Position numbers and translations under genes: made by a program. From Phaeobacter sp. 11ANDIMAR09 (GTDB lineage Bacteria; Pseudomonadota; Alphaproteobacteria; Rhodobacterales; Rhodobacteraceae): a stretch of DNA of 64,000 nt. Position 1 is the first letter of the stretch. The number at the start of each line of letters is the position of its first letter. Shown in pieces: positions 1-64,000 of the stretch. The stretch is from contig NZ_LIKT01000001.1 in the NCBI RefSeq assembly GCF_001294455.1, forward strand, positions 1 through 64,000. Reading direction: 5' to 3'. The notes below the pieces were generated by a model. It saw only the letters and a list, made by a program, of their open reading frames with translations, was not told the DNA's origin and searched no databases.

Positions 1-117
1 CGATTAGTCATTTGGGATAGTTATCAACAGGTTAAGAAGGGGTGCAGGCGTATACCACAGATCTTTAGCCTCGGTGGGTGCAGAAGGTTTTGCGAAGATA
101 CTGCAGCGCAGCAAGAC

Positions 118-717
118 TCAGGCTGTGGCACGCTTTGGCACAAGGGGAAGACGGGTCGCAAGCAAGGCCAGGATCACAGCCAGGTAGATCAGCGGCTCGA
201 TCTGAAACCCCTTTGCCAGCATAACGAAATGCACCCCACCTAAGATTGCTACGGGATAGGTTAGCAGATGAAGACGCTTCCACCTGCGCCCCAGTCGCTT
301 GACCGAGATATTGTTTGACGTAACCGCCAGTGGCAGCATCAGAACAAACCCGACCATTCCGATGGTGATATAGGGCCGTTTGGCGATGTCCGCGAGGATC
401 TGGCTGATGATCTGCACATCCAGCAGCAACCAAACAAGCAGATGCAAGGCCACATAGGTGAAGGTGAGCAACCCCAGCGCCCGGCGAAACCTCATCAGAT
501 TCACGCCGACAAAGCGGCGCAAGGGCGTTACCGCCAGTCCCAAAACCAGAAGCTGCAGGGCGCGTTCCCCCATCTCATGTTCCAGGGCTTTCACCGGATC
601 AGGGCCCAAACCGCCGGTCACGCCCAGAAAGAGCAGCCAGGCAGGATAGAGCGCCCCAATGAGATACAGCGCCCAGGTCGGGATTTTGCGCAGGGTCGTG
701 TTCACAGTGTCAATCAT
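118..717 (-). CDS. msrQ: MsrQ, heme-binding membrane subunit of the MsrPQ methionine sulfoxide reductase
   Basis: About 199 residues and almost entirely hydrophobic, with roughly five to six membrane helices, matching the ferric-reductase-like YedZ/MsrQ family. In the known system this b-type heme protein passes electrons from the quinone pool or a flavin reductase across the inner membrane to MsrP. The start at 717 (MIDTVN...) is preferred because AAGGA lies about 10 bases before it and it fits the family N-terminus. An in-frame ATG at 738 would add seven residues. It follows msrP on the same strand, but after 260 bases that include a terminator-like hairpin, so it may be expressed at a lower level than msrP. 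Confidence 0.9.
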   Translation of the reverse strand: MIDTVNTTLRKIPTWALYLIGALYPAWLLFLGVTGGLGPDPVKALEHEMGERALQLLVLGLAVTPLRRFVGVNLMRFRRALGLLTFTYVALHLLVWLLLDVQIISQILADIAKRPYITIGMVGFVLMLPLAVTSNNISVKRLGRRWKRLHLLTYPVAILGGVHFVMLAKGFQIEPLIYLAVILALLATRLPLVPKRATA

Positions 718-896
718 CGGCGGTCTATCCTTATCCATTCAAACTTCAGCACCGTCACGCGCTCCTGAGAGATCACAAGACAGGATCCCGGGCTCACTCA
801 AAGATAGGTCATCCCCGCTCCAACCCCAAAGGAGATTGCAGCAATCTCACCCAGAGTTCAGGTAGGTTACAGATCAGCGCCGGGGTGAAGAGAACC

Positions 897-926
897 AAGA
901 GAAAAGGGCACCCCAGAGGGATGCCC
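897..926 (-). terminator. Hairpin with T-tract between msrP and msrQ
   Basis: On the minus strand a 9-bp stem (arms at 918-926 and 906-914, one G-U pair) with a 3-base loop is followed by TTTTCTCTT. This has the form of a Rho-independent terminator placed just after msrP and before msrQ. It would reduce read-through into msrQ. It is a prediction from sequence only. Confidence 0.5.
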
Positions 927-976
927 CAGCTTAGTGCAACCAACAAACTGCTCGGCAATGGGCCGGGGCTGTAGGG

Positions 977-1888
977 TCAAAAGAACTTGGTCAGGTCCAT
1001 CCCGTCATAAAGCGAAGCGACCTCATCGCTATAGCCGTTGAACATCAGGGTGTCCTGTCGGCTGGCAAACAGCCCGCCACCAAGGCGACGTTCAGAAGCC
1101 TGGCTCCAGCGCGGATGTGACACCTCCGGATTTACATTACTATAGAAGCCGTATTCCCGCGCGTTGGCCATATTCCAACTGGTCTCAGGCTCTTTGTCTG
1201 TAAGGGTGATCCGCACAATGGATTTGATCGACTTAAAGCCGTATTTCCATGGCACCACCAAACGCAATGGCGCACCGTTCTGATTGGGCAGGTCCTGACC
1301 AAAGATGCCGGTGGCCATCAGGGTCAGCGGGTGCATCGCCTCGTCCAGGCGCAGACCTTCGCGGTAGGGCCAGTCCAGCACCTGATAGGCAGTGCCGGGC
1401 ATCTCGGAGGGGCGATAGAGGGTTTCAAAAGCCACATATTTGGCGCCGCTTTGTACGCCAGCCAGGTTCAACAGATCGGCCAGTTCAAACCCGGTCCAGG
1501 GCACCACCATCGACCAGGCTTCAACACAGCGGAAGCGATAGATGCGCTCTTCCAGAGTCATCTCACCCAGGATCTGCTGGAAATCATAGTCGCCGGGGCG
1601 GTCCACCAGCCCGTCGATCTTGACGCTCCAGGGAGAGGTGGTCAGCTGACCTGCATATTTGGCAGGATCGCCCTTGCCGGTGCCAAACTCATAATAGTTG
1701 CAGTAGGTGGTGACATCCTCCCAGGAATTCGGCTCCAGCTCCTGGGCCTGTGCCGCCTGAGGCAAGGCACCCAGCCCGGCCAGACCGGCCGCACCGCCCA
1801 GACCCGCCATGATCTGGCGGCGGTTCAGAAAGGTGGCTTTGGGCGTCACATCAGCGGCGGTCAGGGTATTGGTCCAGCGGCGGGCCAT
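977..1888 (-). CDS. msrP: MsrP, periplasmic protein-methionine-sulfoxide reductase catalytic subunit
   Basis: This 303-residue protein belongs to the YedY/MsrP molybdopterin (sulfite oxidase fold) family, which reduces methionine sulfoxide in periplasmic proteins. A twin-arginine signal is visible (NRRQIM at residues 22-27, then a hydrophobic stretch and a QAAQAQ cleavage region), so the protein should be exported folded with its cofactor. The conserved molybdenum-ligand cysteine is in [10 protein letters not shown] (Cys121). AGGAGACGCCG precedes the ATG and supports the start. The membrane partner msrQ lies downstream on the same strand, as is usual for this pair. Confidence 0.95.
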
Positions 1889-1959
1889 CGGCGTCTCCTA
1901 AGATAGATTGCTCTCTACTGGCCTAGCGTAGCCGGCACGCCAGGCCAAAACATATCATC

Positions 1960-3450
1960 TCACGTCTGCGCGACGGCACTGTAACTTGGCATGATCTCAC
2001 TCATCGGGCGGGACTGGCCATTCTCCTGCATAATCCGCACGTGACGGCGGCGCAGCTTGCGGGGCTCAGTGACGCCAACCGAGTGGGCAATGGTTTCGAC
2101 CTCTTTGATGATCTCAGTCGCATAGCGCGCCACGCGCTGGTCTTTATCTTCGACCACCAGGCCCTTTTGAAACCGCGGGTCATGGGTGGTGATGCCGGTG
2201 GGGCAGGTGTTCTTGTTGCATTTCAGCGCCTGAATGCAGCCCAGCGAGAACATAAAGCCGCGCGCCGAGGTGACAAAATCTGCGCCCGCCGCCAGCGCCC
2301 AGGCCACATCGCCGGGATTGACCAGTTTACCGCTAGAAATCAGCCGGATACGATCGCGAAACCCGTATTCATCACGCAGATTGCAGACCAGCGGCAGGGC
2401 TTCGCGCACCGACATGCCCACCAGATCAATCAGCGGCATGGGCGCAGCCCCGGTGCCACCTTCGCCGCCATCAATGGTAATGAAGTCCGGCGCCGCCTCA
2501 GGACGCGACGCAATCACCATGAACATCTCCCGCATCACCGCTTCGGAGCCAACAACGGTCTTGATGCCGACCGGCTTACCCGTCACCTCCCGCACATGAG
2601 AGATCATATCCAGCAAATCATCAAAACTCTTCATCTCGGGGTGGCGGTTGGGTGAGATGCTGGCCTCGCCTTCCGGAATACCACGAATGGCAGCAATTTC
2701 GGCGCTGACCTTTTCGGCCGGCAGGATGCCACCTTTGCCCGGCTTGGCGCCCTGCGACAGTTTTAGCTCAAACATCCGCACCGTAGGATTGGCCGCCACC
2801 GCGCGCAGCTTTTCATCGTCAAACCCGCCCTCGGCATTGCGCACGCCGTATTTGGCGGTGCCAATCTGAAAGACGATATCGCAGCCCCCCTCCAGATGAA
2901 ACGGGCTGAGGCCACCCTCGCCAGTGTTCAACCAAACACCCGCCTTGCGCGCGCCACGGCTGAGCGCCCGCACAGCGGGCTGTGACAGCGCACCATAGCT
3001 CATGCCCGAGATATTAAAGAAGGAGGGCGCCATATAGGGCACCCGCGCCTGCGCCCCGATGCACAGCGTCTCGGTCTTGGCATATTGGTCATTCAGCGGC
3101 GGGAAGGGTGCATTCACAAAGATCGGCGTACCGGGCACCGAAATATTGCGCGTCGATCCAAAGGCAACCGTATTGCCGACACCCTCGGCAGAGCGCCCAA
3201 CCCATTCGCGTTGGGCCCGGTTAAAGGGCAGTTCTTCGCGGTCCATAGCAAAGAAATACTGACGGAAAAACTCCCCCATGGTGCTGAACAGATGACGAAA
3301 TCTGCCAACAACAGGATAGTTCCTGCGGATCGCATCATGGGTCTGCAGCCGATCGACAAAGAAGAGCAAAAGACCAACCAGAACCAAAGCCCCAAGTAAG
3401 AAAACAAAACCAAGTGCGAGAAACTCTATAGCTTTTGCCGCGAAACCCAT
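1960..3450 (-). CDS. Membrane-anchored FMN-binding glutamate synthase family protein
   Basis: About 496 residues. After an N-terminal hydrophobic segment (MGFAAKAIEFLALGFVFLLG, about residues 1-30), the protein matches the FMN- and Fe-S-binding domain of the glutamate synthase large subunit. Visible features are a glycine-rich phosphate-binding stretch (GGEGGTGAAP) and the cysteine cluster CIQALKCNKNTCPTG, which binds an Fe-S cluster in this family. The N-terminal glutaminase domain of true GltB is absent, so it is not a complete glutamate synthase. The start at 3450 is preferred over the longer frame to 3510 because the membrane segment begins there. The physiological reaction is not known to me. 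Confidence 0.85.
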   Translation of the reverse strand: MGFAAKAIEFLALGFVFLLGALVLVGLLLFFVDRLQTHDAIRRNYPVVGRFRHLFSTMGEFFRQYFFAMDREELPFNRAQREWVGRSAEGVGNTVAFGSTRNISVPGTPIFVNAPFPPLNDQYAKTETLCIGAQARVPYMAPSFFNISGMSYGALSQPAVRALSRGARKAGVWLNTGEGGLSPFHLEGGCDIVFQIGTAKYGVRNAEGGFDDEKLRAVAANPTVRMFELKLSQGAKPGKGGILPAEKVSAEIAAIRGIPEGEASISPNRHPEMKSFDDLLDMISHVREVTGKPVGIKTVVGSEAVMREMFMVIASRPEAAPDFITIDGGEGGTGAAPMPLIDLVGMSVREALPLVCNLRDEYGFRDRIRLISSGKLVNPGDVAWALAAGADFVTSARGFMFSLGCIQALKCNKNTCPTGITTHDPRFQKGLVVEDKDQRVARYATEIIKEVETIAHSVGVTEPRKLRRRHVRIMQENGQSRPMSEIMPSYSAVAQT

Positions 3451-3567
3451 GCAAAAATCCCTATATATACATGTACAGGTGGCCCGGTGCTGCCTGTATC
3501 TATTCCCCAAAATGAAGGGGATGCTCTATTTGAGCAATACACCGCAGATCACATTGGGAGAATTCAA

Positions 3568-4014
3568 ATGAAACATTTTGCCACCGCCATTGCCCTTGGC
3601 ACGCTGCTCTTTACCCCCGCCTTTGCTCAGGATCAGGCCATGGTCAGCTATGCGACAGAGCTGGAGTATGATGATGTCACATTTGGTCTCGAAAGCGCCA
3701 TCACCGACCGTGGTCTGGTGGTCGATCATATCAGCCATGTCGGCGAAATGCTGGAGCGCACCCGCGTCGATGTGGGGTCAGAGGTGGTGCTGTTTGACCG
3801 CGCAGATGTCTATTCTTTCTGCTCGGCCAAACTGTCGCGTCAGGTGATGGAGGCAGATCCGATGAATATCACCTTCTGTCCCTATGACATCTTTGTCGCC
3901 CAGCGCCCCGGCGAAGACAGTGTGACCATCGGGTTTCGCAGCTTTCCTGAAGGCGAGATGCAGATCATTCAGAACCTGCTGGATGAGATTGCGCGCGAAG
4001 CCATCGAGGAATAG
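3568..4014 (+). CDS. Secreted DUF302 domain protein
   Basis: This 148-residue protein has a clear signal peptide (MKHFATAIALGTLLFTPAFAQ, cleavage near residue 21) and a mature domain like the DUF302 family (a short alpha/beta fold; SVTIGFRSFPEG near the C-terminus). The ATG at 3568 follows GGGAGAATTCAA, a good ribosome binding site, so the longer in-frame extension to 3487 is not needed. It contains two cysteines (in FCSAK and FCPYD) that could form a disulfide in the periplasm. It diverges from the glutamate-synthase-like gene and converges on clpB. No function is assigned to this family with confidence. Confidence 0.8.
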   Translation: MKHFATAIALGTLLFTPAFAQDQAMVSYATELEYDDVTFGLESAITDRGLVVDHISHVGEMLERTRVDVGSEVVLFDRADVYSFCSAKLSRQVMEADPMNITFCPYDIFVAQRPGEDSVTIGFRSFPEGEMQIIQNLLDEIAREAIEE

Positions 4015-4044
4015 GCAAACCGCCAAACAGGATTTGATCATAGA

Positions 4045-4078
4045 AAAGCCCGCCGGATTGGCGGGCTTTGCTTTTTTC
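4045..4078. terminator. Rho-independent terminator between convergent genes
   Basis: A perfect 10-bp stem (AAAGCCCGCC at 4045-4054 and GGCGGGCTTT at 4060-4069) with a 5-base loop is followed by GCTTTTTT. The A-rich left flank means it could also work for the minus-strand clpB transcript. It sits exactly between the stops of the DUF302 gene and clpB. Confidence 0.85.
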
Positions 4079-4101
4079 AGGAACCAGATTGATCCAAGGG
4101 A

Positions 4102-6720
4102 TCAATGCACCACCGCATCATCCGGTTTTGGCCGCTCGGAGGTGCCAAGCCGATCCCCAATGATCAGCCCCTCGCCACCTGCGGAAACCGGCACGGTATC
4201 ACCATCCTTGACCTCACCGCTCAACAGCAGCTCGGCCAGGGCGTTCTGCAGGGCCCGCTGGATCACCCGTTTGAGCGGGCGTGCCCCAAAGACCGGATCA
4301 TAGCCTTCATCCGCCAGCCAGGTCTTGGCGCCCTCATCCAGCGACAGGGTGATCTTGCGCGCAGCCAGACGTTTGGCCAGGCGGGCGATCTGGATATCAA
4401 CGATCCCATCCATATCCTTGCGCGCCAGCCGATCAAAGATGATGGTCTCATCCAACCGGTTGAGAAACTCAGGCCGGAAATGAGCCTTGACCGCATCCAT
4501 CACATCGCGCTTGGCATCCGAGGCATCGGCGCCTTCGGGCAGTTGGCTCAGCGCCTGCGCGCCGAGGTTGGAGGTCAGGATGATCAGCGTCTGCTTGAAG
4601 TCCACTGTACGACCCTGGCCATCGGTGAGCATGCCGTCATCCAGAACCTGCAACAGCACGTTAAAGACATCCGGGTGGGCCTTTTCCACCTCATCAAACA
4701 ACACCACCTGATAGGGGCGACGCCGCACTGCTTCGGTCAAAGCACCGCCTTCGTCATAGCCAACATAGCCGGGAGGCGCCCCGATCAGACGGGCGACGCT
4801 GTGTTTCTCCATGTATTCCGACATGTCGATCCGCACCATGGCGTTGTCATCGTCGAACAGGAAGTTGGCAACAGCCTTGGTCAGCTCGGTTTTCCCCACC
4901 CCGGTTGGCCCGAGGAACAGGAAAGATCCCAGCGGGCGGTTCTCATCATTGAGCCCCGCACGCGCCCGGCGCACCGCATTGGCCACGGCCGTGACCGGCG
5001 CGTTCTGGCCGATGACGCGGGAGTGCAGCTCATCCTCCATGCGCAGCAGTTTCTCGCGCTCACCCTCCAACATTTTGGAGGTAGGGATACCAGTCCAGCG
5101 CTCGACCACTCCGGCGATCTGTTCGGGGCGCACGGCTTCTTCCACCATAACGCCCTGCTCTTCGCGGCTTTCGGCCTCGACAAGCTGCTTTTCCAGGTCA
5201 GGGATCACACCATAGGAGAGCTCCCCGGCGCGGGCCAGGTTGGCCTCACGCTTGGCGATCTCCAGATCAGCGCGGGCGCGGTCCAACTGTTCCTTGATAT
5301 CGCGGGCTCCGGCCAGCTTATCGCGTTCGGCCTGCCACTGCGCGGTCATCTCGGCGCTCTGCTCTTGCAGATCCGACAGTTCCTTTTGCAGCGTTTCAAG
5401 ACGATCCTTGGAGGCAGCATCCTCTTCGACCTTCAGCGCCTCTTCCTCGATCTGCATCTGCAGGATCTGGCGGTCGAGCGCATCCAGCTCTTCGGGTTTG
5501 CTGTCCACCTGCATCCGCAGTCGGCTGGCGGCCTCATCCACCAGATCGATGGCCTTATCCGGCAGGAAACGATCGGTGATATAGCGGTTCGACAGAGTCG
5601 CCGCCGCAACCAATGCCGCATCAGCAATGCGCACCCCGTGGTGCAGCTCGTATTTTTCCTTGATGCCGCGCAGGATCGACACGGTGTCCTCCACCGTGGG
5701 CTCCTGCACCACAACCGGCTGGAAACGACGGGCCAGAGCCGCGTCTTTTTCCACATATTTCCGGTATTCATCCAGCGTAGTGGCCCCGATACAATGCAGC
5801 TCGCCACGCGCCAAGGCGGGTTTGATCAGGTTCGCCGCATCCATGGCACCGTCAGATTTACCCGCGCCGACCAGCGTGTGCATCTCATCAATAAACAGGA
5901 TGATCTCGCCAGCCGCCTCGGTCACCTCGGTCAAAACCGCCTTCAGACGCTCTTCAAACTCACCACGGTATTTGGCGCCAGCAATCAGCGCGCCCATGTC
6001 CAGCGACAGCAGCTGCTTGTCCCGTAGGCTTTCAGGCACATCGCCATTCACAATCCGCAGAGCCATGCCCTCGGCGATGGCGGTTTTACCCACACCGGGT
6101 TCCCCAATCAGCACCGGATTATTCTTGGTCCGGCGGCTCAACACCTGCATGGCGCGGCGGATTTCCTCATCCCGGCCAATGATCGGGTCGATCTTGCCTT
6201 CGCGCGCCGCCTCAGTCAGGTCGCGAGCGTATTTCTTCAGCGCGTCATAGCCCTCTTCAGCGGTCGCGCTGTCTGCAGTGCGCCCCTTGCGGATATCATT
6301 GATCGCTTCATTCAGCTTTTGCGCGGAAACACCGCCTGCCTCCAACGCCTCCTTGGCTTTGGATTTCACCATGCACAGCGCCATCAGCACCCGCTCGACG
6401 GGGACAAAACTGTCGCCAGCCTTTTCGGCAATCTTACTGGCCTCATCCAGAACCTTGGCCGTTTGCCCGTCTAGATAAACCTGCGCAGCGTCGCCGCTGA
6501 CCTTGGGCAACTTGCTCACCGCCAGATCCACAGATTCGATCACCCGGACGGCATTGCCCCCAGATTTTCCAATCAGGTTGGCTGCGAGCCCCTGATCATC
6601 ATCCATCAATGCTTTGAGAAGATGTTCCGGCACCATCCGCTGGTGCTCTTCGCGCATCGCAATCGTCTGCGCCGCCTGCACGAAACCCCGTGCCCGCTCA
6701 GTGAACTTGTTCAAGTCCAT
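4102..6720 (-). CDS. clpB: ClpB, ATP-dependent disaggregase (Hsp100)
   Basis: The 872-residue length is normal for ClpB. The order is an N-terminal Clp repeat domain (about 1-150), a first AAA+ domain with Walker A GEPGVGKT and Walker B LFIDEMHT, a long coiled-coil middle domain (about 410-530) that distinguishes ClpB from ClpA and ClpC, a second AAA+ domain with GPTGVGKT, and the D2-small domain. With DnaK/DnaJ/GrpE it extracts and refolds aggregated proteins in the cytoplasm. The gene stands alone, with a candidate RpoH promoter upstream at 6801-6828 and a bidirectional terminator after the stop. Confidence 0.98.
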
Positions 6721-6800
6721 GTCTCTCTCCTTTTACAAGCGCCCGAATAGATATGCTGCGCCCGCTTTGCGGCACGCCCCGGTTCGGGCCTCACAGATCA

Positions 6801-6828
6801 ATTTGGGAGGTCTTACCGCCTCTTCAAG
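6801..6828 (-). promoter_or_regulatory. Candidate RpoH (sigma-32) heat-shock promoter of clpB
   Basis: On the minus strand, CTTGAA (6828-6823) is followed after 14 bases by TCCCAAAT (6808-6801). The known sigma-32 consensus is CTTGAA-N13-15-CCCCATNT, so the -35 element is perfect and the -10 matches 6 of 8. Transcription would start near 6793, giving a leader of about 70 bases before the clpB ATG. clpB is a classical heat-shock gene, which fits. Confidence 0.5.
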
Positions 6829-6970
6829 ATCATACTGAGTCAAAATTGCTGAAAAATCCCTGATATGGCTCAAAACGAAACCCGATTTCCGGGGTTTTGG
6901 GCTTTCTTCATGACGGTCTGCGCAGTAGGAAAGCGCCAATCCCCTCAGCCCAGATACCCGGAGAAGCCTC

Positions 6971-7678
6971 ATGTCCCAGACCACAGCCGACGACCGCCTG
7001 ATTGTTGCCATGGATGTTCCGGATGCACTCGCTGGCCTAAAACTGGCCGAGCAGCTGGGCGATGCGGTGTCCTTCTACAAGATCGGCCTGGGCATGCTCA
7101 CTGGCGGCGGGCTCGCGTTGGCCAATGAGATGAAACAGGAACTGGGCAAGCGCATCTTTCTCGATATGAAGCTGTTTGACATCGGTGCAACGGTGGAAAA
7201 GGCCGTGCGCGGTTTGGCCCAGTTTGATCTGGATTTCCTCACCGTACATGGCGACCCCTATGTGGTGCGCGCCGCCAAGGAAGGCGCTGCGGGCAAGGAC
7301 ATGAAGATCCTCGCCGTGACCATCCTCACCTCGCTGGACCGCGGAGATCTGGACGGCGCACTGATCAAACCCGGCGAGATTCGCGATCTGGTGCAGGAGC
7401 GCGCCGGCAAGGCCTTTGCTTCTGGCGCCGACGGGGTGATTGCCAGCCCACAGGAGGCCGCGCTGATCCGCGCCCTGCCCGAAGCCAATGGCAAGCTGAT
7501 TGTCACCCCCGGTGTGCGTCCTACGGGTACAGCTCTGGGTGATCAAAAGCGGGTCGCGACCCCGGGTGCCGCCATTGCAGACGGTGCAGATCACATCGTG
7601 GTGGGCCGCCCCATCTGGCAGGCCGAAAGCCCCCGAGCAGCGGCATTGGCCATTCTGGATGAGCTTCGCAGTCTCTAA
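6971..7678 (+). CDS. pyrF: PyrF, orotidine 5'-phosphate decarboxylase
   Basis: This 235-residue class I OMP decarboxylase carries out the last step of UMP synthesis (orotidine 5'-phosphate to UMP and CO2). The catalytic Asp-Lys-Asp array is visible in FLDMKLFDIGATV (about residues 59-71), and the phosphate-binding C-terminal loop in ADHIVVGRPIWQA. The start is supported by GGAGAAGCCTC just upstream. It diverges from clpB across a 250-base spacer. The 3' side carries two strong hairpins (7735-7773 and 7808-7840) before the structured RNA candidate. Confidence 0.97.
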   Translation: MSQTTADDRLIVAMDVPDALAGLKLAEQLGDAVSFYKIGLGMLTGGGLALANEMKQELGKRIFLDMKLFDIGATVEKAVRGLAQFDLDFLTVHGDPYVVRAAKEGAAGKDMKILAVTILTSLDRGDLDGALIKPGEIRDLVQERAGKAFASGADGVIASPQEAALIRALPEANGKLIVTPGVRPTGTALGDQKRVATPGAAIADGADHIVVGRPIWQAESPRAAALAILDELRSL

Positions 7679-7734
7679 AGCTTCAAACAGGCGCTGGCCG
7701 GGTCAAGAACCTTCCAGAAATCAGGGATATTTAG

Positions 7735-7773
7735 GAGGGCGTTTTGCCAATCAGAACGGCAATGAGCGCCCTC
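7735..7773 (+). other. Two-tier hairpin in the pyrF 3' region
   Basis: An outer 7-bp stem (GAGGGCG at 7735-7741, CGCCCTC at 7767-7773) encloses an inner 5-bp stem (TTGCC at 7744-7748, GGCAA at 7758-7762). It lies 57 bases after the pyrF stop. No T-tract follows, so it may be an mRNA-stabilising end or part of a Rho-dependent terminator rather than an intrinsic one. Confidence 0.4.
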
Positions 7774-7807
7774 AGAACTCCAGACTCCCATAAAATCAGC
7801 ACAAAAT

Positions 7808-7840
7808 AACTCCGGACATGCTTCCGTCATGCCCGGAGTT
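7808..7840 (-). other. Strong 13-base-arm hairpin between pyrF and the RNA candidate
   Basis: The arms AACTCCGGACATG (7808-7820) and CATGCCCGGAGTT (7828-7840) pair over 12 of 13 positions around a 7-base loop. On the minus strand it is followed by ATTTTGTGCTGATTTT, so it could be an intrinsic terminator for minus-strand transcription. No minus-strand gene ends just before it, however; the nearest, the NUDIX gene, stops at 8155. Its role is therefore unclear. Confidence 0.4.
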
Positions 7841-7890
7841 AACGCGCACGCATCGAGTTTACGTAAGGTCAATGCGCTGTATTCAGTTGG

Positions 7891-8096
7891 AAATTTCATC
7901 ACCGGGCGACAACTGTGCCAAATTGTCCCGTGACGGGAAAGCCACAGGCCGGGGGGAGGCCTCGGCCGCAACACCAGATGAAATTTGCGAAAGCCTATGA
8001 GATAGGCGATTCTAACCTAGAGACACTCCCCGACGGGCTCCTCTTCCTGAGGTCCGTCTTCCTTACCCCCGCCCCAGAGCGGGGGGGTTTTTTCCC
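7891..8096 (+). ncRNA. Candidate structured small RNA of about 205 nt, unclassified
   Basis: This gene-free stretch folds almost completely on paper and ends in a strong plus-strand terminator. A perfect 10-bp long-range helix (AAATTTCATC at 7891-7900 with GATGAAATTT at 7977-7986) encloses two hairpins (7903-7930; 7947-7967 with an 8-bp stem). It is followed by hairpins at 7993-8007 (GCCTAT-GAG-ATAGGC) and 8032-8058 (loop CTCTTCCT, pyrimidine-rich and possibly anti-Shine-Dalgarno), then the terminator. A weak promoter is possible upstream (TTTACG near 7858, TATTCA near 7880). I could not match it to tmRNA, RNase P RNA, SRP RNA or a known riboswitch by eye; 6S-like RNA is not excluded. Confidence 0.45.
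8066..8096 (+). terminator. Rho-independent terminator of the RNA candidate
   Basis: A 7-bp all-G/C stem (CCCCCGC at 8066-8072, GCGGGGG at 8079-8085) with a 6-base loop is followed by GGTTTTTT. The orientation is plus strand. No protein gene on the plus strand ends within 380 bases upstream, so it most likely ends a non-coding transcript. Confidence 0.8.
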
Positions 8097-8154
8097 GAAA
8101 AATCCAACCAAACCAACCCGCAGAGGCGATTCCTTGGTGAATCGCGCCCTGCAA

Positions 8155-8553
8155 TCAGTGGCCAAGATAGCTTTGCAGCTGTTCGGCAAAAGGGGGCACG
8201 GCCAGGGCATGGTCGCAATAGCTGACAGGGTCCATCAATTGCCAATACTGCCCCTCGGAGCCAAGTTGGACTTGGTTCACCAGATCCGCCGGTTGATGAC
8301 TGACAAAGAACCAAACCAACCCACGCGGGCGCTGATAGCTGTTGGACCAGCTCAGTTCTGATGTCGGGATTGTCAGGCCAACCTCTTCCAGGGTTTCCCG
8401 CAACACGCAATCTTCTGGGCTCTCGGTGCCTTCGCGCCCTCCGCCCGGCAGATCCCAATAGCCAGGATAGGGAATATCCGGCTTGTCATCGCGCTTGATG
8501 ACCAAAAGCTGTGGACCTAGAAACAGGGCCAATTTTGCACCGGAAAAAGACAT
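8155..8553 (-). CDS. NUDIX hydrolase
   Basis: This 132-residue protein has a perfect NUDIX box: G-x5-E-x7-RETLEEVGL, beginning in GGGREGTESPED. The family hydrolyses nucleoside diphosphates linked to another group, often as a pool-cleaning step; the substrate cannot be read from this sequence. The start at 8553 (MSFSGAKLALFLG) begins just at the fold and follows an AGAGAT motif. The longer open frame to 8766 overlaps dinB and is rejected. It is divergent from dinB with only about 96 bases between. Confidence 0.85.
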   Translation of the reverse strand: MSFSGAKLALFLGPQLLVIKRDDKPDIPYPGYWDLPGGGREGTESPEDCVLRETLEEVGLTIPTSELSWSNSYQRPRGLVWFFVSHQPADLVNQVQLGSEGQYWQLMDPVSYCDHALAVPPFAEQLQSYLGH

Positions 8554-8649
8554 GTTTATCTCTTGATATCGGATCGCTCTAAAGACAAGTCGCGACAGCA
8601 GCGGTAAACTGCTGCATCGTCCGCCCAGAGATATAGACCCTACTGCGCC

Positions 8650-9903
8650 ATGCAAGCCCTTTGCCGTGATTGTCTCAGCCAGATTGCCCCAACGCGGCGC
8701 TGCCCAAACTGCGGCAGCCCGCGCATCAAGCAGCATGACGAACTGTTTTCTTTGACGATTGCCCATATGGATTGCGATGCCTTTTACGCCAGCGTTGAAA
8801 AGCGCGACAATCCCGAACTGGCCAGCAAACCGGTGATTATTGGCGGCGGCAAGCGCGGTGTTGTCTCCACTGCTTGCTATATTGCGCGCATTCGCGGAGT
8901 GCGCTCTGCCATGCCGATGTTTCAGGCCCTGAAGCTCTGCCCGGAGGCCGTGGTGATCAAGCCCCGCATGTCGGCCTATGTCGAGGTCAGCCGCGCGGTG
9001 CGGGCCATGATGGACGAGCTCACCCCCGAAGTGGAGCCGCTGTCGCTGGACGAAGCCTTTATGGATCTGTCAGGAACGCAGAAACTGCATGGCCACCCCC
9101 CCGCCGTGATGCTGGCGCGATTGGTCAAACGGATGAAAGACGAGCTGGGAATAACCGGCTCCATCGGGCTGTCACACAATAAATTCCTGGCCAAGGTGGC
9201 CTCGGATCTCGACAAACCGCGCGGCTTTTCGGTGATCGGCAAGGGCGAGACCGCCGATTTCCTGCGCGACAAACCGGTGCGGCTGATTTGGGGAATCGGC
9301 CCTGCGGCGCAGGCCTCATTGGACAAGGCGGGCATTCGCAGCTTTGCCGACCTGCTGCGCTGGGAGCAACAGGATCTCATCGCCCGCTTTGGCGGAACAG
9401 GTGAACGGCTATGGCATCTGGCGAGGGGCCAAGACCGCCGCCGGGTATCCGCCAATGCCCCGGTCAAATCCATATCGAAAGAGACCACCTTTATGGAGGA
9501 CACCGCCAATCTTGAAGTGCTGGATGGCCATCTCTGGCGCTTGGCGGAACAGGTGGCGGACCGGGCCAAGGCCAAGTGCATGGCAGGGCGGGTGGTGACG
9601 CTGAAACTCAAACGCGCCAATCATTCGGCTCTGACCCGGCGGATCTCGCTGCACAGCCCAACCCAGCTGGCCGATGTGATCTATCGCCGCGCGCGCGCTC
9701 TGTTGGACCAGGTTGGGGATCAGGGCCCCTATCGGTTGCTCGGTTGCGGTATCTCGGATCTGGTGCCAGAATCCCAAGCCGATACCAGTGGTGATCTGCT
9801 GGACCCCCAAGCCGGAAAACGCGCCCAGGCGGAACGCGCCACCGACGCCATTCGCAAACGCTTTGGTGAAAGCGCCATCCTTAAAGGGCGGGCGCTGCGC
9901 TAG
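8650..9903 (+). CDS. dinB: DNA polymerase IV (DinB) with N-terminal zinc-ribbon-like extension
   Basis: A 417-residue Y-family translesion polymerase. The catalytic carboxylates are visible in MDCDAFYASVEKRD and in SLDEAFMDLSG, followed by thumb helix-hairpin-helix motifs (VRLIWGIGPAAQ) and the little-finger domain. About 38 residues precede the polymerase core and contain Cys5-x2-Cys8 and Cys18-x2-Cys21, a possible zinc ribbon. From memory this extension also occurs in other roseobacter DinB proteins. There is no alphaproteobacterial LexA box (GTTC-N7-GTTC) in the short upstream region, so SOS control is not apparent here. Confidence 0.93.
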   Translation: MQALCRDCLSQIAPTRRCPNCGSPRIKQHDELFSLTIAHMDCDAFYASVEKRDNPELASKPVIIGGGKRGVVSTACYIARIRGVRSAMPMFQALKLCPEAVVIKPRMSAYVEVSRAVRAMMDELTPEVEPLSLDEAFMDLSGTQKLHGHPPAVMLARLVKRMKDELGITGSIGLSHNKFLAKVASDLDKPRGFSVIGKGETADFLRDKPVRLIWGIGPAAQASLDKAGIRSFADLLRWEQQDLIARFGGTGERLWHLARGQDRRRVSANAPVKSISKETTFMEDTANLEVLDGHLWRLAEQVADRAKAKCMAGRVVTLKLKRANHSALTRRISLHSPTQLADVIYRRARALLDQVGDQGPYRLLGCGISDLVPESQADTSGDLLDPQAGKRAQAERATDAIRKRFGESAILKGRALR

Positions 9904-9910
9904 GACGCCC

Positions 9911-10777
9911 CTATTCAGCGGCCAGCGGTTTGGCGCGCGGTTCCAGTTTAATCCCGGCGACCTCAGCAGCAACCTGGCTGAGCAACTCACGAAACGCGCT
10001 AAAATTGGCGTTTGGACGCACGCTGCGCTCTTCCATGTATAAAGAACGGTCGATCTCCACCTGGATGGCATGCTGCCCCCGCGATGGACGGCCATAGGTG
10101 CGGGTAATATAGGCGCCGGCAAAGGGCGCGTTGCGGGCAACCCGCAGCCCGGCCCCCGCAAAGGCCGCCTCGACCCGCTCCATGACCTCGCCACTGGCAG
10201 ATGCGCCAAAACGATCGCCCAAAACCACCTCTGGCAGTGGCATGCCCCGCGTAGGCATTGTGGCCACGGCTTCATGGGGCATGGAATGGCAATCAATCAG
10301 AATGGAGTGGCCAAACCGGTCCTGGGCTTTCCGCATCAACCCCTGCAAAGCAGCATGATAGGGGTGCCAGACGGTTTCTATGCGGTGATTTGCTTCCTCT
10401 TGCGCAAGCTTGCCGCGATAGATCGCCCGGCCATTGGCCACCACGCGGGGAATCACCCCAAGCCCAGAGGCCACCCGCGGATTCTGCCCCCGACGCGCCA
10501 CACCTTCGATCAAGGCGGGATCCAACTCTTCTGTCGCCCGGTTCAGATCCAAAAAGGCGCGCGGCTTTGCCGCCGTGAGCAAAGGTGCCCCGAATCTGGG
10601 GACATCCGCAAAGAGTTGGTCGACAAAGGCATCTTCTGAGCTGCGAATCTGCTGTGCATCCAAAACCGTTTGCTGCAAAAAGGCAGAATCATAGTCCGAT
10701 CCACTATGTGGCGATGCAAAAACCACTGCAGAGGTCAGCTCAATCGGTGAAAATATGGAATATGCGTGGTTTGACAT
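9911..10777 (-). CDS. N-formylglutamate amidohydrolase family protein
   Basis: This 288-residue protein matches the FGase family (HutG-like), which hydrolyses N-formyl-L-glutamate or related N-acyl amino acids. Visible are the N-terminal ASPHSGSDY metal-site motif and ILIDCHSMP. The start at 10777 (MSNHAYSIF) is chosen because conservation begins there; the frame stays open to 10891. It converges with dinB, with only 7 bases between the stops. No histidine-degradation genes are adjacent, so a role in the Hut pathway is not implied by context. Confidence 0.85.
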   Translation of the reverse strand: MSNHAYSIFSPIELTSAVVFASPHSGSDYDSAFLQQTVLDAQQIRSSEDAFVDQLFADVPRFGAPLLTAAKPRAFLDLNRATEELDPALIEGVARRGQNPRVASGLGVIPRVVANGRAIYRGKLAQEEANHRIETVWHPYHAALQGLMRKAQDRFGHSILIDCHSMPHEAVATMPTRGMPLPEVVLGDRFGASASGEVMERVEAAFAGAGLRVARNAPFAGAYITRTYGRPSRGQHAIQVEIDRSLYMEERSVRPNANFSAFRELLSQVAAEVAGIKLEPRAKPLAAE

Positions 10778-10936
10778 GGGTGCTTTGGCCCTTGGTTTCT
10801 GGAAATCACCATAGAGCGAAAATTCTAGCATCAAAAGCTCTTGCACCGCTCCGCGACTCTGATTATAGACCCCTTCACCGGCGCGGATCACCGCGCCCCT
10901 TTCAGTTCTAAGGGGCAGGTCAATGCGCAGGACAGT

Positions 10937-11011
10937 GGGCGGTTAGCTCAGCGGTAGAGCACTTCGTTGACATCGAAGGGGTCACAAGTTCGATCCTTGT
11001 ACCGCCCACCA
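10937..11011 (+). tRNA. tRNA-Val (anticodon GAC)
   Basis: A complete cloverleaf: 7-bp acceptor stem (GGGCGGT with ACCGCCC), D arm (GCTC-AGCGGTA-GAGC), anticodon stem CTTCG/CGAAG with loop TTGACAT (anticodon GAC), T arm ACAAG-TTCGATC-CTTGT, discriminator A and an encoded CCA at 11009-11011. It reads valine GUC and GUU codons. It is followed after about 80 bases by rpmJ. Confidence 0.97.
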
Positions 11012-11092
11012 TCTAATTCACTGTTTTGGCCATAAGGTCGGAACATCCGCTAACCCAGGCGCTGGTTCGCGCCGCAGAACAGGAGAATGGCT

Positions 11093-11218
11093 ATGAAAGT
11101 CAAGAACTCGCTCCGCTCGCTCAAGAACCGGCACCGTGATTGCCGGATCGTGCGTCGCAAAGGCCGCGTGTATGTGATCAACAAGACACAGCCGCGCTTC
11201 AAAGCACGTCAGGGCTGA
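11093..11218 (+). CDS. rpmJ: Ribosomal protein L36 (bL36)
   Basis: A 41-residue, very basic protein beginning [18 protein letters not shown] and ending PRFKARQG, the alphaproteobacterial L36 form. Only one cysteine is present, so the four-ligand zinc site of the canonical (C+) L36 is missing; this is the zinc-independent (C-) type. A good ribosome binding site (AGGAGAATGGCT) precedes the ATG. It stands apart from the ribosomal protein operons and is closed by a terminator at 11244-11271. Confidence 0.95.
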
Positions 11219-11243
11219 GACTAAGATCTCGCTCTAATCGGAA

Positions 11244-11271
11244 GAACCGCATCCTTGGATGCGGTTTTTTT
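11244..11271 (+). terminator. Rho-independent terminator after rpmJ
   Basis: The arms AACCGCATC and GATGCGGTT (within 11244-11265) form a perfect 9-bp stem with a 4-base loop, followed by a run of seven T. It lies 25 bases after the rpmJ stop. Confidence 0.85.
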
Positions 11272-11349
11272 GTGTTTGGACTATCCCCTCCCCCTTTCCC
11301 ACTCCCCAATTGTTCGGCCTAAGGCATGGTTTCGGCGCGGTTTTGCTGT

Positions 11350-11364
11350 TCAGAATTTTTCTGA
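11350..11364. promoter_or_regulatory. Candidate iron-responsive (Irr/ICE-like) operator
   Basis: TCAGAA-TTT-TTCTGA is a perfect 6-3-6 palindrome about 107 bases before the ferric-iron binding protein gene and 17 bases before its candidate -35 element. It resembles the alphaproteobacterial Irr box (core AGAA-N3-TTCT). The target gene being an iron transporter supports the call, but the regulator is inferred. Confidence 0.4.
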
Positions 11365-11380
11365 TGGTTTTTGTCGGTTT

Positions 11381-11410
11381 TTGTTTCCCTTCACGGCATT
11401 TTTCTATAAT
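11381..11410 (+). promoter_or_regulatory. Candidate sigma-70 promoter of the ferric-iron binding protein gene
   Basis: TTGTTT (11381-11386) and a perfect TATAAT (11405-11410) are separated by 18 bases. A start near 11417 would give a leader of about 54 bases. The region is AT-rich compared with its surroundings. Confidence 0.45.
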
Positions 11411-11470
11411 TGACAAAATCAGTCGGAAACTCCGCACGTTATTCGTAGATTTTTGTAGATCGGAATCGCT

Positions 11471-12487
11471 ATGTTGAAAGCCACCACAATCCTTGCAGGT
11501 GCACTTGCTGCCACTGTTGCCACCTCAGCCGCTGCCGAGGGAGAATTGAATCTCTATTCCTCGCGCCACTATGACACCGATGAGCGCCTGTATACGGATT
11601 TTGAAGACGCCACTGGCATCACCATCAACCGAATCGAAGGCAAGGCCGATGAGCTGATCGCCCGTATGGTTGCCGAAGGAGCCAACTCGCCAGCTGATAT
11701 CCTGCTCACCGTCGACACCTCTCGGCTGGCCCGTGCCAAAGAAGCGGGCATTCTGCAGGCCGTTGACAGCGACGTGCTGGAAGCCAAGGTTCCAGGCTAC
11801 ATCCAGGACAGCGACAATCAGTGGTTCGGTTTCTCGCAGCGCGCACGCATCATCTTCTATGACAAAAACGATGTGGCCAACCCCCCCCGTACCTATCTGG
11901 ACCTGGCGGACCCTGCCTACAAAGGCAAAGTCTGCATCCGCTCTTCCACCAACACCTACAACCAGACCCTGCTGGCTTCGATCGTGACCCATCACGGTTC
12001 CGAAGTCGCTGCCGACTGGGCCAAAGGTGTTGTCGCCAATATGGCGCGCGCCCCTCAGGGCGGTGACACCGACCAGCTGCGCGGCATCGTCTCGGGCGAG
12101 TGTGAAATCGCCGTCGGCAACAGCTACTACTTCGCACGTTCGATCCGCAGAAACGTCAAAGGTCTGTCCGACAGCCGCGACATGATCGGCTGGGTCTTCC
12201 CCTCGCAGGATGCCGAAGGCGCCCATATGAACCTTTCCGGTGGCGGCGTTGCAGCTCATGCCCCCAACCGTGACAATGCAGTGAAGTTCCTGGAATATCT
12301 GGCCTCGGATCAGGCGCAGCAGTATTTCTCAGCTGGCAATGATGAATACCCCGGCGTTCCTGGCGTGGCCCTGGCCCCCAGCATCGCGGCCCTGGGTCAC
12401 TTCAAGCCCGATGATGTGAGCTTGACCGAAGTCGCCAAAAACATTCCAGAAGCTCAGAAGATCTTTAACGAGGCGGGCTGGGAGTAA
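11471..12487 (+). CDS. Ferric iron ABC transporter, periplasmic binding protein (FbpA/FutA-like)
   Basis: 338 residues with a signal peptide (MLKATTILAGALAATVATSAAAE, cleavage near residue 22) and a mature domain starting GELNLYSSRHYDTDE, typical of FutA/FbpA-type Fe(III)-binding proteins. The adjacent tyrosines in VGNSYYFAR are the usual iron ligands in this family. It should deliver ferric iron to an inner-membrane permease; the only candidate nearby is the two-domain permease at 14668-16344 on the opposite strand. No ATPase gene is present between them. A candidate iron operator, a promoter and a terminator flank the gene, so it looks monocistronic. Confidence 0.92.
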   Translation: MLKATTILAGALAATVATSAAAEGELNLYSSRHYDTDERLYTDFEDATGITINRIEGKADELIARMVAEGANSPADILLTVDTSRLARAKEAGILQAVDSDVLEAKVPGYIQDSDNQWFGFSQRARIIFYDKNDVANPPRTYLDLADPAYKGKVCIRSSTNTYNQTLLASIVTHHGSEVAADWAKGVVANMARAPQGGDTDQLRGIVSGECEIAVGNSYYFARSIRRNVKGLSDSRDMIGWVFPSQDAEGAHMNLSGGGVAAHAPNRDNAVKFLEYLASDQAQQYFSAGNDEYPGVPGVALAPSIAALGHFKPDDVSLTEVAKNIPEAQKIFNEAGWE

Positions 12488-12526
12488 TCCAAGGCTGAGC
12501 AGCGGGCGATAGCCCAAAAAACAGGC

Positions 12527-12564
12527 ACCCGGAGCAGGTATCGCTGCTTCGGGTTTCCTTTTTC
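12527..12564 (+). terminator. Rho-independent terminator after the iron-binding protein gene
   Basis: ACCCGGAGCAG (12527-12537) pairs with CTGCTTCGGGT (12544-12554), an 11-bp stem with one G-U pair and a 6-base loop, followed by TTCCTTTTTC. It lies 40 bases after the stop. Confidence 0.8.
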
Positions 12565-12569
12565 TTGTG

Positions 12570-12584
12570 CGAATCTCATATTCG
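12570..12584. promoter_or_regulatory. Inverted repeat before the XRE regulator, possible autoregulatory operator
   Basis: CGAAT-N5-ATTCG, 37 bases before the chosen ATG of the XRE-cupin gene. XRE-cupin regulators commonly bind near their own promoters, so an autoregulatory site is plausible. The arms are short and the call is weak. Confidence 0.3.
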
Positions 12585-12620
12585 GGAAATTTTCTCACCA
12601 TTATCTCAAGTGAGGATACG

Positions 12621-13169
12621 ATGGACGATTTTCACACCCGCCTCGCCAAGCGACTGGCGACACTTAGACAGGACCGGGGCTGGTCGCTGGACCAACTGGC
12701 CCAGATCAGCGGCATCAGCCGCGCCACCCTCTCGCGCCTGGAAAAGGGAGAGGTCAGCCCAACAGCGGAAAGCCTGGGCCAGCTCTGCACCGCCTATGCG
12801 CTGCCGATGTCGCGCCTGATGATGCAGGTGGAAGAGGCCCATGCCCCCCTGATCCCCCGCGAAGAACAAGTGCTTTGGCAAGACCCGGCAACCGGGTTCC
12901 AGCGCCGACAGGTCTCTCCACCGGCGCCAACCCTGACAGGGGAGGTGATCGAAGGACATCTGCCCCCCGATGAGCGCATCACCTACGACAGTCCGTCACG
13001 CCCCGGGCTGGAGCACCACCTGATCCTGCAACAGGGCGCGTTGCGACTGGCCCTATCGGGGCAGATCTATGATCTGCGCCCGGGTGATTGCCTGCGCTAT
13101 CACCTGACCGGGCCTTCCGAATTCTCATCCGGTGCCGAAGGCGCCCGCTACATTCTGGTTCTGATATGA
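12621..13169 (+). CDS. XRE-family transcriptional regulator with C-terminal cupin domain
   Basis: 182 residues. An N-terminal helix-turn-helix (about 8-62; LDQLAQISGISRATLSRLEKGE) is followed by a cupin-fold sensor domain (about 100-180; GLEHHLILQQGALRLALSG, YDLRPGDCLRY). Such regulators usually sense a small metabolite in the cupin. The start at 12621 follows GTGAGGATACG; the frame upstream to 12567 runs through the promoter region. Its stop overlaps the start of the GNAT gene (ATGA), indicating translational coupling. The regulated genes are not obvious; the GNAT gene is the best candidate. Confidence 0.88.
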   Translation: MDDFHTRLAKRLATLRQDRGWSLDQLAQISGISRATLSRLEKGEVSPTAESLGQLCTAYALPMSRLMMQVEEAHAPLIPREEQVLWQDPATGFQRRQVSPPAPTLTGEVIEGHLPPDERITYDSPSRPGLEHHLILQQGALRLALSGQIYDLRPGDCLRYHLTGPSEFSSGAEGARYILVLI

Positions 13170-13693
13170 CACACGACATTCGCAAACTTCACCCTGCCGA
13201 TCTAGCGATACATCTCGACGCCCTGGCGGATATCCTTTTGGCCTGCGTCGCGGATGGGGCCAGCGTCAGCTTTGTATTGCCCTTCAGCCAAGCCGAGGCC
13301 ACGACGTTTTGGCTGCAAAAGGTCTTTCCGGCGGTGCAGAATGGCGAGACCGTTCTTTTGGGCAGTTTTCTGAACGGGGAATTGGTGGGGACGGTGCAAC
13401 TCTGCCTCGGGCTGCCCGCCAACCAGCAGCATCGCGGTGACGTGTCCAAGCTCTTGGTCCACCCAAAGGCCCGCCGCGCCGGGTTGGCCCGTGCACTGAT
13501 GCAGGCCCTGGAAGAGGAAACTCGCAAACGGGGCAAAGTCCTTCTGGTGCTCGACACCCGTTCCGGGGATCCGTCGCAACGCCTATACGAAAGCCTCGGA
13601 TATCAGGTTGCAGGCTCTATTCCGGGGTTTTGCAAACATCCGACAGAAGAGCACTTTGAAGCGACAACCTATCTTTATAAAGCTCTCGATTGA
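13166..13693 (+). CDS. GNAT-family N-acetyltransferase
   Basis: 175 residues with the GNAT fold. The acetyl-CoA-binding motif A is seen in VSKLLVHPKARRAGLARALMQALEEE (V-x-x-x-x-R-x-x-G-x-A), and the C-terminal LYESLGYQVAGSIPGF is typical. The substrate is unknown. It starts inside the stop codon of the XRE-cupin regulator (4-base overlap), so the two are one transcriptional and translational unit. A regulator coupled to an acetyltransferase suggests inducible modification of a small molecule, but this is inference. Confidence 0.87.
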   Translation: MTHDIRKLHPADLAIHLDALADILLACVADGASVSFVLPFSQAEATTFWLQKVFPAVQNGETVLLGSFLNGELVGTVQLCLGLPANQQHRGDVSKLLVHPKARRAGLARALMQALEEETRKRGKVLLVLDTRSGDPSQRLYESLGYQVAGSIPGFCKHPTEEHFEATTYLYKALD

Positions 13694-13785
13694 CTGGACC
13701 CGCCCCGATGCTGTGCCTATAGGAGCTAAAGGCACAGCGAGGGAGGGTCGGCCATGCTTCATATTCGTTCACAGGTGCGGGTCGT

Positions 13786-14649
13786 ATGAACCGTCTGCCA
13801 GTTACCGTGCTCAGCGGCTATCTTGGCGCGGGAAAGACCACCTTGATCAACCGACTTCTGGCAGAGGATCACGGGCTGCGGCTGATGGTTGTGGTCAATG
13901 ATTTTGGAGCGGTGAACATTGATGATGCGCTGATCCAGGCCGAAGAGGGCGAGACCCTGGCGCTGACCAATGGCTGTGTCTGCTGCAGTATGGATCAGGA
14001 TCTACAAATGGCCCTGCGCAGAATCGTCATTCAGGCAGACCGCCCGGATCACATCCTGATCGAGGCCAGCGGCGTGTCGGACCCTTCTGCGATCGCTGAC
14101 ACGGTGCAAGGCATCCCCGAGCTCAGCTATGGCGGCATCGTCACCCTGGTAGATGGTGACAACGCTGTTGAGTTGCTGGCGGATAAGACCGTCGCCGATT
14201 TGGTAGGCCAACAAATCCGCAGTGCTGATCTGGTTTTGGTGAGTAAAACCGCAGACCTGCCACAGGATCTGAAGGCGCAGCTGACCCAGATCCCTGCGCG
14301 CGGATTGCGGGTGATGGATGACACACCGCTGGCAGAGCTGCTGTTTGATCTACTGCCCCTTCCACAGGGCCATAGCAACGCCAAGGCGCATCCCGCCTTC
14401 ACCACCTGGCAGTTCCAAAGCCAAAGCCCCGTGGATCGCCGTCTGCTGGGGGATAAATTGGCAAATCGACCCAAAGGGCTCTACCGGATGAAGGGGTTCG
14501 TGCTGACCTCAGGCGGGGCCTATGCGCTGCATATCGTTGGCCAAAATGTCGAGGCCAAACGCTGCGACGCCCTGCAGACCCAACTGGTGGCTTTGGGTCC
14601 AAAGGACCAGATTAGCCGGGATGAAATCGACACCTGGTGGAACAGCTGA
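13786..14649 (+). CDS. CobW/G3E-family GTP-binding protein (putative metallochaperone)
   Basis: 287 residues. Walker A is GYLGAGKTT (residues 11-19), the metal-binding CxCC motif is in NGCVCC (Cys64, Cys66, Cys67), and a CobW C-terminal domain covers about 215-285. This family uses GTP hydrolysis to deliver metals (zinc, cobalt or others) to client proteins. The spacer from the GNAT gene is about 92 bases. Its stop is only 18 bases from the stop of the convergent iron permease. Its client and metal cannot be decided from sequence; cobalamin genes are absent here, so the name CobW proper is not applied. Confidence 0.88.
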   Translation: MNRLPVTVLSGYLGAGKTTLINRLLAEDHGLRLMVVVNDFGAVNIDDALIQAEEGETLALTNGCVCCSMDQDLQMALRRIVIQADRPDHILIEASGVSDPSAIADTVQGIPELSYGGIVTLVDGDNAVELLADKTVADLVGQQIRSADLVLVSKTADLPQDLKAQLTQIPARGLRVMDDTPLAELLFDLLPLPQGHSNAKAHPAFTTWQFQSQSPVDRRLLGDKLANRPKGLYRMKGFVLTSGGAYALHIVGQNVEAKRCDALQTQLVALGPKDQISRDEIDTWWNS

Positions 14650-14667
14650 CCAGGGGCTCTGGCAGGC

Positions 14668-16344
14668 CTAGCGGCGCCCCACCTGACGACAGATCAGAAT
14701 CACCGGCAGCAGCCCGATTGCTACGATCACTAAGGAGGGCACCGCCGCGCCCTCCAGGCGCTCATCCGAGGCCAGTCGATAGGCCTGTACCGCTAGGGTA
14801 TCATAGTTAAAGGGCCGCATGATTAGGGTGGCCGGCAGCTCTTTCATCACATCGACAAAGACAATCAAAAGCGCCGTCAGCAGGCTGGGTGTGAGCATCG
14901 GCAGATGCACCCGGCGCAACATACCCAAAGGCCCCTGCCCCAGCGAACGTGCCGCCGAATCCATATTGGCATGCACCGTGGACTGCCCGCTTTCATAGGC
15001 GCCCAGGGCTGCTGCCAGAAAGCGCACCATATAGGCCGCCACCAAGAGCCAGATTGAACCGGAAATCAGCAATCCGGTGCGGATCTCAAAATTGGCCCGC
15101 ATCCAGGCGTCCAGCGCATTGTCAAAGGCGGCAAAAGGCACCATCAGGCCTACCGCAATCACACCGCCAGGAACCGCATAGCCCAGGCGCGACATATAGG
15201 CCGCCGCCGAAGAGGGGCGTCCGGGGCGCAGGCGTTGGTAAAACCCCAGACAGACCGCTGCAAACACAGTCAGCATCGCGGCCAGGGTCGCCAGGGTCAG
15301 AGAGTTCTGCAAAAAGGCAATATAGCGGCGGCTCAGAAGGTCCTGTTCTGACTGGAGCCCCATGTTGAACAGGATCAAAACCGGCAACAAAAATCCAAAG
15401 CAGACCGGCACGGCACAAAGCACCCAAGCCCCAGCTGCTTGCCAGCCTGCGAGCGCGGCCGGGGGCATGGCCGCGTGTTGCTTGCCCGCCTGATGATAAC
15501 GGGCCTTGCCACGGGTGGAGCGCTCCACCACGGCCAGAATCAAGGCAAAGGCCAGCAAGCAGAGTGCCAACTGCGCCGCAGCCGAGCGATCCGCCATTGA
15601 AAACCAACTTGTGTAGATGCCGGTCGCAAAGGTCTGCACACCAAAATAAGAGACGGTGCCAAAATCTGCGATAGTTTCCATCACCGCCAGCAGCACACCC
15701 GAGGCAATCGCCGGGCGTGCCATGGGCAGGCTGACCAGCCAAAAGGCCTGAAATGCGTTCTTTCCCAGGGCCCGTGCGGCCAGAAAGGCGCCACCGCTTT
15801 GTTGCAGAAAGGCCGCCCGCGCCAGCAGATAGACGTAGGGGTAGAGCACCAGAACCAGCATCGCCGCCGCGCCGCCCAACGAGCGGATCTCAGGGAACCA
15901 ATAGTCGCGCGGGCCCCAGCCGGTCACCTGCCGCAGCGTGGATTGCACAATGCCGGGATGATCCAGAATGAAGGTATAGGCATAGGCCAGAACATAGGCC
16001 GGAAAGGCCAGCGGCAGCACCAAAGCGATTTCAAAAATCCGTACACCGGGAAAGCGCGTCATGGTCACCAGCCAGGCGGCTCCGACGCCAATGCCCAGGG
16101 TGCCCACGGAGACCAGCGCCACCAGTCCAAAGGTGGTCAGCGCATAGCGGGGCAATACGGTGTCTGCCAAGTGCTGAATGGTCTCCGTCCCGCCACCTAC
16201 AGCCGCCAGGGCAACTGCGACCATCGGCAGGATACAGGCCAGCGCCACGCTCCAGGCCAAAACAGAGAACAGCTCTGTCCCGGATCGTTTGCCCCGGCGG
16301 TTCCCCTTAGGGGCATAGTCGTCAATATCGCGCATGGCAGTCAT
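14668..16344 (-). CDS. Ferric iron ABC transporter, fused two-domain permease (FbpB-like)
   Basis: 558 residues with about twelve membrane helices arranged as two copies of the binding-protein-dependent transport domain, the FbpB/SfuB/AfuB arrangement. A short basic cytoplasmic N-terminus (KGNRRGKRSG) precedes the first helix. It should form the channel for ferric iron delivered by the binding protein encoded at 11471-12487. No ATPase gene lies next to either part, so that subunit must be encoded elsewhere. It converges with the CobW-type gene. Confidence 0.88.
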   Translation of the reverse strand: MTAMRDIDDYAPKGNRRGKRSGTELFSVLAWSVALACILPMVAVALAAVGGGTETIQHLADTVLPRYALTTFGLVALVSVGTLGIGVGAAWLVTMTRFPGVRIFEIALVLPLAFPAYVLAYAYTFILDHPGIVQSTLRQVTGWGPRDYWFPEIRSLGGAAAMLVLVLYPYVYLLARAAFLQQSGGAFLAARALGKNAFQAFWLVSLPMARPAIASGVLLAVMETIADFGTVSYFGVQTFATGIYTSWFSMADRSAAAQLALCLLAFALILAVVERSTRGKARYHQAGKQHAAMPPAALAGWQAAGAWVLCAVPVCFGFLLPVLILFNMGLQSEQDLLSRRYIAFLQNSLTLATLAAMLTVFAAVCLGFYQRLRPGRPSSAAAYMSRLGYAVPGGVIAVGLMVPFAAFDNALDAWMRANFEIRTGLLISGSIWLLVAAYMVRFLAAALGAYESGQSTVHANMDSAARSLGQGPLGMLRRVHLPMLTPSLLTALLIVFVDVMKELPATLIMRPFNYDTLAVQAYRLASDERLEGAAVPSLVIVAIGLLPVILICRQVGRR

Positions 16345-16459
16345 GGATCCGGCTCTTGGCAGTGTCTTGGCTCCCCCCTTATTTGATTATTTTGGTCAGA
16401 AACTCCAGCAGGAAACCTGACGCAGGCTACAAAGCAGTCCGGATCAGCGCGGCGGCACC

Positions 16460-16499
16460 AAAAAAATCCCCCCGACAGACCACAGGTCAAATCGGAGGG
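16460..16499 (-). terminator. Strong terminator closing the minus-strand Liv/ligase block
   Basis: On the minus strand, CCCTCCGA and TCGGGGGG form an 8-bp stem enclosing a second stem (GACC-TGT-GGTC), followed by seven T. It lies 70 bases past the stop of the ligase gene at 16569 and before the start region of the iron permease. The rest of the 224-base gap shows no gene. Confidence 0.8.
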
Positions 16500-16568
16500 T
16501 TAGGACACCGACAAGCGGTGCGGGGATAGGGTGAGCCGTTACCTGGTCAAACAGGACATTGGCCTTTG

Positions 16569-17786
16569 TCAGTCGTAGCTGCGCTGGTCTTCGATCACCA
16601 AGCCATCCTTGGGTAGGGCACCAGGGGAAACCACTTCGATCTTGCCCTTCATCTTCAGCACTTCGATCACCGATTTGCCAAAGGTAATCTCATCGCCTGC
16701 ATTGGCTTCGATTTGCACGGTCATGGTGTCCATTTCACCGTCACGCGCCGCAATGACCCGCGCCTTGACGATCTCGTCATGTTTTTCAACCAGGGCCGCG
16801 ACCTGTTCGGGGCGGACAAACATGCCTTTGATCTTAGTCGTCTGGTCAGCCCGGCCCATCCAGCCCTTGATCCGCATATTGGTCCGACCGCAGGGAGATA
16901 TCCCCGGCATCACAGCCGACAAATCACCCGTGGCGAAACGCACCAGTGGATAGTCTGGGTTCAGTGTGGTGACCACAACTTCACCCACTTCACCCGGTGC
17001 AACCGGGGTGCCAGTGCCGGGGGTGACGATTTCGACGATGACATTCTCGTCGACAATCATCCCCTCCATCGCCGGGCTCTCATAGGCGATATTGCCCAGA
17101 TCTGCGGTGGCATAGCTTTGCAAGCAGGTGATGCCGCGATCAGCATATTCCTGACGCAGAGAGGGGAACAGAGCCCCGCCGCCTACGGCCGCCTTGGTGA
17201 AGCCCAGCTTGATGCCCATGGCTTCGGCCTTGTCGAGGATCACCTTCAGATAATCCGGCGTCCCGGCATAGGCCGTGGCGCCGACATCGCGGGCAGCTGT
17301 CACCTGCAGCTCGGTTTGGCCAGTGCCCGCTGGCAGCACGGCGGCGCCAACGGCGCGGGCGCCGTTTTCAAAGATCATACCCGCAGGGGTCAGGTGGTAG
17401 CCAAAGCAGTTCTGCACCACATCGCCCTGCCCAATGCCCACGGCATGCAAGAAACGGCCCATGCGCCACCAGTCATGATCCACTCCGCCGGGTTCGTAGA
17501 TCGGACCAGGAGACTGAAAGATATGGGCAAAACCAGAGGCTGGTTTCACAGTGAAGCCACCAAAGGGGGCATTCGCTCCCTGTGCCTTGCTGAGGTCAGA
17601 TTTGCGCAACACTGGCAGAGACACCAGATCGGCTGCCGAAGTAATGCTGGCGGGATCAACATCACCAAGGCTGCCAGCATAGCCCGCTGCCGTTTTAGCC
17701 AGGGCGATCTGCGCCTGCAAAGCCTTGGCCTGATCGCTGGCGCGTTGATCGTCGCTTCGTGTTTCTAGGGAATCAAAATAGGTCAT
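16569..17786 (-). CDS. Phenylacetate-CoA ligase-like AMP-forming enzyme
   Basis: 405 residues of the PaaK-like branch of the adenylate-forming family, in which a carboxylic acid is activated to an acyl-AMP and then to a CoA thioester. Typical PaaK-type features are the YAGTPDYLK stretch, PLVRFATGDLSAV and the C-terminal GMFVRPEQVAALV segment. It is the last gene of a minus-strand block with a Liv-type ABC transporter and begins 18 bases after the livF-type gene stops, so it is very probably co-transcribed. The substrate is likely the acid carried by the transporter, aromatic or aliphatic; this is inferred. Confidence 0.82.
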   Translation of the reverse strand: MTYFDSLETRSDDQRASDQAKALQAQIALAKTAAGYAGSLGDVDPASITSAADLVSLPVLRKSDLSKAQGANAPFGGFTVKPASGFAHIFQSPGPIYEPGGVDHDWWRMGRFLHAVGIGQGDVVQNCFGYHLTPAGMIFENGARAVGAAVLPAGTGQTELQVTAARDVGATAYAGTPDYLKVILDKAEAMGIKLGFTKAAVGGGALFPSLRQEYADRGITCLQSYATADLGNIAYESPAMEGMIVDENVIVEIVTPGTGTPVAPGEVGEVVVTTLNPDYPLVRFATGDLSAVMPGISPCGRTNMRIKGWMGRADQTTKIKGMFVRPEQVAALVEKHDEIVKARVIAARDGEMDTMTVQIEANAGDEITFGKSVIEVLKMKGKIEVVSPGALPKDGLVIEDQRSYD

Positions 17787-17804
17787 ATGTTCACCATCAC
17801 TCCC

Positions 17805-18644
17805 TTAGCTCAGCCACCGCTTGCGACGGCGGTAGGAGCGCACATCGCGAAAGCTTTTTCGGCCTTCGTCAGACATGCCAAGGTAGAATTCTTTAACGTC
17901 AGGGTTTTCACGCAGTTCGGCAGCAGGGCCATCCATCACTACGCGACCGGATTCCAGAATGTAGCCATAGTGGGCATAGCGCAGCGCCACGTTGGTGTTC
18001 TGTTCGGCCAAGAGGAAGGTCACGCCCTCTTGTTCGTTGATCGATTTCACGATCTCAAAGATCTGCTCCACCAACTGCGGTGCCAAACCCATCGAAGGCT
18101 CATCCAATAGGATGGTTTCAGGGCGGCTCATCAGGGCCCGACCCATGGCAACCATCTGCTGCTCCCCACCCGATGTATAGCCAGCCTGGCTGGTGCGGCG
18201 CTCTTTCAGGCGTGGGAAATAGTTATAGACCATTTCCAGGTCCTGCTTGATATTGGCGCCGCTATCAGAGCGGGTATAGGCGCCGGTCAGCAGGTTTTCC
18301 TCGACGGTCAGGTGTTCAAAACAATGGCGGCCTTCCATCACCTGGATCACGCCCTTGCGCACCAGATCGGCTGGATCTGCATCATGTACATCGCTGCCGC
18401 GATACTTCACCGATCCCTTGGTCACCTCGCCGCGTTCTGATCGCAGCAGGTTGGAGATCGCCTTGAGCGTGGTGGTCTTACCAGCGCCGTTGCCGCCCAG
18501 CAATGCGGTGATACCGCCTTTGGGAACATTGAGGCTGACGCCCTTCAGCACCAGGATCACGTGATTGTAGATCACCTCGATATTGTTGACCTCAAGCAGG
18601 GTCTCGGCCTGCACATCAGTGGTGTTGGCTGCATCCAGCATCAA
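17805..18644 (-). CDS. Branched-chain-type ABC transporter ATPase (LivF-like)
   Basis: 279 residues. Walker A is GGNGAGKTTT, the signature region is TSGGEQQMV (a variant of LSGGQ) and Walker B is ETILLDEPSMGLAP, as in LivF. A basic C-terminal tail (RKSFRDVRSYRRRKRWLS) of about 25 residues extends beyond the usual LivF end. It pairs with the LivG-like ATPase at 22626-23459. It lies between the binding-protein gene and the PaaK-like ligase. MM at the start gives two equivalent ATG choices. Confidence 0.9.
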   Translation of the reverse strand: MMLDAANTTDVQAETLLEVNNIEVIYNHVILVLKGVSLNVPKGGITALLGGNGAGKTTTLKAISNLLRSERGEVTKGSVKYRGSDVHDADPADLVRKGVIQVMEGRHCFEHLTVEENLLTGAYTRSDSGANIKQDLEMVYNYFPRLKERRTSQAGYTSGGEQQMVAMGRALMSRPETILLDEPSMGLAPQLVEQIFEIVKSINEQEGVTFLLAEQNTNVALRYAHYGYILESGRVVMDGPAAELRENPDVKEFYLGMSDEGRKSFRDVRSYRRRKRWLS

Positions 18645-18739
18645 AGCTTGTCCTCATACGGGCCAGGGCGCTTTTTCTCGGCGCGTCCGGATCTGTTCGG
18701 TGTGGCGCGGCAGACGGACCGCCGCGCCGGATTAAGGCC

Positions 18740-18761
18740 CGACCCCACAGGGCTGTGGGAT
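18740..18761 (-). other. Hairpin between the binding-protein and LivF-like genes
   Basis: Arms of 10 bases (18740-18749 and 18752-18761, one G-U pair) almost directly abut, giving a compact hairpin 12 bases after the binding-protein stop on the minus strand. No T-run follows. Such structures often protect the mRNA of abundant binding proteins and lower expression of the genes after them. Confidence 0.5.
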
Positions 18762-18772
18762 CGGAATAGTTC

Positions 18773-20056
18773 TTAGTTACAACGAGGTTCGATGTTGTTT
18801 TCAGACGCATAGGAAGCGGAGTCTGCTTCGATCAGCGGCTTGATCACCTCACCATCGGTTTGCTGGAAGTCAGCAACCAGGCTCCAGGTTTTGGCCTCTG
18901 CGTCCCACTGGGTCACACCAACGAGGCCGGGGCCACCATGGTTTTCACAGGACACGTTAAAGGAAGGACCAAAGTAAGGCATGCCGAGGGAGGCCATGCG
19001 CGCTTCAGGCATTTCCAGAGCTTCCATACCGTCACGCATCATCGCTGGGGTGATGTCGGCGGTACCGTGGATTTCCTGAGCAGTTTTGGCCGCTTCAACA
19101 GCCAACATGGCTGCATACATGCCGCGGTTATACAGAACGTTGCCGATCTGATCGCCGGCACCCGCTGCCTTGCCCGCGTCAACAACATATTTCTGCATGT
19201 CGTCAAAGACAGGGAAGTCACGGCCAACGTTGTGGAAGGTCACAGCCTTGTAGCCATCAGCCGCTGCGCCTGCGGACAGAACGTCATGCTCGGCACCGGA
19301 CCACCATACACCAATGAAGTTTTCCATTGGGAAACGGATGTTTGCGGCTTCCTGAATGGCAACCTGGTTCATCACGCCCCAGCCCCACATCATGACAAAG
19401 TCAGGACGCTCGCGGCGGATCTGCAGCCATTGCGATTTCTGCTCCTGACCAGGGTGGTCAACAGGCAGAGCGGTCAGTTCAAAACCATGCTTTACAGCCA
19501 GCTCTTCCAGGGTCCGGATTGGTTCCTTACCGTAGGCAGAGTTGTGGTACACCAGAGCAATCTTCTTGCCCTTCAGGTCGCCACCGTTTTCGTCCAGCAG
19601 GTAGTTGATGATGCCCGACGCGCCATCCCAGTAGTTGGCTGGGTAGTTGAACACGTTGCCAAAGACTTTGCCGTTGGCAGCCGATGTCCGGCCATAGCCC
19701 ATGGTGTGAAGCGGGATGCCATCAGCAGCTGTTTTTGGGATCAGCTGATAGGTGATCCCGGTGGACAGGGGCTGATACACCAAAGCGCCTTCGCCTTTGG
19801 TGGATTCGTAGCATTCCACACCCTTTTCGGTGTTGTAGCCGGTCTCACATTCGATCAGGCGCGCCTTAACGCCGCCAATGCCGCCATCACGCTCGTTGAC
19901 GAGGGTGAAGTAGTCAGCGTAGCCATCCGCAAACGGGATACCGCCCGCAGCATAGGGTCCGGTCCGGTAGCTCAGCGATGGGAAAACCAGGTCCGCCATT
20001 ACTGGACCCGCAGCCATCACGGCGCCCAGCGCCAAAGTGGTAAGTTTCATATTCAT
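18773..20056 (-). CDS. Periplasmic binding protein of the Liv-type ABC transporter
   Basis: 427 residues of the type I periplasmic binding fold (LivK-like). A signal peptide is present (MNMKLTTLALGAVMAAGPVMA), and the mature protein starts DLVFPSLSYRTGPYAAGG. It binds the transported ligand in the periplasm. Its sequence differs from classical leucine-binding proteins, with ligand-site segments such as SYRTGPYAAG and MGYGRTSA, and the neighbouring CoA ligases point to a carboxylic acid ligand rather than an amino acid. A hairpin after the stop may give it higher expression than the ATPase and ligase downstream. Confidence 0.9.
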   Translation of the reverse strand: MNMKLTTLALGAVMAAGPVMADLVFPSLSYRTGPYAAGGIPFADGYADYFTLVNERDGGIGGVKARLIECETGYNTEKGVECYESTKGEGALVYQPLSTGITYQLIPKTAADGIPLHTMGYGRTSAANGKVFGNVFNYPANYWDGASGIINYLLDENGGDLKGKKIALVYHNSAYGKEPIRTLEELAVKHGFELTALPVDHPGQEQKSQWLQIRRERPDFVMMWGWGVMNQVAIQEAANIRFPMENFIGVWWSGAEHDVLSAGAAADGYKAVTFHNVGRDFPVFDDMQKYVVDAGKAAGAGDQIGNVLYNRGMYAAMLAVEAAKTAQEIHGTADITPAMMRDGMEALEMPEARMASLGMPYFGPSFNVSCENHGGPGLVGVTQWDAEAKTWSLVADFQQTDGEVIKPLIEADSASYASENNIEPRCN

Positions 20057-20156
20057 CGGTATTCATCCTCCCTTGGTCTCATCCGATAGTCGTCTTAGGT
20101 AACGGCGGGGCTGAAATATTGATCTTGTCCCCACCGCTCGTCTCGTACCTTACCGC

Positions 20157-21233
20157 TTAGTGCGGGAAGGGCCACAGCCTCAGTTTCTCTTTGGCGACGC
20201 GCCAGAGCTGCGCCAGCCCATGTGGTTCCACGATCAGGAACAACACAATCAGCGCTCCGACAATAACCAGCTGGAAATGTGCCACAATATCTGTGGGCCA
20301 GCCCAACACGTCGACGCCGACCACTTTCAGGATCACCGGCAGCAGAACCAGGAAGGCCGCGCCAGCAAAGGATCCAAAGATCGAGCCCAGGCCGCCAATG
20401 ATCACCATGAACAGCACCTGGAAAGACTTGGTGATGCCAAAGGCTTCGCCAACCTCAACCGCACCCAGATAAAGCGCAAAGAACAAAGCGCCGGAGATGC
20501 CGATGAAGAAGCCCGAGACAGCAAAGGCCGTCAGTTTGGCTTTCAGCGGGTTCACCCCGATGATTTCGGCGGCGATATCCATGTCGCGGATCGCCATCCA
20601 GCTGCGGCCCACGGTGCCACGGGTCAGGTTGCGGGCGACAATGGCGCAGATGGTGAGGAACACCAGGCAGAACAGATAGGTTGCCCAGGCCGGCGCATTG
20701 GGGCCGGTGATGATGATGCCAAAGACATCACGCTCTGGGGCGTTGATCTGACCCGAGGCCGAGTAGTTGTAGAACCATGGCACCCGGTTGAACACCCAGA
20801 CCAGGAAGAACTGCGCCGCCAGTGTTGCCACCGCCAGATAGAACCCCTTGATGCGCAGGCTTGGTAGGCCAAAGAGCACGCAGACCAGCGCGGTAATCCC
20901 GCCAGCCAGCACTACATGCACAAACATGCTCACCTCTGGGAATGCCGTCATCAGCTTGTAGCAGGCATAGGCCCCCACCGCCATGAAACCACCAGTCCCC
21001 AGGGACACCTGTCCGGCATAGCCAACCAGAATATTCAGTCCAATGGCTGCGATCGAATAGATCAGGAAGGGCAGTAGAATGGCGCTGGCCCAATAGTCAT
21101 TGATGGTAAAGGGAATGACCAAAAAGGCGATGAGCAGCACGAGGTAATACCGATAACGATCAAATTTGATCGGGAAGGTCTGGCTGTCCTGTTCATAAGA
21201 GACTTTGAAGTCTCCGGCTTCGCGATAGAACAT
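20157..21233 (-). CDS. Liv-type ABC transporter permease (LivM-like)
   Basis: 358 residues with about ten membrane helices. The conserved region GYAGQVSLGTGGFMAVGAYA near the N-terminus and RDMDIAAEIIGVNPLKAKLTAF identify the LivM subfamily. It starts with an unusually hydrophilic 30-residue cytoplasmic segment (MFYREAGDFKVSYEQDSQTF). It begins 3 bases after the stop of the 85-residue membrane protein gene, so the two are tightly coupled. Confidence 0.92.
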   Translation of the reverse strand: MFYREAGDFKVSYEQDSQTFPIKFDRYRYYLVLLIAFLVIPFTINDYWASAILLPFLIYSIAAIGLNILVGYAGQVSLGTGGFMAVGAYACYKLMTAFPEVSMFVHVVLAGGITALVCVLFGLPSLRIKGFYLAVATLAAQFFLVWVFNRVPWFYNYSASGQINAPERDVFGIIITGPNAPAWATYLFCLVFLTICAIVARNLTRGTVGRSWMAIRDMDIAAEIIGVNPLKAKLTAFAVSGFFIGISGALFFALYLGAVEVGEAFGITKSFQVLFMVIIGGLGSIFGSFAGAAFLVLLPVILKVVGVDVLGWPTDIVAHFQLVIVGALIVLFLIVEPHGLAQLWRVAKEKLRLWPFPH

Positions 21234-21236
21234 GGG

Positions 21237-21494
21237 TTAGATGCTCCCCTGTTGCTGCGCGCGGTTACGATCCGCTGCGCTCATTTGATTGGATTTTTGC
21301 GCATATCCGCTCAACTCGGCCGCTTGGGCCAGGCGCAGATAGGCAATGATGCCGGTAAAGAGACCCGCCGCAGCCAGCAGCGCAGAGGTGACGATCTGAG
21401 CTTCGGAAAAACCGCTGGCACTGATGGCCAGATATCCGAAGGCCCAGAAACCGGACCAGGCAATCACGTTGATGATGGCGATGAGCTTCATCAT
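21237..21494 (-). CDS. Small two-helix membrane protein between the Liv permeases
   Basis: 85 residues with two hydrophobic segments (LIAIINVIAWSGFWAFGYLAI and IVTSALLAAAGLFTGIIAYL) and a polar, glutamine-rich C-terminus. AGGAGAACATGC precedes the MM start at 21494 and supports a real gene; the longer frame to 21746 is not needed. It sits between livH- and livM-type genes and ends 3 bases before livM. I do not recognise the family. Its position suggests an accessory subunit of this transporter. Confidence 0.75.
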   Translation of the reverse strand: MMKLIAIINVIAWSGFWAFGYLAISASGFSEAQIVTSALLAAAGLFTGIIAYLRLAQAAELSGYAQKSNQMSAADRNRAQQQGSI

Positions 21495-21600
21495 GCATGT
21501 TCTCCTAATTTGCGGTGCACCAAACCGGGTGCAGGCTGCGAGGTTTCCGTGATGCCTCCCCATCCCGTTGGAGCGGGGAGGCCTGTCTTGCTTCGTTGGG

Positions 21601-22596
21601 TCAGACCCTCTCGATGATCTTTTCGCCAAACAGACCCTGGGGTCGGAAGACCAAGAAGAGCAGCGCCAGAACATAGGCAAACCAGTTCTCGGTCGCACCG
21701 CCCACCATGGGGCCGATGGCAAATTCAAAGAGCTTTTCGCCGACACCGATGATCAAACCACCCACGATGGCGCCAGGGATCGAGGTAAAGCCACCCAGCA
21801 TCAGAACCGGCAGGGCCTTGAGCGCGATTAGAGACAGCGAGAACTGCACGCCCGATTTGGTGCCCCAGACAATCCCGGCCACCAGGGCGACAAAGCCCGC
21901 AACCGACCAGACCAGCACCCAGATGAAGTTCAGCGAGATACCAACCGACAGGGCAGCCTGGTGATCATCCGCCACAGCCCGCATGGCGCGGCCCTGTTTC
22001 GTGTACTGCGCAAAGAGCACCAGCCCCGCCACCAGGACAGCAGCAATCACGGTGGCAACGATGTCCAGCTGATCAATAAAGAAGCCGTAGAAGTTATCCG
22101 AACCCAGACCCGCGGTCATGTCTTCGATCCAGAAGGAGCCACCCTGCGGCAAGCCCACGTCGAGCTTTTTGATCTCAGAGCCCCACATCAGGTCAGAAAA
22201 CCCTTCGAGGAAATAAGCCAGGCCGATGGTAGCCATGAACAGGATGATGGGCTCTTGGCCAACCAGATGGCGCATCACGATGCGCTGCACCAGCCAGGCA
22301 AAGACCACCATCACACCAACCGTCAGCAAGATTGCCAACAGGGCAGGCACATGCCAGCCAAAGTGGTGCACCTCGGTGCCAAAGACCGCGTTGATGATAT
22401 GGCTGAAGGGAACCTGCCCCTGCATGATACCCACCAGGGTCATCGCTGCAAACAGTGCCATAACGCCTTGGGCGTAGTTGAAAATGCCGGAAGCCTTGTA
22501 GATCAGAACAAAGCCCAGCGCCACGAGCGCATAAAGCACCCCGGCCATCAGCCCGTTGAAAAAGACTTCGGTTGCAAAAAGAAACTGGTCAGACAT
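21601..22596 (-). CDS. Liv-type ABC transporter permease (LivH-like)
   Basis: 331 residues with about eight to nine membrane helices. The N-terminal motif LMAGVLYALVALGFVLIYKASG and FNYAQGVMALFA are standard for LivH, and RAMRAVADDHQAALSVGI is the cytoplasmic coupling loop that contacts the ATPases. It lies 29 bases after the livG-type gene. An in-operon spacer of 106 bases follows before the small membrane protein gene. Confidence 0.92.
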   Translation of the reverse strand: MSDQFLFATEVFFNGLMAGVLYALVALGFVLIYKASGIFNYAQGVMALFAAMTLVGIMQGQVPFSHIINAVFGTEVHHFGWHVPALLAILLTVGVMVVFAWLVQRIVMRHLVGQEPIILFMATIGLAYFLEGFSDLMWGSEIKKLDVGLPQGGSFWIEDMTAGLGSDNFYGFFIDQLDIVATVIAAVLVAGLVLFAQYTKQGRAMRAVADDHQAALSVGISLNFIWVLVWSVAGFVALVAGIVWGTKSGVQFSLSLIALKALPVLMLGGFTSIPGAIVGGLIIGVGEKLFEFAIGPMVGGATENWFAYVLALLFLVFRPQGLFGEKIIERV

Positions 22597-22625
22597 CAGT
22601 CACTCTCCTCATATCTGTCAGAACT

Positions 22626-23459
22626 TTAGTCATGTGCCACACCAAGATAGGCGTCGATAACGGCCTGGTTGTTGCGCACTTCATCCGGCGTGCCATCGCC
22701 GATCTTCTTGCCGTAATCCATCACAACCACGCGGTCGGACAGATCCATGACGACACCCATATCATGTTCGATCAGGGCAATGGTGGTGCCAAACTCGTCG
22801 TTCACATCGAGAATAAAGCGGGACATGTCCTCTTTTTCTTCGACGTTCATACCGGCCATAGGTTCATCCAGCAGCAACAGCTTGGGTTCGGCCGCTAGGG
22901 CACGTGCCAGTTCCACCCGCTTTTTCAAACCATAGGGCAAACGTGACACCGGGGTTTTGCGAATGTGCTGAATCTCGAGAAAGTCGATAACCTTCTCAAC
23001 CACTTCACGGTTGGCGGTCTCTTCTTTCTCGGCCTTGCCCTTCCACAGGGCTTGCTGAAACAGACCTGATTTCATGTGGTTCAAACGGCCGGTCATCACG
23101 TTGTCCAACACGCTCATGCCTTCAAACAGGGCAATGTTCTGGAACGTCCGGGCGATGCCCTGCTGTGCCACCTCATAGGGGCGCATCTGTGGGCGCGGCT
23201 TACCGTGAAACTCGACCGTGCCCTCTTGTGGCACGTAAAAGCCCGAGATCACGTTCAGCATCGAAGACTTACCAGCACCGTTGGGCCCGATGATGGCGCG
23301 AATTTCGCCTTCGCGGATATCAAAGGAGATATCTTTGATCGCCACCACACCGCCAAAGCGCAGGGTGATGTTTTTCATTTCCATCACCACGCCGCCAATG
23401 GTGCGACCGTCTTCGGTGACATAGCTATCGGATTGGTCAAGCATGGGTGACGTCTCCAT
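22626..23459 (-). CDS. Branched-chain-type ABC transporter ATPase (LivG-like)
   Basis: 277 residues. Walker A is GPNGAGKSS, the signature region is SRLPYGLKKRVELARALA (variant, as in LivG) and Walker B is LLLLDEPMAGMN. It forms the ATPase pair with the LivF-like protein. The first ATG is at 23459; an in-frame ATG at 23444 (MLDQSDSY) is an alternative. A 21-base palindrome ends 13 bases before the first ATG, so this gene may be the first of a regulated transcript running to the PaaK-like gene. Confidence 0.92.
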   Translation of the reverse strand: METSPMLDQSDSYVTEDGRTIGGVVMEMKNITLRFGGVVAIKDISFDIREGEIRAIIGPNGAGKSSMLNVISGFYVPQEGTVEFHGKPRPQMRPYEVAQQGIARTFQNIALFEGMSVLDNVMTGRLNHMKSGLFQQALWKGKAEKEETANREVVEKVIDFLEIQHIRKTPVSRLPYGLKKRVELARALAAEPKLLLLDEPMAGMNVEEKEDMSRFILDVNDEFGTTIALIEHDMGVVMDLSDRVVVMDYGKKIGDGTPDEVRNNQAVIDAYLGVAHD

Positions 23460-23471
23460 TATTCTGCCACA

Positions 23472-23492
23472 CTAAAATGTTAACCATTTTAG
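23472..23492. promoter_or_regulatory. 21-base palindrome in the divergent region before livG, candidate operator
   Basis: CTAAAATG (23472-23479) and CATTTTAG (23485-23492) are perfect inverted arms around TTAAC. The motif is AT-rich in a GC-rich region and lies 13 bases before the livG-like ATG and 16 bases before the small plus-strand frame. Its length and symmetry suit a dimeric regulator such as a TetR- or MarR-family protein; the regulator is not encoded nearby. Confidence 0.5.
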
Positions 23493-23508
23493 AGGACACT
23501 TGAGAAAG

Positions 23509-23718
23509 ATGAGCAGCAAGGAGATCCCTGCAATGTTTAGCGAATTCGAGCACGGTTGCCTGTTGGACATGGCGATTGAGTGCAGACGCAAAGGCCTGTC
23601 CCCCTCTGAAAGCCGTGCCAGTATCAGCCGCCGAACCCGTGGGTTCAGCGCACCGTTCATGATCCGCCAGGTGGTGCATACCGCCTTTCATCCCGAACAC
23701 TGCCCCGATCTGGTCTGA
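23509..23718 (+). CDS. Possible small protein, divergent from livG
   Basis: 69 codons beginning MSSKEIPAMFSEFEHGC, with TTGAGAAAG upstream as a weak ribosome binding site and third positions mostly G or C, as expected for coding in this genome. I do not recognise the protein. A 112-codon frame on the opposite strand (23437-23775), in the same codon register, overlaps it and starts within the fadD-like stop. At most one is real, and I prefer this one on codon bias. The rest of the 312-base gap holds the 21-base palindrome. Confidence 0.35.
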   Translation: MSSKEIPAMFSEFEHGCLLDMAIECRRKGLSPSESRASISRRTRGFSAPFMIRQVVHTAFHPEHCPDLV

Positions 23719-23771
23719 ACCCAGATCAAGCGTGTCAGAACAGGCAAAGCGCCAGTCTGAGATCAAATTGC

Positions 23772-25745
23772 TCATTCTGCGGCCACCCGCTGCTGAACAG
23801 AGCCAGAAAGATCCGCATCAATGATCGTCAGCGTTGCGGAGATCGACCCTTTGCGACCGTCCTCATAGGTGACTTCGGTGGTGGTCGAAATCTCGCCCGA
23901 GCCGTCGTAAAGCGCCCCGATGATATCGGCGAATTTCTCTTCGACGATCCGACGACGCACCTTGCGGGTCCGGGTCATCTCGCCGTCATCCGCATCCAGC
24001 TCCTTATGCAGAACCACAAAACGGTGCACCTGACAGCCCGACAGCATCGGGTCCTCAGCAACAGATTTGTTCACCGCCGAGACATGCTCTTGGATCGAAG
24101 CCAGAACCTTGGGGTGACCCGCCAGTTCCTGATAGGATGCATAGGCGATATTGTTGCGTTCCGCCCAGTTGCCCACCGCCGAGAGGTCGATGTTGATAAA
24201 GGCGACACAGCGGTCCTTTTCATTGCCAAACAGCACCGCCTCTAGGATGTCGGGATAGAACTTCAGTTTGTTCTCGACGAATTTGGGCGCGAACATGCTG
24301 CCATCGGCCATTTTGCCAACATCCTTGGCCCGGTCGATGATGCGCAGGTGGCCTGACTTCTCTTCAAAGAAGCCCGCGTCACCGGTTGCGACCCATCCCT
24401 CAGGGTCTTTGGTGTCTGCGGTGCTTTCGGGGTTTTTGTAGTATTCCACAAAGGTGCCCGGGGAGCGGTAGAAGATTTCACCATTGTCAGCGATGCGGAT
24501 TTCCACATCCGGCGCCGGCACACCTACGGTATCCGCCCGCACTTCGCCATCAGGCTGCACGGTGATGAAAACGGTGGCTTCGGTCTGACCATAGAGCTGT
24601 TTGAGGTTGATCCCCAGCGAGCGGTAGAATTCAAAGATCTCCGGGCCGATGGCTTCACCAGCGGTATAGCCAACACGCACGTTGCCAAAGCCCAGCGTGT
24701 CCTTCAGCGGGCCATAAACCATCAGATCTCCCAGCTTGTATTTCAGCCGGTCCATCAGGCCCACGGGCTTGCCGTCCAGAATGCTGGGACCAACTTTTTT
24801 GGCGTGATCCATAAAGTAATGGAACATCTTGCGCTTGAAGTTGCCCGCATCTTCCATGCGGATCATCACATTGGTCAACTGGGTTTCAAAAACCCGCGGT
24901 GGCGCAAAGTAATAGCTGGGGCCGATCTCACGCAGATCGGTCATCATGGTCTCGGGGCTTTCCGGGCAGTTCACGCAGAACCCCGCCCAATAGGCCTGAC
25001 CAATCGAGAAGATAAAGTCACCAACCCAAGCCATCGGCAAATAGGCGAGAATCTCATCCGTCTGCTTCAGCTTATCAAATTCGCAAGCGTTCTTGGCGCT
25101 CTCAATGATATTGCGGTTGGACAGAACCACGCCCTTGGGCTTACCCGTGGTGCCCGAGGTATAAAGCATCACGCAGGTGCTGTCATAGGTCAGCCTGGCG
25201 CGACGTTCGTTCAGATCGGTGATCCATTCGTCATAGGCCGCGCGCCCCTGGTTCTGAACATGAGAATACTCATGCAGCGTGTGGTGGTCGTATTTGCGCA
25301 GGCCCCGTGGATCCAGATAGATCAGGTGCTCAAACTGGTGCAACTGATCCTGCACCTCGATCACCTTGTCGACCTGTTCCTGGTCCGCGGCAATCACAAA
25401 ACGTGCGCCACAGTGATCCAGCACATAGGCCATCTCTTCTGCGTTGGCATCTTGGTACAGCGGAACCGGAACGGCGCCCACGGATTGGGCTGCGACCATC
25501 GACCAATACATATAGGGGCGGTTGCCCCCAATGATGGCAATGAAATCACCCTCATTCACACCAAGATTGATAAGACCAAGCGCCAGTGCTTCGATCTCCT
25601 TGGCGGTTTCCGCCCAGGTCCAGCACTGCCAAATGCCAAATTCTTTTTCGCGGTAGGCCGGCTGATCACCGAATTCCGCAACGTTGCGTTCAAGCAGCGC
25701 CGGCAGGGAGAGTTTCCCCGCAGCGCCTGACTGCATCTGAGCCAA
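23772..25745 (-). CDS. Long-chain-type acyl-CoA synthetase (AMP-forming)
   Basis: About 657 residues. The AMP-binding P-loop YTSGTTGKPKGVVLS, the LYGQTEATVF motif and the ATGDAGFFEE-RIIDRAKD region are clear; the overall form matches large FadD-like/AACS ligases. It converts a carboxylic acid, ATP and CoA to acyl-CoA. A TTG start at 25745 is chosen because GGAGGAG lies exactly 7 bases before it; an ATG at 25736 is the alternative. It is the first gene of the minus-strand block with the Liv transporter, with 312 bases before livG. Its substrate is probably related to the transported compound. Confidence 0.88.
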   Translation of the reverse strand: MAQMQSGAAGKLSLPALLERNVAEFGDQPAYREKEFGIWQCWTWAETAKEIEALALGLINLGVNEGDFIAIIGGNRPYMYWSMVAAQSVGAVPVPLYQDANAEEMAYVLDHCGARFVIAADQEQVDKVIEVQDQLHQFEHLIYLDPRGLRKYDHHTLHEYSHVQNQGRAAYDEWITDLNERRARLTYDSTCVMLYTSGTTGKPKGVVLSNRNIIESAKNACEFDKLKQTDEILAYLPMAWVGDFIFSIGQAYWAGFCVNCPESPETMMTDLREIGPSYYFAPPRVFETQLTNVMIRMEDAGNFKRKMFHYFMDHAKKVGPSILDGKPVGLMDRLKYKLGDLMVYGPLKDTLGFGNVRVGYTAGEAIGPEIFEFYRSLGINLKQLYGQTEATVFITVQPDGEVRADTVGVPAPDVEIRIADNGEIFYRSPGTFVEYYKNPESTADTKDPEGWVATGDAGFFEEKSGHLRIIDRAKDVGKMADGSMFAPKFVENKLKFYPDILEAVLFGNEKDRCVAFINIDLSAVGNWAERNNIAYASYQELAGHPKVLASIQEHVSAVNKSVAEDPMLSGCQVHRFVVLHKELDADDGEMTRTRKVRRRIVEEKFADIIGALYDGSGEISTTTEVTYEDGRKGSISATLTIIDADLSGSVQQRVAAE

Positions 25746-26008
25746 TGTCTTTCTCCTCCCATTCCGGCCTTCCCCGACCGGCAGATCGCTGTCACACGAT
25801 TCTGGTCCCAATTAGGAACTGTCACATGCTAGCCGGTCAACTTTTTCGTGAAGTTTTCACAAATCTAACGAATTGTAACAGCCCTCAATGGCAGCTCTTT
25901 TTGCGGTTCTGCAGCAGTTCCGGAGAGGTGTTTGTCACAATGCTTGCCAAGACGGGCAACAGTCAGCCAACATTGTCGCAGTGAGCATAGTAAAGAGTGG
26001 GGGTTAAA
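25746..26008. other. Divergent intergenic region between the acyl-CoA synthetase and caspase-like genes
   Basis: 263 bases without a supported gene. It holds a short inverted repeat, GTGAA-GTT-TTCAC (25848-25860), in an AT-rich stretch, and on the minus strand a possible -35 (TTGACC) followed after 17-18 bases by CCTAAT, which would drive the synthetase gene. Nothing more specific is seen. Confidence 0.4.
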
Positions 26009-28339
26009 ATGGGACGAATTCTGGCTGTGATTATGGCCCTGTTGATCGCCTCTCCTGCGCTTGCAGCCCGCCATGCCTTTATCCTGGGAAATTCCGACTA
26101 CGCCGAACTTGGCGACCTCGCCAATACCCATGCCGATGCCGCGGCCTATGCCGAGGCCCTGGAGGAACTGGGCTTTGCGGTGACCCTGAACAAAGATCTC
26201 ACCCGGCGCGAGACCCTGCATGCCTTTTACAGCTTTCTTAATCAGGTCGCCCCCGGAGACGACGTGGCCTTTATCTATTCCGGCCACGGCTGGAGCAATG
26301 GCCGGGTCAATTACATCGTGCCAACCGAGGTCCACCGCCCCCAGCCCGAGTTTCAGAAGCTACTGGAGGATGCCACCATCCCGCTTCAGAACGGCCACAG
26401 CGGGCTGCTGGATGAGCTGGAGGCCAAGGGCGTTGCTCTGACCATCGCTGTCATTGACGCCTGCCGCGACAGTCCTTTTCTGCAAAGCCCCGGCACCAAA
26501 TCCATCGGGATCACCCGTGGATTGACGCCAATATTGCCCAGCACCGGCACCTTTATTGTCTACTCGGCCGGCAAGGGGCAGCAGGCCTTGGACCATTTGC
26601 CGACCGACAGCCCGGATCAGAAGCTTTCAGTCTTCACGCGCAATTTTGTCCAGCACCTGAAGCCTGGCACCTATCTGCAGGATGCGATTCTGGACGCACG
26701 CAGACAGACCCGGCAGCAGGCCGCCTCCTATGGGGGGCACCAGCAGCTGCCAGCCTATTATGACCAAACAACCGAGCGTATCTGCCTGGCGGGGCAATGC
26801 GGTGTCCAGGCCACCGCTGCCCCTGAGCCAGTGACACAGGCCGCCGTGGCACCAAGGGAACTCGATCAATGCAGCGCCCTGTTCCAGGTCGCCCAGAATG
26901 CGGACCAGTGCTATGCCTATGCGGCCTATCAAGCCCATTGTGCCAGCCATATCTTTGCACCTATCGCCGAAGCCTATCTGAGGCTGCGATGCGAAGCCAC
27001 TGCGCAGCCCCCTCTGAGCACACCGCAAACCCGCGCCCAGGAAACGCCAGACCCTCAGGCCGTGGAGCTGGCAGAAACACAGCCCGATCCAGAACCCGTG
27101 CCCCCTGCCCAGACGGGCGCGCCCTCCCAAAGCCAGGCTGAGGATGAGCTGCTGGCCTTGCTGTCCAAAGACAAAGGCCGCGCCCCTATCGCCGCAACCC
27201 CTCCTACGCCGCCTGCCAGCTCGCCGCCCGTCTCCACACCTTCCCCCACAGCCTCTGCCACGCCCAGGCGCTCTGCCCAGCAGGCAGCCTTGCAGTCCTG
27301 CGCCGATGCTGCCGGGCATCCGCGCCACCCGCGGCTGAACAGGCAGGACATCAATTCCAGAGGTATTGAGTGGAAAGAGATCGACGCCGCTGCCGCCATT
27401 CGCGCCTGCCGCCGGGCCGTGCAGCTCAATTCCGACTCGTCGGCGGCTCTGGCCTTTCTGGCCCGCGCCTATGACAAGGCAGACAATCTGACCGAGGCTC
27501 TGGCCTATTACCGCAGGGCAGCCGGGGCGCAGGACCCGATGGCACAAACCAATCTGGCCCTGATGTACCGCAAGGGCCAGGGGCTGACCCAAAACGACCA
27601 ACTCGCGGTCAGCCTGCTGCGGCGCGCCGCAAATCAGGGCTACCCCATTGCAGAAACACAACTGGGCTGGATGTATGAAAAAGGCCGCGCCGTACCGCAG
27701 GATGACGCCCAGGCGGTGTCCTGGTATCGCCAGGCCGCCAATAGGGATCACCCCCGCGCTCAGTACAATCTGGCCTGGATGTATGAAAACGGCCGTGGAG
27801 TCACCCAGAGCTACGCCCGCGCCTATAGCTGGTATCAAAAGGCGGCGCGGGCCGATTATCTCAATGCGCTGTACAAGGTCGCCATCTTCCTGCGCGAAGG
27901 CCAGGGCGTGTCGCAAGACGATGTCGAAGCCGTCCGCTGGCTTCGCATGGCCGCTAATCGGGATCTTCCCAAGGCGCAGAACTCGCTGGGGTGGATGTAT
28001 GAAAAAGGCCGTGGCGTGCAGCAAAGCTATGCGCAGGCAATAAGCTGGTACCAAAAGGCCGCCGCACAGGGGCATGCCACCGCAACCGTCAACCTTGGGG
28101 TTCAGTATGAGCTGGGGCGCGGCGTCACTCAAAGCGACCAGCGCGCGGTCTCCTATTACATCGACGGTCTAAAACTGGGCAGCGAGACCCCACTGGGCTG
28201 GTCTTCGGATTCCTGGCGCCAAAGCACCCTGATGGCCATGCAACGCAGGCTGCGCGATCTGGGGCTTTACTCTGGCTCGATCGACGGCAAGGTCGGCCCC
28301 GGCACCCGGGCTGCGATGCGTGCGCTCAAAGATATGTAG
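26009..28339 (+). CDS. Secreted caspase-like (C14) protein with Sel1 repeats and a C-terminal peptidoglycan-binding-like segment
   Basis: About 776 residues. A signal peptide (residues 1-19, ending ALAA) leads into a caspase-like domain with the catalytic dyad His93 in YSGHGW and Cys152 in DACRD. A low-complexity Pro/Ala/Gln linker (about 265-425) follows, then about six Sel1-like repeats (about 490-720; repeated ALMYRKGQG / WMYEKGRGV units) and a C-terminal MQRRLRDLGLYSGSIDGKVGPGTRAAM segment of the peptidoglycan-binding type. It should act in the periplasm or at the envelope as a protease or scaffold. ATG 26009 is preferred to the upstream GTG at 25997. The two-component genes follow on the same strand. 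Confidence 0.85.
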   Translation: MGRILAVIMALLIASPALAARHAFILGNSDYAELGDLANTHADAAAYAEALEELGFAVTLNKDLTRRETLHAFYSFLNQVAPGDDVAFIYSGHGWSNGRVNYIVPTEVHRPQPEFQKLLEDATIPLQNGHSGLLDELEAKGVALTIAVIDACRDSPFLQSPGTKSIGITRGLTPILPSTGTFIVYSAGKGQQALDHLPTDSPDQKLSVFTRNFVQHLKPGTYLQDAILDARRQTRQQAASYGGHQQLPAYYDQTTERICLAGQCGVQATAAPEPVTQAAVAPRELDQCSALFQVAQNADQCYAYAAYQAHCASHIFAPIAEAYLRLRCEATAQPPLSTPQTRAQETPDPQAVELAETQPDPEPVPPAQTGAPSQSQAEDELLALLSKDKGRAPIAATPPTPPASSPPVSTPSPTASATPRRSAQQAALQSCADAAGHPRHPRLNRQDINSRGIEWKEIDAAAAIRACRRAVQLNSDSSAALAFLARAYDKADNLTEALAYYRRAAGAQDPMAQTNLALMYRKGQGLTQNDQLAVSLLRRAANQGYPIAETQLGWMYEKGRAVPQDDAQAVSWYRQAANRDHPRAQYNLAWMYENGRGVTQSYARAYSWYQKAARADYLNALYKVAIFLREGQGVSQDDVEAVRWLRMAANRDLPKAQNSLGWMYEKGRGVQQSYAQAISWYQKAAAQGHATATVNLGVQYELGRGVTQSDQRAVSYYIDGLKLGSETPLGWSSDSWRQSTLMAMQRRLRDLGLYSGSIDGKVGPGTRAAMRALKDM

Positions 28340-28420
28340 CCCTGATACGTAGCCTGCCGCGGCACCGCGCCGCCCTTGCTCTTTTTTGCCAAGCTGTTAC
28401 CCCATGAGCGGGGAGGCAGC

Positions 28421-30322
28421 ATGAACACATCCGATAAATCACGTGCGGCAATGACCACCGCCGGGTTGAACCTGATTGCTCAGGCGATCTCGATTTATGA
28501 CAGCGAGCTGCGGCTGGCAGTCTGCAACAGCCGTTTTCAGGAAATGTTCAACCTTCCCAACGCTCTGGTCACCCCAGGGGCGCGCTTTGACGACACCATT
28601 CGCCATATTGCTGTCAGCGGTGAGTATGGCCCTATGGAGGATATCGAAGAATTTGTCTCGGCCCGCGTCGAGCAGGCGCTGGATTTTGAACCGCATTACA
28701 TCGAACGGACCCGCGCCAATGGTCAGGTAATTTCGATCGAAGGCGCGCCACTACCGCAGGGCGGCTGGGTTGCGGTCTATACCGACATCAGCCGCACCAA
28801 ACGGGTGGAACAGCTGTTGCGGGCCCGCTCCGAGGAAATGTCAGATCGGCTGATCGCCCATACCGAGGAGCTTTCGGCCACCAACCGCAAGCTGGCCGCC
28901 ACCATCACCGCTCTGGAAGAGGCCAAGCGGCAGTTGACCGAGATCGAGGGCCGCACCCGTCTCACCACTGAAATGATGCCGGCGCATATCGCCCATGTCG
29001 ATGCGGATGGCCATTACACCTATACCAACCGACGCCTCAGCTCAGTCTTTCCCAGCCGTCCTTCGGATATCCTGGGCATGCATATCTCGGATGCTTTGGG
29101 GATCCAGGCCTTTGGCCGGATCGAGCCGCATCTAATGGCCGCCTACAAAGGGGCCAGCCCGGTGTTTGAATTCACCGAAGAACACGACAGCCGCCGCATC
29201 CGGGTGGCCTTTACCCCCGATCAGGCCGGCGGGGTCTATATCTTGTCGATGGATGTGACCGAAGAAACCCAGGCGCGCGTGGCGCTACAACAGGCCCGCC
29301 GCCGCGAAATGGCGGCACAGATGACCTCGGGGTTGGCACATGACTTCTCTAACCTGCTGACCATCATTCTCGGCATGCAGGGCAAGCTGGAAAAAATGGC
29401 GCTGCCCGAGGCCGCCCAAGACATGGTGCGCGGCACCCTGTCGGCCGCACGGCGCGGCGGGCGCCTGCTGAACCGGATTGCGGAGATGACGGGGCAACGC
29501 ACCCTCCGACCACAGGCCACCAATATGCATGCGTTGCTGTCGGAGCTGAAGATCCTTGCGACTCCCTCGCTGCCGCAGGGGCTGGGGCTTAGCGTGCTAG
29601 ACAACACACCCGACGTGCTACTGCTTTTGGATGCGGGCAAGTTGCAAGACGCACTGTTGAACCTGATCCTGAACGCCCGGGATGCCTGCGGGGTCAATGG
29701 CCAGATCACCGTCAGCGCCCACGTGGTGGGCAAAATCTGGCTGGAGATCAGCGTCAATGACACCGGGCCCGGGTTTTCTCCGGATGCGCTGAAAAACGCG
29801 CTCAATCCCTTTTTCACCACCAAGGGCAGCGAAGGTTCCGGACTGGGCCTGCCCATGGTCTATGACATGGCCAAATCCACCGGCGGCGACATGCGGGTGG
29901 GCAATACAGTATCCGGCGCCAGCGTCACCCTGCGCCTGCCCTATCGCCAGGCCCCGGATGCCCAGGGCGGGTTGGCGCTCCTGGTCGAAGACAGCGAAGA
30001 GCTGCGCGCGACCTTCCGCGATATGTTGATGGATCTGGGCTATTCGGTGATCGAAGCCACCAGCGTGGATGAGGCCTCGGCTCTGGCCGCAGACCTGCCT
30101 GATATTGCCCTCGTCCTGTCGGATGTGCGCCTGGAAGGCGAAGCCACCGGCATTGATCTGGCGCAACGCCTGAAGGGATCGCATCTGCCTATCCTGCTGA
30201 TGACATCGCTGCCGCCCAGTGACCCGCAGTTTCGCATGGCGCTCAAGGCCGGGCCGGTGCTGCAAAAACCCTTTACCACGCAACAGCTGTCCGCTCTGCT
30301 CAAGCCGGAGACCCCCGCATGA
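28421..30322 (+). CDS. Hybrid sensor histidine kinase (PAS-PAS-HisKA-HATPase-REC)
   Basis: 633 residues, with no membrane segment. Order: PAS domain (about 15-125), coiled coil (about 130-180), second PAS (about 185-290), HisKA with the phospho-acceptor histidine in GLAHDFSNLL, an ATPase domain with NLILNARDA (N box), NDTGPGFSPDA (G1) and GSGLGLPMV (G2), and a C-terminal receiver with the Asp in LSDVRLEGE. The start at 28421 has GGGAGGCAGC directly upstream; the frame to 28376 is an extension through the spacer. Its stop overlaps the response regulator ATG (ATGA). The cytoplasmic signal is unknown. Confidence 0.92.
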   Translation: MNTSDKSRAAMTTAGLNLIAQAISIYDSELRLAVCNSRFQEMFNLPNALVTPGARFDDTIRHIAVSGEYGPMEDIEEFVSARVEQALDFEPHYIERTRANGQVISIEGAPLPQGGWVAVYTDISRTKRVEQLLRARSEEMSDRLIAHTEELSATNRKLAATITALEEAKRQLTEIEGRTRLTTEMMPAHIAHVDADGHYTYTNRRLSSVFPSRPSDILGMHISDALGIQAFGRIEPHLMAAYKGASPVFEFTEEHDSRRIRVAFTPDQAGGVYILSMDVTEETQARVALQQARRREMAAQMTSGLAHDFSNLLTIILGMQGKLEKMALPEAAQDMVRGTLSAARRGGRLLNRIAEMTGQRTLRPQATNMHALLSELKILATPSLPQGLGLSVLDNTPDVLLLLDAGKLQDALLNLILNARDACGVNGQITVSAHVVGKIWLEISVNDTGPGFSPDALKNALNPFFTTKGSEGSGLGLPMVYDMAKSTGGDMRVGNTVSGASVTLRLPYRQAPDAQGGLALLVEDSEELRATFRDMLMDLGYSVIEATSVDEASALAADLPDIALVLSDVRLEGEATGIDLAQRLKGSHLPILLMTSLPPSDPQFRMALKAGPVLQKPFTTQQLSALLKPETPA

Positions 30323-31023
30323 CCGCGCCTCTTGTCACAATTTTGGACGATGAACCCGAAATTCGCCAGATCCTCACCGATTGCCTGCAGGACGCGGGGT
30401 TTCGCACCCAGAGCTTTGCCCGTGCCCGCGAGTTCGAAGCCTCGCTGAAACGGGTGACACCTGATGTCTGTCTGGTCGATCTGTCGCTGCCGGATGTGGA
30501 TGGGCTGGCCCTGGTACACCGTCTAGCTCTCGAACAGGGCGCGGCGGTGATCATCATCTCCGGCCGGGCTCAGGTGCAGGATCGTATCACCGGGCTGGAA
30601 TTGGGCGCGGATGACTATATCACCAAGCCCTTTGATCCGGCCGAGGTGGTAGCCCGCATTCGCGCCCGCCTGCGTTCGGGGCCACGCAGCCAACCGGTGA
30701 GCGGCAACTCTGCGCAGTTTGCCGGCTGGACGGCGCATTTTGATCGTTACCTGCTCGAAGATGACACGGGGGATGAAGTGCCGTTCTCCCATGCCGAAGG
30801 GGAGGTGTTGCGTCTGTTCCTCGACGCCCCAAAACGGCTGATCTCACGGGCGCAGATGCAAGAGAGCCTGGGCGGTGGGGCTGGCGACAGTTTTGACCGG
30901 GCCATGGATGTGCGGGTGTCGCGCCTGCGTACCAAGCTGCGGGAAGATCCAAAAAATCCCCGCCTTATCAAAACCATATACGGTGCCGGATATATTTTCC
31001 TGGGCGATGTGACCTGGAGCTGA
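30319..31023 (+). CDS. OmpR/PhoB-family response regulator
   Basis: 234 residues: receiver domain (about 1-118; acidic residues near the start in ILDDEPE, phospho-acceptor Asp in VCLVDLSLPD, Lys in YITKPFDP) followed by a winged-helix DNA-binding domain (about 130-230; MDVRVSRLRTKL, TIYGAGYIF). It overlaps the kinase gene by 4 bases, so the two form a coupled two-component pair. Phosphorelay from the kinase's own receiver domain may complicate the pathway. Targets are unknown; the caspase-like gene upstream is a possibility only by position. Confidence 0.94.
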   Translation: MTAPLVTILDDEPEIRQILTDCLQDAGFRTQSFARAREFEASLKRVTPDVCLVDLSLPDVDGLALVHRLALEQGAAVIIISGRAQVQDRITGLELGADDYITKPFDPAEVVARIRARLRSGPRSQPVSGNSAQFAGWTAHFDRYLLEDDTGDEVPFSHAEGEVLRLFLDAPKRLISRAQMQESLGGGAGDSFDRAMDVRVSRLRTKLREDPKNPRLIKTIYGAGYIFLGDVTWS

Positions 31024-31066
31024 TCCGCCTCTTGCGGGGGAGAATCAGCTTGGTTAGAATCACCTC

Positions 31067-31294
31067 ATGGCCACCTGTCTACTTTACCGCCAAGCGCAAA
31101 GCCGCCGCCCCCGGTTCTATCGTATCGAACTGGCCCTCAACCTGTTTTCCGAGATCTCGGTTCTCAGGGAATGGGGGGTAGCCGGCGGCAATGGCCAAAG
31201 CGCGATCAATATCTATGACAACCTGCGCGAGGCCTCGCTGGCAGCGGACAGGCATCGTACCCGCATGCTGAAACGCGGCTATGCCCGCAGCTGA
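31067..31294 (+). CDS. Small WGR-domain protein
   Basis: 75 residues forming little more than a single WGR-like domain: YRQAQSRRPRFYRIEL, EISVLREWGVAGGNGQS and a C-terminal helix. WGR domains occur in poly(ADP-ribose) polymerases and as short stand-alone bacterial proteins and are thought to bind nucleic acid or NAD-related ligands; the function of the short form is not established. It lies 43 bases after the response regulator on the same strand and may be co-transcribed. Confidence 0.78.
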   Translation: MATCLLYRQAQSRRPRFYRIELALNLFSEISVLREWGVAGGNGQSAINIYDNLREASLAADRHRTRMLKRGYARS

Positions 31295-31338
31295 TCACGG
31301 GGCTAAGGGCCTGCCAAAAGCCCACCCCCTGGGCAATG

Positions 31339-32532
31339 TCACAATGACAGCGCCGCCTGGTTCAGGACTTCCAGCCCTTTCACCAGATCCGTCTCTTTGG
31401 TGTCTTCATCAAAGGCATGGCTGATGCCGCCAATCGACGGCACAAAGAGCATCGCACTGGGCATCACACGAGAAACATTCGCAGCGTCATGCAACGCGCC
31501 CGACGGCAGATCCAGCCATTTTCCTGGAGCCAGATCCTCAGCCGCCTCGCGCAACGCCGCCTTGAGCCGCGTATCCATTGCCGCGGGTTCAATGCCACCA
31601 ACCTCCCCCAATTCGATGGTAACCTGCTTTTCCAGCGCAACCTCTTCTGCCACTTCCCGCAGAATCGTCTCCATGTAAATCAGACGAGCCGGATCCCCGT
31701 CCCGCCATTGCATGGAAAACCGCGCCAGCCCCGGAACGACGGAGGAAGCATTGGGGCTGAGTTCGGCATGACCCAAAGTCCAGACAGTGGCCGGTGTGGC
31801 CACCACAGAAAAGCGTTCGTTGATCCGTTGGTTGAAGGTCGAGAGCGCCTGAAAGGCATCCTGGCGCAGGGCCATCGGCGTCGTGCCCGCATGGTTCTGC
31901 CGTCCTGTGATCTGGATGCGAACCTCACGGATGCCAACAATATCACTGACAATACCAATCTGATCCCCCGAGACATCCATGCCCGGCCCCTGTTCGATAT
32001 GCATCTCGATAAAGCCGGTGAACATGTCATGAGGTAAAAATTCGCGCGCGCGCCCCGCCATGCGGGACCGGGCCGCGCCCAGGGCCAGACCATCGGTGTC
32101 GGTGAACATATCGGCTTCGGCCAGAGAAATGCTGCCCGTCCAGACATCCGATCCGGTGAGAATGCCAAAGCGCCCCTCTTCGTCCTGAAAATTGACCACC
32201 GAAATCGCTGGACCGCCCGTCTCCTTAGCGGCGCGGGCAATCTCGAGCCCCGCCACCACACCCAGCGCGCCGTCAAGCCAACCGCCTTCGGGCTGGCTGT
32301 CACTGTGGGAACCGATCAGCAGGGATTTCTCGCCTCCCAGTCCAAATAGATTGCCGATCGGGTCAAAATGTGTCTTCAGCCCGGCCTCTTCCATGCGCGA
32401 GGCCAGCCAGCGGCGGGCGGCGATATCCACTGCCGAAAAGGCTGGGCGCACAACGCCCTTTCCTTCCCCTGATGCGCCAAAGGATCGCAGACGGTGTAGG
32501 TCATCAAGAAAGCGATCGGGATTCAGGGGCAT
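31339..32532 (-). CDS. M20-family Zn-dependent amidohydrolase (carbamoylase/allantoate amidohydrolase type)
   Basis: 397 residues. The metal-binding motifs are [22 protein letters not shown] (His and Asp), FQDEEGRFG (Glu) and [10 protein letters not shown], characteristic of the hydantoinase/carbamoylase subfamily that cleaves N-carbamoyl amino acids, ureidoglycolate or allantoate. The dimerisation lid domain (about 205-320; QNHAGTTPM) is present. No hydantoinase or purine-degradation gene is adjacent, so the substrate is open. It starts 20 bases after a plus-strand shadow frame and faces a 310-base gap. Confidence 0.88.
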
Positions 32533-32600
32533 TTAAGTACCTATGTCTTTAGGGGAGCGGGCGACGCATGTGAGCGTCAGGTGGTGGAGGCGGGTCACTT

Positions 32601-32687
32601 TGCATTCAAAGATATCGGATATAGTTCACGGCTTTGCGCCCGGCGCAATGGTCAACAGGCAAAAGGCAGCATTTACTTTTGAATGCA
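32601..32687. other. Nested inverted repeat in a 310-base gene-free region
   Basis: Outer arms TGCATTCAAA (32601-32610) and TTTGAATGCA (32678-32687) are a perfect 10-base inverted repeat 67 bases apart. An inner perfect palindrome TTGCGC-CCG-GCGCAA (32634-32648) lies near the centre. The gap between the M20 gene and the phosphatase (32533-32842) has no supported gene. The pattern could be a structured leader or small RNA, or a pair of operator half-sites that loop. Confidence 0.35.
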
Positions 32688-32842
32688 GCAAAATAACCAA
32701 ATCGAACATTTTCCCCAAAAAAACCCCTATGGGGCTCCGGAAAATCTCACTGCATCGAAAAGTTGCGCTGATCCAAAACCCTCTCTTCCATGTCGCTGCC
32801 CGCTCACCTATGAAATTCAAGAACAGAAACAGGATCCGCCGT

Positions 32843-33493
32843 ATGACCCATATCACCTTGATCCGCCACGGGCAGGCAAATACCGAAGCCCGCGATGAAG
32901 TCAGCTATGACCGGTTGAGCGCTCTGGGCCATCAGCAGGCGGCTTGGCTAGGACGTCATCTGGACAGCAGCGGGGCGCATCATCCCCGGGTCTATTGTGG
33001 CACCCTCACTCGCCATATTGAAACCGCAACGGGCATGGGCTGTCACGAGGTCATCCGCGATCCGCGTCTCAACGAGATGGAATATTTCACCATGGCCCAG
33101 GCCATGGAGGCCCAACATGGGCTTGCCATCCCGCAAGAGCGCGAAGGCTTTATTGCGCATTTGCCAAAGGTGTTCAAAGCCTGGTCCGCAGGCGAGATCG
33201 ACAACCCGCCGGAAAGCTGGGAGAGTTTTGAAAGCCGCACCCGCGCGGTCCTGGCTGAGATTGCCGCAGGTGATGGCCCCGCCCTGGTGGTGACCTCAGG
33301 GGGCTTTATCTCGATGGCCATGCGGCAGGCCATGGGGCTGGATACCGATGGGATGGCCCGAATGGCGCTGGCGATCATGAATACCTCGATGCACCGGCTG
33401 TTTCCCATCGGCGGTCACCTAAGCCCGGTGCTATTCAACGCGGTACCGCATCTGGACACAGCGGATCGGCAATACGCGCAAACTCATCTATAA
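32843..33493 (+). CDS. Histidine phosphatase family protein
   Basis: 216 residues with the RHG motif LIRHGQANTEA at the N-terminus (catalytic His) and the second-site region VVTSGGFISMAM in place of the usual His-Gly, as seen in divergent members. The start at 32843 is chosen because the family begins a few residues before RHG; the longer frame to 32543 would add 100 unrelated residues. The substrate is unknown. It precedes the GST gene by 45 bases and may share its transcript. Confidence 0.82.
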   Translation: MTHITLIRHGQANTEARDEVSYDRLSALGHQQAAWLGRHLDSSGAHHPRVYCGTLTRHIETATGMGCHEVIRDPRLNEMEYFTMAQAMEAQHGLAIPQEREGFIAHLPKVFKAWSAGEIDNPPESWESFESRTRAVLAEIAAGDGPALVVTSGGFISMAMRQAMGLDTDGMARMALAIMNTSMHRLFPIGGHLSPVLFNAVPHLDTADRQYAQTHL

Positions 33494-33538
33494 CGGCCAG
33501 ACCCCAATCAGACGCCAAGCCCCAACAGGAGATCTGAC

Positions 33539-34153
33539 ATGCAACTCTATTACGCCTCCGGCACCATTTCGGTTGCTGTAGCCATCGCACTGGAAGAGGC
33601 TGGGCTCGACTATGAGGCCATCAAGATCAGCTTTGCCGACAAAGAACATCTGAGCCCCGCCTATGCGCAGATCAACCCCAAGTCCCGTGTGCCGGCATTG
33701 GCAGTGGAGGGCGGCATCCTGACTGAGACCGGCGCCCTGCTGGACTACATCGCGGATATTGCCCCAGAGGCAGGCCTGCGCCCCAGCGATCCGGTGTTGC
33801 TCGCCCGGATGCGCGAGGTGATGTATTATCTCGCCTCCACCATGCACGTAAACCACGCCCATAAACTGCGCGGCAGTCGCTGGGCCAGTAAGACCTCAAG
33901 CTACAAGGACATGCAGGCCAAGGTGCCCCAGACCATGGCCGACAGCTGCGCCCACCTGAGCCAATACGGGCTGCGCGGCCCCTTTGTCCTGGGCGATGAG
34001 GTCAGCCTGGCAGATTGCTATCTCTATGTGGTTTGCACCTGGCTGGAGGGCGATGGCGTCACCCTTGCAGATTTTCCCAAAATACAGTCCTTCATGACGG
34101 CAATGGAACAGCGCGACTCGGTACGCGCCGTTTATGCCAAGGACATGCTCTAA
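33539..34153 (+). CDS. Glutathione S-transferase family protein
   Basis: 204 residues. The N-terminal thioredoxin-like domain (about 1-76: MQLYYASGTISVAVAIALEE, INPKSRVPALAV, LTETGALLDYIA) and all-helical C-terminal domain are clear. The cis-Pro lies in SRVPAL and the glutathione-binding E-T/S pair in LTETGAL. A ribosome binding site (AGGAGATCTGAC) precedes it. It ends 11 bases before the saccharopine dehydrogenase gene, so it is the likely first gene or a member of that operon; its link to lysine metabolism is unclear. Confidence 0.88.
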   Translation: MQLYYASGTISVAVAIALEEAGLDYEAIKISFADKEHLSPAYAQINPKSRVPALAVEGGILTETGALLDYIADIAPEAGLRPSDPVLLARMREVMYYLASTMHVNHAHKLRGSRWASKTSSYKDMQAKVPQTMADSCAHLSQYGLRGPFVLGDEVSLADCYLYVVCTWLEGDGVTLADFPKIQSFMTAMEQRDSVRAVYAKDML

Positions 34154-34164
34154 AGGATCCCAAA

Positions 34165-35217
34165 ATGACACATCTCTGGGTACGGGCCGAACAGCGCCCC
34201 AATGAAGACCGTGTAGGCCTGACGCCCGAAGGCGCCAAGGCGCTCATGTCAGGCGGCATCAAGGTCACGGTGGAGGAGAGCGCAGTGCGGGCCATCCCCC
34301 TGCAGGGCTACATTGATGCGGGCTGTGAGATCGCGCCAGAGAATTCCTGGCCCACAGCGCCAGCAGACGCCATCATCTTTGGGCTCAAGGAACTGCCAGA
34401 GGATGGCACGCCGCTGCCGCATCGCCACATCATGTTTGGCCATGCCTTCAAAGGTCAGCACTCCGGCAAGGCGCTGCTGGCTCGTTTTGCGGCTGGCGGC
34501 GGTACGCTCTATGATCTGGAGTATCTGGTGGATGAGGCTGGTCGCCGGGTTGCCGCCTTTGGCTATTGGGCGGGCTATGCGGGCGCTGCGGTCACCCTCA
34601 AGAGCTGGTGCGCGCAACAACGGGGCGAGATCTGCGGCCCGGTTGGGGTCTACCCTGGCAAAGAGGCCTTGCTGGCTGAATTGGGTGCAGACCTGAAAGC
34701 CGTACAGGCAGATGTCCCCTCGGCCATTGTTATCGGCGCTATGGGCCGGGTTGGCACCGGTGCCGCAGATCTGTGCGAAGCCATGGGGATCACGGTCACC
34801 AAATGGGACATGGTAGAGACCGCAAGCGGCGGCCCCTTCCCAGAAATCCTGCAGCATGATCTGTTCCTCAATTGCATCTTTGCCCGCCCCGGCACGCCCG
34901 TCTTTGTGCCTGCCGAGGCGCTCACCGCCGCGCGCAAACTAACCGCGATCGGCGATGTGGCCTGTGACCCAGACAGCGATTACAACCCGGTGCCCATCTA
35001 CAATGAGGCCACCAGTTGGGAGGCGCCAGCCCTGCGGGTCGCCAATGATCCGGTGATGGATGTCATGGCGATTGATAACCTGCCCTCGATGCTGCCGGTG
35101 GAGAGCTCTGAAGACTATGCAGCACAGCTGCTGCCCTCGCTGCTGACGCTCACCGATCTGAAGACGGGCGTCTGGGGCCGGGCCGAGGCCACATTCCGCG
35201 ACTTTGTACCCGCCTAA
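34165..35217 (+). CDS. Saccharopine dehydrogenase (NAD+, L-lysine-forming type; LYS1-like)
   Basis: 350 residues resembling alanine/saccharopine dehydrogenases of the LYS1 type: N-terminal RAEQRPNEDRVGLTPEG, HIMFGHAFKGQ and a Rossmann motif IGAMGRVGTGAADL (about 195-208). The enzyme joins L-lysine and 2-oxoglutarate to saccharopine, or the reverse. AAAGGATCCCAAA precedes the ATG at 34165. The stop overlaps the SemiSWEET start by one base (TAATG), and the LYS9-like gene follows, so both steps between lysine and aminoadipate semialdehyde are encoded together. Confidence 0.88.
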   Translation: MTHLWVRAEQRPNEDRVGLTPEGAKALMSGGIKVTVEESAVRAIPLQGYIDAGCEIAPENSWPTAPADAIIFGLKELPEDGTPLPHRHIMFGHAFKGQHSGKALLARFAAGGGTLYDLEYLVDEAGRRVAAFGYWAGYAGAAVTLKSWCAQQRGEICGPVGVYPGKEALLAELGADLKAVQADVPSAIVIGAMGRVGTGAADLCEAMGITVTKWDMVETASGGPFPEILQHDLFLNCIFARPGTPVFVPAEALTAARKLTAIGDVACDPDSDYNPVPIYNEATSWEAPALRVANDPVMDVMAIDNLPSMLPVESSEDYAAQLLPSLLTLTDLKTGVWGRAEATFRDFVPA

Positions 35218-35465
35218 TGGAGCTTTACGTCGGATACATTGCGGCCTTTATGGGGACGATCTGCTGGCTGCCACAGGCCTGGAAGGCCTGGGCCAGTCGC
35301 GATACCTCTGGCCTATCACTGCCTGCGAATCTGATGTTTCTGCTCACCGTCAGCCTGTGGTTCGTCTACGGGCTCATGGTCGGCGACTGGCCGATCATCA
35401 TTGCCAATATCTGCGCCATTCTCATTGTGCTGAGCATTGTCGCTGCCAAACTGCGTTATAAATAA
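35217..35465 (+). CDS. SemiSWEET-family small transporter
   Basis: 82 residues with three membrane helices: LYVGYIAAFMGTICWLPQAW, LPANLMFLLTVSLWFVYGLM and IIIANICAILIVLSIVAAKL. The PQ motif (WLPQAWKAW) marks the PQ-loop/SemiSWEET family, which dimerises to a six-helix channel; studied members move sugars. The start overlaps the stop of the saccharopine dehydrogenase gene and the next gene begins 12 bases after the stop, so it is embedded in the operon. A substrate tied to lysine or saccharopine metabolism, rather than sugar, is suggested by position only. Confidence 0.88.
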   Translation: MELYVGYIAAFMGTICWLPQAWKAWASRDTSGLSLPANLMFLLTVSLWFVYGLMVGDWPIIIANICAILIVLSIVAAKLRYK

Positions 35466-35477
35466 GGGAGAACTCTC

Positions 35478-36620
35478 ATGACTATTCACTGGTGCGGCAC
35501 CGGCCTCTCCGCCATCCCAGGCCTGCGTCGCCTGCTGGAGGCTGGTCACGATGTCGCTGTCTGGAACCGCACCGCCGATAAGGCCCGCGAGGCCGTTGGC
35601 GATCTCACCTCCAACATCCATGTCTTTGACATCAACAACCTGGGCGAAATGCTGAGCCCGGCGGATGTTGTTGTCTCGATGCTGCCCGGTGACTGGCACG
35701 TGCCGCTGGCGGAACTGGCGATCTCAAAAGGGGCGCATTTTGTGTCGTCTTCCTATATCGCGCCAGAAATGCGCGGGCTGAACGACAAGGCCAAAGCGGC
35801 CGGTGTGGCGCTGGTGAACGAAGTTGGCCTGGACCCCGGCATCGATCATCTGATGGCCCATGCCCTGGTGGATGAATACAAGGCCTCCGCCGCCTTTGAT
35901 GCCGCCAATGAGGTCAGCTTTCTGTCCTATTGCGGTGGCATTCCCAAAGTTGCGAACCCGTTTCGCTACAAGTTCAGCTGGTCGCCGCTGGGCGTGCTGA
36001 AAGCCCTGCGTTCGCCGTCAAAATCCATTCGTGATTTCAAAGAGTTCGACGTCGCCCGCCCCTGGGATGCGATCTCTACCTTTGACGCACCATTGCCAAC
36101 ACCCGAGAGCTTCGAGGTCTATCCAAACCGTGATTCCCTGCCCTTCATGGGGCAGTACGAATTTGGCTCGGACTGGCAGGTGAAGGAATTCGTCCGCGGC
36201 ACCCTGCGCCTGAACGGCTGGACCGAGGCCTGGGGGGATGTGTTTAAAGCGGTAGAGACGCTCGAAGGCGACGCTGGCGATGCCCGCCTGAAGGAAATGT
36301 CAGATCAGTTCTGGGAGGAAAACTCCTATGATGAGGGCGAAGCTGACCGGGTTGTGCTCTGTGTTGATCTGAAGGCCGAAAAAGCCGGTGAGACCCTCTG
36401 GCACAAGACCTATGTGATGGATGCCTGGGGGGACGCGCGCGGCACCGCTATGGCACGTCTGGTCTCCTATCCTGTGTCCTATGCCATTGAGGCGGTGATG
36501 AACGGCAAGATCACCCCGGGTGTTCATGCGGCGCCGAGCGATGCTGATCTGGTCGCGGATTGGATGGGCAAGATTGGCAGCCTGGCACAGCACCTGGAGG
36601 TCACCGACCGTCTGGCTTGA
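35478..36620 (+). CDS. Saccharopine dehydrogenase (L-glutamate-forming type; LYS9-like)
   Basis: 380 residues. The N-terminal Rossmann fold begins HWCGTGLSAIPGLRRLLEAGH with a shortened glycine motif, followed by NRTADKAREAV, VVSMLPGDWHVPLAELAI and the GLDPGIDHLMAH segment typical of saccharopine dehydrogenases. It converts saccharopine to glutamate and 2-aminoadipate 6-semialdehyde (or the reverse). AAGGGAGAACTCTC gives a strong ribosome binding site. It is the last gene of the unit; a terminator follows at 36642-36669. Confidence 0.9.
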   Translation: MTIHWCGTGLSAIPGLRRLLEAGHDVAVWNRTADKAREAVGDLTSNIHVFDINNLGEMLSPADVVVSMLPGDWHVPLAELAISKGAHFVSSSYIAPEMRGLNDKAKAAGVALVNEVGLDPGIDHLMAHALVDEYKASAAFDAANEVSFLSYCGGIPKVANPFRYKFSWSPLGVLKALRSPSKSIRDFKEFDVARPWDAISTFDAPLPTPESFEVYPNRDSLPFMGQYEFGSDWQVKEFVRGTLRLNGWTEAWGDVFKAVETLEGDAGDARLKEMSDQFWEENSYDEGEADRVVLCVDLKAEKAGETLWHKTYVMDAWGDARGTAMARLVSYPVSYAIEAVMNGKITPGVHAAPSDADLVADWMGKIGSLAQHLEVTDRLA

Positions 36621-36641
36621 GGCACCTGCCTATCAACGTTC

Positions 36642-36669
36642 AAGGGGCCTGCGCGAGCGGGCCCTTTTT
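36642..36669 (+). terminator. Rho-independent terminator after the saccharopine operon
   Basis: AAGGGGCC (36642-36649) pairs with GGCCCTTT (36660-36667), 8 bp with one G-U pair and a 10-base loop, ending in a run of five T. It lies 22 bases after the stop. Confidence 0.75.
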
Positions 36670-36757
36670 CATTTCTTCAGGGCGCGGTTCTGGATCAGGC
36701 TTGCACTCTCCGGCGCGCTGGTATCCGCTAGCGGAAGTTGCGTTTGGAGTAGCCCTG

Positions 36758-37351
36758 TTGAGTCTCGCGAAAAAATTCACCGCCCCAAAGGGCACGATCC
36801 TGTTCAGCCCAGGCCAAGACTGCCCAGGGTTTGTCATCCTGAAACGGGGCTGCATCAAGGTCACCCTCACTGGCAGCAGTGGTCGCGAGGTGGTGCTTTA
36901 CCGAGTGCATCCCGGCGAGGTCTGCCTGCAGACCTTTACCTGCCTGATCAAAGATCAGACCTATTCCGCCGAGGGCGTCGTTGAGGAAGACCTGCAAGGC
37001 GACTTGATCCCGGCGGGTCAGTTTCGTCAGGTGATGGAACAGGATGAGAGCTTTCGCAATACAGTGCTGACCTCGGTTGCACTGCGGTTCAGCGAATACC
37101 AGCAACTGATCGAAGACGTGGCACTGACGGGGTTTGATGCCCGCCTGGCCAAGGTTCTGCTGCGACTGGCCGATGTGCAGGGAATGGTCCAAGTCACCCA
37201 TACCGCGCTGGCTGCTGAAACCGCATCAGGCCGGGCCTATGTGTCGCGTCGCCTCGCAGAATTTGCCCGCCGGGGCCTGGTCGAACAGCTCCCTGACGGT
37301 GTTCACATCTGCAATGCACCTGAGCTGGCGCAGATTTCGGACCAAAAGTAA
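36758..37351 (+). CDS. Crp/Fnr-family transcriptional regulator
   Basis: About 197 residues from a TTG start at 36758 (LSLAKKFTAPKGTILFSPGQD), preceded by GGAG at 8 bases. The frame is open to an ATG at 36560, but that would overlap the upstream gene and its terminator. It has an N-terminal cyclic-nucleotide-binding-like beta barrel (about 10-120), a long dimer helix and a winged-helix C-terminus (HTALAAETASGRAYVSRRLAEFARRGLVEQ). There is no N-terminal cysteine cluster, so it is not an Fe-S Fnr. A perfect palindrome just downstream is a likely binding site in front of the DUF2892 gene. Confidence 0.82.
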   Translation: MSLAKKFTAPKGTILFSPGQDCPGFVILKRGCIKVTLTGSSGREVVLYRVHPGEVCLQTFTCLIKDQTYSAEGVVEEDLQGDLIPAGQFRQVMEQDESFRNTVLTSVALRFSEYQQLIEDVALTGFDARLAKVLLRLADVQGMVQVTHTALAAETASGRAYVSRRLAEFARRGLVEQLPDGVHICNAPELAQISDQK

Positions 37352-37367
37352 CTTTCTTTACCAAGTT

Positions 37368-37410
37368 GGTGACACTGTCACCGCGCCTCACATCTTCTTT
37401 TTGCTATGCT
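37368..37410 (+). promoter_or_regulatory. Crp/Fnr-type palindrome and promoter before the DUF2892 gene
   Basis: GGTGACA-C-TGTCACC (37368-37382) is a perfect inverted repeat with 7-base arms. A -10-like TATGCT lies at 37405-37410. If transcription starts near 37417, the palindrome centre is at about -42, the position used by class II Crp/Fnr activators, and no good -35 element is seen. The regulator gene ends only 16 bases before it. Confidence 0.55.
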
Positions 37411-37439
37411 TTTGGCAACAGTACAAAAGGAGATCTCTC

Positions 37440-37631
37440 ATGACCAAAAACGAAGGCAAAATTGACCGTACCCTGCGTGTCATCGCTGGTATCGTTCTGC
37501 TCTCACTTGTCTTTATCGGCCCACAGTCGCTTTGGGGTTTGATCGGGATTGTGCCCCTAGCCACCGGCCTTCTGGGCAACTGCCCACTCTATTCAATCCT
37601 GGGTATCAACACCTGCTCGCTGAAAAGCTGA
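37440..37631 (+). CDS. DUF2892 small inner-membrane protein (YgaP-C-like)
   Basis: 63 residues: MTKNEGKIDRTLRVIAG, then two hydrophobic helices (IVLLSLVFIGPQSLWGLIGIV, LATGLLGNCPLYSILGI) and a short C-terminus with CPLYSILGINTC. This is the DUF2892 family, the membrane half of rhodanese-type YgaP proteins; here no rhodanese domain is present. The two cysteines are conserved in the family as I recall. AAAGGAGATCTCTC is a strong ribosome binding site. The adjacent Crp/Fnr regulator and operator suggest dedicated control, possibly in response to sulfur or redox stress. Confidence 0.88.
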   Translation: MTKNEGKIDRTLRVIAGIVLLSLVFIGPQSLWGLIGIVPLATGLLGNCPLYSILGINTCSLKS

Positions 37632-37639
37632 GCCCAGCA

Positions 37640-37700
37640 GGCGCGCCCTTTGGCGGAAGGGGGCGCCCCTTTGCCAGCCCGTATTAAATTCGGGCTGGCA
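37640..37700 (+). terminator. Two tandem hairpins after the DUF2892 gene
   Basis: The first hairpin (37640-37667) has a 10-bp stem with one internal G-G mismatch (arms GGCGC-g-CCCTT and AAGGG-g-GCGCC) and is followed by CCCCTTTG. The second (37672-37700) has a perfect 10-bp stem (TGCCAGCCCG, CGGGCTGGCA) and a 9-base loop. Together they probably end the transcript, though neither has a long T-tract. Confidence 0.55.
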
Positions 37701-37797
37701 GGATCACATCTGCGCCAATTTGCGCTAGATCAAATCACCACGTCCCGGCTTGCCCTATAGGCGCGTTTTCCCAGTCATAGTGAAGGGTATGAAGCCG

Positions 37798-39474
37798 ATG
37801 ATCCGCCCCGCGTCCTCTCCCGAGCATCGCTCCGAACTCTTGATGCCCGCAGGCAACCTGCGCAAGCTCAAGCTCGCCATTCTCTACGGGGCTGATGCGG
37901 TCTATCTGGGCACGCCGGATATGTCCCTGCGCACCAAATCCGAGTTCTCCTTGGAGGAGGTAATCGAGGGCGTGGAATTCTGCCACCAGCATGGGCGGCG
38001 CGCCTATCTGACGCTGAACCTGTTTTCCCACAATAAAGACATCGACAAGCTGGACGAATATATCGAGACCGTCCGCAGGGTGCGCCCTGATGGGTTGATC
38101 ATCGCCGATCCCGGTGTGTTCCAATACGTCAAGGATCGCGCACCAGAGCTGCCGCTGCATATCTCCACCCAAAGCAATATCTGCTCCTGGCTCTCGGTGA
38201 AATTTTGGCAGGATCAGGGGGCTGAGCTTTGCGTTTTGGCCCGCGAGGTTTCCTTTGCCGAGCTGAAAGAGATCCGCGAGAAATGCCCGGATATCAAGCT
38301 GGAAGCCTTTGTGCATGGGGCCATGTGCATGACTTATTCCGGCCGCTGCCTCTTGTCGAACTTCATGGCCGAACGGGGTGCCAATCAGGGCAATTGCGCC
38401 AATTCCTGCCGCTGGAACTATACCTTCCGCATGCGGCTCAAAGACGGCACGGTGCAGGATCTGCAGATCACCGATGACAACGCCGATATGTTCGAATTCC
38501 TGCTCGAAGAGGGCTGCCGCCCCGGTGAGCTGATGCCGATTGAGGAAGACGCGCGCGGCTCATACATCCTCAACTCCAAAGATCTCTGCATCATGCCCAA
38601 GCTGAACGAGTATCTGGAGATCGGCGTTGATAGTCTCAAGGTCGAGGGCCGTGGCAAGTCGGAATACTATTGCGCCATCGTGGCCCGCGCCTATCGCATG
38701 GCGATAGATGACTACTACGCTGACCCCGAAAACTGGGACCCCAAACCCTATATGCGCGAACTGGAAGCGGTCGGGAACCGCGGATATACGCTGGCTTTCC
38801 ACGAGGGACGGCTGACCAATTACGCCCACAATTACGAGCACACAGCCTCATTGGCGCAGTGGGAATATGCCGGGGTTGTCACCGAGGTGACCGAGGATGC
38901 TTTGCTGGTGGAGGTGAAGAACAAGCTGGTAGCGGGCGAGGTTTTGGAATTTGTCTCGCCCATTGCCCGCGAGACCGTCTTGCTGCGGGTCTATGACTTT
39001 GAAAATGCCGCCAGTGGGGCGCGCACCGAGGTGGTGCAGGGCAGCACCAAGACCGTGATCCGCCTGCCCTTCACCCTGTTTGACCATGAAGACATCGACG
39101 ATCTGAAGGCGCGCTTCCCGCAGTACTCCGTCATGCGTAAGGAACGCGCCCTGACAGAGGAACAATGGAACCGGGTGCGTTTTGACAAACTCACTCAGGG
39201 GCTGGAAATCACCGGCAAAGAAAACCCAAAGGCCTATGAGAAACGCCGCGATGCCCTGGCCAAGAGCATCGAAGACGACGGCAATGAGCGCCGCTTCAAA
39301 ACCAATCGCGTCGGGGTCGAGGGCTGTTGCGGCAAGGGCTGCAATGGCTGCATGATCTTCTGGCAGGATGATCAATATGCCCGCGCCCGCGAGGTGCTGC
39401 TGAAACGCAAACAGGGCCAGCAGCTCAGCCGGGCAGAGGCGACCGAGCTGAAGCTGGCTGTGCCGCAGCTTTGA
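37798..39474 (+). CDS. Peptidase U32 family protein
   Basis: About 558 residues. The U32 signature is complete: EAFVHGAMCMTYSGRCLLSN, followed by GNCANSCRW, whose cysteines bind an Fe-S cluster in studied members. A C-terminal CCGKGCNGCMIFW motif adds further cysteines. Despite the name, characterised U32 proteins act in RNA hydroxylation (RlhA) or O2-independent ubiquinone synthesis (UbiU/V); the long form here is closest in layout to the RlhA/YhbU-like group, but I cannot assign one. The start at 37798 has GAAGGG 10 bases upstream; ATG 37789 is too close to it. Confidence 0.82.
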   Translation: MIRPASSPEHRSELLMPAGNLRKLKLAILYGADAVYLGTPDMSLRTKSEFSLEEVIEGVEFCHQHGRRAYLTLNLFSHNKDIDKLDEYIETVRRVRPDGLIIADPGVFQYVKDRAPELPLHISTQSNICSWLSVKFWQDQGAELCVLAREVSFAELKEIREKCPDIKLEAFVHGAMCMTYSGRCLLSNFMAERGANQGNCANSCRWNYTFRMRLKDGTVQDLQITDDNADMFEFLLEEGCRPGELMPIEEDARGSYILNSKDLCIMPKLNEYLEIGVDSLKVEGRGKSEYYCAIVARAYRMAIDDYYADPENWDPKPYMRELEAVGNRGYTLAFHEGRLTNYAHNYEHTASLAQWEYAGVVTEVTEDALLVEVKNKLVAGEVLEFVSPIARETVLLRVYDFENAASGARTEVVQGSTKTVIRLPFTLFDHEDIDDLKARFPQYSVMRKERALTEEQWNRVRFDKLTQGLEITGKENPKAYEKRRDALAKSIEDDGNERRFKTNRVGVEGCCGKGCNGCMIFWQDDQYARAREVLLKRKQGQQLSRAEATELKLAVPQL

Positions 39475-39505
39475 TCAGGCAGGCATGGTGCCTTGACAGA
39501 TCGGC

Positions 39506-39829
39506 CTAGCGGCCGATCACATCCTCTTCGACGTCCTGCACATCCACGCCCAGCGCATCCAGACCTGCCTCGATATTATCCGCCAGATGCGGGGTGCCAA
39601 TCAGATAGTCGGCGGTTGGGACAGTGGCCTCACGCTTGGCGGTCTCGATGGCCTCTGCTAGTTCCTCGGCTTCAAAACTGCCACGTCCGATCCACATGAT
39701 AGCCGTCAGTTCTGCCTGTTCGTCCAATCCCAGACGGTCGACAAAGGCCCGCAACTCCCCCTCGGCACGGCCAAGCTCGCGCGCCATCATGGCAACCTGC
39801 GCCACCCTGCGTGATGAGATCTCAAGCAT
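39506..39829 (-). CDS. DUF3775 family protein
   Basis: 107 residues, acidic and mostly helical (EISSRRVAQVAMMARELG, MWIGRGSFEAEELAEAIE, PHLADNIEAGLDALG), matching DUF3775 as I recall it. No function is known. It converges with the U32 gene (31 bases between the stops) and lies 95 bases after the cyclase gene on the same strand, whose upstream sequence shows nothing remarkable. Confidence 0.75.
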   Translation of the reverse strand: MLEISSRRVAQVAMMARELGRAEGELRAFVDRLGLDEQAELTAIMWIGRGSFEAEELAEAIETAKREATVPTADYLIGTPHLADNIEAGLDALGVDVQDVEEDVIGR

Positions 39830-39924
39830 TGTCTGTCTCCTACTGTTCGCCGCTTGCCCCCATCTGACAGCAGCTGTGGCACAGGGTCTTTGATCTGAGG
39901 CAAAGAAACGACGGAGCTCTTGCC

Positions 39925-41211
39925 TTAGTGCGCCTCGGGCGGCTCCAACTCCCGTCCGAGGATCTCGAGTCCCTGGCTACGCCCGCGCAGGTGAACCGGC
40001 GGCAGCGCAGACCAACCCTCGCGCGCGGGCGCGCTGTCCAGAACCGCAGCCGATGCGATGACCCCAGCTCCGGCGCTCTTTGTCAGCTCCTCCAACCGCG
40101 CCGCCGTATTCACAGTATCGCCAAAGACAGAATACTCCAAACGGTCCACATCCCCAACCACGCCAGAGAACACCTCGCCCAGGTGCAGGCCAATGCCGAT
40201 CCGCACCGAGTTGCGACCCGCCCCGCGGCGCTCTTCGCTCCAGTCCAGCATCTGCTTCAGGATTTCGTCGACACAGTTCAGAGCATGGGTCGAAGCCTCA
40301 TCGCCCTCAAACAGGATCATCGCCGCATCGCCGATAAACTTGTCGATCATGCCGTCATTGTGGCGCACCGCCGCCTGCACCCGGCGCCGAAACTCGCTGA
40401 TATAGGCGCCCACCTCTTCCGGGGCCCGCCCTTCCGACCACTGGGTAAAGCCGCGAATATCGACAAACATCACCACCATCTCCTGCTGCTTGCCCTGGCG
40501 CAGCTCGCTCAGCTCGCCTCTGGCCAGTTGATCCGCCATCTGAGCAGGCAGATACCGCGTCAGATTGGCCCGGGCCTGAGCATCCGCGATCGAACTATGC
40601 AGCAGTTTTCGGGTGCGATAGGCGGCCACCACCAACACGATACCGCCCAGGGCAATCATCACCACCCGCACCATATTCGGCGGGATCATCACCATGTCTT
40701 TCACCCGTTCGGCAATAAAGGGCGTCACCGCCTCGGGTTGCCAGAACGTAAGCCAGACCAGACCTCCCACCGTCAGGATCACACAATAGGCCTGCAGGTA
40801 GGGGTTAAAGCGCAGCACCGCAAACCCCAGAATAACCGGGATCAACCAGGTTGGCGGCAGCAGAAAGGTCAACTCTCCGGGCAACCCGGTATTGGCCAAT
40901 CCCATCCAGGTGTTCACCAGCATAAAGACGCAGTCCGCCGTGACCGCAGGCCAGACCATCCAGCGTCGGAACCGCCCAGAGATCGCCAGCCAATACGACA
41001 GCCCCCCCAGAACAAAATACGACACCAAAGTTATAAATGCCAAGGCCCACTGAATTCTAAGATAGGGCTGCTGCGCTCCTTCGCCGTGCACCACAAAGAA
41101 AAAGGCAATCAACAGGCAAAGCGCCACACCAATCCGGAGCATCGCCACAACGCGCTCCACCTTTACCTCGGCCCGGTGCAGCAGGGCAGTGTCGAGAGAT
41201 TGGCGTGTCAT
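39925..41211 (-). CDS. Membrane-bound class III adenylate/guanylate cyclase
   Basis: 428 residues. Five to six membrane helices fill the N-terminal half (about 20-215) and a class III cyclase catalytic domain the C-terminal half (about 235-425). The metal-binding aspartates are in VMFVDIRGFTQWSEG and GDAAMILFEGD; the SVFGDTVNTAARLE stretch carries the base- and transition-state-contacting residues. The product is probably cAMP. The start at 41211 (MTRQSLDT) is preferred to the open frame to 41274, which overlaps rmuC. It follows rmuC by 4 bases, so mutL, rmuC and the cyclase gene probably share a transcript. Confidence 0.9.
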   Translation of the reverse strand: MTRQSLDTALLHRAEVKVERVVAMLRIGVALCLLIAFFFVVHGEGAQQPYLRIQWALAFITLVSYFVLGGLSYWLAISGRFRRWMVWPAVTADCVFMLVNTWMGLANTGLPGELTFLLPPTWLIPVILGFAVLRFNPYLQAYCVILTVGGLVWLTFWQPEAVTPFIAERVKDMVMIPPNMVRVVMIALGGIVLVVAAYRTRKLLHSSIADAQARANLTRYLPAQMADQLARGELSELRQGKQQEMVVMFVDIRGFTQWSEGRAPEEVGAYISEFRRRVQAAVRHNDGMIDKFIGDAAMILFEGDEASTHALNCVDEILKQMLDWSEERRGAGRNSVRIGIGLHLGEVFSGVVGDVDRLEYSVFGDTVNTAARLEELTKSAGAGVIASAAVLDSAPAREGWSALPPVHLRGRSQGLEILGRELEPPEAH

Positions 41212-41215
41212 ATTT

Positions 41216-42421
41216 TTACGGCTCCAAAGGCACGATTTGTCCGGGCCGTTCGGCCTGGATCTCTTCAAAGTCAAAATTGTCTAGCCGTTTGGCCCGATGT
41301 CCGGCCTTTTCAGCGCTGATCTTTATCTCGGCAATATCCTTGGCGGCCTGGCCAAAATGACGGTCCAGATTGCCCACCCGTTCACCTAGGCGTTCCATGT
41401 CCCGATACAAGTGCCCAAGCTCTGCGCGAATGGCCCCCGCCTGTTCGCGCATACGGGCGTCCTTGAGGATCGCGCGCATGGTGTTCAGGGTTGCCATGCA
41501 GGTGGTGGGGGACACGATCCACACGCGGGCGGCAAAGCCTTCGCGCACCACGGCGGTGAAATTGGCGTGCAGTTCGGCATAGACCGCCTCGGAGGGCAAA
41601 AACATCAGCGCGCCCTCGGCGGTTTCGCCCTCGATTATGTATTTTTCCGAGATCGCAGCGATATGTGCCCGCAGCGCCGCCTTCATCTGTCTTATGGCAT
41701 AGGCTTTCTCATCTCGGCTCTCGGCCCGGTGGAGCGCCTCATAGGGCTCCAGCGGGAATTTGCTATCGATGACAATTGGCCCCGGCGGATTGGGAAGATG
41801 CACCAGGCAATCCGCGCGTTTGCCATTGCTGAGCGTCGCCTGCAGGGTATAGCTGCCCGCCGGCAGGGCCTTGGAGACAATGTCGAACAGCTGGATTTCG
41901 CCAAAAGCCCCGCGGGTCTGCTTGTTCGAGAGGATATCCTGCAGACCCAGCACATCGCCAGAGAGCTTGGTGATATTGTCCTGCGCCTTATCGATCACCG
42001 CCAAGCGCTCTTGCAGCTGGGTCAGCGATGTCACCGTACGCTTGCTGCTGCCATGCAGGCTTTCTTGCATCCGCTCCTGCATCTGGGCCATGGATTGGGC
42101 CTGACGCAGGGCATTATCGGCCAAGCGGTCGTTCATATGTTGCTGCACCGCCGTCAGCCGCGCCTCAACCGTCTGCACCATCTGCATCTGCGCCGTGGCC
42201 TGGGTGTCGGAGACATGCTGCAGCCCTCCCTGCAACTGCTGCACCGATTGACCCAACTGCCCAATCTGTCCCGACAGGGGCACCATAGCCCGCGCAACAC
42301 GCGCCGAAGCTCGCAGAGACATCAGCAAAAGGATCAGCAGCAGCGCGGCAAAGCCCCCTGCCAGCAGGATCAAGGTCCAGATCTCCTCCATCGCCTGAAC
42401 TGCGCTCTCCATCCCCTCCAT
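41216..42421 (-). CDS. rmuC: RmuC family DNA recombination protein
   Basis: About 401 residues: an N-terminal membrane anchor (LILLAGGFAALLLILLLMSL), a long coiled coil with repeated Gln/Met (about 45-155), then the RmuC nuclease-like core (VIDSKFPLEPYEAL, AMLMFLPSEAVYAEL-type segment, VSPTTCMATLNTMRAI). E. coli RmuC limits DNA inversions at short repeats. The ATG at 42421 overlaps the mutL stop (TGATG), so translation is coupled; a TTG one codon earlier is possible. The middle of a mutL-rmuC-cyclase unit. Confidence 0.9.
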   Translation of the reverse strand: MEGMESAVQAMEEIWTLILLAGGFAALLLILLLMSLRASARVARAMVPLSGQIGQLGQSVQQLQGGLQHVSDTQATAQMQMVQTVEARLTAVQQHMNDRLADNALRQAQSMAQMQERMQESLHGSSKRTVTSLTQLQERLAVIDKAQDNITKLSGDVLGLQDILSNKQTRGAFGEIQLFDIVSKALPAGSYTLQATLSNGKRADCLVHLPNPPGPIVIDSKFPLEPYEALHRAESRDEKAYAIRQMKAALRAHIAAISEKYIIEGETAEGALMFLPSEAVYAELHANFTAVVREGFAARVWIVSPTTCMATLNTMRAILKDARMREQAGAIRAELGHLYRDMERLGERVGNLDRHFGQAAKDIAEIKISAEKAGHRAKRLDNFDFEEIQAERPGQIVPLEP

Positions 42422-44358
42422 CAACTGCGCCCGAACAGCCGTTCGATGTCGACGAGCTTCAGCTCCACATAGGTAGGGCGACCGTGATTACATTGGCCGG
42501 AATGGGGTGTTGCCTCCATCTCGCGCAACAGCGCATTCATCTCTTCACCGCGCATCCGGCGGCCCGAGCGGATCGAACCATGACATGCCACCCGGCTCAG
42601 GATGGCCTCTAGCCGGGCCTGCACCAACTGGCTTTCGCCCTGATCGTCCAGCTCATCCAAGATATCTTTCACCATAGCCTCCGCATTTACTTCCCCCAGA
42701 ATGGCAGGGGTTTCACGCACGGCGACGGCATTTCCGCCGAAGGCTTCCAGCCCGAGGCCAAATTTCCTCAAAGCCTCTGCATGGGCCAGCAATCGGGCAC
42801 AGTCATTGCTGCCCAGCTCGACAATCTCCGGGATCAGCAGCGCCTGGGCCGCGACGCCATTTTCCGCCATCTGATGTTTCAGCTTCTCATAGACCAGCCG
42901 TTCATGGGCGGCGTGCTGGTCAACAATGACCATCCCATCGGCGGTCTGGGCGATGATGTAGTTTTCATGCACCTGGCCACGGGCCGCCCCCAATGGCAGG
43001 GCTTCGGCCCCGGGCGCGGCTCCCTCGGGCGCATCCGACATCTGACCCGGGGCCTTGAAATCCGGGGCGGGTTCGGTGACGCGACCACTGTAGGCACCTT
43101 GGAACTCTGCAAACCCCGGCGCTGCCGGTGGCGGCCCAGGCACGGATATCTCTTGCGGCTGTCCTGGGGATTGCGCCGCATAAGACAGGCTTCGTGCGCC
43201 CATGGAGGGGCGATCCATCTGATAGACCCGTGCAGCCCCGCTGGCGGTGGGGGCTTCGGGGCGCATGGCGCCCAATGTTGCCCCCGCAACGGTGGTTGAA
43301 GCGCGATGTCCGGCCTCAGCCAGGGCATGGCGCAGCGCCGAGACAATCAGCCCCCGTGCCAGGCCGGGATCACGAAACCGCACTTCAGATTTGGCCGGAT
43401 GTACGTTCACATCCACCAGGGTTGGATCGCAATCAATAAACAGCGCTGCCGCCGGGTGGCGATCGCGGCTGAGAAAATCAAAATAGGCCCCGCGCAGCGC
43501 TCCTGTCAGCATCTTGTCCTTCACTGGCCGCGAGTTCACAAACAGGAACTGCGCCACCGCAGCCCCGCGCGAATAGGTTGGCAGCGCCGCATAGCCAAAC
43601 AGCCGGATACCATCGCGCGTGGCATCGATCTTGAGCGCGTTTTCGGCAAATTCGCGCCCCAGAACCGAGGCAAGCCGCCCATGCAACGCGTCAAACAGAT
43701 CGCCTGTCAAAGGATCGGCGCGAAAGGTCACACGCCCCTCGCCACCTCCCGAAACATCCCGCAGCGTGAAACCCACCGAGGGCTCTGCCATGGCCAGACG
43801 TTTAACAACATCGCCAATAGCCTGGGATTCGGCGCGATCTGTGCGCATGAATTTCAGCCGTGCCGGGGTGGCGTAAAACAGATCACTCAGCTCAACAATT
43901 GTACCTGCACGAAGGGCTGCCGGGCGCACCGGCTCCATCTTGCCGCCTGCCACTCGGATCATTGCCGCGTCATGACCTGCGGCCCGGCTGGTGATGGTCA
44001 GCCGACCCACCGCCCCCAGACTGGGCAGGGCCTCGCCACGAAACCCAAAGGTATGGATATTGAGCAGATCCGTCCCATCAATTTTTGAGGTGGCATGGCG
44101 CGACAGCGCCAGCGGCAGGTCCCGCGAGGTCATACCACAGCCATCATCAGTCACCCGGATCAGGGTCTTGCCACCATCGGCGATCTCGATGGTGATGCGC
44201 TGTGCGCCGGCATCAATGGCGTTTTCCACCAGTTCCTTGACGGCCGAGGCCGGGCGCTCCACCACCTCGCCAGCGGCGATCCGGTTGATTGCGCTGTCAT
44301 CTAGCTGACGAATGGTCGGGCGATCAGAATCGCTGATATGGGGGTCTTGGCTGCTCAT
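42421..44358 (-). CDS. mutL: DNA mismatch repair protein MutL (endonuclease type)
   Basis: 645 residues. The N-terminal GHKL ATPase is clear (RIAAGEVVERPASAVKELVENAIDAGA, FGFRGEALPSLGAV). The C-terminal dimerisation domain contains DQHAAHERLVYE, the DQHA(x)2E(x)4E metal-binding endonuclease motif, so this MutL nicks DNA itself, as in bacteria without MutH. A proline-rich linker joins the halves. The start at 44358 (MSSQDPHIS) is preferred; the frame upstream to 44430 runs through a candidate LexA box at 44414-44428, which lies 56 bases before the ATG. Confidence 0.95.
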   Translation of the reverse strand: MSSQDPHISDSDRPTIRQLDDSAINRIAAGEVVERPASAVKELVENAIDAGAQRITIEIADGGKTLIRVTDDGCGMTSRDLPLALSRHATSKIDGTDLLNIHTFGFRGEALPSLGAVGRLTITSRAAGHDAAMIRVAGGKMEPVRPAALRAGTIVELSDLFYATPARLKFMRTDRAESQAIGDVVKRLAMAEPSVGFTLRDVSGGGEGRVTFRADPLTGDLFDALHGRLASVLGREFAENALKIDATRDGIRLFGYAALPTYSRGAAVAQFLFVNSRPVKDKMLTGALRGAYFDFLSRDRHPAAALFIDCDPTLVDVNVHPAKSEVRFRDPGLARGLIVSALRHALAEAGHRASTTVAGATLGAMRPEAPTASGAARVYQMDRPSMGARSLSYAAQSPGQPQEISVPGPPPAAPGFAEFQGAYSGRVTEPAPDFKAPGQMSDAPEGAAPGAEALPLGAARGQVHENYIIAQTADGMVIVDQHAAHERLVYEKLKHQMAENGVAAQALLIPEIVELGSNDCARLLAHAEALRKFGLGLEAFGGNAVAVRETPAILGEVNAEAMVKDILDELDDQGESQLVQARLEAILSRVACHGSIRSGRRMRGEEMNALLREMEATPHSGQCNHGRPTYVELKLVDIERLFGRS

Positions 44359-44413
44359 GCCGCTAAATTTAGCAGCTTCCCCCGATTCTACCACCGGGTC
44401 CCGCGCAAAAATC

Positions 44414-44428
44414 GAACAAGAGGGGAAC
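44414..44428 (-). promoter_or_regulatory. Candidate LexA (SOS) box upstream of mutL
   Basis: GAAC-N7-GAAC on the plus strand (GTTC-N7-GTTC on the mutL strand) is an exact match to the direct-repeat LexA box known from alphaproteobacteria. It lies 56 bases before the mutL ATG. The motif is only eight fixed bases, so a chance match is possible, but its place before a repair operon is suggestive. Confidence 0.5.
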
Positions 44429-44492
44429 AAAAGGAGAGCCGCGCTTTGGCACGCCCCTCCATCCTTTGCGCAGAGATCGGCGCACGCACGCC

Positions 44493-45422
44493 TCAGGCCG
44501 TAGCCGGCGCCCCGGAACGACCCCTACAGGGACCAAACCGAGCGGTGATCGCCAGGATCACGCCAGAGACGGTGGCGATCATGCCGGCCGCGCTGACCGC
44601 ATCCCCGCCCCCCAACCAGAGGGGGCCAAAACCGGCAAGAACATAGCCAAGTACCGCTGAAAGCACCGCGTAGAGCACACTCCAGGCGATCTGCGCCTCC
44701 AGGCGATTGGTCATCATCCGCGCCGCCGCAGGCGGACAGATGAACATGGCAATCACAATAATTGACCCGACCGCGTCAAAGGCCGCCACGGCCGCCACGG
44801 CGGCGGTGATCACCAGCCCCAGCCCCAGCAGATTGGTGCGGATGCCCATGGTCCGGGCAAAGCCTTCGTCAAAGGTCGAGATCTTCAGTGCCCGCCAGAA
44901 CAGCGTGGTAAACAGGCACACACCCAGCAGGGTCAGCGCCATGCGCGGCAGCTCGGAGGGCAGGTATCTCAGAGCCTGCGGGTCCAGCAGCGAGGCCCAG
45001 CCAGTGGCATCCAGCCAGATCAGGCTTTCCAGATTGCCATAAAGCGCGTGCTCCACATCCAGATGCACGGTTGAGGTATCGGTCTGTTCCAACAGCAAGA
45101 CACCGCCGGCAAACATAGTGGTAAAGACTACGCCCATGGCCGCACCGGGCTCGATCCGGCCCAGGCGGCGGATTGCCTCGATCATCACCACGGCAACAAT
45201 CGCCGCTCCGGCAGCCCCCAGCATCATGGGCCAGGCGGCAATCATGCCCGTCATCAAAAAGGCCACCACAATGCCCGGCAGCACCACATGGCTGATGGCA
45301 TCGCCAATCAGCGCCTGTCGGCGCAAGAGCAGAAAGTTGCCCGGCAGAGCGCAGGCAATGGCCGCAAAGATGCCAATCAACATTGGCGTCAGGGACAGGG
45401 GAACAAACTCTTCACCGCTCAT
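44493..45422 (-). CDS. Metal ABC transporter permease (SitD/ZnuB type)
   Basis: 309 residues with about eight to nine membrane helices of the ABC-3 family, which carries manganese, iron or zinc. It starts inside the stop of the preceding permease gene (ATGA, 45419-45422), so the two are translationally coupled. With the other permease, the ATPase and the binding protein it forms a four-gene operon in SitABCD-like order. It is the last gene of the operon; mutL follows after 134 bases with its own signals. Confidence 0.9.
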   Translation of the reverse strand: MSGEEFVPLSLTPMLIGIFAAIACALPGNFLLLRRQALIGDAISHVVLPGIVVAFLMTGMIAAWPMMLGAAGAAIVAVVMIEAIRRLGRIEPGAAMGVVFTTMFAGGVLLLEQTDTSTVHLDVEHALYGNLESLIWLDATGWASLLDPQALRYLPSELPRMALTLLGVCLFTTLFWRALKISTFDEGFARTMGIRTNLLGLGLVITAAVAAVAAFDAVGSIIVIAMFICPPAAARMMTNRLEAQIAWSVLYAVLSAVLGYVLAGFGPLWLGGGDAVSAAGMIATVSGVILAITARFGPCRGRSGAPATA

Positions 45423-46624
45423 GAGACTACCTCGCGTGGGCCACCAATGCGGCGGTCTATTTCCTGGATCTGATCCCGTGTCAGCACCGTCTCGATATCG
45501 CGCAGCCCATCATATAGTGCCGCTGCAGCCTCTTGTGTGACGTCACTACGCACCACTTCCCAACGCTGCTCATCGCGCAGAGCCTTGGCCGCGCGGACCT
45601 TGCCTTTGCCAGTTGCCACCCCGTCCGCACGCACCAGATCGGCGCGGCGCAGCAGCCGCAGGGTCAGGCTTTCATAGATGGCCTGGCCCTGCGCCAGAGC
45701 CAGCAATCCCTGACGCAGATGCACCCGGCGCTGGAAGCGCATATGGCGCAGAACCGCCGCCAGAACACCCCGATTGGGGGCTAGAAACAGTGACAGAGCG
45801 AAAAGAGCAAAACTGACCAGGACAATCAGTGGTCCCGTCGGCAGATTCGGCGCCGAGGCAGATAGAGCGGCTCCCAGATAGGCGGCAACACCGCCAAACA
45901 GGCCTGCCAGCAGAACCACATATTCGGACCGTTCCGTCCAGAACCGCGCAGTCACGGCGGGAATGATCAGCAGCGCCACAATGAGGATCAACCCGACGAT
46001 CTTCAGCCCGACAACCGTCACGGCCATGACCAAACCCATCATCAGCATGTCGATGCGATCCACCTGCAGGCCACGGGCTGCGGCATATTCGGGGTCAAAG
46101 GCCACCAGAGTCATGGGGCGGCGCGTCACCAAAACCAGAAACAAGGTGACGGCTCCGCCCGCTGCAATCACAACCGCATCGCTATACAGCATGCCTGCGG
46201 TGGAGCCGAGCAGGAAGCCTTCAAGCCCCGCCTGGCGGCCCACACCCAGCGTCTGAATGACGGTGAGCAACACGATACCAAACCCAAAGAACACCGACAG
46301 AACCGCGCCGATGGCTGCGTCTTCGGCGAGGCGGGTGTTGCGGGTCAGCCAATTCATGCACCACAGGCCAATCCCGGCAGAGACAGCGGAACCCGCCAGA
46401 AGCCCCGCCAGATTCCGCCCATCGCCACCCGCAAAGGCCATCAACAGGAAGGCAATACAGACACCAGGCAGGGTCGCATGGCTGACCGCATCTGACACCA
46501 GCGCGCGTTTACGCAGAAACAGAAAGGTCCCGGTGATTCCGGCAGCCGTGCCCAATAGTGCTGCGCCAATCGCCACCAGCGTGGCGTTATAGCCAAGCTG
46601 CAAGAGCAGAGCGTCCAGTAACAT
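45419..46624 (-). CDS. Metal ABC transporter permease (SitC type) with C-terminal winged-helix-like extension
   Basis: 401 residues. The first ~290 form an ABC-3 family permease (about eight helices; TLPGVCIAFLLMAFAGG, GLVMAVTVVGLKIVG). The last ~110 residues are soluble (LRQGLLALAQGQAIYESLTLRLL, AAKALRDEQRWEVVR, ALYDGLRDIETVLTRDQIQEID) and resemble the DtxR/MntR-type winged-helix domain fused to some TroC/SitC permeases. The extension may sense metal or the transporter state; DNA binding by a membrane protein is doubtful. It begins 11 bases after the ATPase gene. Confidence 0.87.
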   Translation of the reverse strand: MLLDALLLQLGYNATLVAIGAALLGTAAGITGTFLFLRKRALVSDAVSHATLPGVCIAFLLMAFAGGDGRNLAGLLAGSAVSAGIGLWCMNWLTRNTRLAEDAAIGAVLSVFFGFGIVLLTVIQTLGVGRQAGLEGFLLGSTAGMLYSDAVVIAAGGAVTLFLVLVTRRPMTLVAFDPEYAAARGLQVDRIDMLMMGLVMAVTVVGLKIVGLILIVALLIIPAVTARFWTERSEYVVLLAGLFGGVAAYLGAALSASAPNLPTGPLIVLVSFALFALSLFLAPNRGVLAAVLRHMRFQRRVHLRQGLLALAQGQAIYESLTLRLLRRADLVRADGVATGKGKVRAAKALRDEQRWEVVRSDVTQEAAAALYDGLRDIETVLTRDQIQEIDRRIGGPREVVS

Positions 46625-46635
46625 AGGTTGCCCCC

Positions 46636-47448
46636 TCAGACCCTGGCCAGTTTATCAATTTGCGAGGTTGCGAGCCGCCCGCCATAGGCCGCCTGCAGGG
46701 TCTCTTCGGTAAAAGACTCAGCCACCGGACCTTCGGCTACGCGACGGGTATTGATCAGGAAGACCCTGTCAAAATACTCGGTCACGGTGGCCAGATCGTG
46801 ATGCACCACCACCACCGTCTTGCCCGCCTCGCGCAGGGATTTCAGCACCGAGATGATCGCCTTTTCGGTCGCGGCATCCACCCCGGCAAAGGGCTCGTCC
46901 AACAGATAGAGATCTGCCCCCTGGGCCAGGGCGCGGGCGAGAAACACCCGTTGTTGCTGGCCACCGGACAGCTGGCCGATCTGGCGGGCGGCAAAATCGC
47001 CCATGCCAACCCGTTCCAGACAGTCCAGCGCTTTGGCGCGATGCATCCCCCTGATCCGACCCAGTAGACCCAGCTCGCGGTAGAGCCCCATCAGCACCAC
47101 ATCAATCACCCGCGTCGGGAAATCCCAATCGACGCTGGCACGCTGTGGCACATAGGCAATCCGGGCGCGCTGCTCTTCCAGCGAGCGGCCAAATACTGAG
47201 ACCCGGCCGGAGAGCGGTGCGACGATGCCCAAAGCCGCCTTGAGCAGCGTCGATTTACCGGCCCCATTCGGACCGATGATCGCGGTCATCTGCCCCGGCT
47301 CCACGGTCATATCCACCGAGAAGACGGCGGGTTTTTCACCGTAACTGACGGTGAGACCGCGAATGGCTAACGGGCTCTGTGCCATCTTTGCTTCTGGTGC
47401 CTGGCCTGTGCTCAGGTCGTCCTGGGGCTGCGTCTTCACGATTTCCAC
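46636..47448 (-). CDS. Metal ABC transporter ATPase (SitB/MntB type)
   Basis: 270 residues. Walker A is GPNGAGKST, the signature is LSGGQQQRV, Walker B is LYLLDEPFAGVD and the switch histidine is in VVVHHDLATV. An N-terminal tail of about 28 residues precedes the domain. It is tightly packed between the binding-protein gene (2 bases between stop and start) and the first permease. Acts as the energising subunit of the Mn/Fe/Zn importer. Confidence 0.92.
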   Translation of the reverse strand: MEIVKTQPQDDLSTGQAPEAKMAQSPLAIRGLTVSYGEKPAVFSVDMTVEPGQMTAIIGPNGAGKSTLLKAALGIVAPLSGRVSVFGRSLEEQRARIAYVPQRASVDWDFPTRVIDVVLMGLYRELGLLGRIRGMHRAKALDCLERVGMGDFAARQIGQLSGGQQQRVFLARALAQGADLYLLDEPFAGVDAATEKAIISVLKSLREAGKTVVVVHHDLATVTEYFDRVFLINTRRVAEGPVAESFTEETLQAAYGGRLATSQIDKLARV

Positions 47449-47450
47449 TG

Positions 47451-48419
47451 TTACAATCCTGCCGATAGTTTTCCATCCATGCCACGGGCCGGGGTATCCG
47501 CTGCCCCCAGGGCTCGGGAGATGGTTGTCATATTGTGATCTAGCATGCCTAGGTATGTGCCCTCATAGGTGCCATCGGCCCCCATGGCATCGGAAAATAA
47601 TTCACCGCCGATTGCAACCTCATGCCCCCGAGCTGCCGCCCCTTCGATCAAAGCGCGTACCGAGCGATCCGAAACCGAGCTTTCGACAAAAACCGCCTTG
47701 ATGTCACGTTCAACCAGCAGGTCAACCAGCTCGCCAATGCGGTTCAGCCCGGCCTCTGATTGGGTCGAAATCCCTTGAATACCCAGCACCTCAAAGCCGT
47801 AGTCGCGGCCAAAATAGCCAAAGGCATCATGCGCCGATAGCAAGACCCGGTTTTGTGCCGGAACCCGGGCCAGCACATCCCCGCCATAGGCGATTAGCCG
47901 ATCCAGATCCGCGATATGAGCCGCGGCATTGGCGGCAAAGATCTCTGCAGCCTCAGGACGCGCTGTGGTCAGGGCCTCCTGGACTTCAGTCACAACCAGT
48001 TTCCACAGCGCCGGAGTCATCCAGACATGGGGGTCAAATTTGTCCGCATAGTCATCATGGCCACGCAGCACATCCTTGGGCAGGCCCTCGGCGACGGGGA
48101 CAACTGTGCGTTTGCGCTCCAGATCATGAAAGAACTCTTCCATCTGCGCCTCTAGGTACAAGCCATGCCACAGAACCAGATCCGCGCGGGTCATGGCGAC
48201 AATATCGGAACGGGTCTGGCGATAAGCGTGCGGGTCGACTCCGGGACCCATCAGGGCTTTGACTTCTACCTGCTCTCCCCCGACCTGGCGGGCCGCATCC
48301 GCAATCATGCCAGTGGTGGCCACCAGGGCCAAAGGCGCATCGGCAGTGGCTCGGCTTGCTGCCATTGGTAGGGCAAAAAGCACCATCAGGCCCAGATAGG
48401 CATAGTGTTTGAGTCGCAT
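47451..48419 (-). CDS. Metal ABC transporter binding protein (cluster A-I; manganese or zinc)
   Basis: 322 residues with a signal peptide (MRLKHYAYLGLMVLFALPMAASRATA). The four metal ligands of the TroA/PsaA type are visible: His in GVDPHAYR, His in FDPHVWM, a Glu or His in the C-terminal lobe (AVFVESSVSDRS) and Asp in GELFSDAMG. There is no His-rich loop typical of ZnuA, which favours manganese (or iron) over zinc. The start at 48419 follows ACGGAGG and replaces the longer frame to 48482, which runs across the operator. First gene of the operon. Confidence 0.9.
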   Translation of the reverse strand: MRLKHYAYLGLMVLFALPMAASRATADAPLALVATTGMIADAARQVGGEQVEVKALMGPGVDPHAYRQTRSDIVAMTRADLVLWHGLYLEAQMEEFFHDLERKRTVVPVAEGLPKDVLRGHDDYADKFDPHVWMTPALWKLVVTEVQEALTTARPEAAEIFAANAAAHIADLDRLIAYGGDVLARVPAQNRVLLSAHDAFGYFGRDYGFEVLGIQGISTQSEAGLNRIGELVDLLVERDIKAVFVESSVSDRSVRALIEGAAARGHEVAIGGELFSDAMGADGTYEGTYLGMLDHNMTTISRALGAADTPARGMDGKLSAGL

Positions 48420-48453
48420 GGGCCGAGGCCTCCGTAAACTTGCTGTTGCGACA

Positions 48454-48482
48454 AATATGAGAACGATTCTCAACTTAGTCAA
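48454..48482 (-). promoter_or_regulatory. Promoter of the metal transporter operon with overlapping Fur-family-like operator
   Basis: On the minus strand, TTGACT (48482-48477) and CATATT (48459-48454) are 17 bases apart. TGAGAA-CGA-TTCTCA (48458-48472) is a perfect 6-3-6 palindrome covering the spacer and touching the -10, 38 bases before the ATG. It is close to Fur/Mur-type boxes (TGAGAATNATTCTCA has one mismatch), and its place in the promoter suits repression by replete metal. Confidence 0.55.
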
Positions 48483-48622
48483 TGAAATTGCGACTTATTC
48501 GCAAGAAAATCTTGTAATATTTGTCCATTAGGTCAAATTTCACTCGCTGGCCCGGCTGGTTTACTTGCCAAGATGCCGCACCCGTGCGACTTTCGCGCAG
48601 AACTCTGTTGAGGACCCCCGGA

Positions 48623-49612
48623 ATGGAAAGCCAAACCTTGGAACATACACAGCCGCTGGCGCTGGCGCAGGAGCCCCGCAACCCTGGCATGGCGCTTGAC
48701 CTCGACTGGGTCACTGGTGTGCAGGCCAATACCTCTGCGATCGAGCGCCGCTGTGCCACGCTGGCTGCAAGGCGCAGCGTCAAAAAGGACTATCAGGCCG
48801 CCTGGCTCTTGAAGGCCGTGACCTGCATCGACTTGACCACGCTGTCTGGCGATGACACCGAAGAGCGCGTGCGCCGGCTTTGTGCCAAGGCGCGTCAACC
48901 CGTGCGGGGTGACATCATGCAGGCGCTCGACATGGCCCCAATCACCACCGGCGCCGTCTGCGTCTATCACGAAATGATCCCCGCAGCGGTCAAAGCGCTG
49001 GAGGGCAGTGGCATCCCCGTCGCCGCCGTCTCCACCGGGTTTCCGGCCGGGCTATCGCCCTTTCATCTGCGGGTGGCCGAGATCGAGGAAAGCGTCAAGG
49101 CCGGCGCCAAAGAGATCGACATCGTGATCTCCCGCCGTCATGTGCTCGCGGGCAACTGGCAGGCGCTCTATGACGAGATGAAAGCCTTCCGCGCCGCCTG
49201 TGGCGATGCCCATGTCAAAGCCATCCTCGCCACCGGAGAGCTGGGAAGCCTGCGCAATGTGGCGCGGGCCTCACTGATCTGCATGATGGCCGGGGCGGAT
49301 TTCATCAAGACCTCCACTGGCAAGGAAAGCGTCAATGCCACGCTGCCTGTCAGCCTGGTGATGATCCGCGCCATCCGCGATTATTATGACCGCACCGGCT
49401 TCCGCGTTGGCTACAAACCTGCCGGTGGCATCTCCAAGGCCAAGGACGCGCTGGTCTATCTGTCGCTGATCAAAGAAGAGCTGGGCGACCGCTGGCTGCA
49501 ACCAGACCTGTTCCGCTTTGGCGCCTCATCCTTGCTCAACGACATCGAACGCCAGCTCGAACACCACACCACCGGCGCCTATTCCGCCAGCTACCGCCAT
49601 GCCTCGGCCTGA
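48623..49612 (+). CDS. deoC: Deoxyribose-phosphate aldolase
   Basis: 329 residues, longer than E. coli DeoC by an N-terminal extension of about 60 residues. It splits 2-deoxyribose 5-phosphate into glyceraldehyde 3-phosphate and acetaldehyde. The Schiff-base lysine is in DFIKTSTGK, the second catalytic lysine in GYKPAGGIS, and KAILATGEL is also conserved. The start at 48623 follows GAGGACCCCCGGA. An aldehyde dehydrogenase gene begins 13 bases after the stop and could oxidise the acetaldehyde. Confidence 0.94.
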   Translation: MESQTLEHTQPLALAQEPRNPGMALDLDWVTGVQANTSAIERRCATLAARRSVKKDYQAAWLLKAVTCIDLTTLSGDDTEERVRRLCAKARQPVRGDIMQALDMAPITTGAVCVYHEMIPAAVKALEGSGIPVAAVSTGFPAGLSPFHLRVAEIEESVKAGAKEIDIVISRRHVLAGNWQALYDEMKAFRAACGDAHVKAILATGELGSLRNVARASLICMMAGADFIKTSTGKESVNATLPVSLVMIRAIRDYYDRTGFRVGYKPAGGISKAKDALVYLSLIKEELGDRWLQPDLFRFGASSLLNDIERQLEHHTTGAYSASYRHASA

Positions 49613-49625
49613 AGGAGCATCAGAC

Positions 49626-51968
49626 ATGACCATCAAAGAGAAGTTCGACTCCATGGACTATGGCCCTGCCCCCGAAAATGCCGCCGAAGCACTGGCCTGG
49701 TTGATCGATCAAGGCGACCGGTTTGGTCACTTCATCAACGGCACCTTCACCGCGCCGCAGGACGGGTTTGACAGCCGCAATCCCGCCAGTGGCGAAGTGC
49801 TGGCCACCCTGAGCCAGGCCACACAGGCGGATGTTGATACCGCGGTCAAAGCCGCCCGTGCGGCCCAGCCGAAATGGGAAAAACTCGGGGGGCCGGGACG
49901 CGCGCGCTTCCTCTATGCCATTGCCCGGCTATTGCAGAAACACTCCCGCCTTTTTGCGGTGCTGGAAACCATGGACAACGGCAAGCCGATCCGCGAGAGC
50001 CGCGATATCGACATTCCTCTGGCACAGCGGCATTTCTACTATCACGCGGGCATGGCCCAACTGATGGAAAGCGAATTACCCGACGCGCAGGCGCTCGGCG
50101 TTTGTGGCCAGATCATCCCCTGGAACTTTCCGCTCTTGATGCTGGCCTGGAAGGTCGCTCCTGCCATTGCCATGGGCAATACCGTGGTGCTGAAACCGGC
50201 GGAATACACCTCGCTCACCGCGCTCTTGTTTGCCGATATCTGCCAGCAGGCCGGGCTGCCCAAGGGCGTGGTCAATATTGTCACCGGCGACGGTGCCGTG
50301 GGCGAGATGATCGTTGCCGCCGACGTGGACAAGATCGCCTTTACGGGCTCCACCTCGGTGGGGCGGCGCATCCGCGAGGCAACCGCCGGCACGGGCAAGG
50401 CGCTGACGCTCGAGCTGGGCGGCAAGTCGCCCTATATCGTCTTTGATGACGCCGATCTGGATTCAGCGGTTGAGGGTCTGGTGGATGCGATCTGGTTCAA
50501 TCAGGGACAGGTCTGCTGTGCCGGCTCGCGCCTGTTGGTGCAAGAAGGCATCGCAGCGCGTTTCTACACCAAGCTCAAGGCCCGCATGGACAAGCTGCGC
50601 ATTGGCAGCCCGCTGGATAAATCCATCGACATCGGCGCCGTTGTGGACCCGGTACAGTTGGAAACCATCACTTCGCTGGTCGCGGGCAATCAGGCAGGTG
50701 AAACCTATCAACCGAACCTAACGCTCCCCTCTGAAGGCTGCTTTTACCTGCCGACCTTGATTCAGGGCCTTTCGCCCGCTGATCCCCTGATGCAGGAAGA
50801 GATCTTTGGCCCGGTTCTGGTCTCTTGCACCTTCCGCACCCCTGCCGAGGCTGTGGAGCTGGCCAATAACAGTCGCTATGGGCTTGCCGCCACGGTCTGG
50901 AGCGAGAACGTCAACCTGACGCTGGATATCGCCCCCAAACTGGTGGCCGGTGTTGTCTGGATCAATGGCACCAATATGTTTGACGCCGCTGCGGGTTTTG
51001 GTGGCCTGCGCGAAAGCGGTTTTGGCCGTGAAGGCGGCTGGGAGGGCCTTAGCGCCTATACCCGTGCAAAAGGCAAAGCAAAGGCGCTGGCGCCAGTCAC
51101 AGCCTTTGCCGGCAAACACGATAGCCACGCCGCAGACCCGGTGGATCGCACGGCCAAGATGTATATCGGCGGCAAACAGGCGCGACCCGACAGCGGCTAT
51201 TCCAAAGCCGTCTACAATGCGCACGGTGCGCTTTTGGGCCATGTGGGCATGGGCAGTCGCAAAGACGTGCGCAACGCGGTTGAGGCCGCAGCCGGGGCCA
51301 AGGCCTGGTCCAAGACCACCGGCCATCTGCGGGCTCAGATCCTGTATTACATTGGCGAAAACCTCTCGGCCCGCGCCGAGGAGTTTGCCCATCGTATTGA
51401 TGCCATGACCGGCAAAAAGGGCGGCGCCAAGGAGGTCGATCTGTCGATCCAGCGCCTGTTCACCGCTGCGGCCTGGGCTGACAAATACGACGGTCAGGCC
51501 CATGGGGTGCCGATGCGTGCTGTCGCCCTGGCGATGAAGGAACCCGTCGGGGTGATTGGCGTGCTCTGCGCCGATGAGGCACCGCTGCTGGGCCTGGTCT
51601 CGGCCCTGGCCCCGGCATTGGCCATGGGCAACCGGGTGGTTCTGACCGCCTCCTCGCCCTTCCCGCTGGCTGCAACGGATTTCTATCAGGTTCTGGAAAC
51701 CTCTGATGTGCCTGCAGGTGTGGTCAACATTCTGACCGGTGAAGCCCGCGATCTGGCGGAACCCCTGGCCGCCCATATGAATGTGGATGCCGTCTGGAGC
51801 TTCTCCTCCAGCGATCTGAGCGCCAGTATCGAGAAGGCCTCGGCGCTCAACCTCAAGCGGACCTGGGTGGCTAACGCCACGTCGCTCGATTGGACGGTCG
51901 ATCACAGCCGCCGCTTCTTGCTAGAGTCCACCGAGGTGAAGAACATCTGGGTGCCCTACGGGGAATAG
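49626..51968 (+). CDS. Fused aldehyde dehydrogenase of the ALDH16 type
   Basis: 780 residues: an N-terminal complete ALDH (about 1-500; catalytic Cys in NQGQVCCAGSR, Glu in LTLELGGKSP, NAD-site FTGSTSVGRRI) followed by a second, shorter ALDH-like module (about 520-780; MYIGGKQARPDSGYSKAVYN) that lacks the catalytic cysteine region. This two-domain form with an inactive C-terminal copy is characteristic of ALDH16. A good ribosome binding site (GAAGGAGCATCAGAC) precedes the ATG. Coupled closely to deoC, so acetaldehyde to acetate is the likely reaction, though longer aldehydes are possible. Confidence 0.9.
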   Translation: MTIKEKFDSMDYGPAPENAAEALAWLIDQGDRFGHFINGTFTAPQDGFDSRNPASGEVLATLSQATQADVDTAVKAARAAQPKWEKLGGPGRARFLYAIARLLQKHSRLFAVLETMDNGKPIRESRDIDIPLAQRHFYYHAGMAQLMESELPDAQALGVCGQIIPWNFPLLMLAWKVAPAIAMGNTVVLKPAEYTSLTALLFADICQQAGLPKGVVNIVTGDGAVGEMIVAADVDKIAFTGSTSVGRRIREATAGTGKALTLELGGKSPYIVFDDADLDSAVEGLVDAIWFNQGQVCCAGSRLLVQEGIAARFYTKLKARMDKLRIGSPLDKSIDIGAVVDPVQLETITSLVAGNQAGETYQPNLTLPSEGCFYLPTLIQGLSPADPLMQEEIFGPVLVSCTFRTPAEAVELANNSRYGLAATVWSENVNLTLDIAPKLVAGVVWINGTNMFDAAAGFGGLRESGFGREGGWEGLSAYTRAKGKAKALAPVTAFAGKHDSHAADPVDRTAKMYIGGKQARPDSGYSKAVYNAHGALLGHVGMGSRKDVRNAVEAAAGAKAWSKTTGHLRAQILYYIGENLSARAEEFAHRIDAMTGKKGGAKEVDLSIQRLFTAAAWADKYDGQAHGVPMRAVALAMKEPVGVIGVLCADEAPLLGLVSALAPALAMGNRVVLTASSPFPLAATDFYQVLETSDVPAGVVNILTGEARDLAEPLAAHMNVDAVWSFSSSDLSASIEKASALNLKRTWVANATSLDWTVDHSRRFLLESTEVKNIWVPYGE

Positions 51969-51991
51969 CCCGCAGGACCAAAAGGGAGAAT

Positions 51992-52825
51992 ATGATGGCC
52001 ACCGGATTTGATTTTAACAACAAAACGGTGGCCGTCATTGGCGGCACCAGCGGCATCAACCGCGGGATCGCCGAACGTTTTGCCGCCGCAGGCGCACGGG
52101 TGGCTGTGGCCTCGCGCTCGCAGGACAAGGTGGATGACACGGTTGCCGCTCTAAATGATCTTGGCGCAGCCGAGGCCATGGGAATCGCCTTTGACGTGCG
52201 TGATCCGGATGCGGTTGCGGCGGGATTTGAGCAGATCCACCAGGCCTTTGGCGATCTCGACATCCTGGTGTCGGGAGCCGCAGGCAACTTTCCGGCACTG
52301 GCAGCGGATATGTCGATCAACGCCTTCAAGACCGTGGTCGATATCGACCTGATGGGCACCGTGCATGTGATGAAGGCGGCTTATCCCTATCTGACCCGTC
52401 CCGGTGCCAGCATCATCAGCATTTCGGCGCCACAGTCCTATCTGCCCTATGAAGGCCAGTCCCATGTCTGCGCCGCCAAGGCGGGCGTGGATCAGATCAC
52501 CCGTACGCTCAGCATGGAATGGGGCCTTGAGGGCATCCGCATCAACTCAGTCGTGCCCGGCTTTATCGACGGCACCGAAGGCGCCCGACGCCTGGCCCCC
52601 AGCCCCGAAGTGCTCAAGGGGCTGACCCGCAGCATCCCGCTGGGACGCCTGGGGGAATGTGATGATGTGGCCAATGCCTGCCTGTTCCTGGCCTCGGATA
52701 TGGCCAGCTATATCAGCGGTACGGTTCTGGCCGTGGATGGCGCGCTCTATCAGCGTGGTTCAGGCGGGATTGGCGAAATGATGGGGCATATGCTGCGCCA
52801 GGCCTCGACCGCAAAAAAGAGCTGA
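51992..52825 (+). CDS. Short-chain dehydrogenase/reductase, 2,4-dienoyl-CoA reductase-like
   Basis: 277 residues. The coenzyme motif is VAVIGGTSGINRGIA and the GAAGNF motif replaces NNAG. The usual YxxxK active-site tyrosine is a valine (HVCAAKAG), while the lysine is kept, as in peroxisomal-type 2,4-dienoyl-CoA reductases; VVPGFIDGTEGARRL also fits that group. It reduces 2,4-dienoyl-CoA esters in the breakdown of unsaturated fatty acids. It lies 23 bases after the ALDH16 gene, with AAAGGGAGAATAT before the start, and a terminator follows. Its link to deoxyribose breakdown is unclear. Confidence 0.85.
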   Translation: MMATGFDFNNKTVAVIGGTSGINRGIAERFAAAGARVAVASRSQDKVDDTVAALNDLGAAEAMGIAFDVRDPDAVAAGFEQIHQAFGDLDILVSGAAGNFPALAADMSINAFKTVVDIDLMGTVHVMKAAYPYLTRPGASIISISAPQSYLPYEGQSHVCAAKAGVDQITRTLSMEWGLEGIRINSVVPGFIDGTEGARRLAPSPEVLKGLTRSIPLGRLGECDDVANACLFLASDMASYISGTVLAVDGALYQRGSGGIGEMMGHMLRQASTAKKS

Positions 52826-52850
52826 TCGCCAGCCCCTCGCAGAAGATCAT

Positions 52851-52883
52851 GCAGCCCCATCAACTGGCGGGGCTGCTTTTTAT
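52851..52883 (+). terminator. Rho-independent terminator after the deoC-ALDH16-SDR genes
   Basis: GCAGCCCC (52851-52858) and GGGGCTGC (52869-52876) form a perfect 8-bp stem with a 10-base loop, followed by TTTTTATT. It separates the plus-strand unit from the convergent M16 protease pair. Confidence 0.85.
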
Positions 52884-52900
52884 TGCCTCAGACGCGCCTG

Positions 52901-54226
52901 TCACTGGTTGGCGATCAGCCCTTCGGGGCGCCCCACCACAGTGAAATGCAGCTTCTCTGGCAGCAGGATCTCGCTGGCGACCCGGTTGATCTCCTCCAGA
53001 GTGACCGCGTTGACCTTGTCGTTGCGGGTCTGAACATAGTCAATCGGCAGATCATCCATCTGCATCCCCACCAGGATCGAGGCAATGCGGCCATTGCCAT
53101 CAAAGCGCAGCGGATAGGCGCCAGTCAGATAGGTCTTGGCATCCATAAGCTCTTTCTCAGTCACGCCCTCCGTGGCCAGACGCTGCCATTCGCCTTGGAT
53201 CACCGAGACGGCCTCTGCCATCTTGGAGTTTGCGGACCCCAACTGCCCCATATAGACCGCTGCCAGATCCTGAGGCACGAGATAGGAATAGACCCCATAG
53301 GTGAGCCCGCGCTTTTCGCGCACCTCTGTCATCAGGCGGCTGTCAAAAGAGCCACCACCCAGGATCTGGTTCATGATATAGGCCGCAAAGAACCGGTCAT
53401 CATCACGAGTGATACCCGCATGGCCAAACAGCGCCACCGATTGCGGCGTGTCATAATCCACAATGCTGACCCCACCGGGAATGGCGACATCAGCCGGACC
53501 CGGCAGCGGTGCGCCTGTCGCGGCCAAATCGCCCAACAAATCATCCAGAAGCGCGCCCAGTTCCGCAGGCGTTATATCCCCAACAGCGCTGACATAGAGC
53601 CTGTCGCGGGCCAAAATCGCCTCATGTGCGGCAAAGATATCCTGACGCGACAGCTCAGACACGCTGTCGATGGTGCCTTTGCCAGAGCTGCCATAGGGAT
53701 GATCGCCATAGGCCATGGCGGCAAAGGCCTGAGAGGCGATTTTGTTGGGATCTTTCAGATCCGAACGCAGCCCTGCCAATACCTGCGCCCGTACCCGGTC
53801 CAGCGCATCCTGATCAAAGCGCGGCTCATGCAGGGTCTGACGCAGCAGCGCCACGGCCTCGTCGCGGTTTTCGCTGAGGAAGCGGGCGGAAATCGACAGG
53901 CTGTCGCGATCAGTGTCATAGCCAAAGCTGGCGGCCAGGTTCTCAACCGCGCGGGCATAGTCCTGCGCCTGCATCTCGCCCGAACCCTCCTCCAGCAATC
54001 CGGCCATCAGATAGGTCGCACCCCGTTTTCCCGGCGCATCCAGCGAGGTGCCACCGCGAAAGCGCAACTCGAGCGCGGTAAAGGGGATCGAATGATCCTC
54101 CACCAGCCAGGCACTGATGCCGCCCGGGGATGTCACTTCGTTGATTTTGATTTCGGCCTGCGCGGGAAGAGCAAGCAGGGAAATCCAGGCAATAACGGTG
54201 GCGGTAAAAGCTGAAAGACGCATCAT
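52901..54226 (-). CDS. M16 peptidase-like protein, non-catalytic partner
   Basis: 441 residues with a signal peptide (LSAFTATVIAWISLLALPAQA) and two M16 domains. The zinc motif HxxEH is absent: the equivalent place reads TYLMAGLLEEG. It retains the C-terminal Arg/Tyr-rich segment (REKRGLTYGVYSYL) that helps bind substrate in non-catalytic partners. It should form a heterodimer with the catalytic M16 encoded just upstream. Its ATG overlaps the upstream stop by 4 bases, indicating coupled synthesis of a 1:1 complex. Periplasmic. Confidence 0.9.
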   Translation of the reverse strand: MMRLSAFTATVIAWISLLALPAQAEIKINEVTSPGGISAWLVEDHSIPFTALELRFRGGTSLDAPGKRGATYLMAGLLEEGSGEMQAQDYARAVENLAASFGYDTDRDSLSISARFLSENRDEAVALLRQTLHEPRFDQDALDRVRAQVLAGLRSDLKDPNKIASQAFAAMAYGDHPYGSSGKGTIDSVSELSRQDIFAAHEAILARDRLYVSAVGDITPAELGALLDDLLGDLAATGAPLPGPADVAIPGGVSIVDYDTPQSVALFGHAGITRDDDRFFAAYIMNQILGGGSFDSRLMTEVREKRGLTYGVYSYLVPQDLAAVYMGQLGSANSKMAEAVSVIQGEWQRLATEGVTEKELMDAKTYLTGAYPLRFDGNGRIASILVGMQMDDLPIDYVQTRNDKVNAVTLEEINRVASEILLPEKLHFTVVGRPEGLIANQ

Positions 54227-55587
54227 TTGCCCTCCTCCTGCCGCATCATCCACCCCGTGACCGAGGCTTCGGGGCGCAGCAAACCCTGCGCGGCAGCAAT
54301 GATTTCATCTGCAGTGACCGATTGCAGGATCTGTGGCCAGTCCTGTACGTCCTGAACCGTCAACCCCGAGGTCAGCGCCCGGCCGTAACGATTGGCAATC
54401 CCGTCCACATTGTCACGGGCATAGACTTCAGAAGCGCGCAGTTGCAGTTTGATCCGATCCAGCTGTTCGGGGTCCACCCCTGCCTCCAGAAACGCGACCA
54501 AGGTGGCGTCCAGCGCCGCTTCGGCCTCTTCCAACGTGACGCCCTGGGCGGGCACGATCAGGAAATCAAAGCTGGTCTTGTCCAGTGAAACCCCGGAATA
54601 AAAGGCCCCCGTATAAACCGCCACCTGCTGATCAAACTGCAGCGCATTGGAGAGGTAAGAGGTCGATCCACCGCCCAGAAGCTCTGACAACAGATACAGC
54701 GCTGCCGCCTCTTCTTGGGCACCGGTATTGCGCTCGGTTGCAAGATAGGAACGCTGAACATAGGGCTGGGCCACGCGGGGATCGCGAAAGATCAGCCGCC
54801 GTTCAGCGTTTTGGGGCGGCTCCTTGCTGCGCGCACGCTCTGTCGGCAGGTCTGGGTTGGCCGGAATGACACCATAATATCTCTCGGCCAGGGCTTTCAC
54901 CTCTTCCGGGTTCACATCCCCTGAAACCACCAGAATTGCGTTATTGGGCGCGTAATAGGTGCTGTAAAAGGATAGGGCATCTGCCATATCCAGCTCTTCC
55001 ATTTCATGCCGCCAGCCAATCACAGGCTGGCCATAGCGATGGTTGAGATACTGCGCCGCGTTCAACTGTTCTCCAAACAGGGCCCGGGGATTGTTGTCGG
55101 TGCGCTGGTTGCGTTCTTCCAGGATCACTTCGCGCTCAGTGAGGATATCCCCTTCGGAAAGGCGCAGATTGACCATTCGGTCGCTCTCCATCCGCATCAT
55201 CAGTTCCAGCCGATCCGAGGCAACCCGCTGATAATAGGCGGTGTAATCATAGCTGGTAAAGGCGTTATCGCGCCCCCCATTGGCCGCCACGGTGGCAGAG
55301 AGCTCACCAGGGGCGAGGGTATCAGTGCCCTTGAACAACAGATGTTCCAGGAAATGCGCCACACCGGACTGGCCGACGGGTTCATCCGCAGACCCCGCGC
55401 GATACCAGACCATATGCTGCACCACCGGCACCCGGTGATCCTCGACAACAACAACCTCCATGCCATTCTCCAGAGAGAAACTGGTCACCAGGTCATCCGA
55501 CCCCGAAGCACCGTCCTGGGACTTGGCCACAGCGCCTGACAGGCTGAGGCTCAGCATGGTTGCCGCCAAAGCAATCCTTGCGAACAT
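54223..55587 (-). CDS. M16 family zinc metallopeptidase, catalytic subunit
   Basis: 454 residues with a signal peptide (MFARIALAATMLSLSLSGAVA). The inverted zinc motif HxxEH is intact (HFLEHLLFKG, His78, Glu81, His82) with the distal Glu in ILTEREVILEERN. M16B periplasmic enzymes of this kind degrade peptides or process small proteins. It is the first gene of the pair with the inactive partner. The 252-base upstream region shows only the terminator of the DUF3035 gene and a promoter-sized AT-richer stretch. Confidence 0.93.
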   Translation of the reverse strand: MFARIALAATMLSLSLSGAVAKSQDGASGSDDLVTSFSLENGMEVVVVEDHRVPVVQHMVWYRAGSADEPVGQSGVAHFLEHLLFKGTDTLAPGELSATVAANGGRDNAFTSYDYTAYYQRVASDRLELMMRMESDRMVNLRLSEGDILTEREVILEERNQRTDNNPRALFGEQLNAAQYLNHRYGQPVIGWRHEMEELDMADALSFYSTYYAPNNAILVVSGDVNPEEVKALAERYYGVIPANPDLPTERARSKEPPQNAERRLIFRDPRVAQPYVQRSYLATERNTGAQEEAAALYLLSELLGGGSTSYLSNALQFDQQVAVYTGAFYSGVSLDKTSFDFLIVPAQGVTLEEAEAALDATLVAFLEAGVDPEQLDRIKLQLRASEVYARDNVDGIANRYGRALTSGLTVQDVQDWPQILQSVTADEIIAAAQGLLRPEASVTGWMMRQEEGK

Positions 55588-55788
55588 TGGGGTGTCTCCT
55601 CATTGTTGACGTCTCGGCCCGTTGGGCCTGGGCCTCTATTTGGGTCACTGCTGCTTTGTGTTCAACCTACGCCCCTGATATCTGGGCGCAAGCAACACTA
55701 TCGTAAACGTGAAAAGTGAAGGCCTCACTGCGCCGCGTTTTGACACAGAGTAACAAGAGCTCGCTCAACAACAGATGAAGCGGGTCAA

Positions 55789-55815
55789 AGCAAAACAGGG
55801 CTGCCAAAGCAGCCC
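55789..55815 (-). terminator. Rho-independent terminator after the DUF3035 lipoprotein gene
   Basis: On the minus strand GGGCTGC and GCAGCCC (55798-55815) form a 7-bp stem with a 4-base loop, followed by TGTTTTGCTTT. It ends the rsmB-to-DUF3035 run before the M16 pair. Confidence 0.75.
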
Positions 55816-55839
55816 CGTCATCCTGATTTCACCGTAGAG

Positions 55840-56361
55840 TTACTCTCCGCTTGCAGGCGGCGCGGAAGGCGTAGCGACCCCGGCCCGGCGGAAGGCCTCA
55901 TTAGCGGCAAAGGGATCTAGTGTTTGTCTGGAATAGATCTGCTCGTAGCGGTCAACTGGGGCGATTTTGATGCGCCCGCCACGGCGTCTGCGTTTCAAGA
56001 AAGCCGCATCTTCAGCAGCCAAGACCTGGCGCACGTCCGGCGAGACACCATACCGGCTGGAGGCGGTGACCAAGCCGGCATCACTGGCTGGAACAGATCC
56101 GGCGGGCAGCAATGCATCTGGCCTGCCCCCCAGGGCAGCGACGGCCTCGGCCTGCGGATTGACATCGGTGCGGTTCTGACCACCCGGTGTTGGCACCGGC
56201 AGATCCGCGTAGCTGTCCGGCGCGCTCAATGGCTTGGGAGGCAGCACAAGAAACTCATCCGGTCCGGTGCCGGTACTGCGAATATCGCGCAGCTCCTTTT
56301 TGCCGCAGCCAGACACAGCCACAGCACAGATCAGACCGATTATCGCCAGAGGAATCCGCAT
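55840..56361 (-). CDS. DUF3035 family lipoprotein
   Basis: 173 residues with a lipoprotein signal and lipobox (LICAVAVSGC, Cys19). The mature part is proline-rich and basic in the middle (FLKRRRRGGRIK) and matches DUF3035, a family of alphaproteobacterial lipoproteins of unknown function. It follows lspA, the lipoprotein signal peptidase gene, by 55 bases on the same strand, so the enzyme that processes it is encoded immediately upstream. Confidence 0.87.
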   Translation of the reverse strand: MRIPLAIIGLICAVAVSGCGKKELRDIRSTGTGPDEFLVLPPKPLSAPDSYADLPVPTPGGQNRTDVNPQAEAVAALGGRPDALLPAGSVPASDAGLVTASSRYGVSPDVRQVLAAEDAAFLKRRRRGGRIKIAPVDRYEQIYSRQTLDPFAANEAFRRAGVATPSAPPASGE

Positions 56362-56416
56362 TTCCCCAATACTCCCGTCAGTTTCAACGCGGTTTTAGCC
56401 TATTTCCCAAAGGAGG

Positions 56417-56902
56417 TCACGCAGGCTTTTTGATGCGCCCTTCAAACAGGATCAAACCCGCCGCTCCGGCAAAAATAAACACATCCGCCAGATTAAAGAC
56501 ATAAGGATTGTTCAGCCCACAACAGGACATATTGAGAAAGTCGAGCACATAGCCATAGAGCAGCCGATCCGCCACATTGCCAAGAGCGCCGCCAATGACC
56601 AGGCCTGCCGAGAGCTGCATCAAAGCGCCCTTGTCACGCCCCCGCCCGATCCACAGGACCAGCGTCAGACAGATCGCCAGCGACAGGCCAATAAGGATCC
56701 ACCGGGCGCTGTCTGCCCCGTCGCCAAAGAGGCCAAAATTGATGCCTGTGTTTTCGCCATAGCGAAAATTCAGCAGCGGCGGCAGCACATCAATGCTGAG
56801 ACGACGCGACAGGCCCATCCAGTGGATGACCAGGTATTTGCTGGCCTGATCCAGGAGGAAGGCCCAAAAGGCGCCCCAGAATATCATACGTGCTGCTGCC
56901 AT
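56417..56902 (-). CDS. lspA: Lipoprotein signal peptidase (signal peptidase II)
   Basis: 161 residues with four membrane helices. The catalytic aspartates are Asp112 in GNVADRL and Asp140 in FNLADVF, the two diagnostic motifs of the aspartyl peptidase LspA, which removes signal peptides from prolipoproteins. The start at 56902 lies 19 bases after the purH stop; the longer frame to 56974 would run into purH. A purH-lspA-DUF3035 order is seen. Confidence 0.95.
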   Translation of the reverse strand: MAAARMIFWGAFWAFLLDQASKYLVIHWMGLSRRLSIDVLPPLLNFRYGENTGINFGLFGDGADSARWILIGLSLAICLTLVLWIGRGRDKGALMQLSAGLVIGGALGNVADRLLYGYVLDFLNMSCCGLNNPYVFNLADVFIFAGAAGLILFEGRIKKPA

Positions 56903-56921
56903 GTTTTTCTCGTGTCTCGTC

Positions 56922-58511
56922 TTAGTGGCGGAAGTGGCGCATGCCGGTAAAGACCATCGCAATGCCCTGCTCATTGGCCGCCGCGATCACCTCTTCGTCG
57001 CGCATCGAGCCACCGGGTTGGATCACGCAGGTCGCCCCAGCAGCCGCCGCTTCCAGCAGACCATCGGCAAAGGGGAAAAACGCGTCAGAAGCCACGGCTG
57101 AGCCCTTGGCAAGGCTTTCGTCCAGACCCAGCTCATCCGCCATGCGCTGCGCTTTTGACGCCGCCACATTGGCACTGTCCAACCGGCTCATCTGGCCGGC
57201 GCCAACGCCAACGGTCGCATTGCCTTTGACATAGACGATGGCATTGGATTTGACGTGTTTCGCCACTTTCCAGGCAAAAAGCAGATCCTGCATCTGTTCA
57301 TCCGTAGGTGCCTTCTTGGTGACAACCTTCAGATCCTCCATGCCAACGTAACCCACGTCTTTGTCCTGAACCAACACGCCGCCGCCCACCTGTTTATAGG
57401 CGGTTTGGGCCGCACGGGTGTCAGGCAGGCCATCGGTCAGCAAAAGACGCAGGTTCTTTTTGGCAGCAAAAATCGCCTTGGCCTCATCCGAGGCACCGGG
57501 GGCAATCACCACCTCGGTGAAGATTTCGACAATCTTGGTCGCGGTCTCTGCGTCCAGCGGCTGGTTCAGGGCAACAATACCACCAAAGGCCGAGGTGCGG
57601 TCACAGTCAAAAGCCTTTTGGTAGGCCTCGGTCAGGCTCGCGCCTTTGGCTACACCGCAGGGGTTGGCGTGCTTGATGATGGCCACGGCAGCTGTCTCTG
57701 CCGGATCAAACTCCGCCACCAGCTCATAGGCGGCGTCGGTGTCATTGATGTTGTTGTAGGACAGTTCCTTGCCCTGCAGCTGCACAGCAGTGGCCACACC
57801 GGGACGGCCCGTGCCATCGGTATAAAAGGCCGCCTGCTGATGGCTGTTTTCACCATAGCGCAGGGTTTGCTTCAACTCGCCGGCAAAGGCACGGCGACGT
57901 GGCGTTGGTTCGTTGATCGCCCCCGCCATCCAGGTCGACACGGCCGCATCATAGGCGGCTGTGCGCGCGTAGGCGATCTGCGACAGGCGCTGACGGAAGG
58001 CATAGGAGGTCTGACCGTCGTTGGCGTCCAATTCCGCCAGCAGAGCATCATAGTCTTCGACATCGGTCACCACGTTCACGAACAGGTGGTTCTTGGAGGC
58101 GGCGCGGATCATTGCCGGACCGCCAATGTCGATGTTTTCAATCATCTCATCATAACCGGCACCACGCGCCAGAGCGGCCTCGAACGGATAGAGGTTCACC
58201 ACAAGCAGGTCGATGGCGCCAATGCCATGCTCGGTCATGGCGGCCACATGGGTGTCATTGTCGCGCAGCGCCAGCAGACCACCATGCACCATCGGGTGCA
58301 GGGTCTTGACCCGGCCATCCATCATTTCCGGAAAGCCGGTCACATCCGCGACGTCTTTCACGCTAAGGCCTGCGTCCCGCAGCGCCTTGGCGGACCCACC
58401 GGTCGACAGCAATTCAACACCACGCGCAGCCAGCGCCTTGCCCAGATCGATCAGGCCGGTTTTATCGGAAACGGAAAGCAGCGCGCGGCGTACGGGGTGA
58501 AGGTCGGTCAT
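56922..58511 (-). CDS. purH: Bifunctional AICAR transformylase/IMP cyclohydrolase
   Basis: 529 residues of normal PurH length. The N-terminal MGS-like IMP cyclohydrolase domain (about 1-200; [29 protein letters not shown]) and the C-terminal transformylase domain ([36 protein letters not shown]) are complete. It performs the last two steps of IMP synthesis. It lies 33 bases after the heparinase-like gene and before lspA, in a tight minus-strand series. Confidence 0.97.
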
Positions 58512-58544
58512 GGCAGGGCGGTCCTTTGTAGGCTCAGATGAGGC

Positions 58545-60299
58545 TCATTCAAAAATCTCGGGGTCATCCCGATTCAGGTCGCGCACGGCAATGGCAGTCT
58601 CCTGCGCCTTGCTGAGCGTCCACCGGACGCGTGTCGCATACTCGATTGCGCGCCCAGATAAAACGATCTGCTTTGCCGCACGAGGCTTTAATCGCGTTTT
58701 TTCCAGATAAACACTGGGTTCCAGCTTCAATTCGCAGCTTCCATCGTGGCGAAACACCCAGATCTCGCCGCTCTTCAGCGCCATCGACACCGCGGATCCG
58801 CCCAGATCCAGCGCCGAATCCACCTCCGGATGCAGGTGCAGGCGCAGTTCGAACTCTACGCCCTGGGTGCCGGAGCGATCCAAAACCTTGGAAAAGACCC
58901 GCTTGGCAGGGTCCTCAATGGCAACCAATAGGTCCTCCCCCGACAGCCCACGCCCATCATCCGACAATTCCAATGTACGCGCATGGGTGAGACCAAAGTC
59001 CCGCAGGTAGCCATCGTGGCCGCCCTGAAAGCGATGCCCATCGGCCAGTTCATCTAACGCAACCTGCACCGCTTTGGGGCCATCCACCAGCAGTTCTTGC
59101 CCCGTGGTGCGATCCGGCGTGGCCAGGCGGGCGCTGGAATGCCCCGCCAGACATAGGGTCGAATGAGACGGCGTTGCCCGCCCAGCACGGCGCCATTCCA
59201 AGCCAAAAGTCTCGCCAGAGCCGCAATTGACAATCAGCGGCCGTCGCCCGGAGGTCAGCTCAAAGGCCAGGCTGGAAGCATGGCCATTGCTTGATGCGGC
59301 CCCGGCGGGCGGCACGGCGGCATCAATCACGACCGAGGTACGACGCGCCGCCAGGCGCGCATAGCCCATAGCCAACCCGTCACGGTGATCGCCCGCAACA
59401 TGGCTGGCCGCAAGGGCATGATCCAACCAGCCCTCCAAACCCCGTCCGCCGCCATGAAACCGTGCCAATCCGCCGTCGGCATGACGCAGGGTACGCAGTG
59501 CTGGGGCGATCCGCTCAATCGCCGCAGTCTGTGCCGCGGGCACGGTGCGACCGGCCTCGTGCAGGGCGGCCGCAGCCCATGTCAGCAGGGTAAAGACTTC
59601 CAGCAGTTCTTCAGGATTGCGCGTCGGCACGCCGCCGCCAGCATCAATCTGGGCTTCGCATTCCAGGGCCAGAGCTCGGATCGCTGGATCCGCAAGCTCT
59701 TCGCGCCCCTGCAGGGCCAGCCCGGCATAGATCAATCCTGTGAGGGCCTCAAACCGAGGCAGTCCTGGCGAGGCCCCCTGCCAGCGTTGAGACAAGAACC
59801 AGGTCTGTTGCGACAGGGATTGATAAAATACCTCGGTCTCGGCGCGATCTTTGCCACTGAGCAAGAACAGAGCGTGGTTGATCCAACGAATGACCCGCCG
59901 CCCTGTCAGATCCGGTGACCAGGCCAAGGCAGAGCCCCGTCCACCCCCTGATCCATGGGTTTCAATCCAACCCCAGACCCATTTCTGCGCCTTAACCCGC
60001 GCCCTGATATCGCCTACGGCGGCCAGATCATCGAGCCAGCCAAAGCCCTGCCGTTCGGCATCAAAGGCTGCATCTGGGGCATTTACGTCCCACAGGCCGG
60101 TGGTTTCCGATTCGACCAGAAAGCCCGCAAACAGCAGATTGCCGGCCACCAGCTGGCGGCCACGGGCAAAGCTGCCAATGGTGCGCGGTTCGGGTTGCGA
60201 CACAAAGCCCGTCGCCGCTGGCTGCTTACGGGCGCGCCAGGCGTAAAGCCTATTCATCATGCGAGTCCCGCGACTCGCCACTCTGTCGTATCTGGACAT
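58545..60299 (-). CDS. Heparinase II/III family protein
   Basis: 584 residues. An N-terminal alpha/alpha-toroid region (about 60-300) and a C-terminal beta-sandwich (about 310-560; GGLARFHGGGRGLEGWLDHAL, RRPLIVNCGSGETFGLEWRRAGRATPSHSTL) match heparinase II/III-like proteins, a polysaccharide-lyase fold. No signal peptide is seen, so it may act in the cytoplasm. It lies between rsmB and purH, a housekeeping setting rather than a polysaccharide locus, so a role in cell-envelope or capsule turnover is only a guess. Confidence 0.85.
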   Translation of the reverse strand: MSRYDRVASRGTRMMNRLYAWRARKQPAATGFVSQPEPRTIGSFARGRQLVAGNLLFAGFLVESETTGLWDVNAPDAAFDAERQGFGWLDDLAAVGDIRARVKAQKWVWGWIETHGSGGGRGSALAWSPDLTGRRVIRWINHALFLLSGKDRAETEVFYQSLSQQTWFLSQRWQGASPGLPRFEALTGLIYAGLALQGREELADPAIRALALECEAQIDAGGGVPTRNPEELLEVFTLLTWAAAALHEAGRTVPAAQTAAIERIAPALRTLRHADGGLARFHGGGRGLEGWLDHALAASHVAGDHRDGLAMGYARLAARRTSVVIDAAVPPAGAASSNGHASSLAFELTSGRRPLIVNCGSGETFGLEWRRAGRATPSHSTLCLAGHSSARLATPDRTTGQELLVDGPKAVQVALDELADGHRFQGGHDGYLRDFGLTHARTLELSDDGRGLSGEDLLVAIEDPAKRVFSKVLDRSGTQGVEFELRLHLHPEVDSALDLGGSAVSMALKSGEIWVFRHDGSCELKLEPSVYLEKTRLKPRAAKQIVLSGRAIEYATRVRWTLSKAQETAIAVRDLNRDDPEIFE

Positions 60300-60405
60300 G
60301 CTCTCTGCCTCACGCCTTTGGGGCTGTTGATTGCCGGCGTTTTGGCAAAAGGATAGCCGCCTTGGCCCGGCAAGTCACCGATGAATGCAGGCTCAAGGTG
60401 CGGCG

Positions 60406-61668
60406 CTAGGCAGATTTACGCAAGAGCGCCATGTAAAACCCGTCCATGCCACCCTGCTCGGGCCAATAGTCCGGCCGCAACCGCAGCCCACCCTCTTCGG
60501 TGATCCAGGTCGGATCAATTCCCAATGTCTCCAGCACAGATCGATCCACGGTCATATCGGGAAACATCTCCAACGCCTCTTCAATCTGGCACTCGCCTTC
60601 GTCCGGCAAGAGCGAGCAGGTGCAAAACACCATACGCCCGCCGGGTTTGACCAGGCTCCAGGCGTGCACCAACATCTGCGCCTGCAAATCAATCAACGCG
60701 CCAAAGGCACTGCCATCCTTGGCATGAGGCAAATCGGGATGACGGCGAATGGTGCCGGTTGCCGAACAGGGGGCATCGAGCAAAACCCCATCAAATTTGC
60801 CGGCCTGCTCCAGGGCATCGCCCACCACCAGATCAGCCACCAACCCGGTCCGGGTCAGGTTCTCCTGCAACCGCTCCATCCGGGAGGCTGAGGTATCCAC
60901 CGCCGTCACACTGGCACCAGCGGCAGCCATCTGCATGGTCTTGCCACCTGGCGCGGCACAAAGATCCAGCACCCGCTCGCCCTGTTTGGCCTGCAGAATC
61001 TTCGCCGGCAATGCCGCCGCAGCATCCTGCACCCACCAGTCACCCGCCTCATATCCAGCCAGGGCAGAGACCTGCCCGGCTTCGGTCAAACGATGCGATC
61101 CCGTCGCCAGCACACGCCCCCCCAAAGCCGTCAGATCCGCACCGGGTTTGCCGGTGAGATCCAGCGGCGCGCCCGCATAGTGCGCGGCCTCAATCCTCAG
61201 CATGGCCTCGGCACCCCAGGCATCCGCCAAGGGCTTGCGCAGCCATTTGGGCAGGCGCGGCATCCGCAGCTTTGCCCATTCCGCCGGGCCTTGCTCCGCC
61301 ACTTTGCGCAGCACCGCATTGACCAGACCTTTGAGTTTCCCATGACGGCGGTGCTTGGAGATGATCGCCACCATATCATTGACCACACCATGCGCCGCCG
61401 CGCCGTGACACAGTTCCACGGTGCCCAAACGAAGGGCATTTTGCACCGTCAGCGGCGTTGATTTCTTCAAGTGCTTTTGCAGCACCCGATCGGCGCGTTC
61501 CAGGCTGCGCAGGGTCTGCAGTGTCAGACGTTGGGTCCGCGCCCGATCCTCAGGTGTCAGACGTTCCAAGGCCCCCGCCGCATAGCATTCCGCCAGCAGA
61601 CGCCCCTCACCCAGAACCTGATCCAAAAGATAGATCACCGTACGGCGGGCCTGAGTTCCATCGGACAT
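60406..61668 (-). CDS. rsmB: RsmB-type 16S rRNA (cytosine-5) methyltransferase
   Basis: 420 residues. An N-terminal NusB-like RNA-binding domain (about 5-135) precedes a SAM-dependent m5C methyltransferase domain with the SAM motif VLDLCAAPGGKTMQMA, the DAPCSATGTIRRHPD motif (motif IV cysteine) and the catalytic cysteine in FCTCSLLPDEGE. It methylates a cytosine of 16S rRNA, C967 in E. coli. The start at 61668 follows AGGAGAGCAGCA; the frame to 62097 runs through the divergent DUF1674 gene and is rejected. First gene of the rsmB-heparinase-purH-lspA-DUF3035 series. Confidence 0.93.
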   Translation of the reverse strand: MSDGTQARRTVIYLLDQVLGEGRLLAECYAAGALERLTPEDRARTQRLTLQTLRSLERADRVLQKHLKKSTPLTVQNALRLGTVELCHGAAAHGVVNDMVAIISKHRRHGKLKGLVNAVLRKVAEQGPAEWAKLRMPRLPKWLRKPLADAWGAEAMLRIEAAHYAGAPLDLTGKPGADLTALGGRVLATGSHRLTEAGQVSALAGYEAGDWWVQDAAAALPAKILQAKQGERVLDLCAAPGGKTMQMAAAGASVTAVDTSASRMERLQENLTRTGLVADLVVGDALEQAGKFDGVLLDAPCSATGTIRRHPDLPHAKDGSAFGALIDLQAQMLVHAWSLVKPGGRMVFCTCSLLPDEGECQIEEALEMFPDMTVDRSVLETLGIDPTWITEEGGLRLRPDYWPEQGGMDGFYMALLRKSA

Positions 61669-61782
61669 TGCTGCTCTCCTTGCCTTAGACGGCGCCGCGC
61701 GCACCTCAGCGCAGACACCCCTGGTGACTTGTTCCCACCAGAAAGGCGCGTATATCATGGCCTCAGCATAAAGGAACCCGCC

Positions 61783-61995
61783 ATGAGCGACGAGACCCCA
61801 AGCCCCAAAACGGCAGAACCCGCCATCGACCCCAATCTGCCGCCCGCGGCCCAGCGCGCCCTGGCTGAAGCCGCTGAACGCCGCAAACAGGCCGAAGCAA
61901 AAGCCCAACCACCAGCCGAGCTGGGCGGGCGCGACGGCTTGGATCCGGCCCGCTATGGCGACTGGGAGAAAAAGGGCATCGCAATCGACTTCTGA
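61783..61995 (+). CDS. DUF1674 protein (SDHAF4-like succinate dehydrogenase assembly factor)
   Basis: 70 residues. The C-terminal block ELGGRDGLDPARYGDWEKKG is the conserved DUF1674/SDHAF4 motif; the rest is Ala/Pro/Glu-rich and probably disordered. In mitochondria SDHAF4 binds the flavinylated SdhA subunit during complex II assembly, and the bacterial protein is presumed similar. AAAGGAACCCGCC precedes the ATG. It is divergent from rsmB. Confidence 0.88.
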   Translation: MSDETPSPKTAEPAIDPNLPPAAQRALAEAAERRKQAEAKAQPPAELGGRDGLDPARYGDWEKKGIAIDF

Positions 61996-62083
61996 CCCTT
62001 TTGCGCCTTTTGGATCGCGGAACATCGCGCTTTTTTCGGCGTGTGAACGCGTGGTTGGTTGCTTAAATTTCAGGATATCTACT

Positions 62084-62146
62084 TTGAAAATCGGCAATAT
62101 TATTGGTGTGGTCTGCGTTCTTCTTGCAGCTGTCGCTGTTTACTAG
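62084..62146 (+). other. In-frame N-terminal segment cut off by an amber codon
   Basis: A TTG at 62084 with AGGA 8 bases upstream opens a 20-codon frame reading (M)KIGNIIGVVCVLLAAVAVY, a typical membrane or signal segment, and ends at TAG (62144-62146). The same frame continues without another stop to 62899 and reads as protein immediately after the TAG (LLTQKSPQELALDTLRDAH). It is most simply the true N-terminus of the downstream gene, interrupted by one nonsense codon. Confidence 0.5.
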
Positions 62147-62251
62147 CTCTTAACCCAAAAAAGCCCACAGGAACTGGCGCTGGATACCCTCCGGGATGCC
62201 CACTGGGCCGCCGAAGGCGCAGATGTCGACATTCGACTGGAGGCCTGCCGA

Positions 62252-62899
62252 TTGGATATTTCAATCCGGCAGGTTCAACCTAACGGCACTGGGCTGCGTC
62301 GATCCCGTTTGGTCACCGAACTCTCCGACTTCCGCCAAGACACCGTAAATATCCTACCGACCAACGATGGACGCGCGATCCTGTCCTTAATACCCAAACC
62401 AATTTCGAATCAGCAGCTTGCATCGGCTCAAAGGCTTTTGTCCAATATCCCATCCAGCATGCGAGACCAAAAGGGCCATACCCTGACGATGTTCCACAAT
62501 GATGGCAGGGTGACGCAGAACAGCCCTCTCCCATCCGGGCAGGAAGGCCATTGGCCAAAGACCGATCTGCGCCGCCTCCTGGAGCAGCCAAATGGGAAAC
62601 TCACCTTTCAGCTCAGAGCGCTTCTCCCCGATACAGAACCGGGACAGGCCGCAGCAGCAATTCAACCCCACAAGGACGCCCCTGCGCTCTTTGACTTTGT
62701 ACAGGCCGTTGAAGCCGATTCAACACTTGTCGGCTATAGTTTCAATCTGATCTTCAACACAGAGACAGCCGCGCGCGACACCCTGATACTTGGCGGTTTG
62801 GAGTTCCCCACCCAGGTCCGGTTTACAGTCGCCTCCGAAGACAGAGCCCGCGAAACTGCCAAAGCCCTGTTAGGATATAGTCACGCCAACTGCCGGTAA
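62252..62899 (+). CDS. Hypothetical protein, probably the 3' part of an amber-interrupted gene
   Basis: 215 codons from a TTG at 62252, which has GGAGG exactly 8 bases upstream and could serve as a real or restart site. The frame is also coding-like upstream (62147-62251) back to a TAG codon, and before that to a hydrophobic leader. I do not recognise the family. The protein is soluble, mixed alpha/beta, with LVGYSFNLIFNTETAARDTLILGGL near its end. If the TAG is real, the gene is a recent pseudogene or yields only this truncated cytoplasmic form. Confidence 0.55.
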   Translation: MDISIRQVQPNGTGLRRSRLVTELSDFRQDTVNILPTNDGRAILSLIPKPISNQQLASAQRLLSNIPSSMRDQKGHTLTMFHNDGRVTQNSPLPSGQEGHWPKTDLRRLLEQPNGKLTFQLRALLPDTEPGQAAAAIQPHKDAPALFDFVQAVEADSTLVGYSFNLIFNTETAARDTLILGGLEFPTQVRFTVASEDRARETAKALLGYSHANCR

Positions 62900-62930
62900 G
62901 ACTGCAGCCCTTCAGCGTTGAGGACCTGAG

Positions 62931-63263
62931 ATGATTTTGGAAATACGCCGCTACACCCTTCACCCTGGCCAGCGAGAGGCCTTTATAGACTTCTTTGAAG
63001 AGGTGAACCGCGCCGCCCTACGAGCGGCCGGCATGTTGGTTTTTGGGCCAATGCGCGATCTCGAAGACCCAGACAAAGTGCATTGGATCCGTGCTTTTGA
63101 AAGCCTGGAGCACCGCGATGCGGTCAAACAGGCCTTTTACGACGGCCCCATCTGGACGCAGGAGGTCGAGCCTCTGGTGATGCCGCTGATCGCCCATTTT
63201 GAGGCCTCCGTTGTGGAAACCACTAAGGGCTTTGAAGGGTTCAGAGAAACTCCCGATCTCTGA
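62931..63263 (+). CDS. NIPSNAP family protein
   Basis: 110 residues of the dimeric alpha/beta-barrel NIPSNAP fold: ILEIRRYTLHPGQREAFIDFF at the start and VHWIRAFESLEHRDAVKQAFYDGPIW. These small proteins have unclear roles; some are linked to stress or to small-molecule chemistry. It lies 31 bases after the amber-interrupted gene, with TTGAGGACCTGAG before the ATG, and is followed by a dispersed-repeat-like terminator region. Confidence 0.87.
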   Translation: MILEIRRYTLHPGQREAFIDFFEEVNRAALRAAGMLVFGPMRDLEDPDKVHWIRAFESLEHRDAVKQAFYDGPIWTQEVEPLVMPLIAHFEASVVETTKGFEGFRETPDL

Positions 63264-63313
63264 CAGCAGCGTGCAGCAACGGGCTCTCTAAAGCCCCTTG
63301 CCCATCATCTTTC

Positions 63314-63390
63314 CAAAAATATTCCCGCCGGAGGCACACAGGCGGCTTTGCCGCCCAAGAACATGCGGCGCCCCAGCGGGGCGCCTCCGG
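63314..63390 (-). repeat. GC-rich three-way hairpin element of the kind common in roseobacter intergenic regions
   Basis: Hairpins GGCGGC-TTT-GCCGCC (63341-63355) and GGCGCCCC-AGC-GGGGCGCC (63367-63385) lie between outer complementary arms CCGGAGGC (63328-63335) and GCCTCCGG (63383-63390). On the minus strand the structure is followed by GGGAATATTTTTGG, so it can terminate dapB. From memory, near-identical CCTCCGGCGGG-A-TATTTTT sequences are dispersed in many Rhodobacteraceae genomes. Confidence 0.55.
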
Positions 63391-63393
63391 GCT

Positions 63394-64000
63394 TCAAAGC
63401 CCCAACACATCCAGCATGTCGTATTCGCCGGGCGCCTTGCCCTGCCCCCAAAGCGCAGCCTTTAGCGCGCCGCGGGCGAAGATGGCGCGGTCTGTCGCCA
63501 TATGGCGCAGCACGATGCGCTCGCCAGCCGCAGCAAACAACACGTCATGCTCGCCGACGATATCGCCACCGCGAATGGCGCTGAACCCGATATCGCCGCG
63601 TTTGCGTGCCCCCGTGATGCCATCGCGGCCAGAATCCGACACCTCCGCCAGTTTCACCCCTCGCCCCTCGGCGGCGGCCTCCCCCAGCATCAAGGCCGTG
63701 CCCGACGGCGCGTCCACCTTGTGGTGATGATGGGCTTCGATCACTTCGATGTCAAAATCCTCATCCAGCGCTGCGGCGACTTTTTTGGTCAGCTGTACCA
63801 GCAGGTTCACCCCCAGGCTCATATTGCCAGCCCGGATCAGAACCGCATGACGCGCCGCAGGTTCCAGCTGGGCGATCTGTTCCTCCGACATGCCGGTGGT
63901 GCCAATCACATGCACCGCCCGCGCCTGCGCCGCCAGCTTTGAAAACGCCAGCGTGGCTTCGGGAGAGGTGAAATCAATAACCGCCTGCGCTTTAGAAAAA
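63394..64000 (-). CDS. dapB: 4-hydroxy-tetrahydrodipicolinate reductase, partial (5' end beyond the window)
   Basis: About 201 C-terminal residues are inside the window; the frame is open to the edge. Visible are [24 protein letters not shown], the catalytic-site [16 protein letters not shown] motif and the C-terminal [21 protein letters not shown]. The enzyme reduces 4-hydroxy-tetrahydrodipicolinate in the diaminopimelate/lysine pathway. Normal length would be about 270 residues, so some 70 residues are missing to the right. The stop codon is within a GGCTT-TG-AAGCC mini-hairpin just before the terminator-like repeat. Confidence 0.95.

Follow-up and report, generated by a model that had tools for sequence, protein, structure and literature searches.

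The interval between pyrF and a convergent NUDIX gene, positions 7891-8096 of the window (the whole 64,000-nucleotide stretch of DNA that was analysed), probably contains a stand-alone small RNA (sRNA) gene with a regulated promoter of its own, and the sequence of the RNA suggests that it acts in trans on ribosome-binding sites. The conserved RNA is best read as approximately the last 74 nt of the interval, about a third of the length proposed in a preliminary description of this DNA, which had taken all of it for one structured RNA. As far as tested the gene is real, ordinary in kind and unclassified, and because Rfam 15 lacks it, routine annotation passes it over. Roseobacters abound in the sea, and to our knowledge only a few of their sRNAs have been characterized in any depth. 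A syntenic RNA that occurs as a single strong copy and combines a covarying stem with a constant loop and a readable promoter lends itself well to experimental study.

The locus and the extent of the RNA

The window comes from a 4.7 Mb assembly of Rhodobacteraceae type. The upstream neighbour of the interval is pyrF (6971-7678, plus strand, Pfam OMPdecase); on the other side the NUDIX gene runs convergently on the minus strand, with its stop at 8155, and dinB lies beyond it. About 340 nt separate the pyrF stop from the proposed sRNA, which has the following parts.

8020-8093, plus strand: proposed sRNA of about 74 nt, running from a predicted start to the T run of the terminator
8020-8031, plus strand: single-stranded 5' end GAGACACTCCCC, complementary to G-rich Shine-Dalgarno (SD) sequences and unpaired in predicted folds
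8032-8058, plus strand: hairpin 1, defined by arm pairing and covariation, its loop carrying TCTTCCTG at 8042-8049
8059-8065, plus strand: linker TTCCTTA, which reads ACCT(CC) in most other genera aligned
8066-8093, plus strand: Rho-independent terminator with its stem at 8066-8085 and T run at 8088-8093

Read in order, the proposed RNA consists of an unpaired 5' end (GAGACACUCCCC), a covarying hairpin with the loop UCUUCCUG, a C-rich linker and a terminator. Two elements of the preliminary description are plainly present here, namely the plus-strand terminator, formed by the stem at 8066-8085 and its T run, and the 3' hairpin ahead of it with a pyrimidine-rich loop, CTCTTCCT.

Conservation and covariation of the 3' module

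In family-wide alignments the constant part of the locus is the 3' module. The 155 loci that could be parsed reduce to 129 unique sequences, and in these the arms of hairpin 1 pair in 1024 of 1032 cells, a count for which the left-arm offset was picked to give the best pairing; when the right arms were permuted 1000 times the mean was 973 and the maximum 989 of 1032 cells. Counting only the 32 distinct arm pairs, 249 of 256 cells are paired versus a permuted mean of 227 and maximum of 238. Three of the eight pairs of the stem have changed on both sides among 49 sequences, and none of 500 shuffles equalled the covariation score of the whole structure (49 sequences), a comparison in which kinship alone can beat the shuffles. 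The 5' ACTCCCC is constant in nearly all homologues, its letters being partly imposed for the loci found by pattern scan; one locus (L012), which lies outside the parsed set, has CCTCCCC.

Fold stability in the homologues draws the boundary of the conserved RNA. Outside the genus, 60 of 62 sequences have z < -2 for the 3' module (median -3.27), versus 13 of 62 for the 100 nt upstream of it (median -1.12), and it is this comparison that places the conserved RNA in roughly the last 74 nt. Among 12 congeners the module reaches z < -2 in 10, the window's copy being outside those 10, and the 5' 129 nt reach it in three, the window being one of them. The window's own 74 nt are not outstandingly stable (z -1.14, with 23 of 200 shuffles as good). 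Its own 5' segment folds well (z -2.50), which is why structure was seen there when this sequence was read by itself.

Aligned across the 12 congeners, the locus appears as a series of conserved blocks joined by spacers that are variable in sequence but nearly constant in length. In order the blocks are TTACCCTACGTCAA upstream, CTGTGCCAAATTGTC.CGTGACGGGAA.GCCACA, ATTTGCGAAA, GATTCT, and an unbroken GAGACACTCCCCTGACGAGCTCCTCTTCCTGAGGCTCGTC plus terminator.

Distribution and synteny

All 12 genomes of the genus, the window's own included, match the element (G005 only as two short pieces), and every congener match lies between pyrF and NUDIX/dinB. A covariance model covering all 181 nt matched 49 of 296 family genomes, and all 29 non-self loci that it returned adjoin pyrF, although pyrF is absent from the model. 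A model of the 3' module alone, R3, for which 49 of the 62 sequences were used and the structure was supplied by hand, matched 55 of 395 family genomes at E <1e-12, followed by a gap to 1.8e-7. Each of the 55 genomes has exactly one strong copy, and pyrF is directly upstream in all 55. An earlier model of the module, R2, was discarded after misaligned left arms cost it hairpin 1.

A pattern scan of public genomes yielded at least 115 stretches, in Ruegeria, Leisingera, Phaeobacter, Roseobacter, Tateyamaria, Sulfitobacter and others; this collection overlaps that of the family genomes, so the two sets of counts are not additive. In 109 of the 115 matches listed, pyrF immediately precedes the element in the same orientation; the remaining six lie within 422 bases of the end of their stretch on the pyrF side. 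The pattern demanded ACTCCC, RRCGR, CTTCCTG and YYCGT-type letters, and invariance at these positions is therefore partly imposed for the pattern loci; loci returned by the 181-nt covariance model carry the same letters with few exceptions. Thirty genomes without a hit were tried, all of which have pyrF and show no module in the approximately 420 nt downstream of it, and the element is thus a feature of a lineage rather than of pyrF in general. An order-level search gave, among the matches listed, members of the same family only.

Below the gap, 14 weaker R3 matches (E 1.8e-7 to 3.1e-4) were inspected in their surroundings; 13 of them are without pyrF within the fetched stretch, and 12 of these 13 are terminator-like and lack TCTTCCTG. 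The match in G200 (E 2.8e-5) sits at pyrF-NUDIX-dinB and is a divergent homologue. The best match away from pyrF, in G072 (L190, about 2514-2593, E 1.8e-7), follows a different gene and has a hairpin, GGCGAACC/GGTTCGCC, with a CCTTCCTT loop and then a terminator; it resembles hairpin 1, which could make it a distant relative, or else a look-alike.

Searches for known RNA families and 6S RNA

The preliminary description had called the RNA unclassified, and its conservation, its compensatory changes and its absence from Rfam 15 bear this out. No family reaches its cut-off on the interval: at the gathering score the window gives tRNA only, permissive settings over 7670-8160 give six sub-threshold matches (E 0.11 to 8.1), none of them 6S, and 20 homologous loci give no match.

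6S RNA is a long rod with a central bubble that mimics an open promoter. The conserved structure of the pyrF-linked RNA differs from this in being one hairpin followed by a terminator hairpin, and the congener consensus fold shows no rod. The 6S model, RF00013, has no match in the window at the gathering score, nor in 7670-8160 at E up to 10, so that the earlier suggestion of a 6S-like RNA has to be given up. In the window's own genome RF00013 finds nothing at E up to 0.001, a null that gives no location for that genome's 6S RNA, and the same model does match in Caulobacter. The 6S RNA of Ruegeria pomeroyi, 158 nt long, was found through Rfam (PMC4809877); what it shares with the element, as described there, is that it is non-coding and of a length near that first proposed here.

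The upstream region as a probable promoter

Positions 7891-8019 behave like promoter DNA, and their sequence is better explained in this way than as RNA. The candidate elements in and near this region are listed below.

7858-7872, no strand assigned: operator-like motif TTTACGTAAGGTCAA, matching the palindromic TTGACGTNAGGTCAA
7913-7928, no strand assigned: CTGTGCCAAATTGTCC, a conserved extension on the upstream side of the dyad, specific to the genus and hardly varying among 12 congeners
7929-7946, no strand assigned: dyad CGTG-N10-CACA, a probable protein-binding site with its centre at about -81 to -82
7985-7990, plus strand: weak -35-like TTGCGA, 17 bp before the -10-like box, within the congener-conserved ATTTGCGAAA
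8008-8013, plus strand: -10-like box GATTCT, a NANNNT hexamer, from the de novo motif search

In 119 of 128 sequences a NANNNT hexamer stands 10-15 nt ahead of ACT, versus 34-45 of 128 in four control windows of equal width, the 10-15-nt window having been picked after viewing the sequences. In 91 less redundant sequences a de novo motif search returned GGCGATTCTG, which in 48 of them stops 10 nt short of ACT. A consensus promoter scan listed no site in the interval. GACACT was considered as a -10 box and set aside, since its second letter varies (ATTACT, GTTACT and AGGACT occur), as was a sigma-54 promoter, for which, set against the generally known consensus, there is no GG at the expected place.

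Farther upstream, the dyad TGTG-N10-CACA, scored at seven or eight of its eight letters, is found in 117 of 128 unique sequences versus 3 of 128 shuffled ones (each shuffle control for dyads and motifs is a single mononucleotide shuffle per sequence), and in 105 of the 117 carriers it stands 76-78 nt before ACT. Its outer letters hardly vary, and its inner pairs change without compensation: among 127 sequences, 31 have G/A at pair 4, and C/A or C/C is common at pairs 5 and 6. Uncompensated inner changes together with a near-fixed distance are more easily reconciled with DNA to which a protein binds than with a stem in RNA. Of the 128 sequences, 45 (for example L019, L025 and L038) carry a second palindrome, GTCAGGAATTCCTGAC, versus 1 of 128 shuffled, and in 42 of the 45 it ends 40-44 nt before ACT; the congener alignment shows it in neither the window nor its genus. 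The palindromic TTGACGTNAGGTCAA occurs in 38 of 128 sequences versus 1 of 128 shuffled, and depending on the genus it is found right before ACTCCCC, about 50 nt upstream (in a few), or about 120 nt upstream.

If GATTCT, or TAAGTT in its place, is the -10 box, transcription would start on the G of GAGAC (8020), and the dyad centres would fall near -42 and -81, the usual places for activators. Weak core elements combined with one or two conserved operator dyads suggest a promoter that is probably switched on by activators. A strict search pattern for the first dyad matches six times, in 5 of 12 genomes; three of these sites are at the sRNA locus and three elsewhere, with none in the window's own genome. 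A wider regulon was not seen in the 12 genomes, with a pattern too strict for exclusion.

Alternative explanations

The claim of the preliminary description, a single structured RNA of about 206 nt with an enclosing 10-bp long-range helix as its main structural argument, amounts to proposing that the 5' blocks function as RNA in a molecule of about 200 nt (7891-8093). These blocks are indeed conserved in the genus, the window's 5' segment does fold well, and the perfect 10-bp complement between 7891-7900 and 7977-7986 is present in the window's sequence. Folded whole, the interval gains slightly in stability over its shuffles (z -1.64, equalled by 11 of 200), and the helix is missing from its minimum-energy fold, appearing when 7891-8094 is folded. 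In the 12-congener alignment 75.0% of helix cells are paired versus 72.7% in shuffles, 67 of 500 shuffles being as high, and 53 of 500 are as high for its covariation. Predicted folds contain the helix in only two of the 12 congeners, the window with 10 of 10 pairs and L007 with 9 of 10, and the other ten contain none of its pairs. In L007 some of the pairs are kept by two-sided changes, the sole point in the helix's favour, and the compensatory changes sought in homologous intervals are found in hairpin 1 and, for the long-range helix, among the 12 congeners in L007 alone. The dyad changes without compensation, the upstream 100 nt miss z -2 in 49 of 62 homologues, and the -10-like box and dyads keep a constant spacing, all of which count against 5' blocks that work as RNA, and we consider the longer molecule quite improbable. 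The helix is instructive as a convincing single-sequence fold that is nevertheless largely private to what appears to be the promoter DNA of one genome. On balance the preliminary observation is partly confirmed, and the interpretation placed on it partly supported.

Slightly less remote, though still doubtful, is the idea that the module is the 3' untranslated region and terminator of pyrF, perhaps cut by RNase E into an sRNA. Two points favour it: the module always follows pyrF closely in the same orientation, and several genera have a dyad that starts only a few bases away from where pyrF ends. Against this stand the gap after the pyrF stop, which in the window measures about 340 nt, the -10-like box and dyads at set distances ahead of the module, and the 30 genomes of 30 that have pyrF and no module in the approximately 420 nt downstream. 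Instead of pairing with mRNAs, the same RNA could bind and titrate a protein or the ribosome, with the invariant loop UCUUCCUG on its covarying stem as a possible protein site; the three C-rich stretches fit SD pairing, and we regard titration as unlikely. The least probable explanation by a wide measure is a small protein encoded in the interval. Open reading frames do cross the region mechanically, for example at 7915-8361, but single-base indels between congeners occur within the module and would shift any reading frame there.

Proposed function and relation to known sRNAs

For the stand-alone sRNA gene that we favour, RNA polymerase would start near 8020 and stop at the terminator at 8066-8093. 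The product, about 74 nt long, would begin with an unpaired C-rich 5' end, continue with a hairpin that presents UCUUCCUG and then the C-rich linker, and finish in the terminator hairpin. Three stretches, ACUCCCC at the 5' end, UCUUCCU, and in most other genera ACCUCC before the terminator, are complementary to SD-type sequences, and on this complementarity the RNA most likely acts in trans. Judged by base complementarity alone, pairing with SD sequences is its most likely activity; the RNA would cover ribosome-binding sites and lower the translation of several mRNAs, perhaps with Hfq. Free C-rich stretches, a stem-loop and a terminator, the general features of trans-acting anti-SD sRNAs, are all found in it.

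The closest functional parallel is NfeR1, of the alpha-r14 family in the Rhizobiales, which is described as having three hairpins, each with an identical CCUCCUCCC in unpaired regions, and is reported to be a trans-acting translational repressor whose promoter has LsrB and NtrC sites (PMC10746234). As far as that account goes, the two share unpaired anti-SD stretches and a promoter of their own with a conserved upstream stretch, which is bound by regulators in alpha-r14. They differ in that the window's RNA is one hairpin plus a terminator, with the loop UCUUCCUG and no CCUCCUCCC in its 74 nt. By analogy, the pyrF-linked RNA likely works like the NfeR1 kind without being a member of it by sequence or architecture.

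CcsR sRNAs, which carry a C-rich motif, are like the present element sRNAs of the Rhodobacteraceae. In Rhodobacter sphaeroides CcsR1-4 are described as a set of four RNAs transcribed together with a gene for a DUF1127 protein (PMC10253847); the pyrF-linked sRNA differs from what is described there in having pyrF, NUDIX and dinB as neighbours and in occurring as a single strong copy in each genome. StsR (RSs0827) of R. sphaeroides is likewise presented as a Rhodobacteraceae sRNA (PMC8307010, PMC3688512, PMC3413700). A survey of sRNAs in R. pomeroyi, which names public RNA-seq data (ArrayExpress E-MTAB-4468), gives its trans-sRNAs without coordinates in the available parts of the main text (PMC4809877), and one in Paracoccus reports sRNAs conserved in Rhodobacteraceae, none of which is tied to the pyrF-linked locus in the available portion of that report (PMC5107571). 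The available portions of the literature tie nothing to this locus; the R. pomeroyi trans-sRNA coordinates are given in a supplement, and earlier detection there is possible.

More tentatively, and with a good deal less confidence than we attach to the gene itself, the element may be the founding member of an sRNA family specific to roseobacters, a compact RNA with up to three anti-SD modules that would act as a broad translational brake. It would be driven by activator sites that genera gain, lose or move, and would have stayed in the pyrF-dinB interval throughout the lineage's history. If this is true, marine heterotrophs would have in it a regulator with a control signal that could be traced from its promoter.

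Other elements near the locus

DnaA-box-like sequences, similar to TTATCCACA, are seen downstream of pyrF in several genomes, both with and without the sRNA (L221, L223, L032 and L041). On the minus strand, 7807-7841 forms a strong hairpin followed by a T run, for which a counterpart is not evident in the congener alignment. This is perhaps the terminator of the NUDIX transcript, in which case that transcript would pass antisense through the sRNA.
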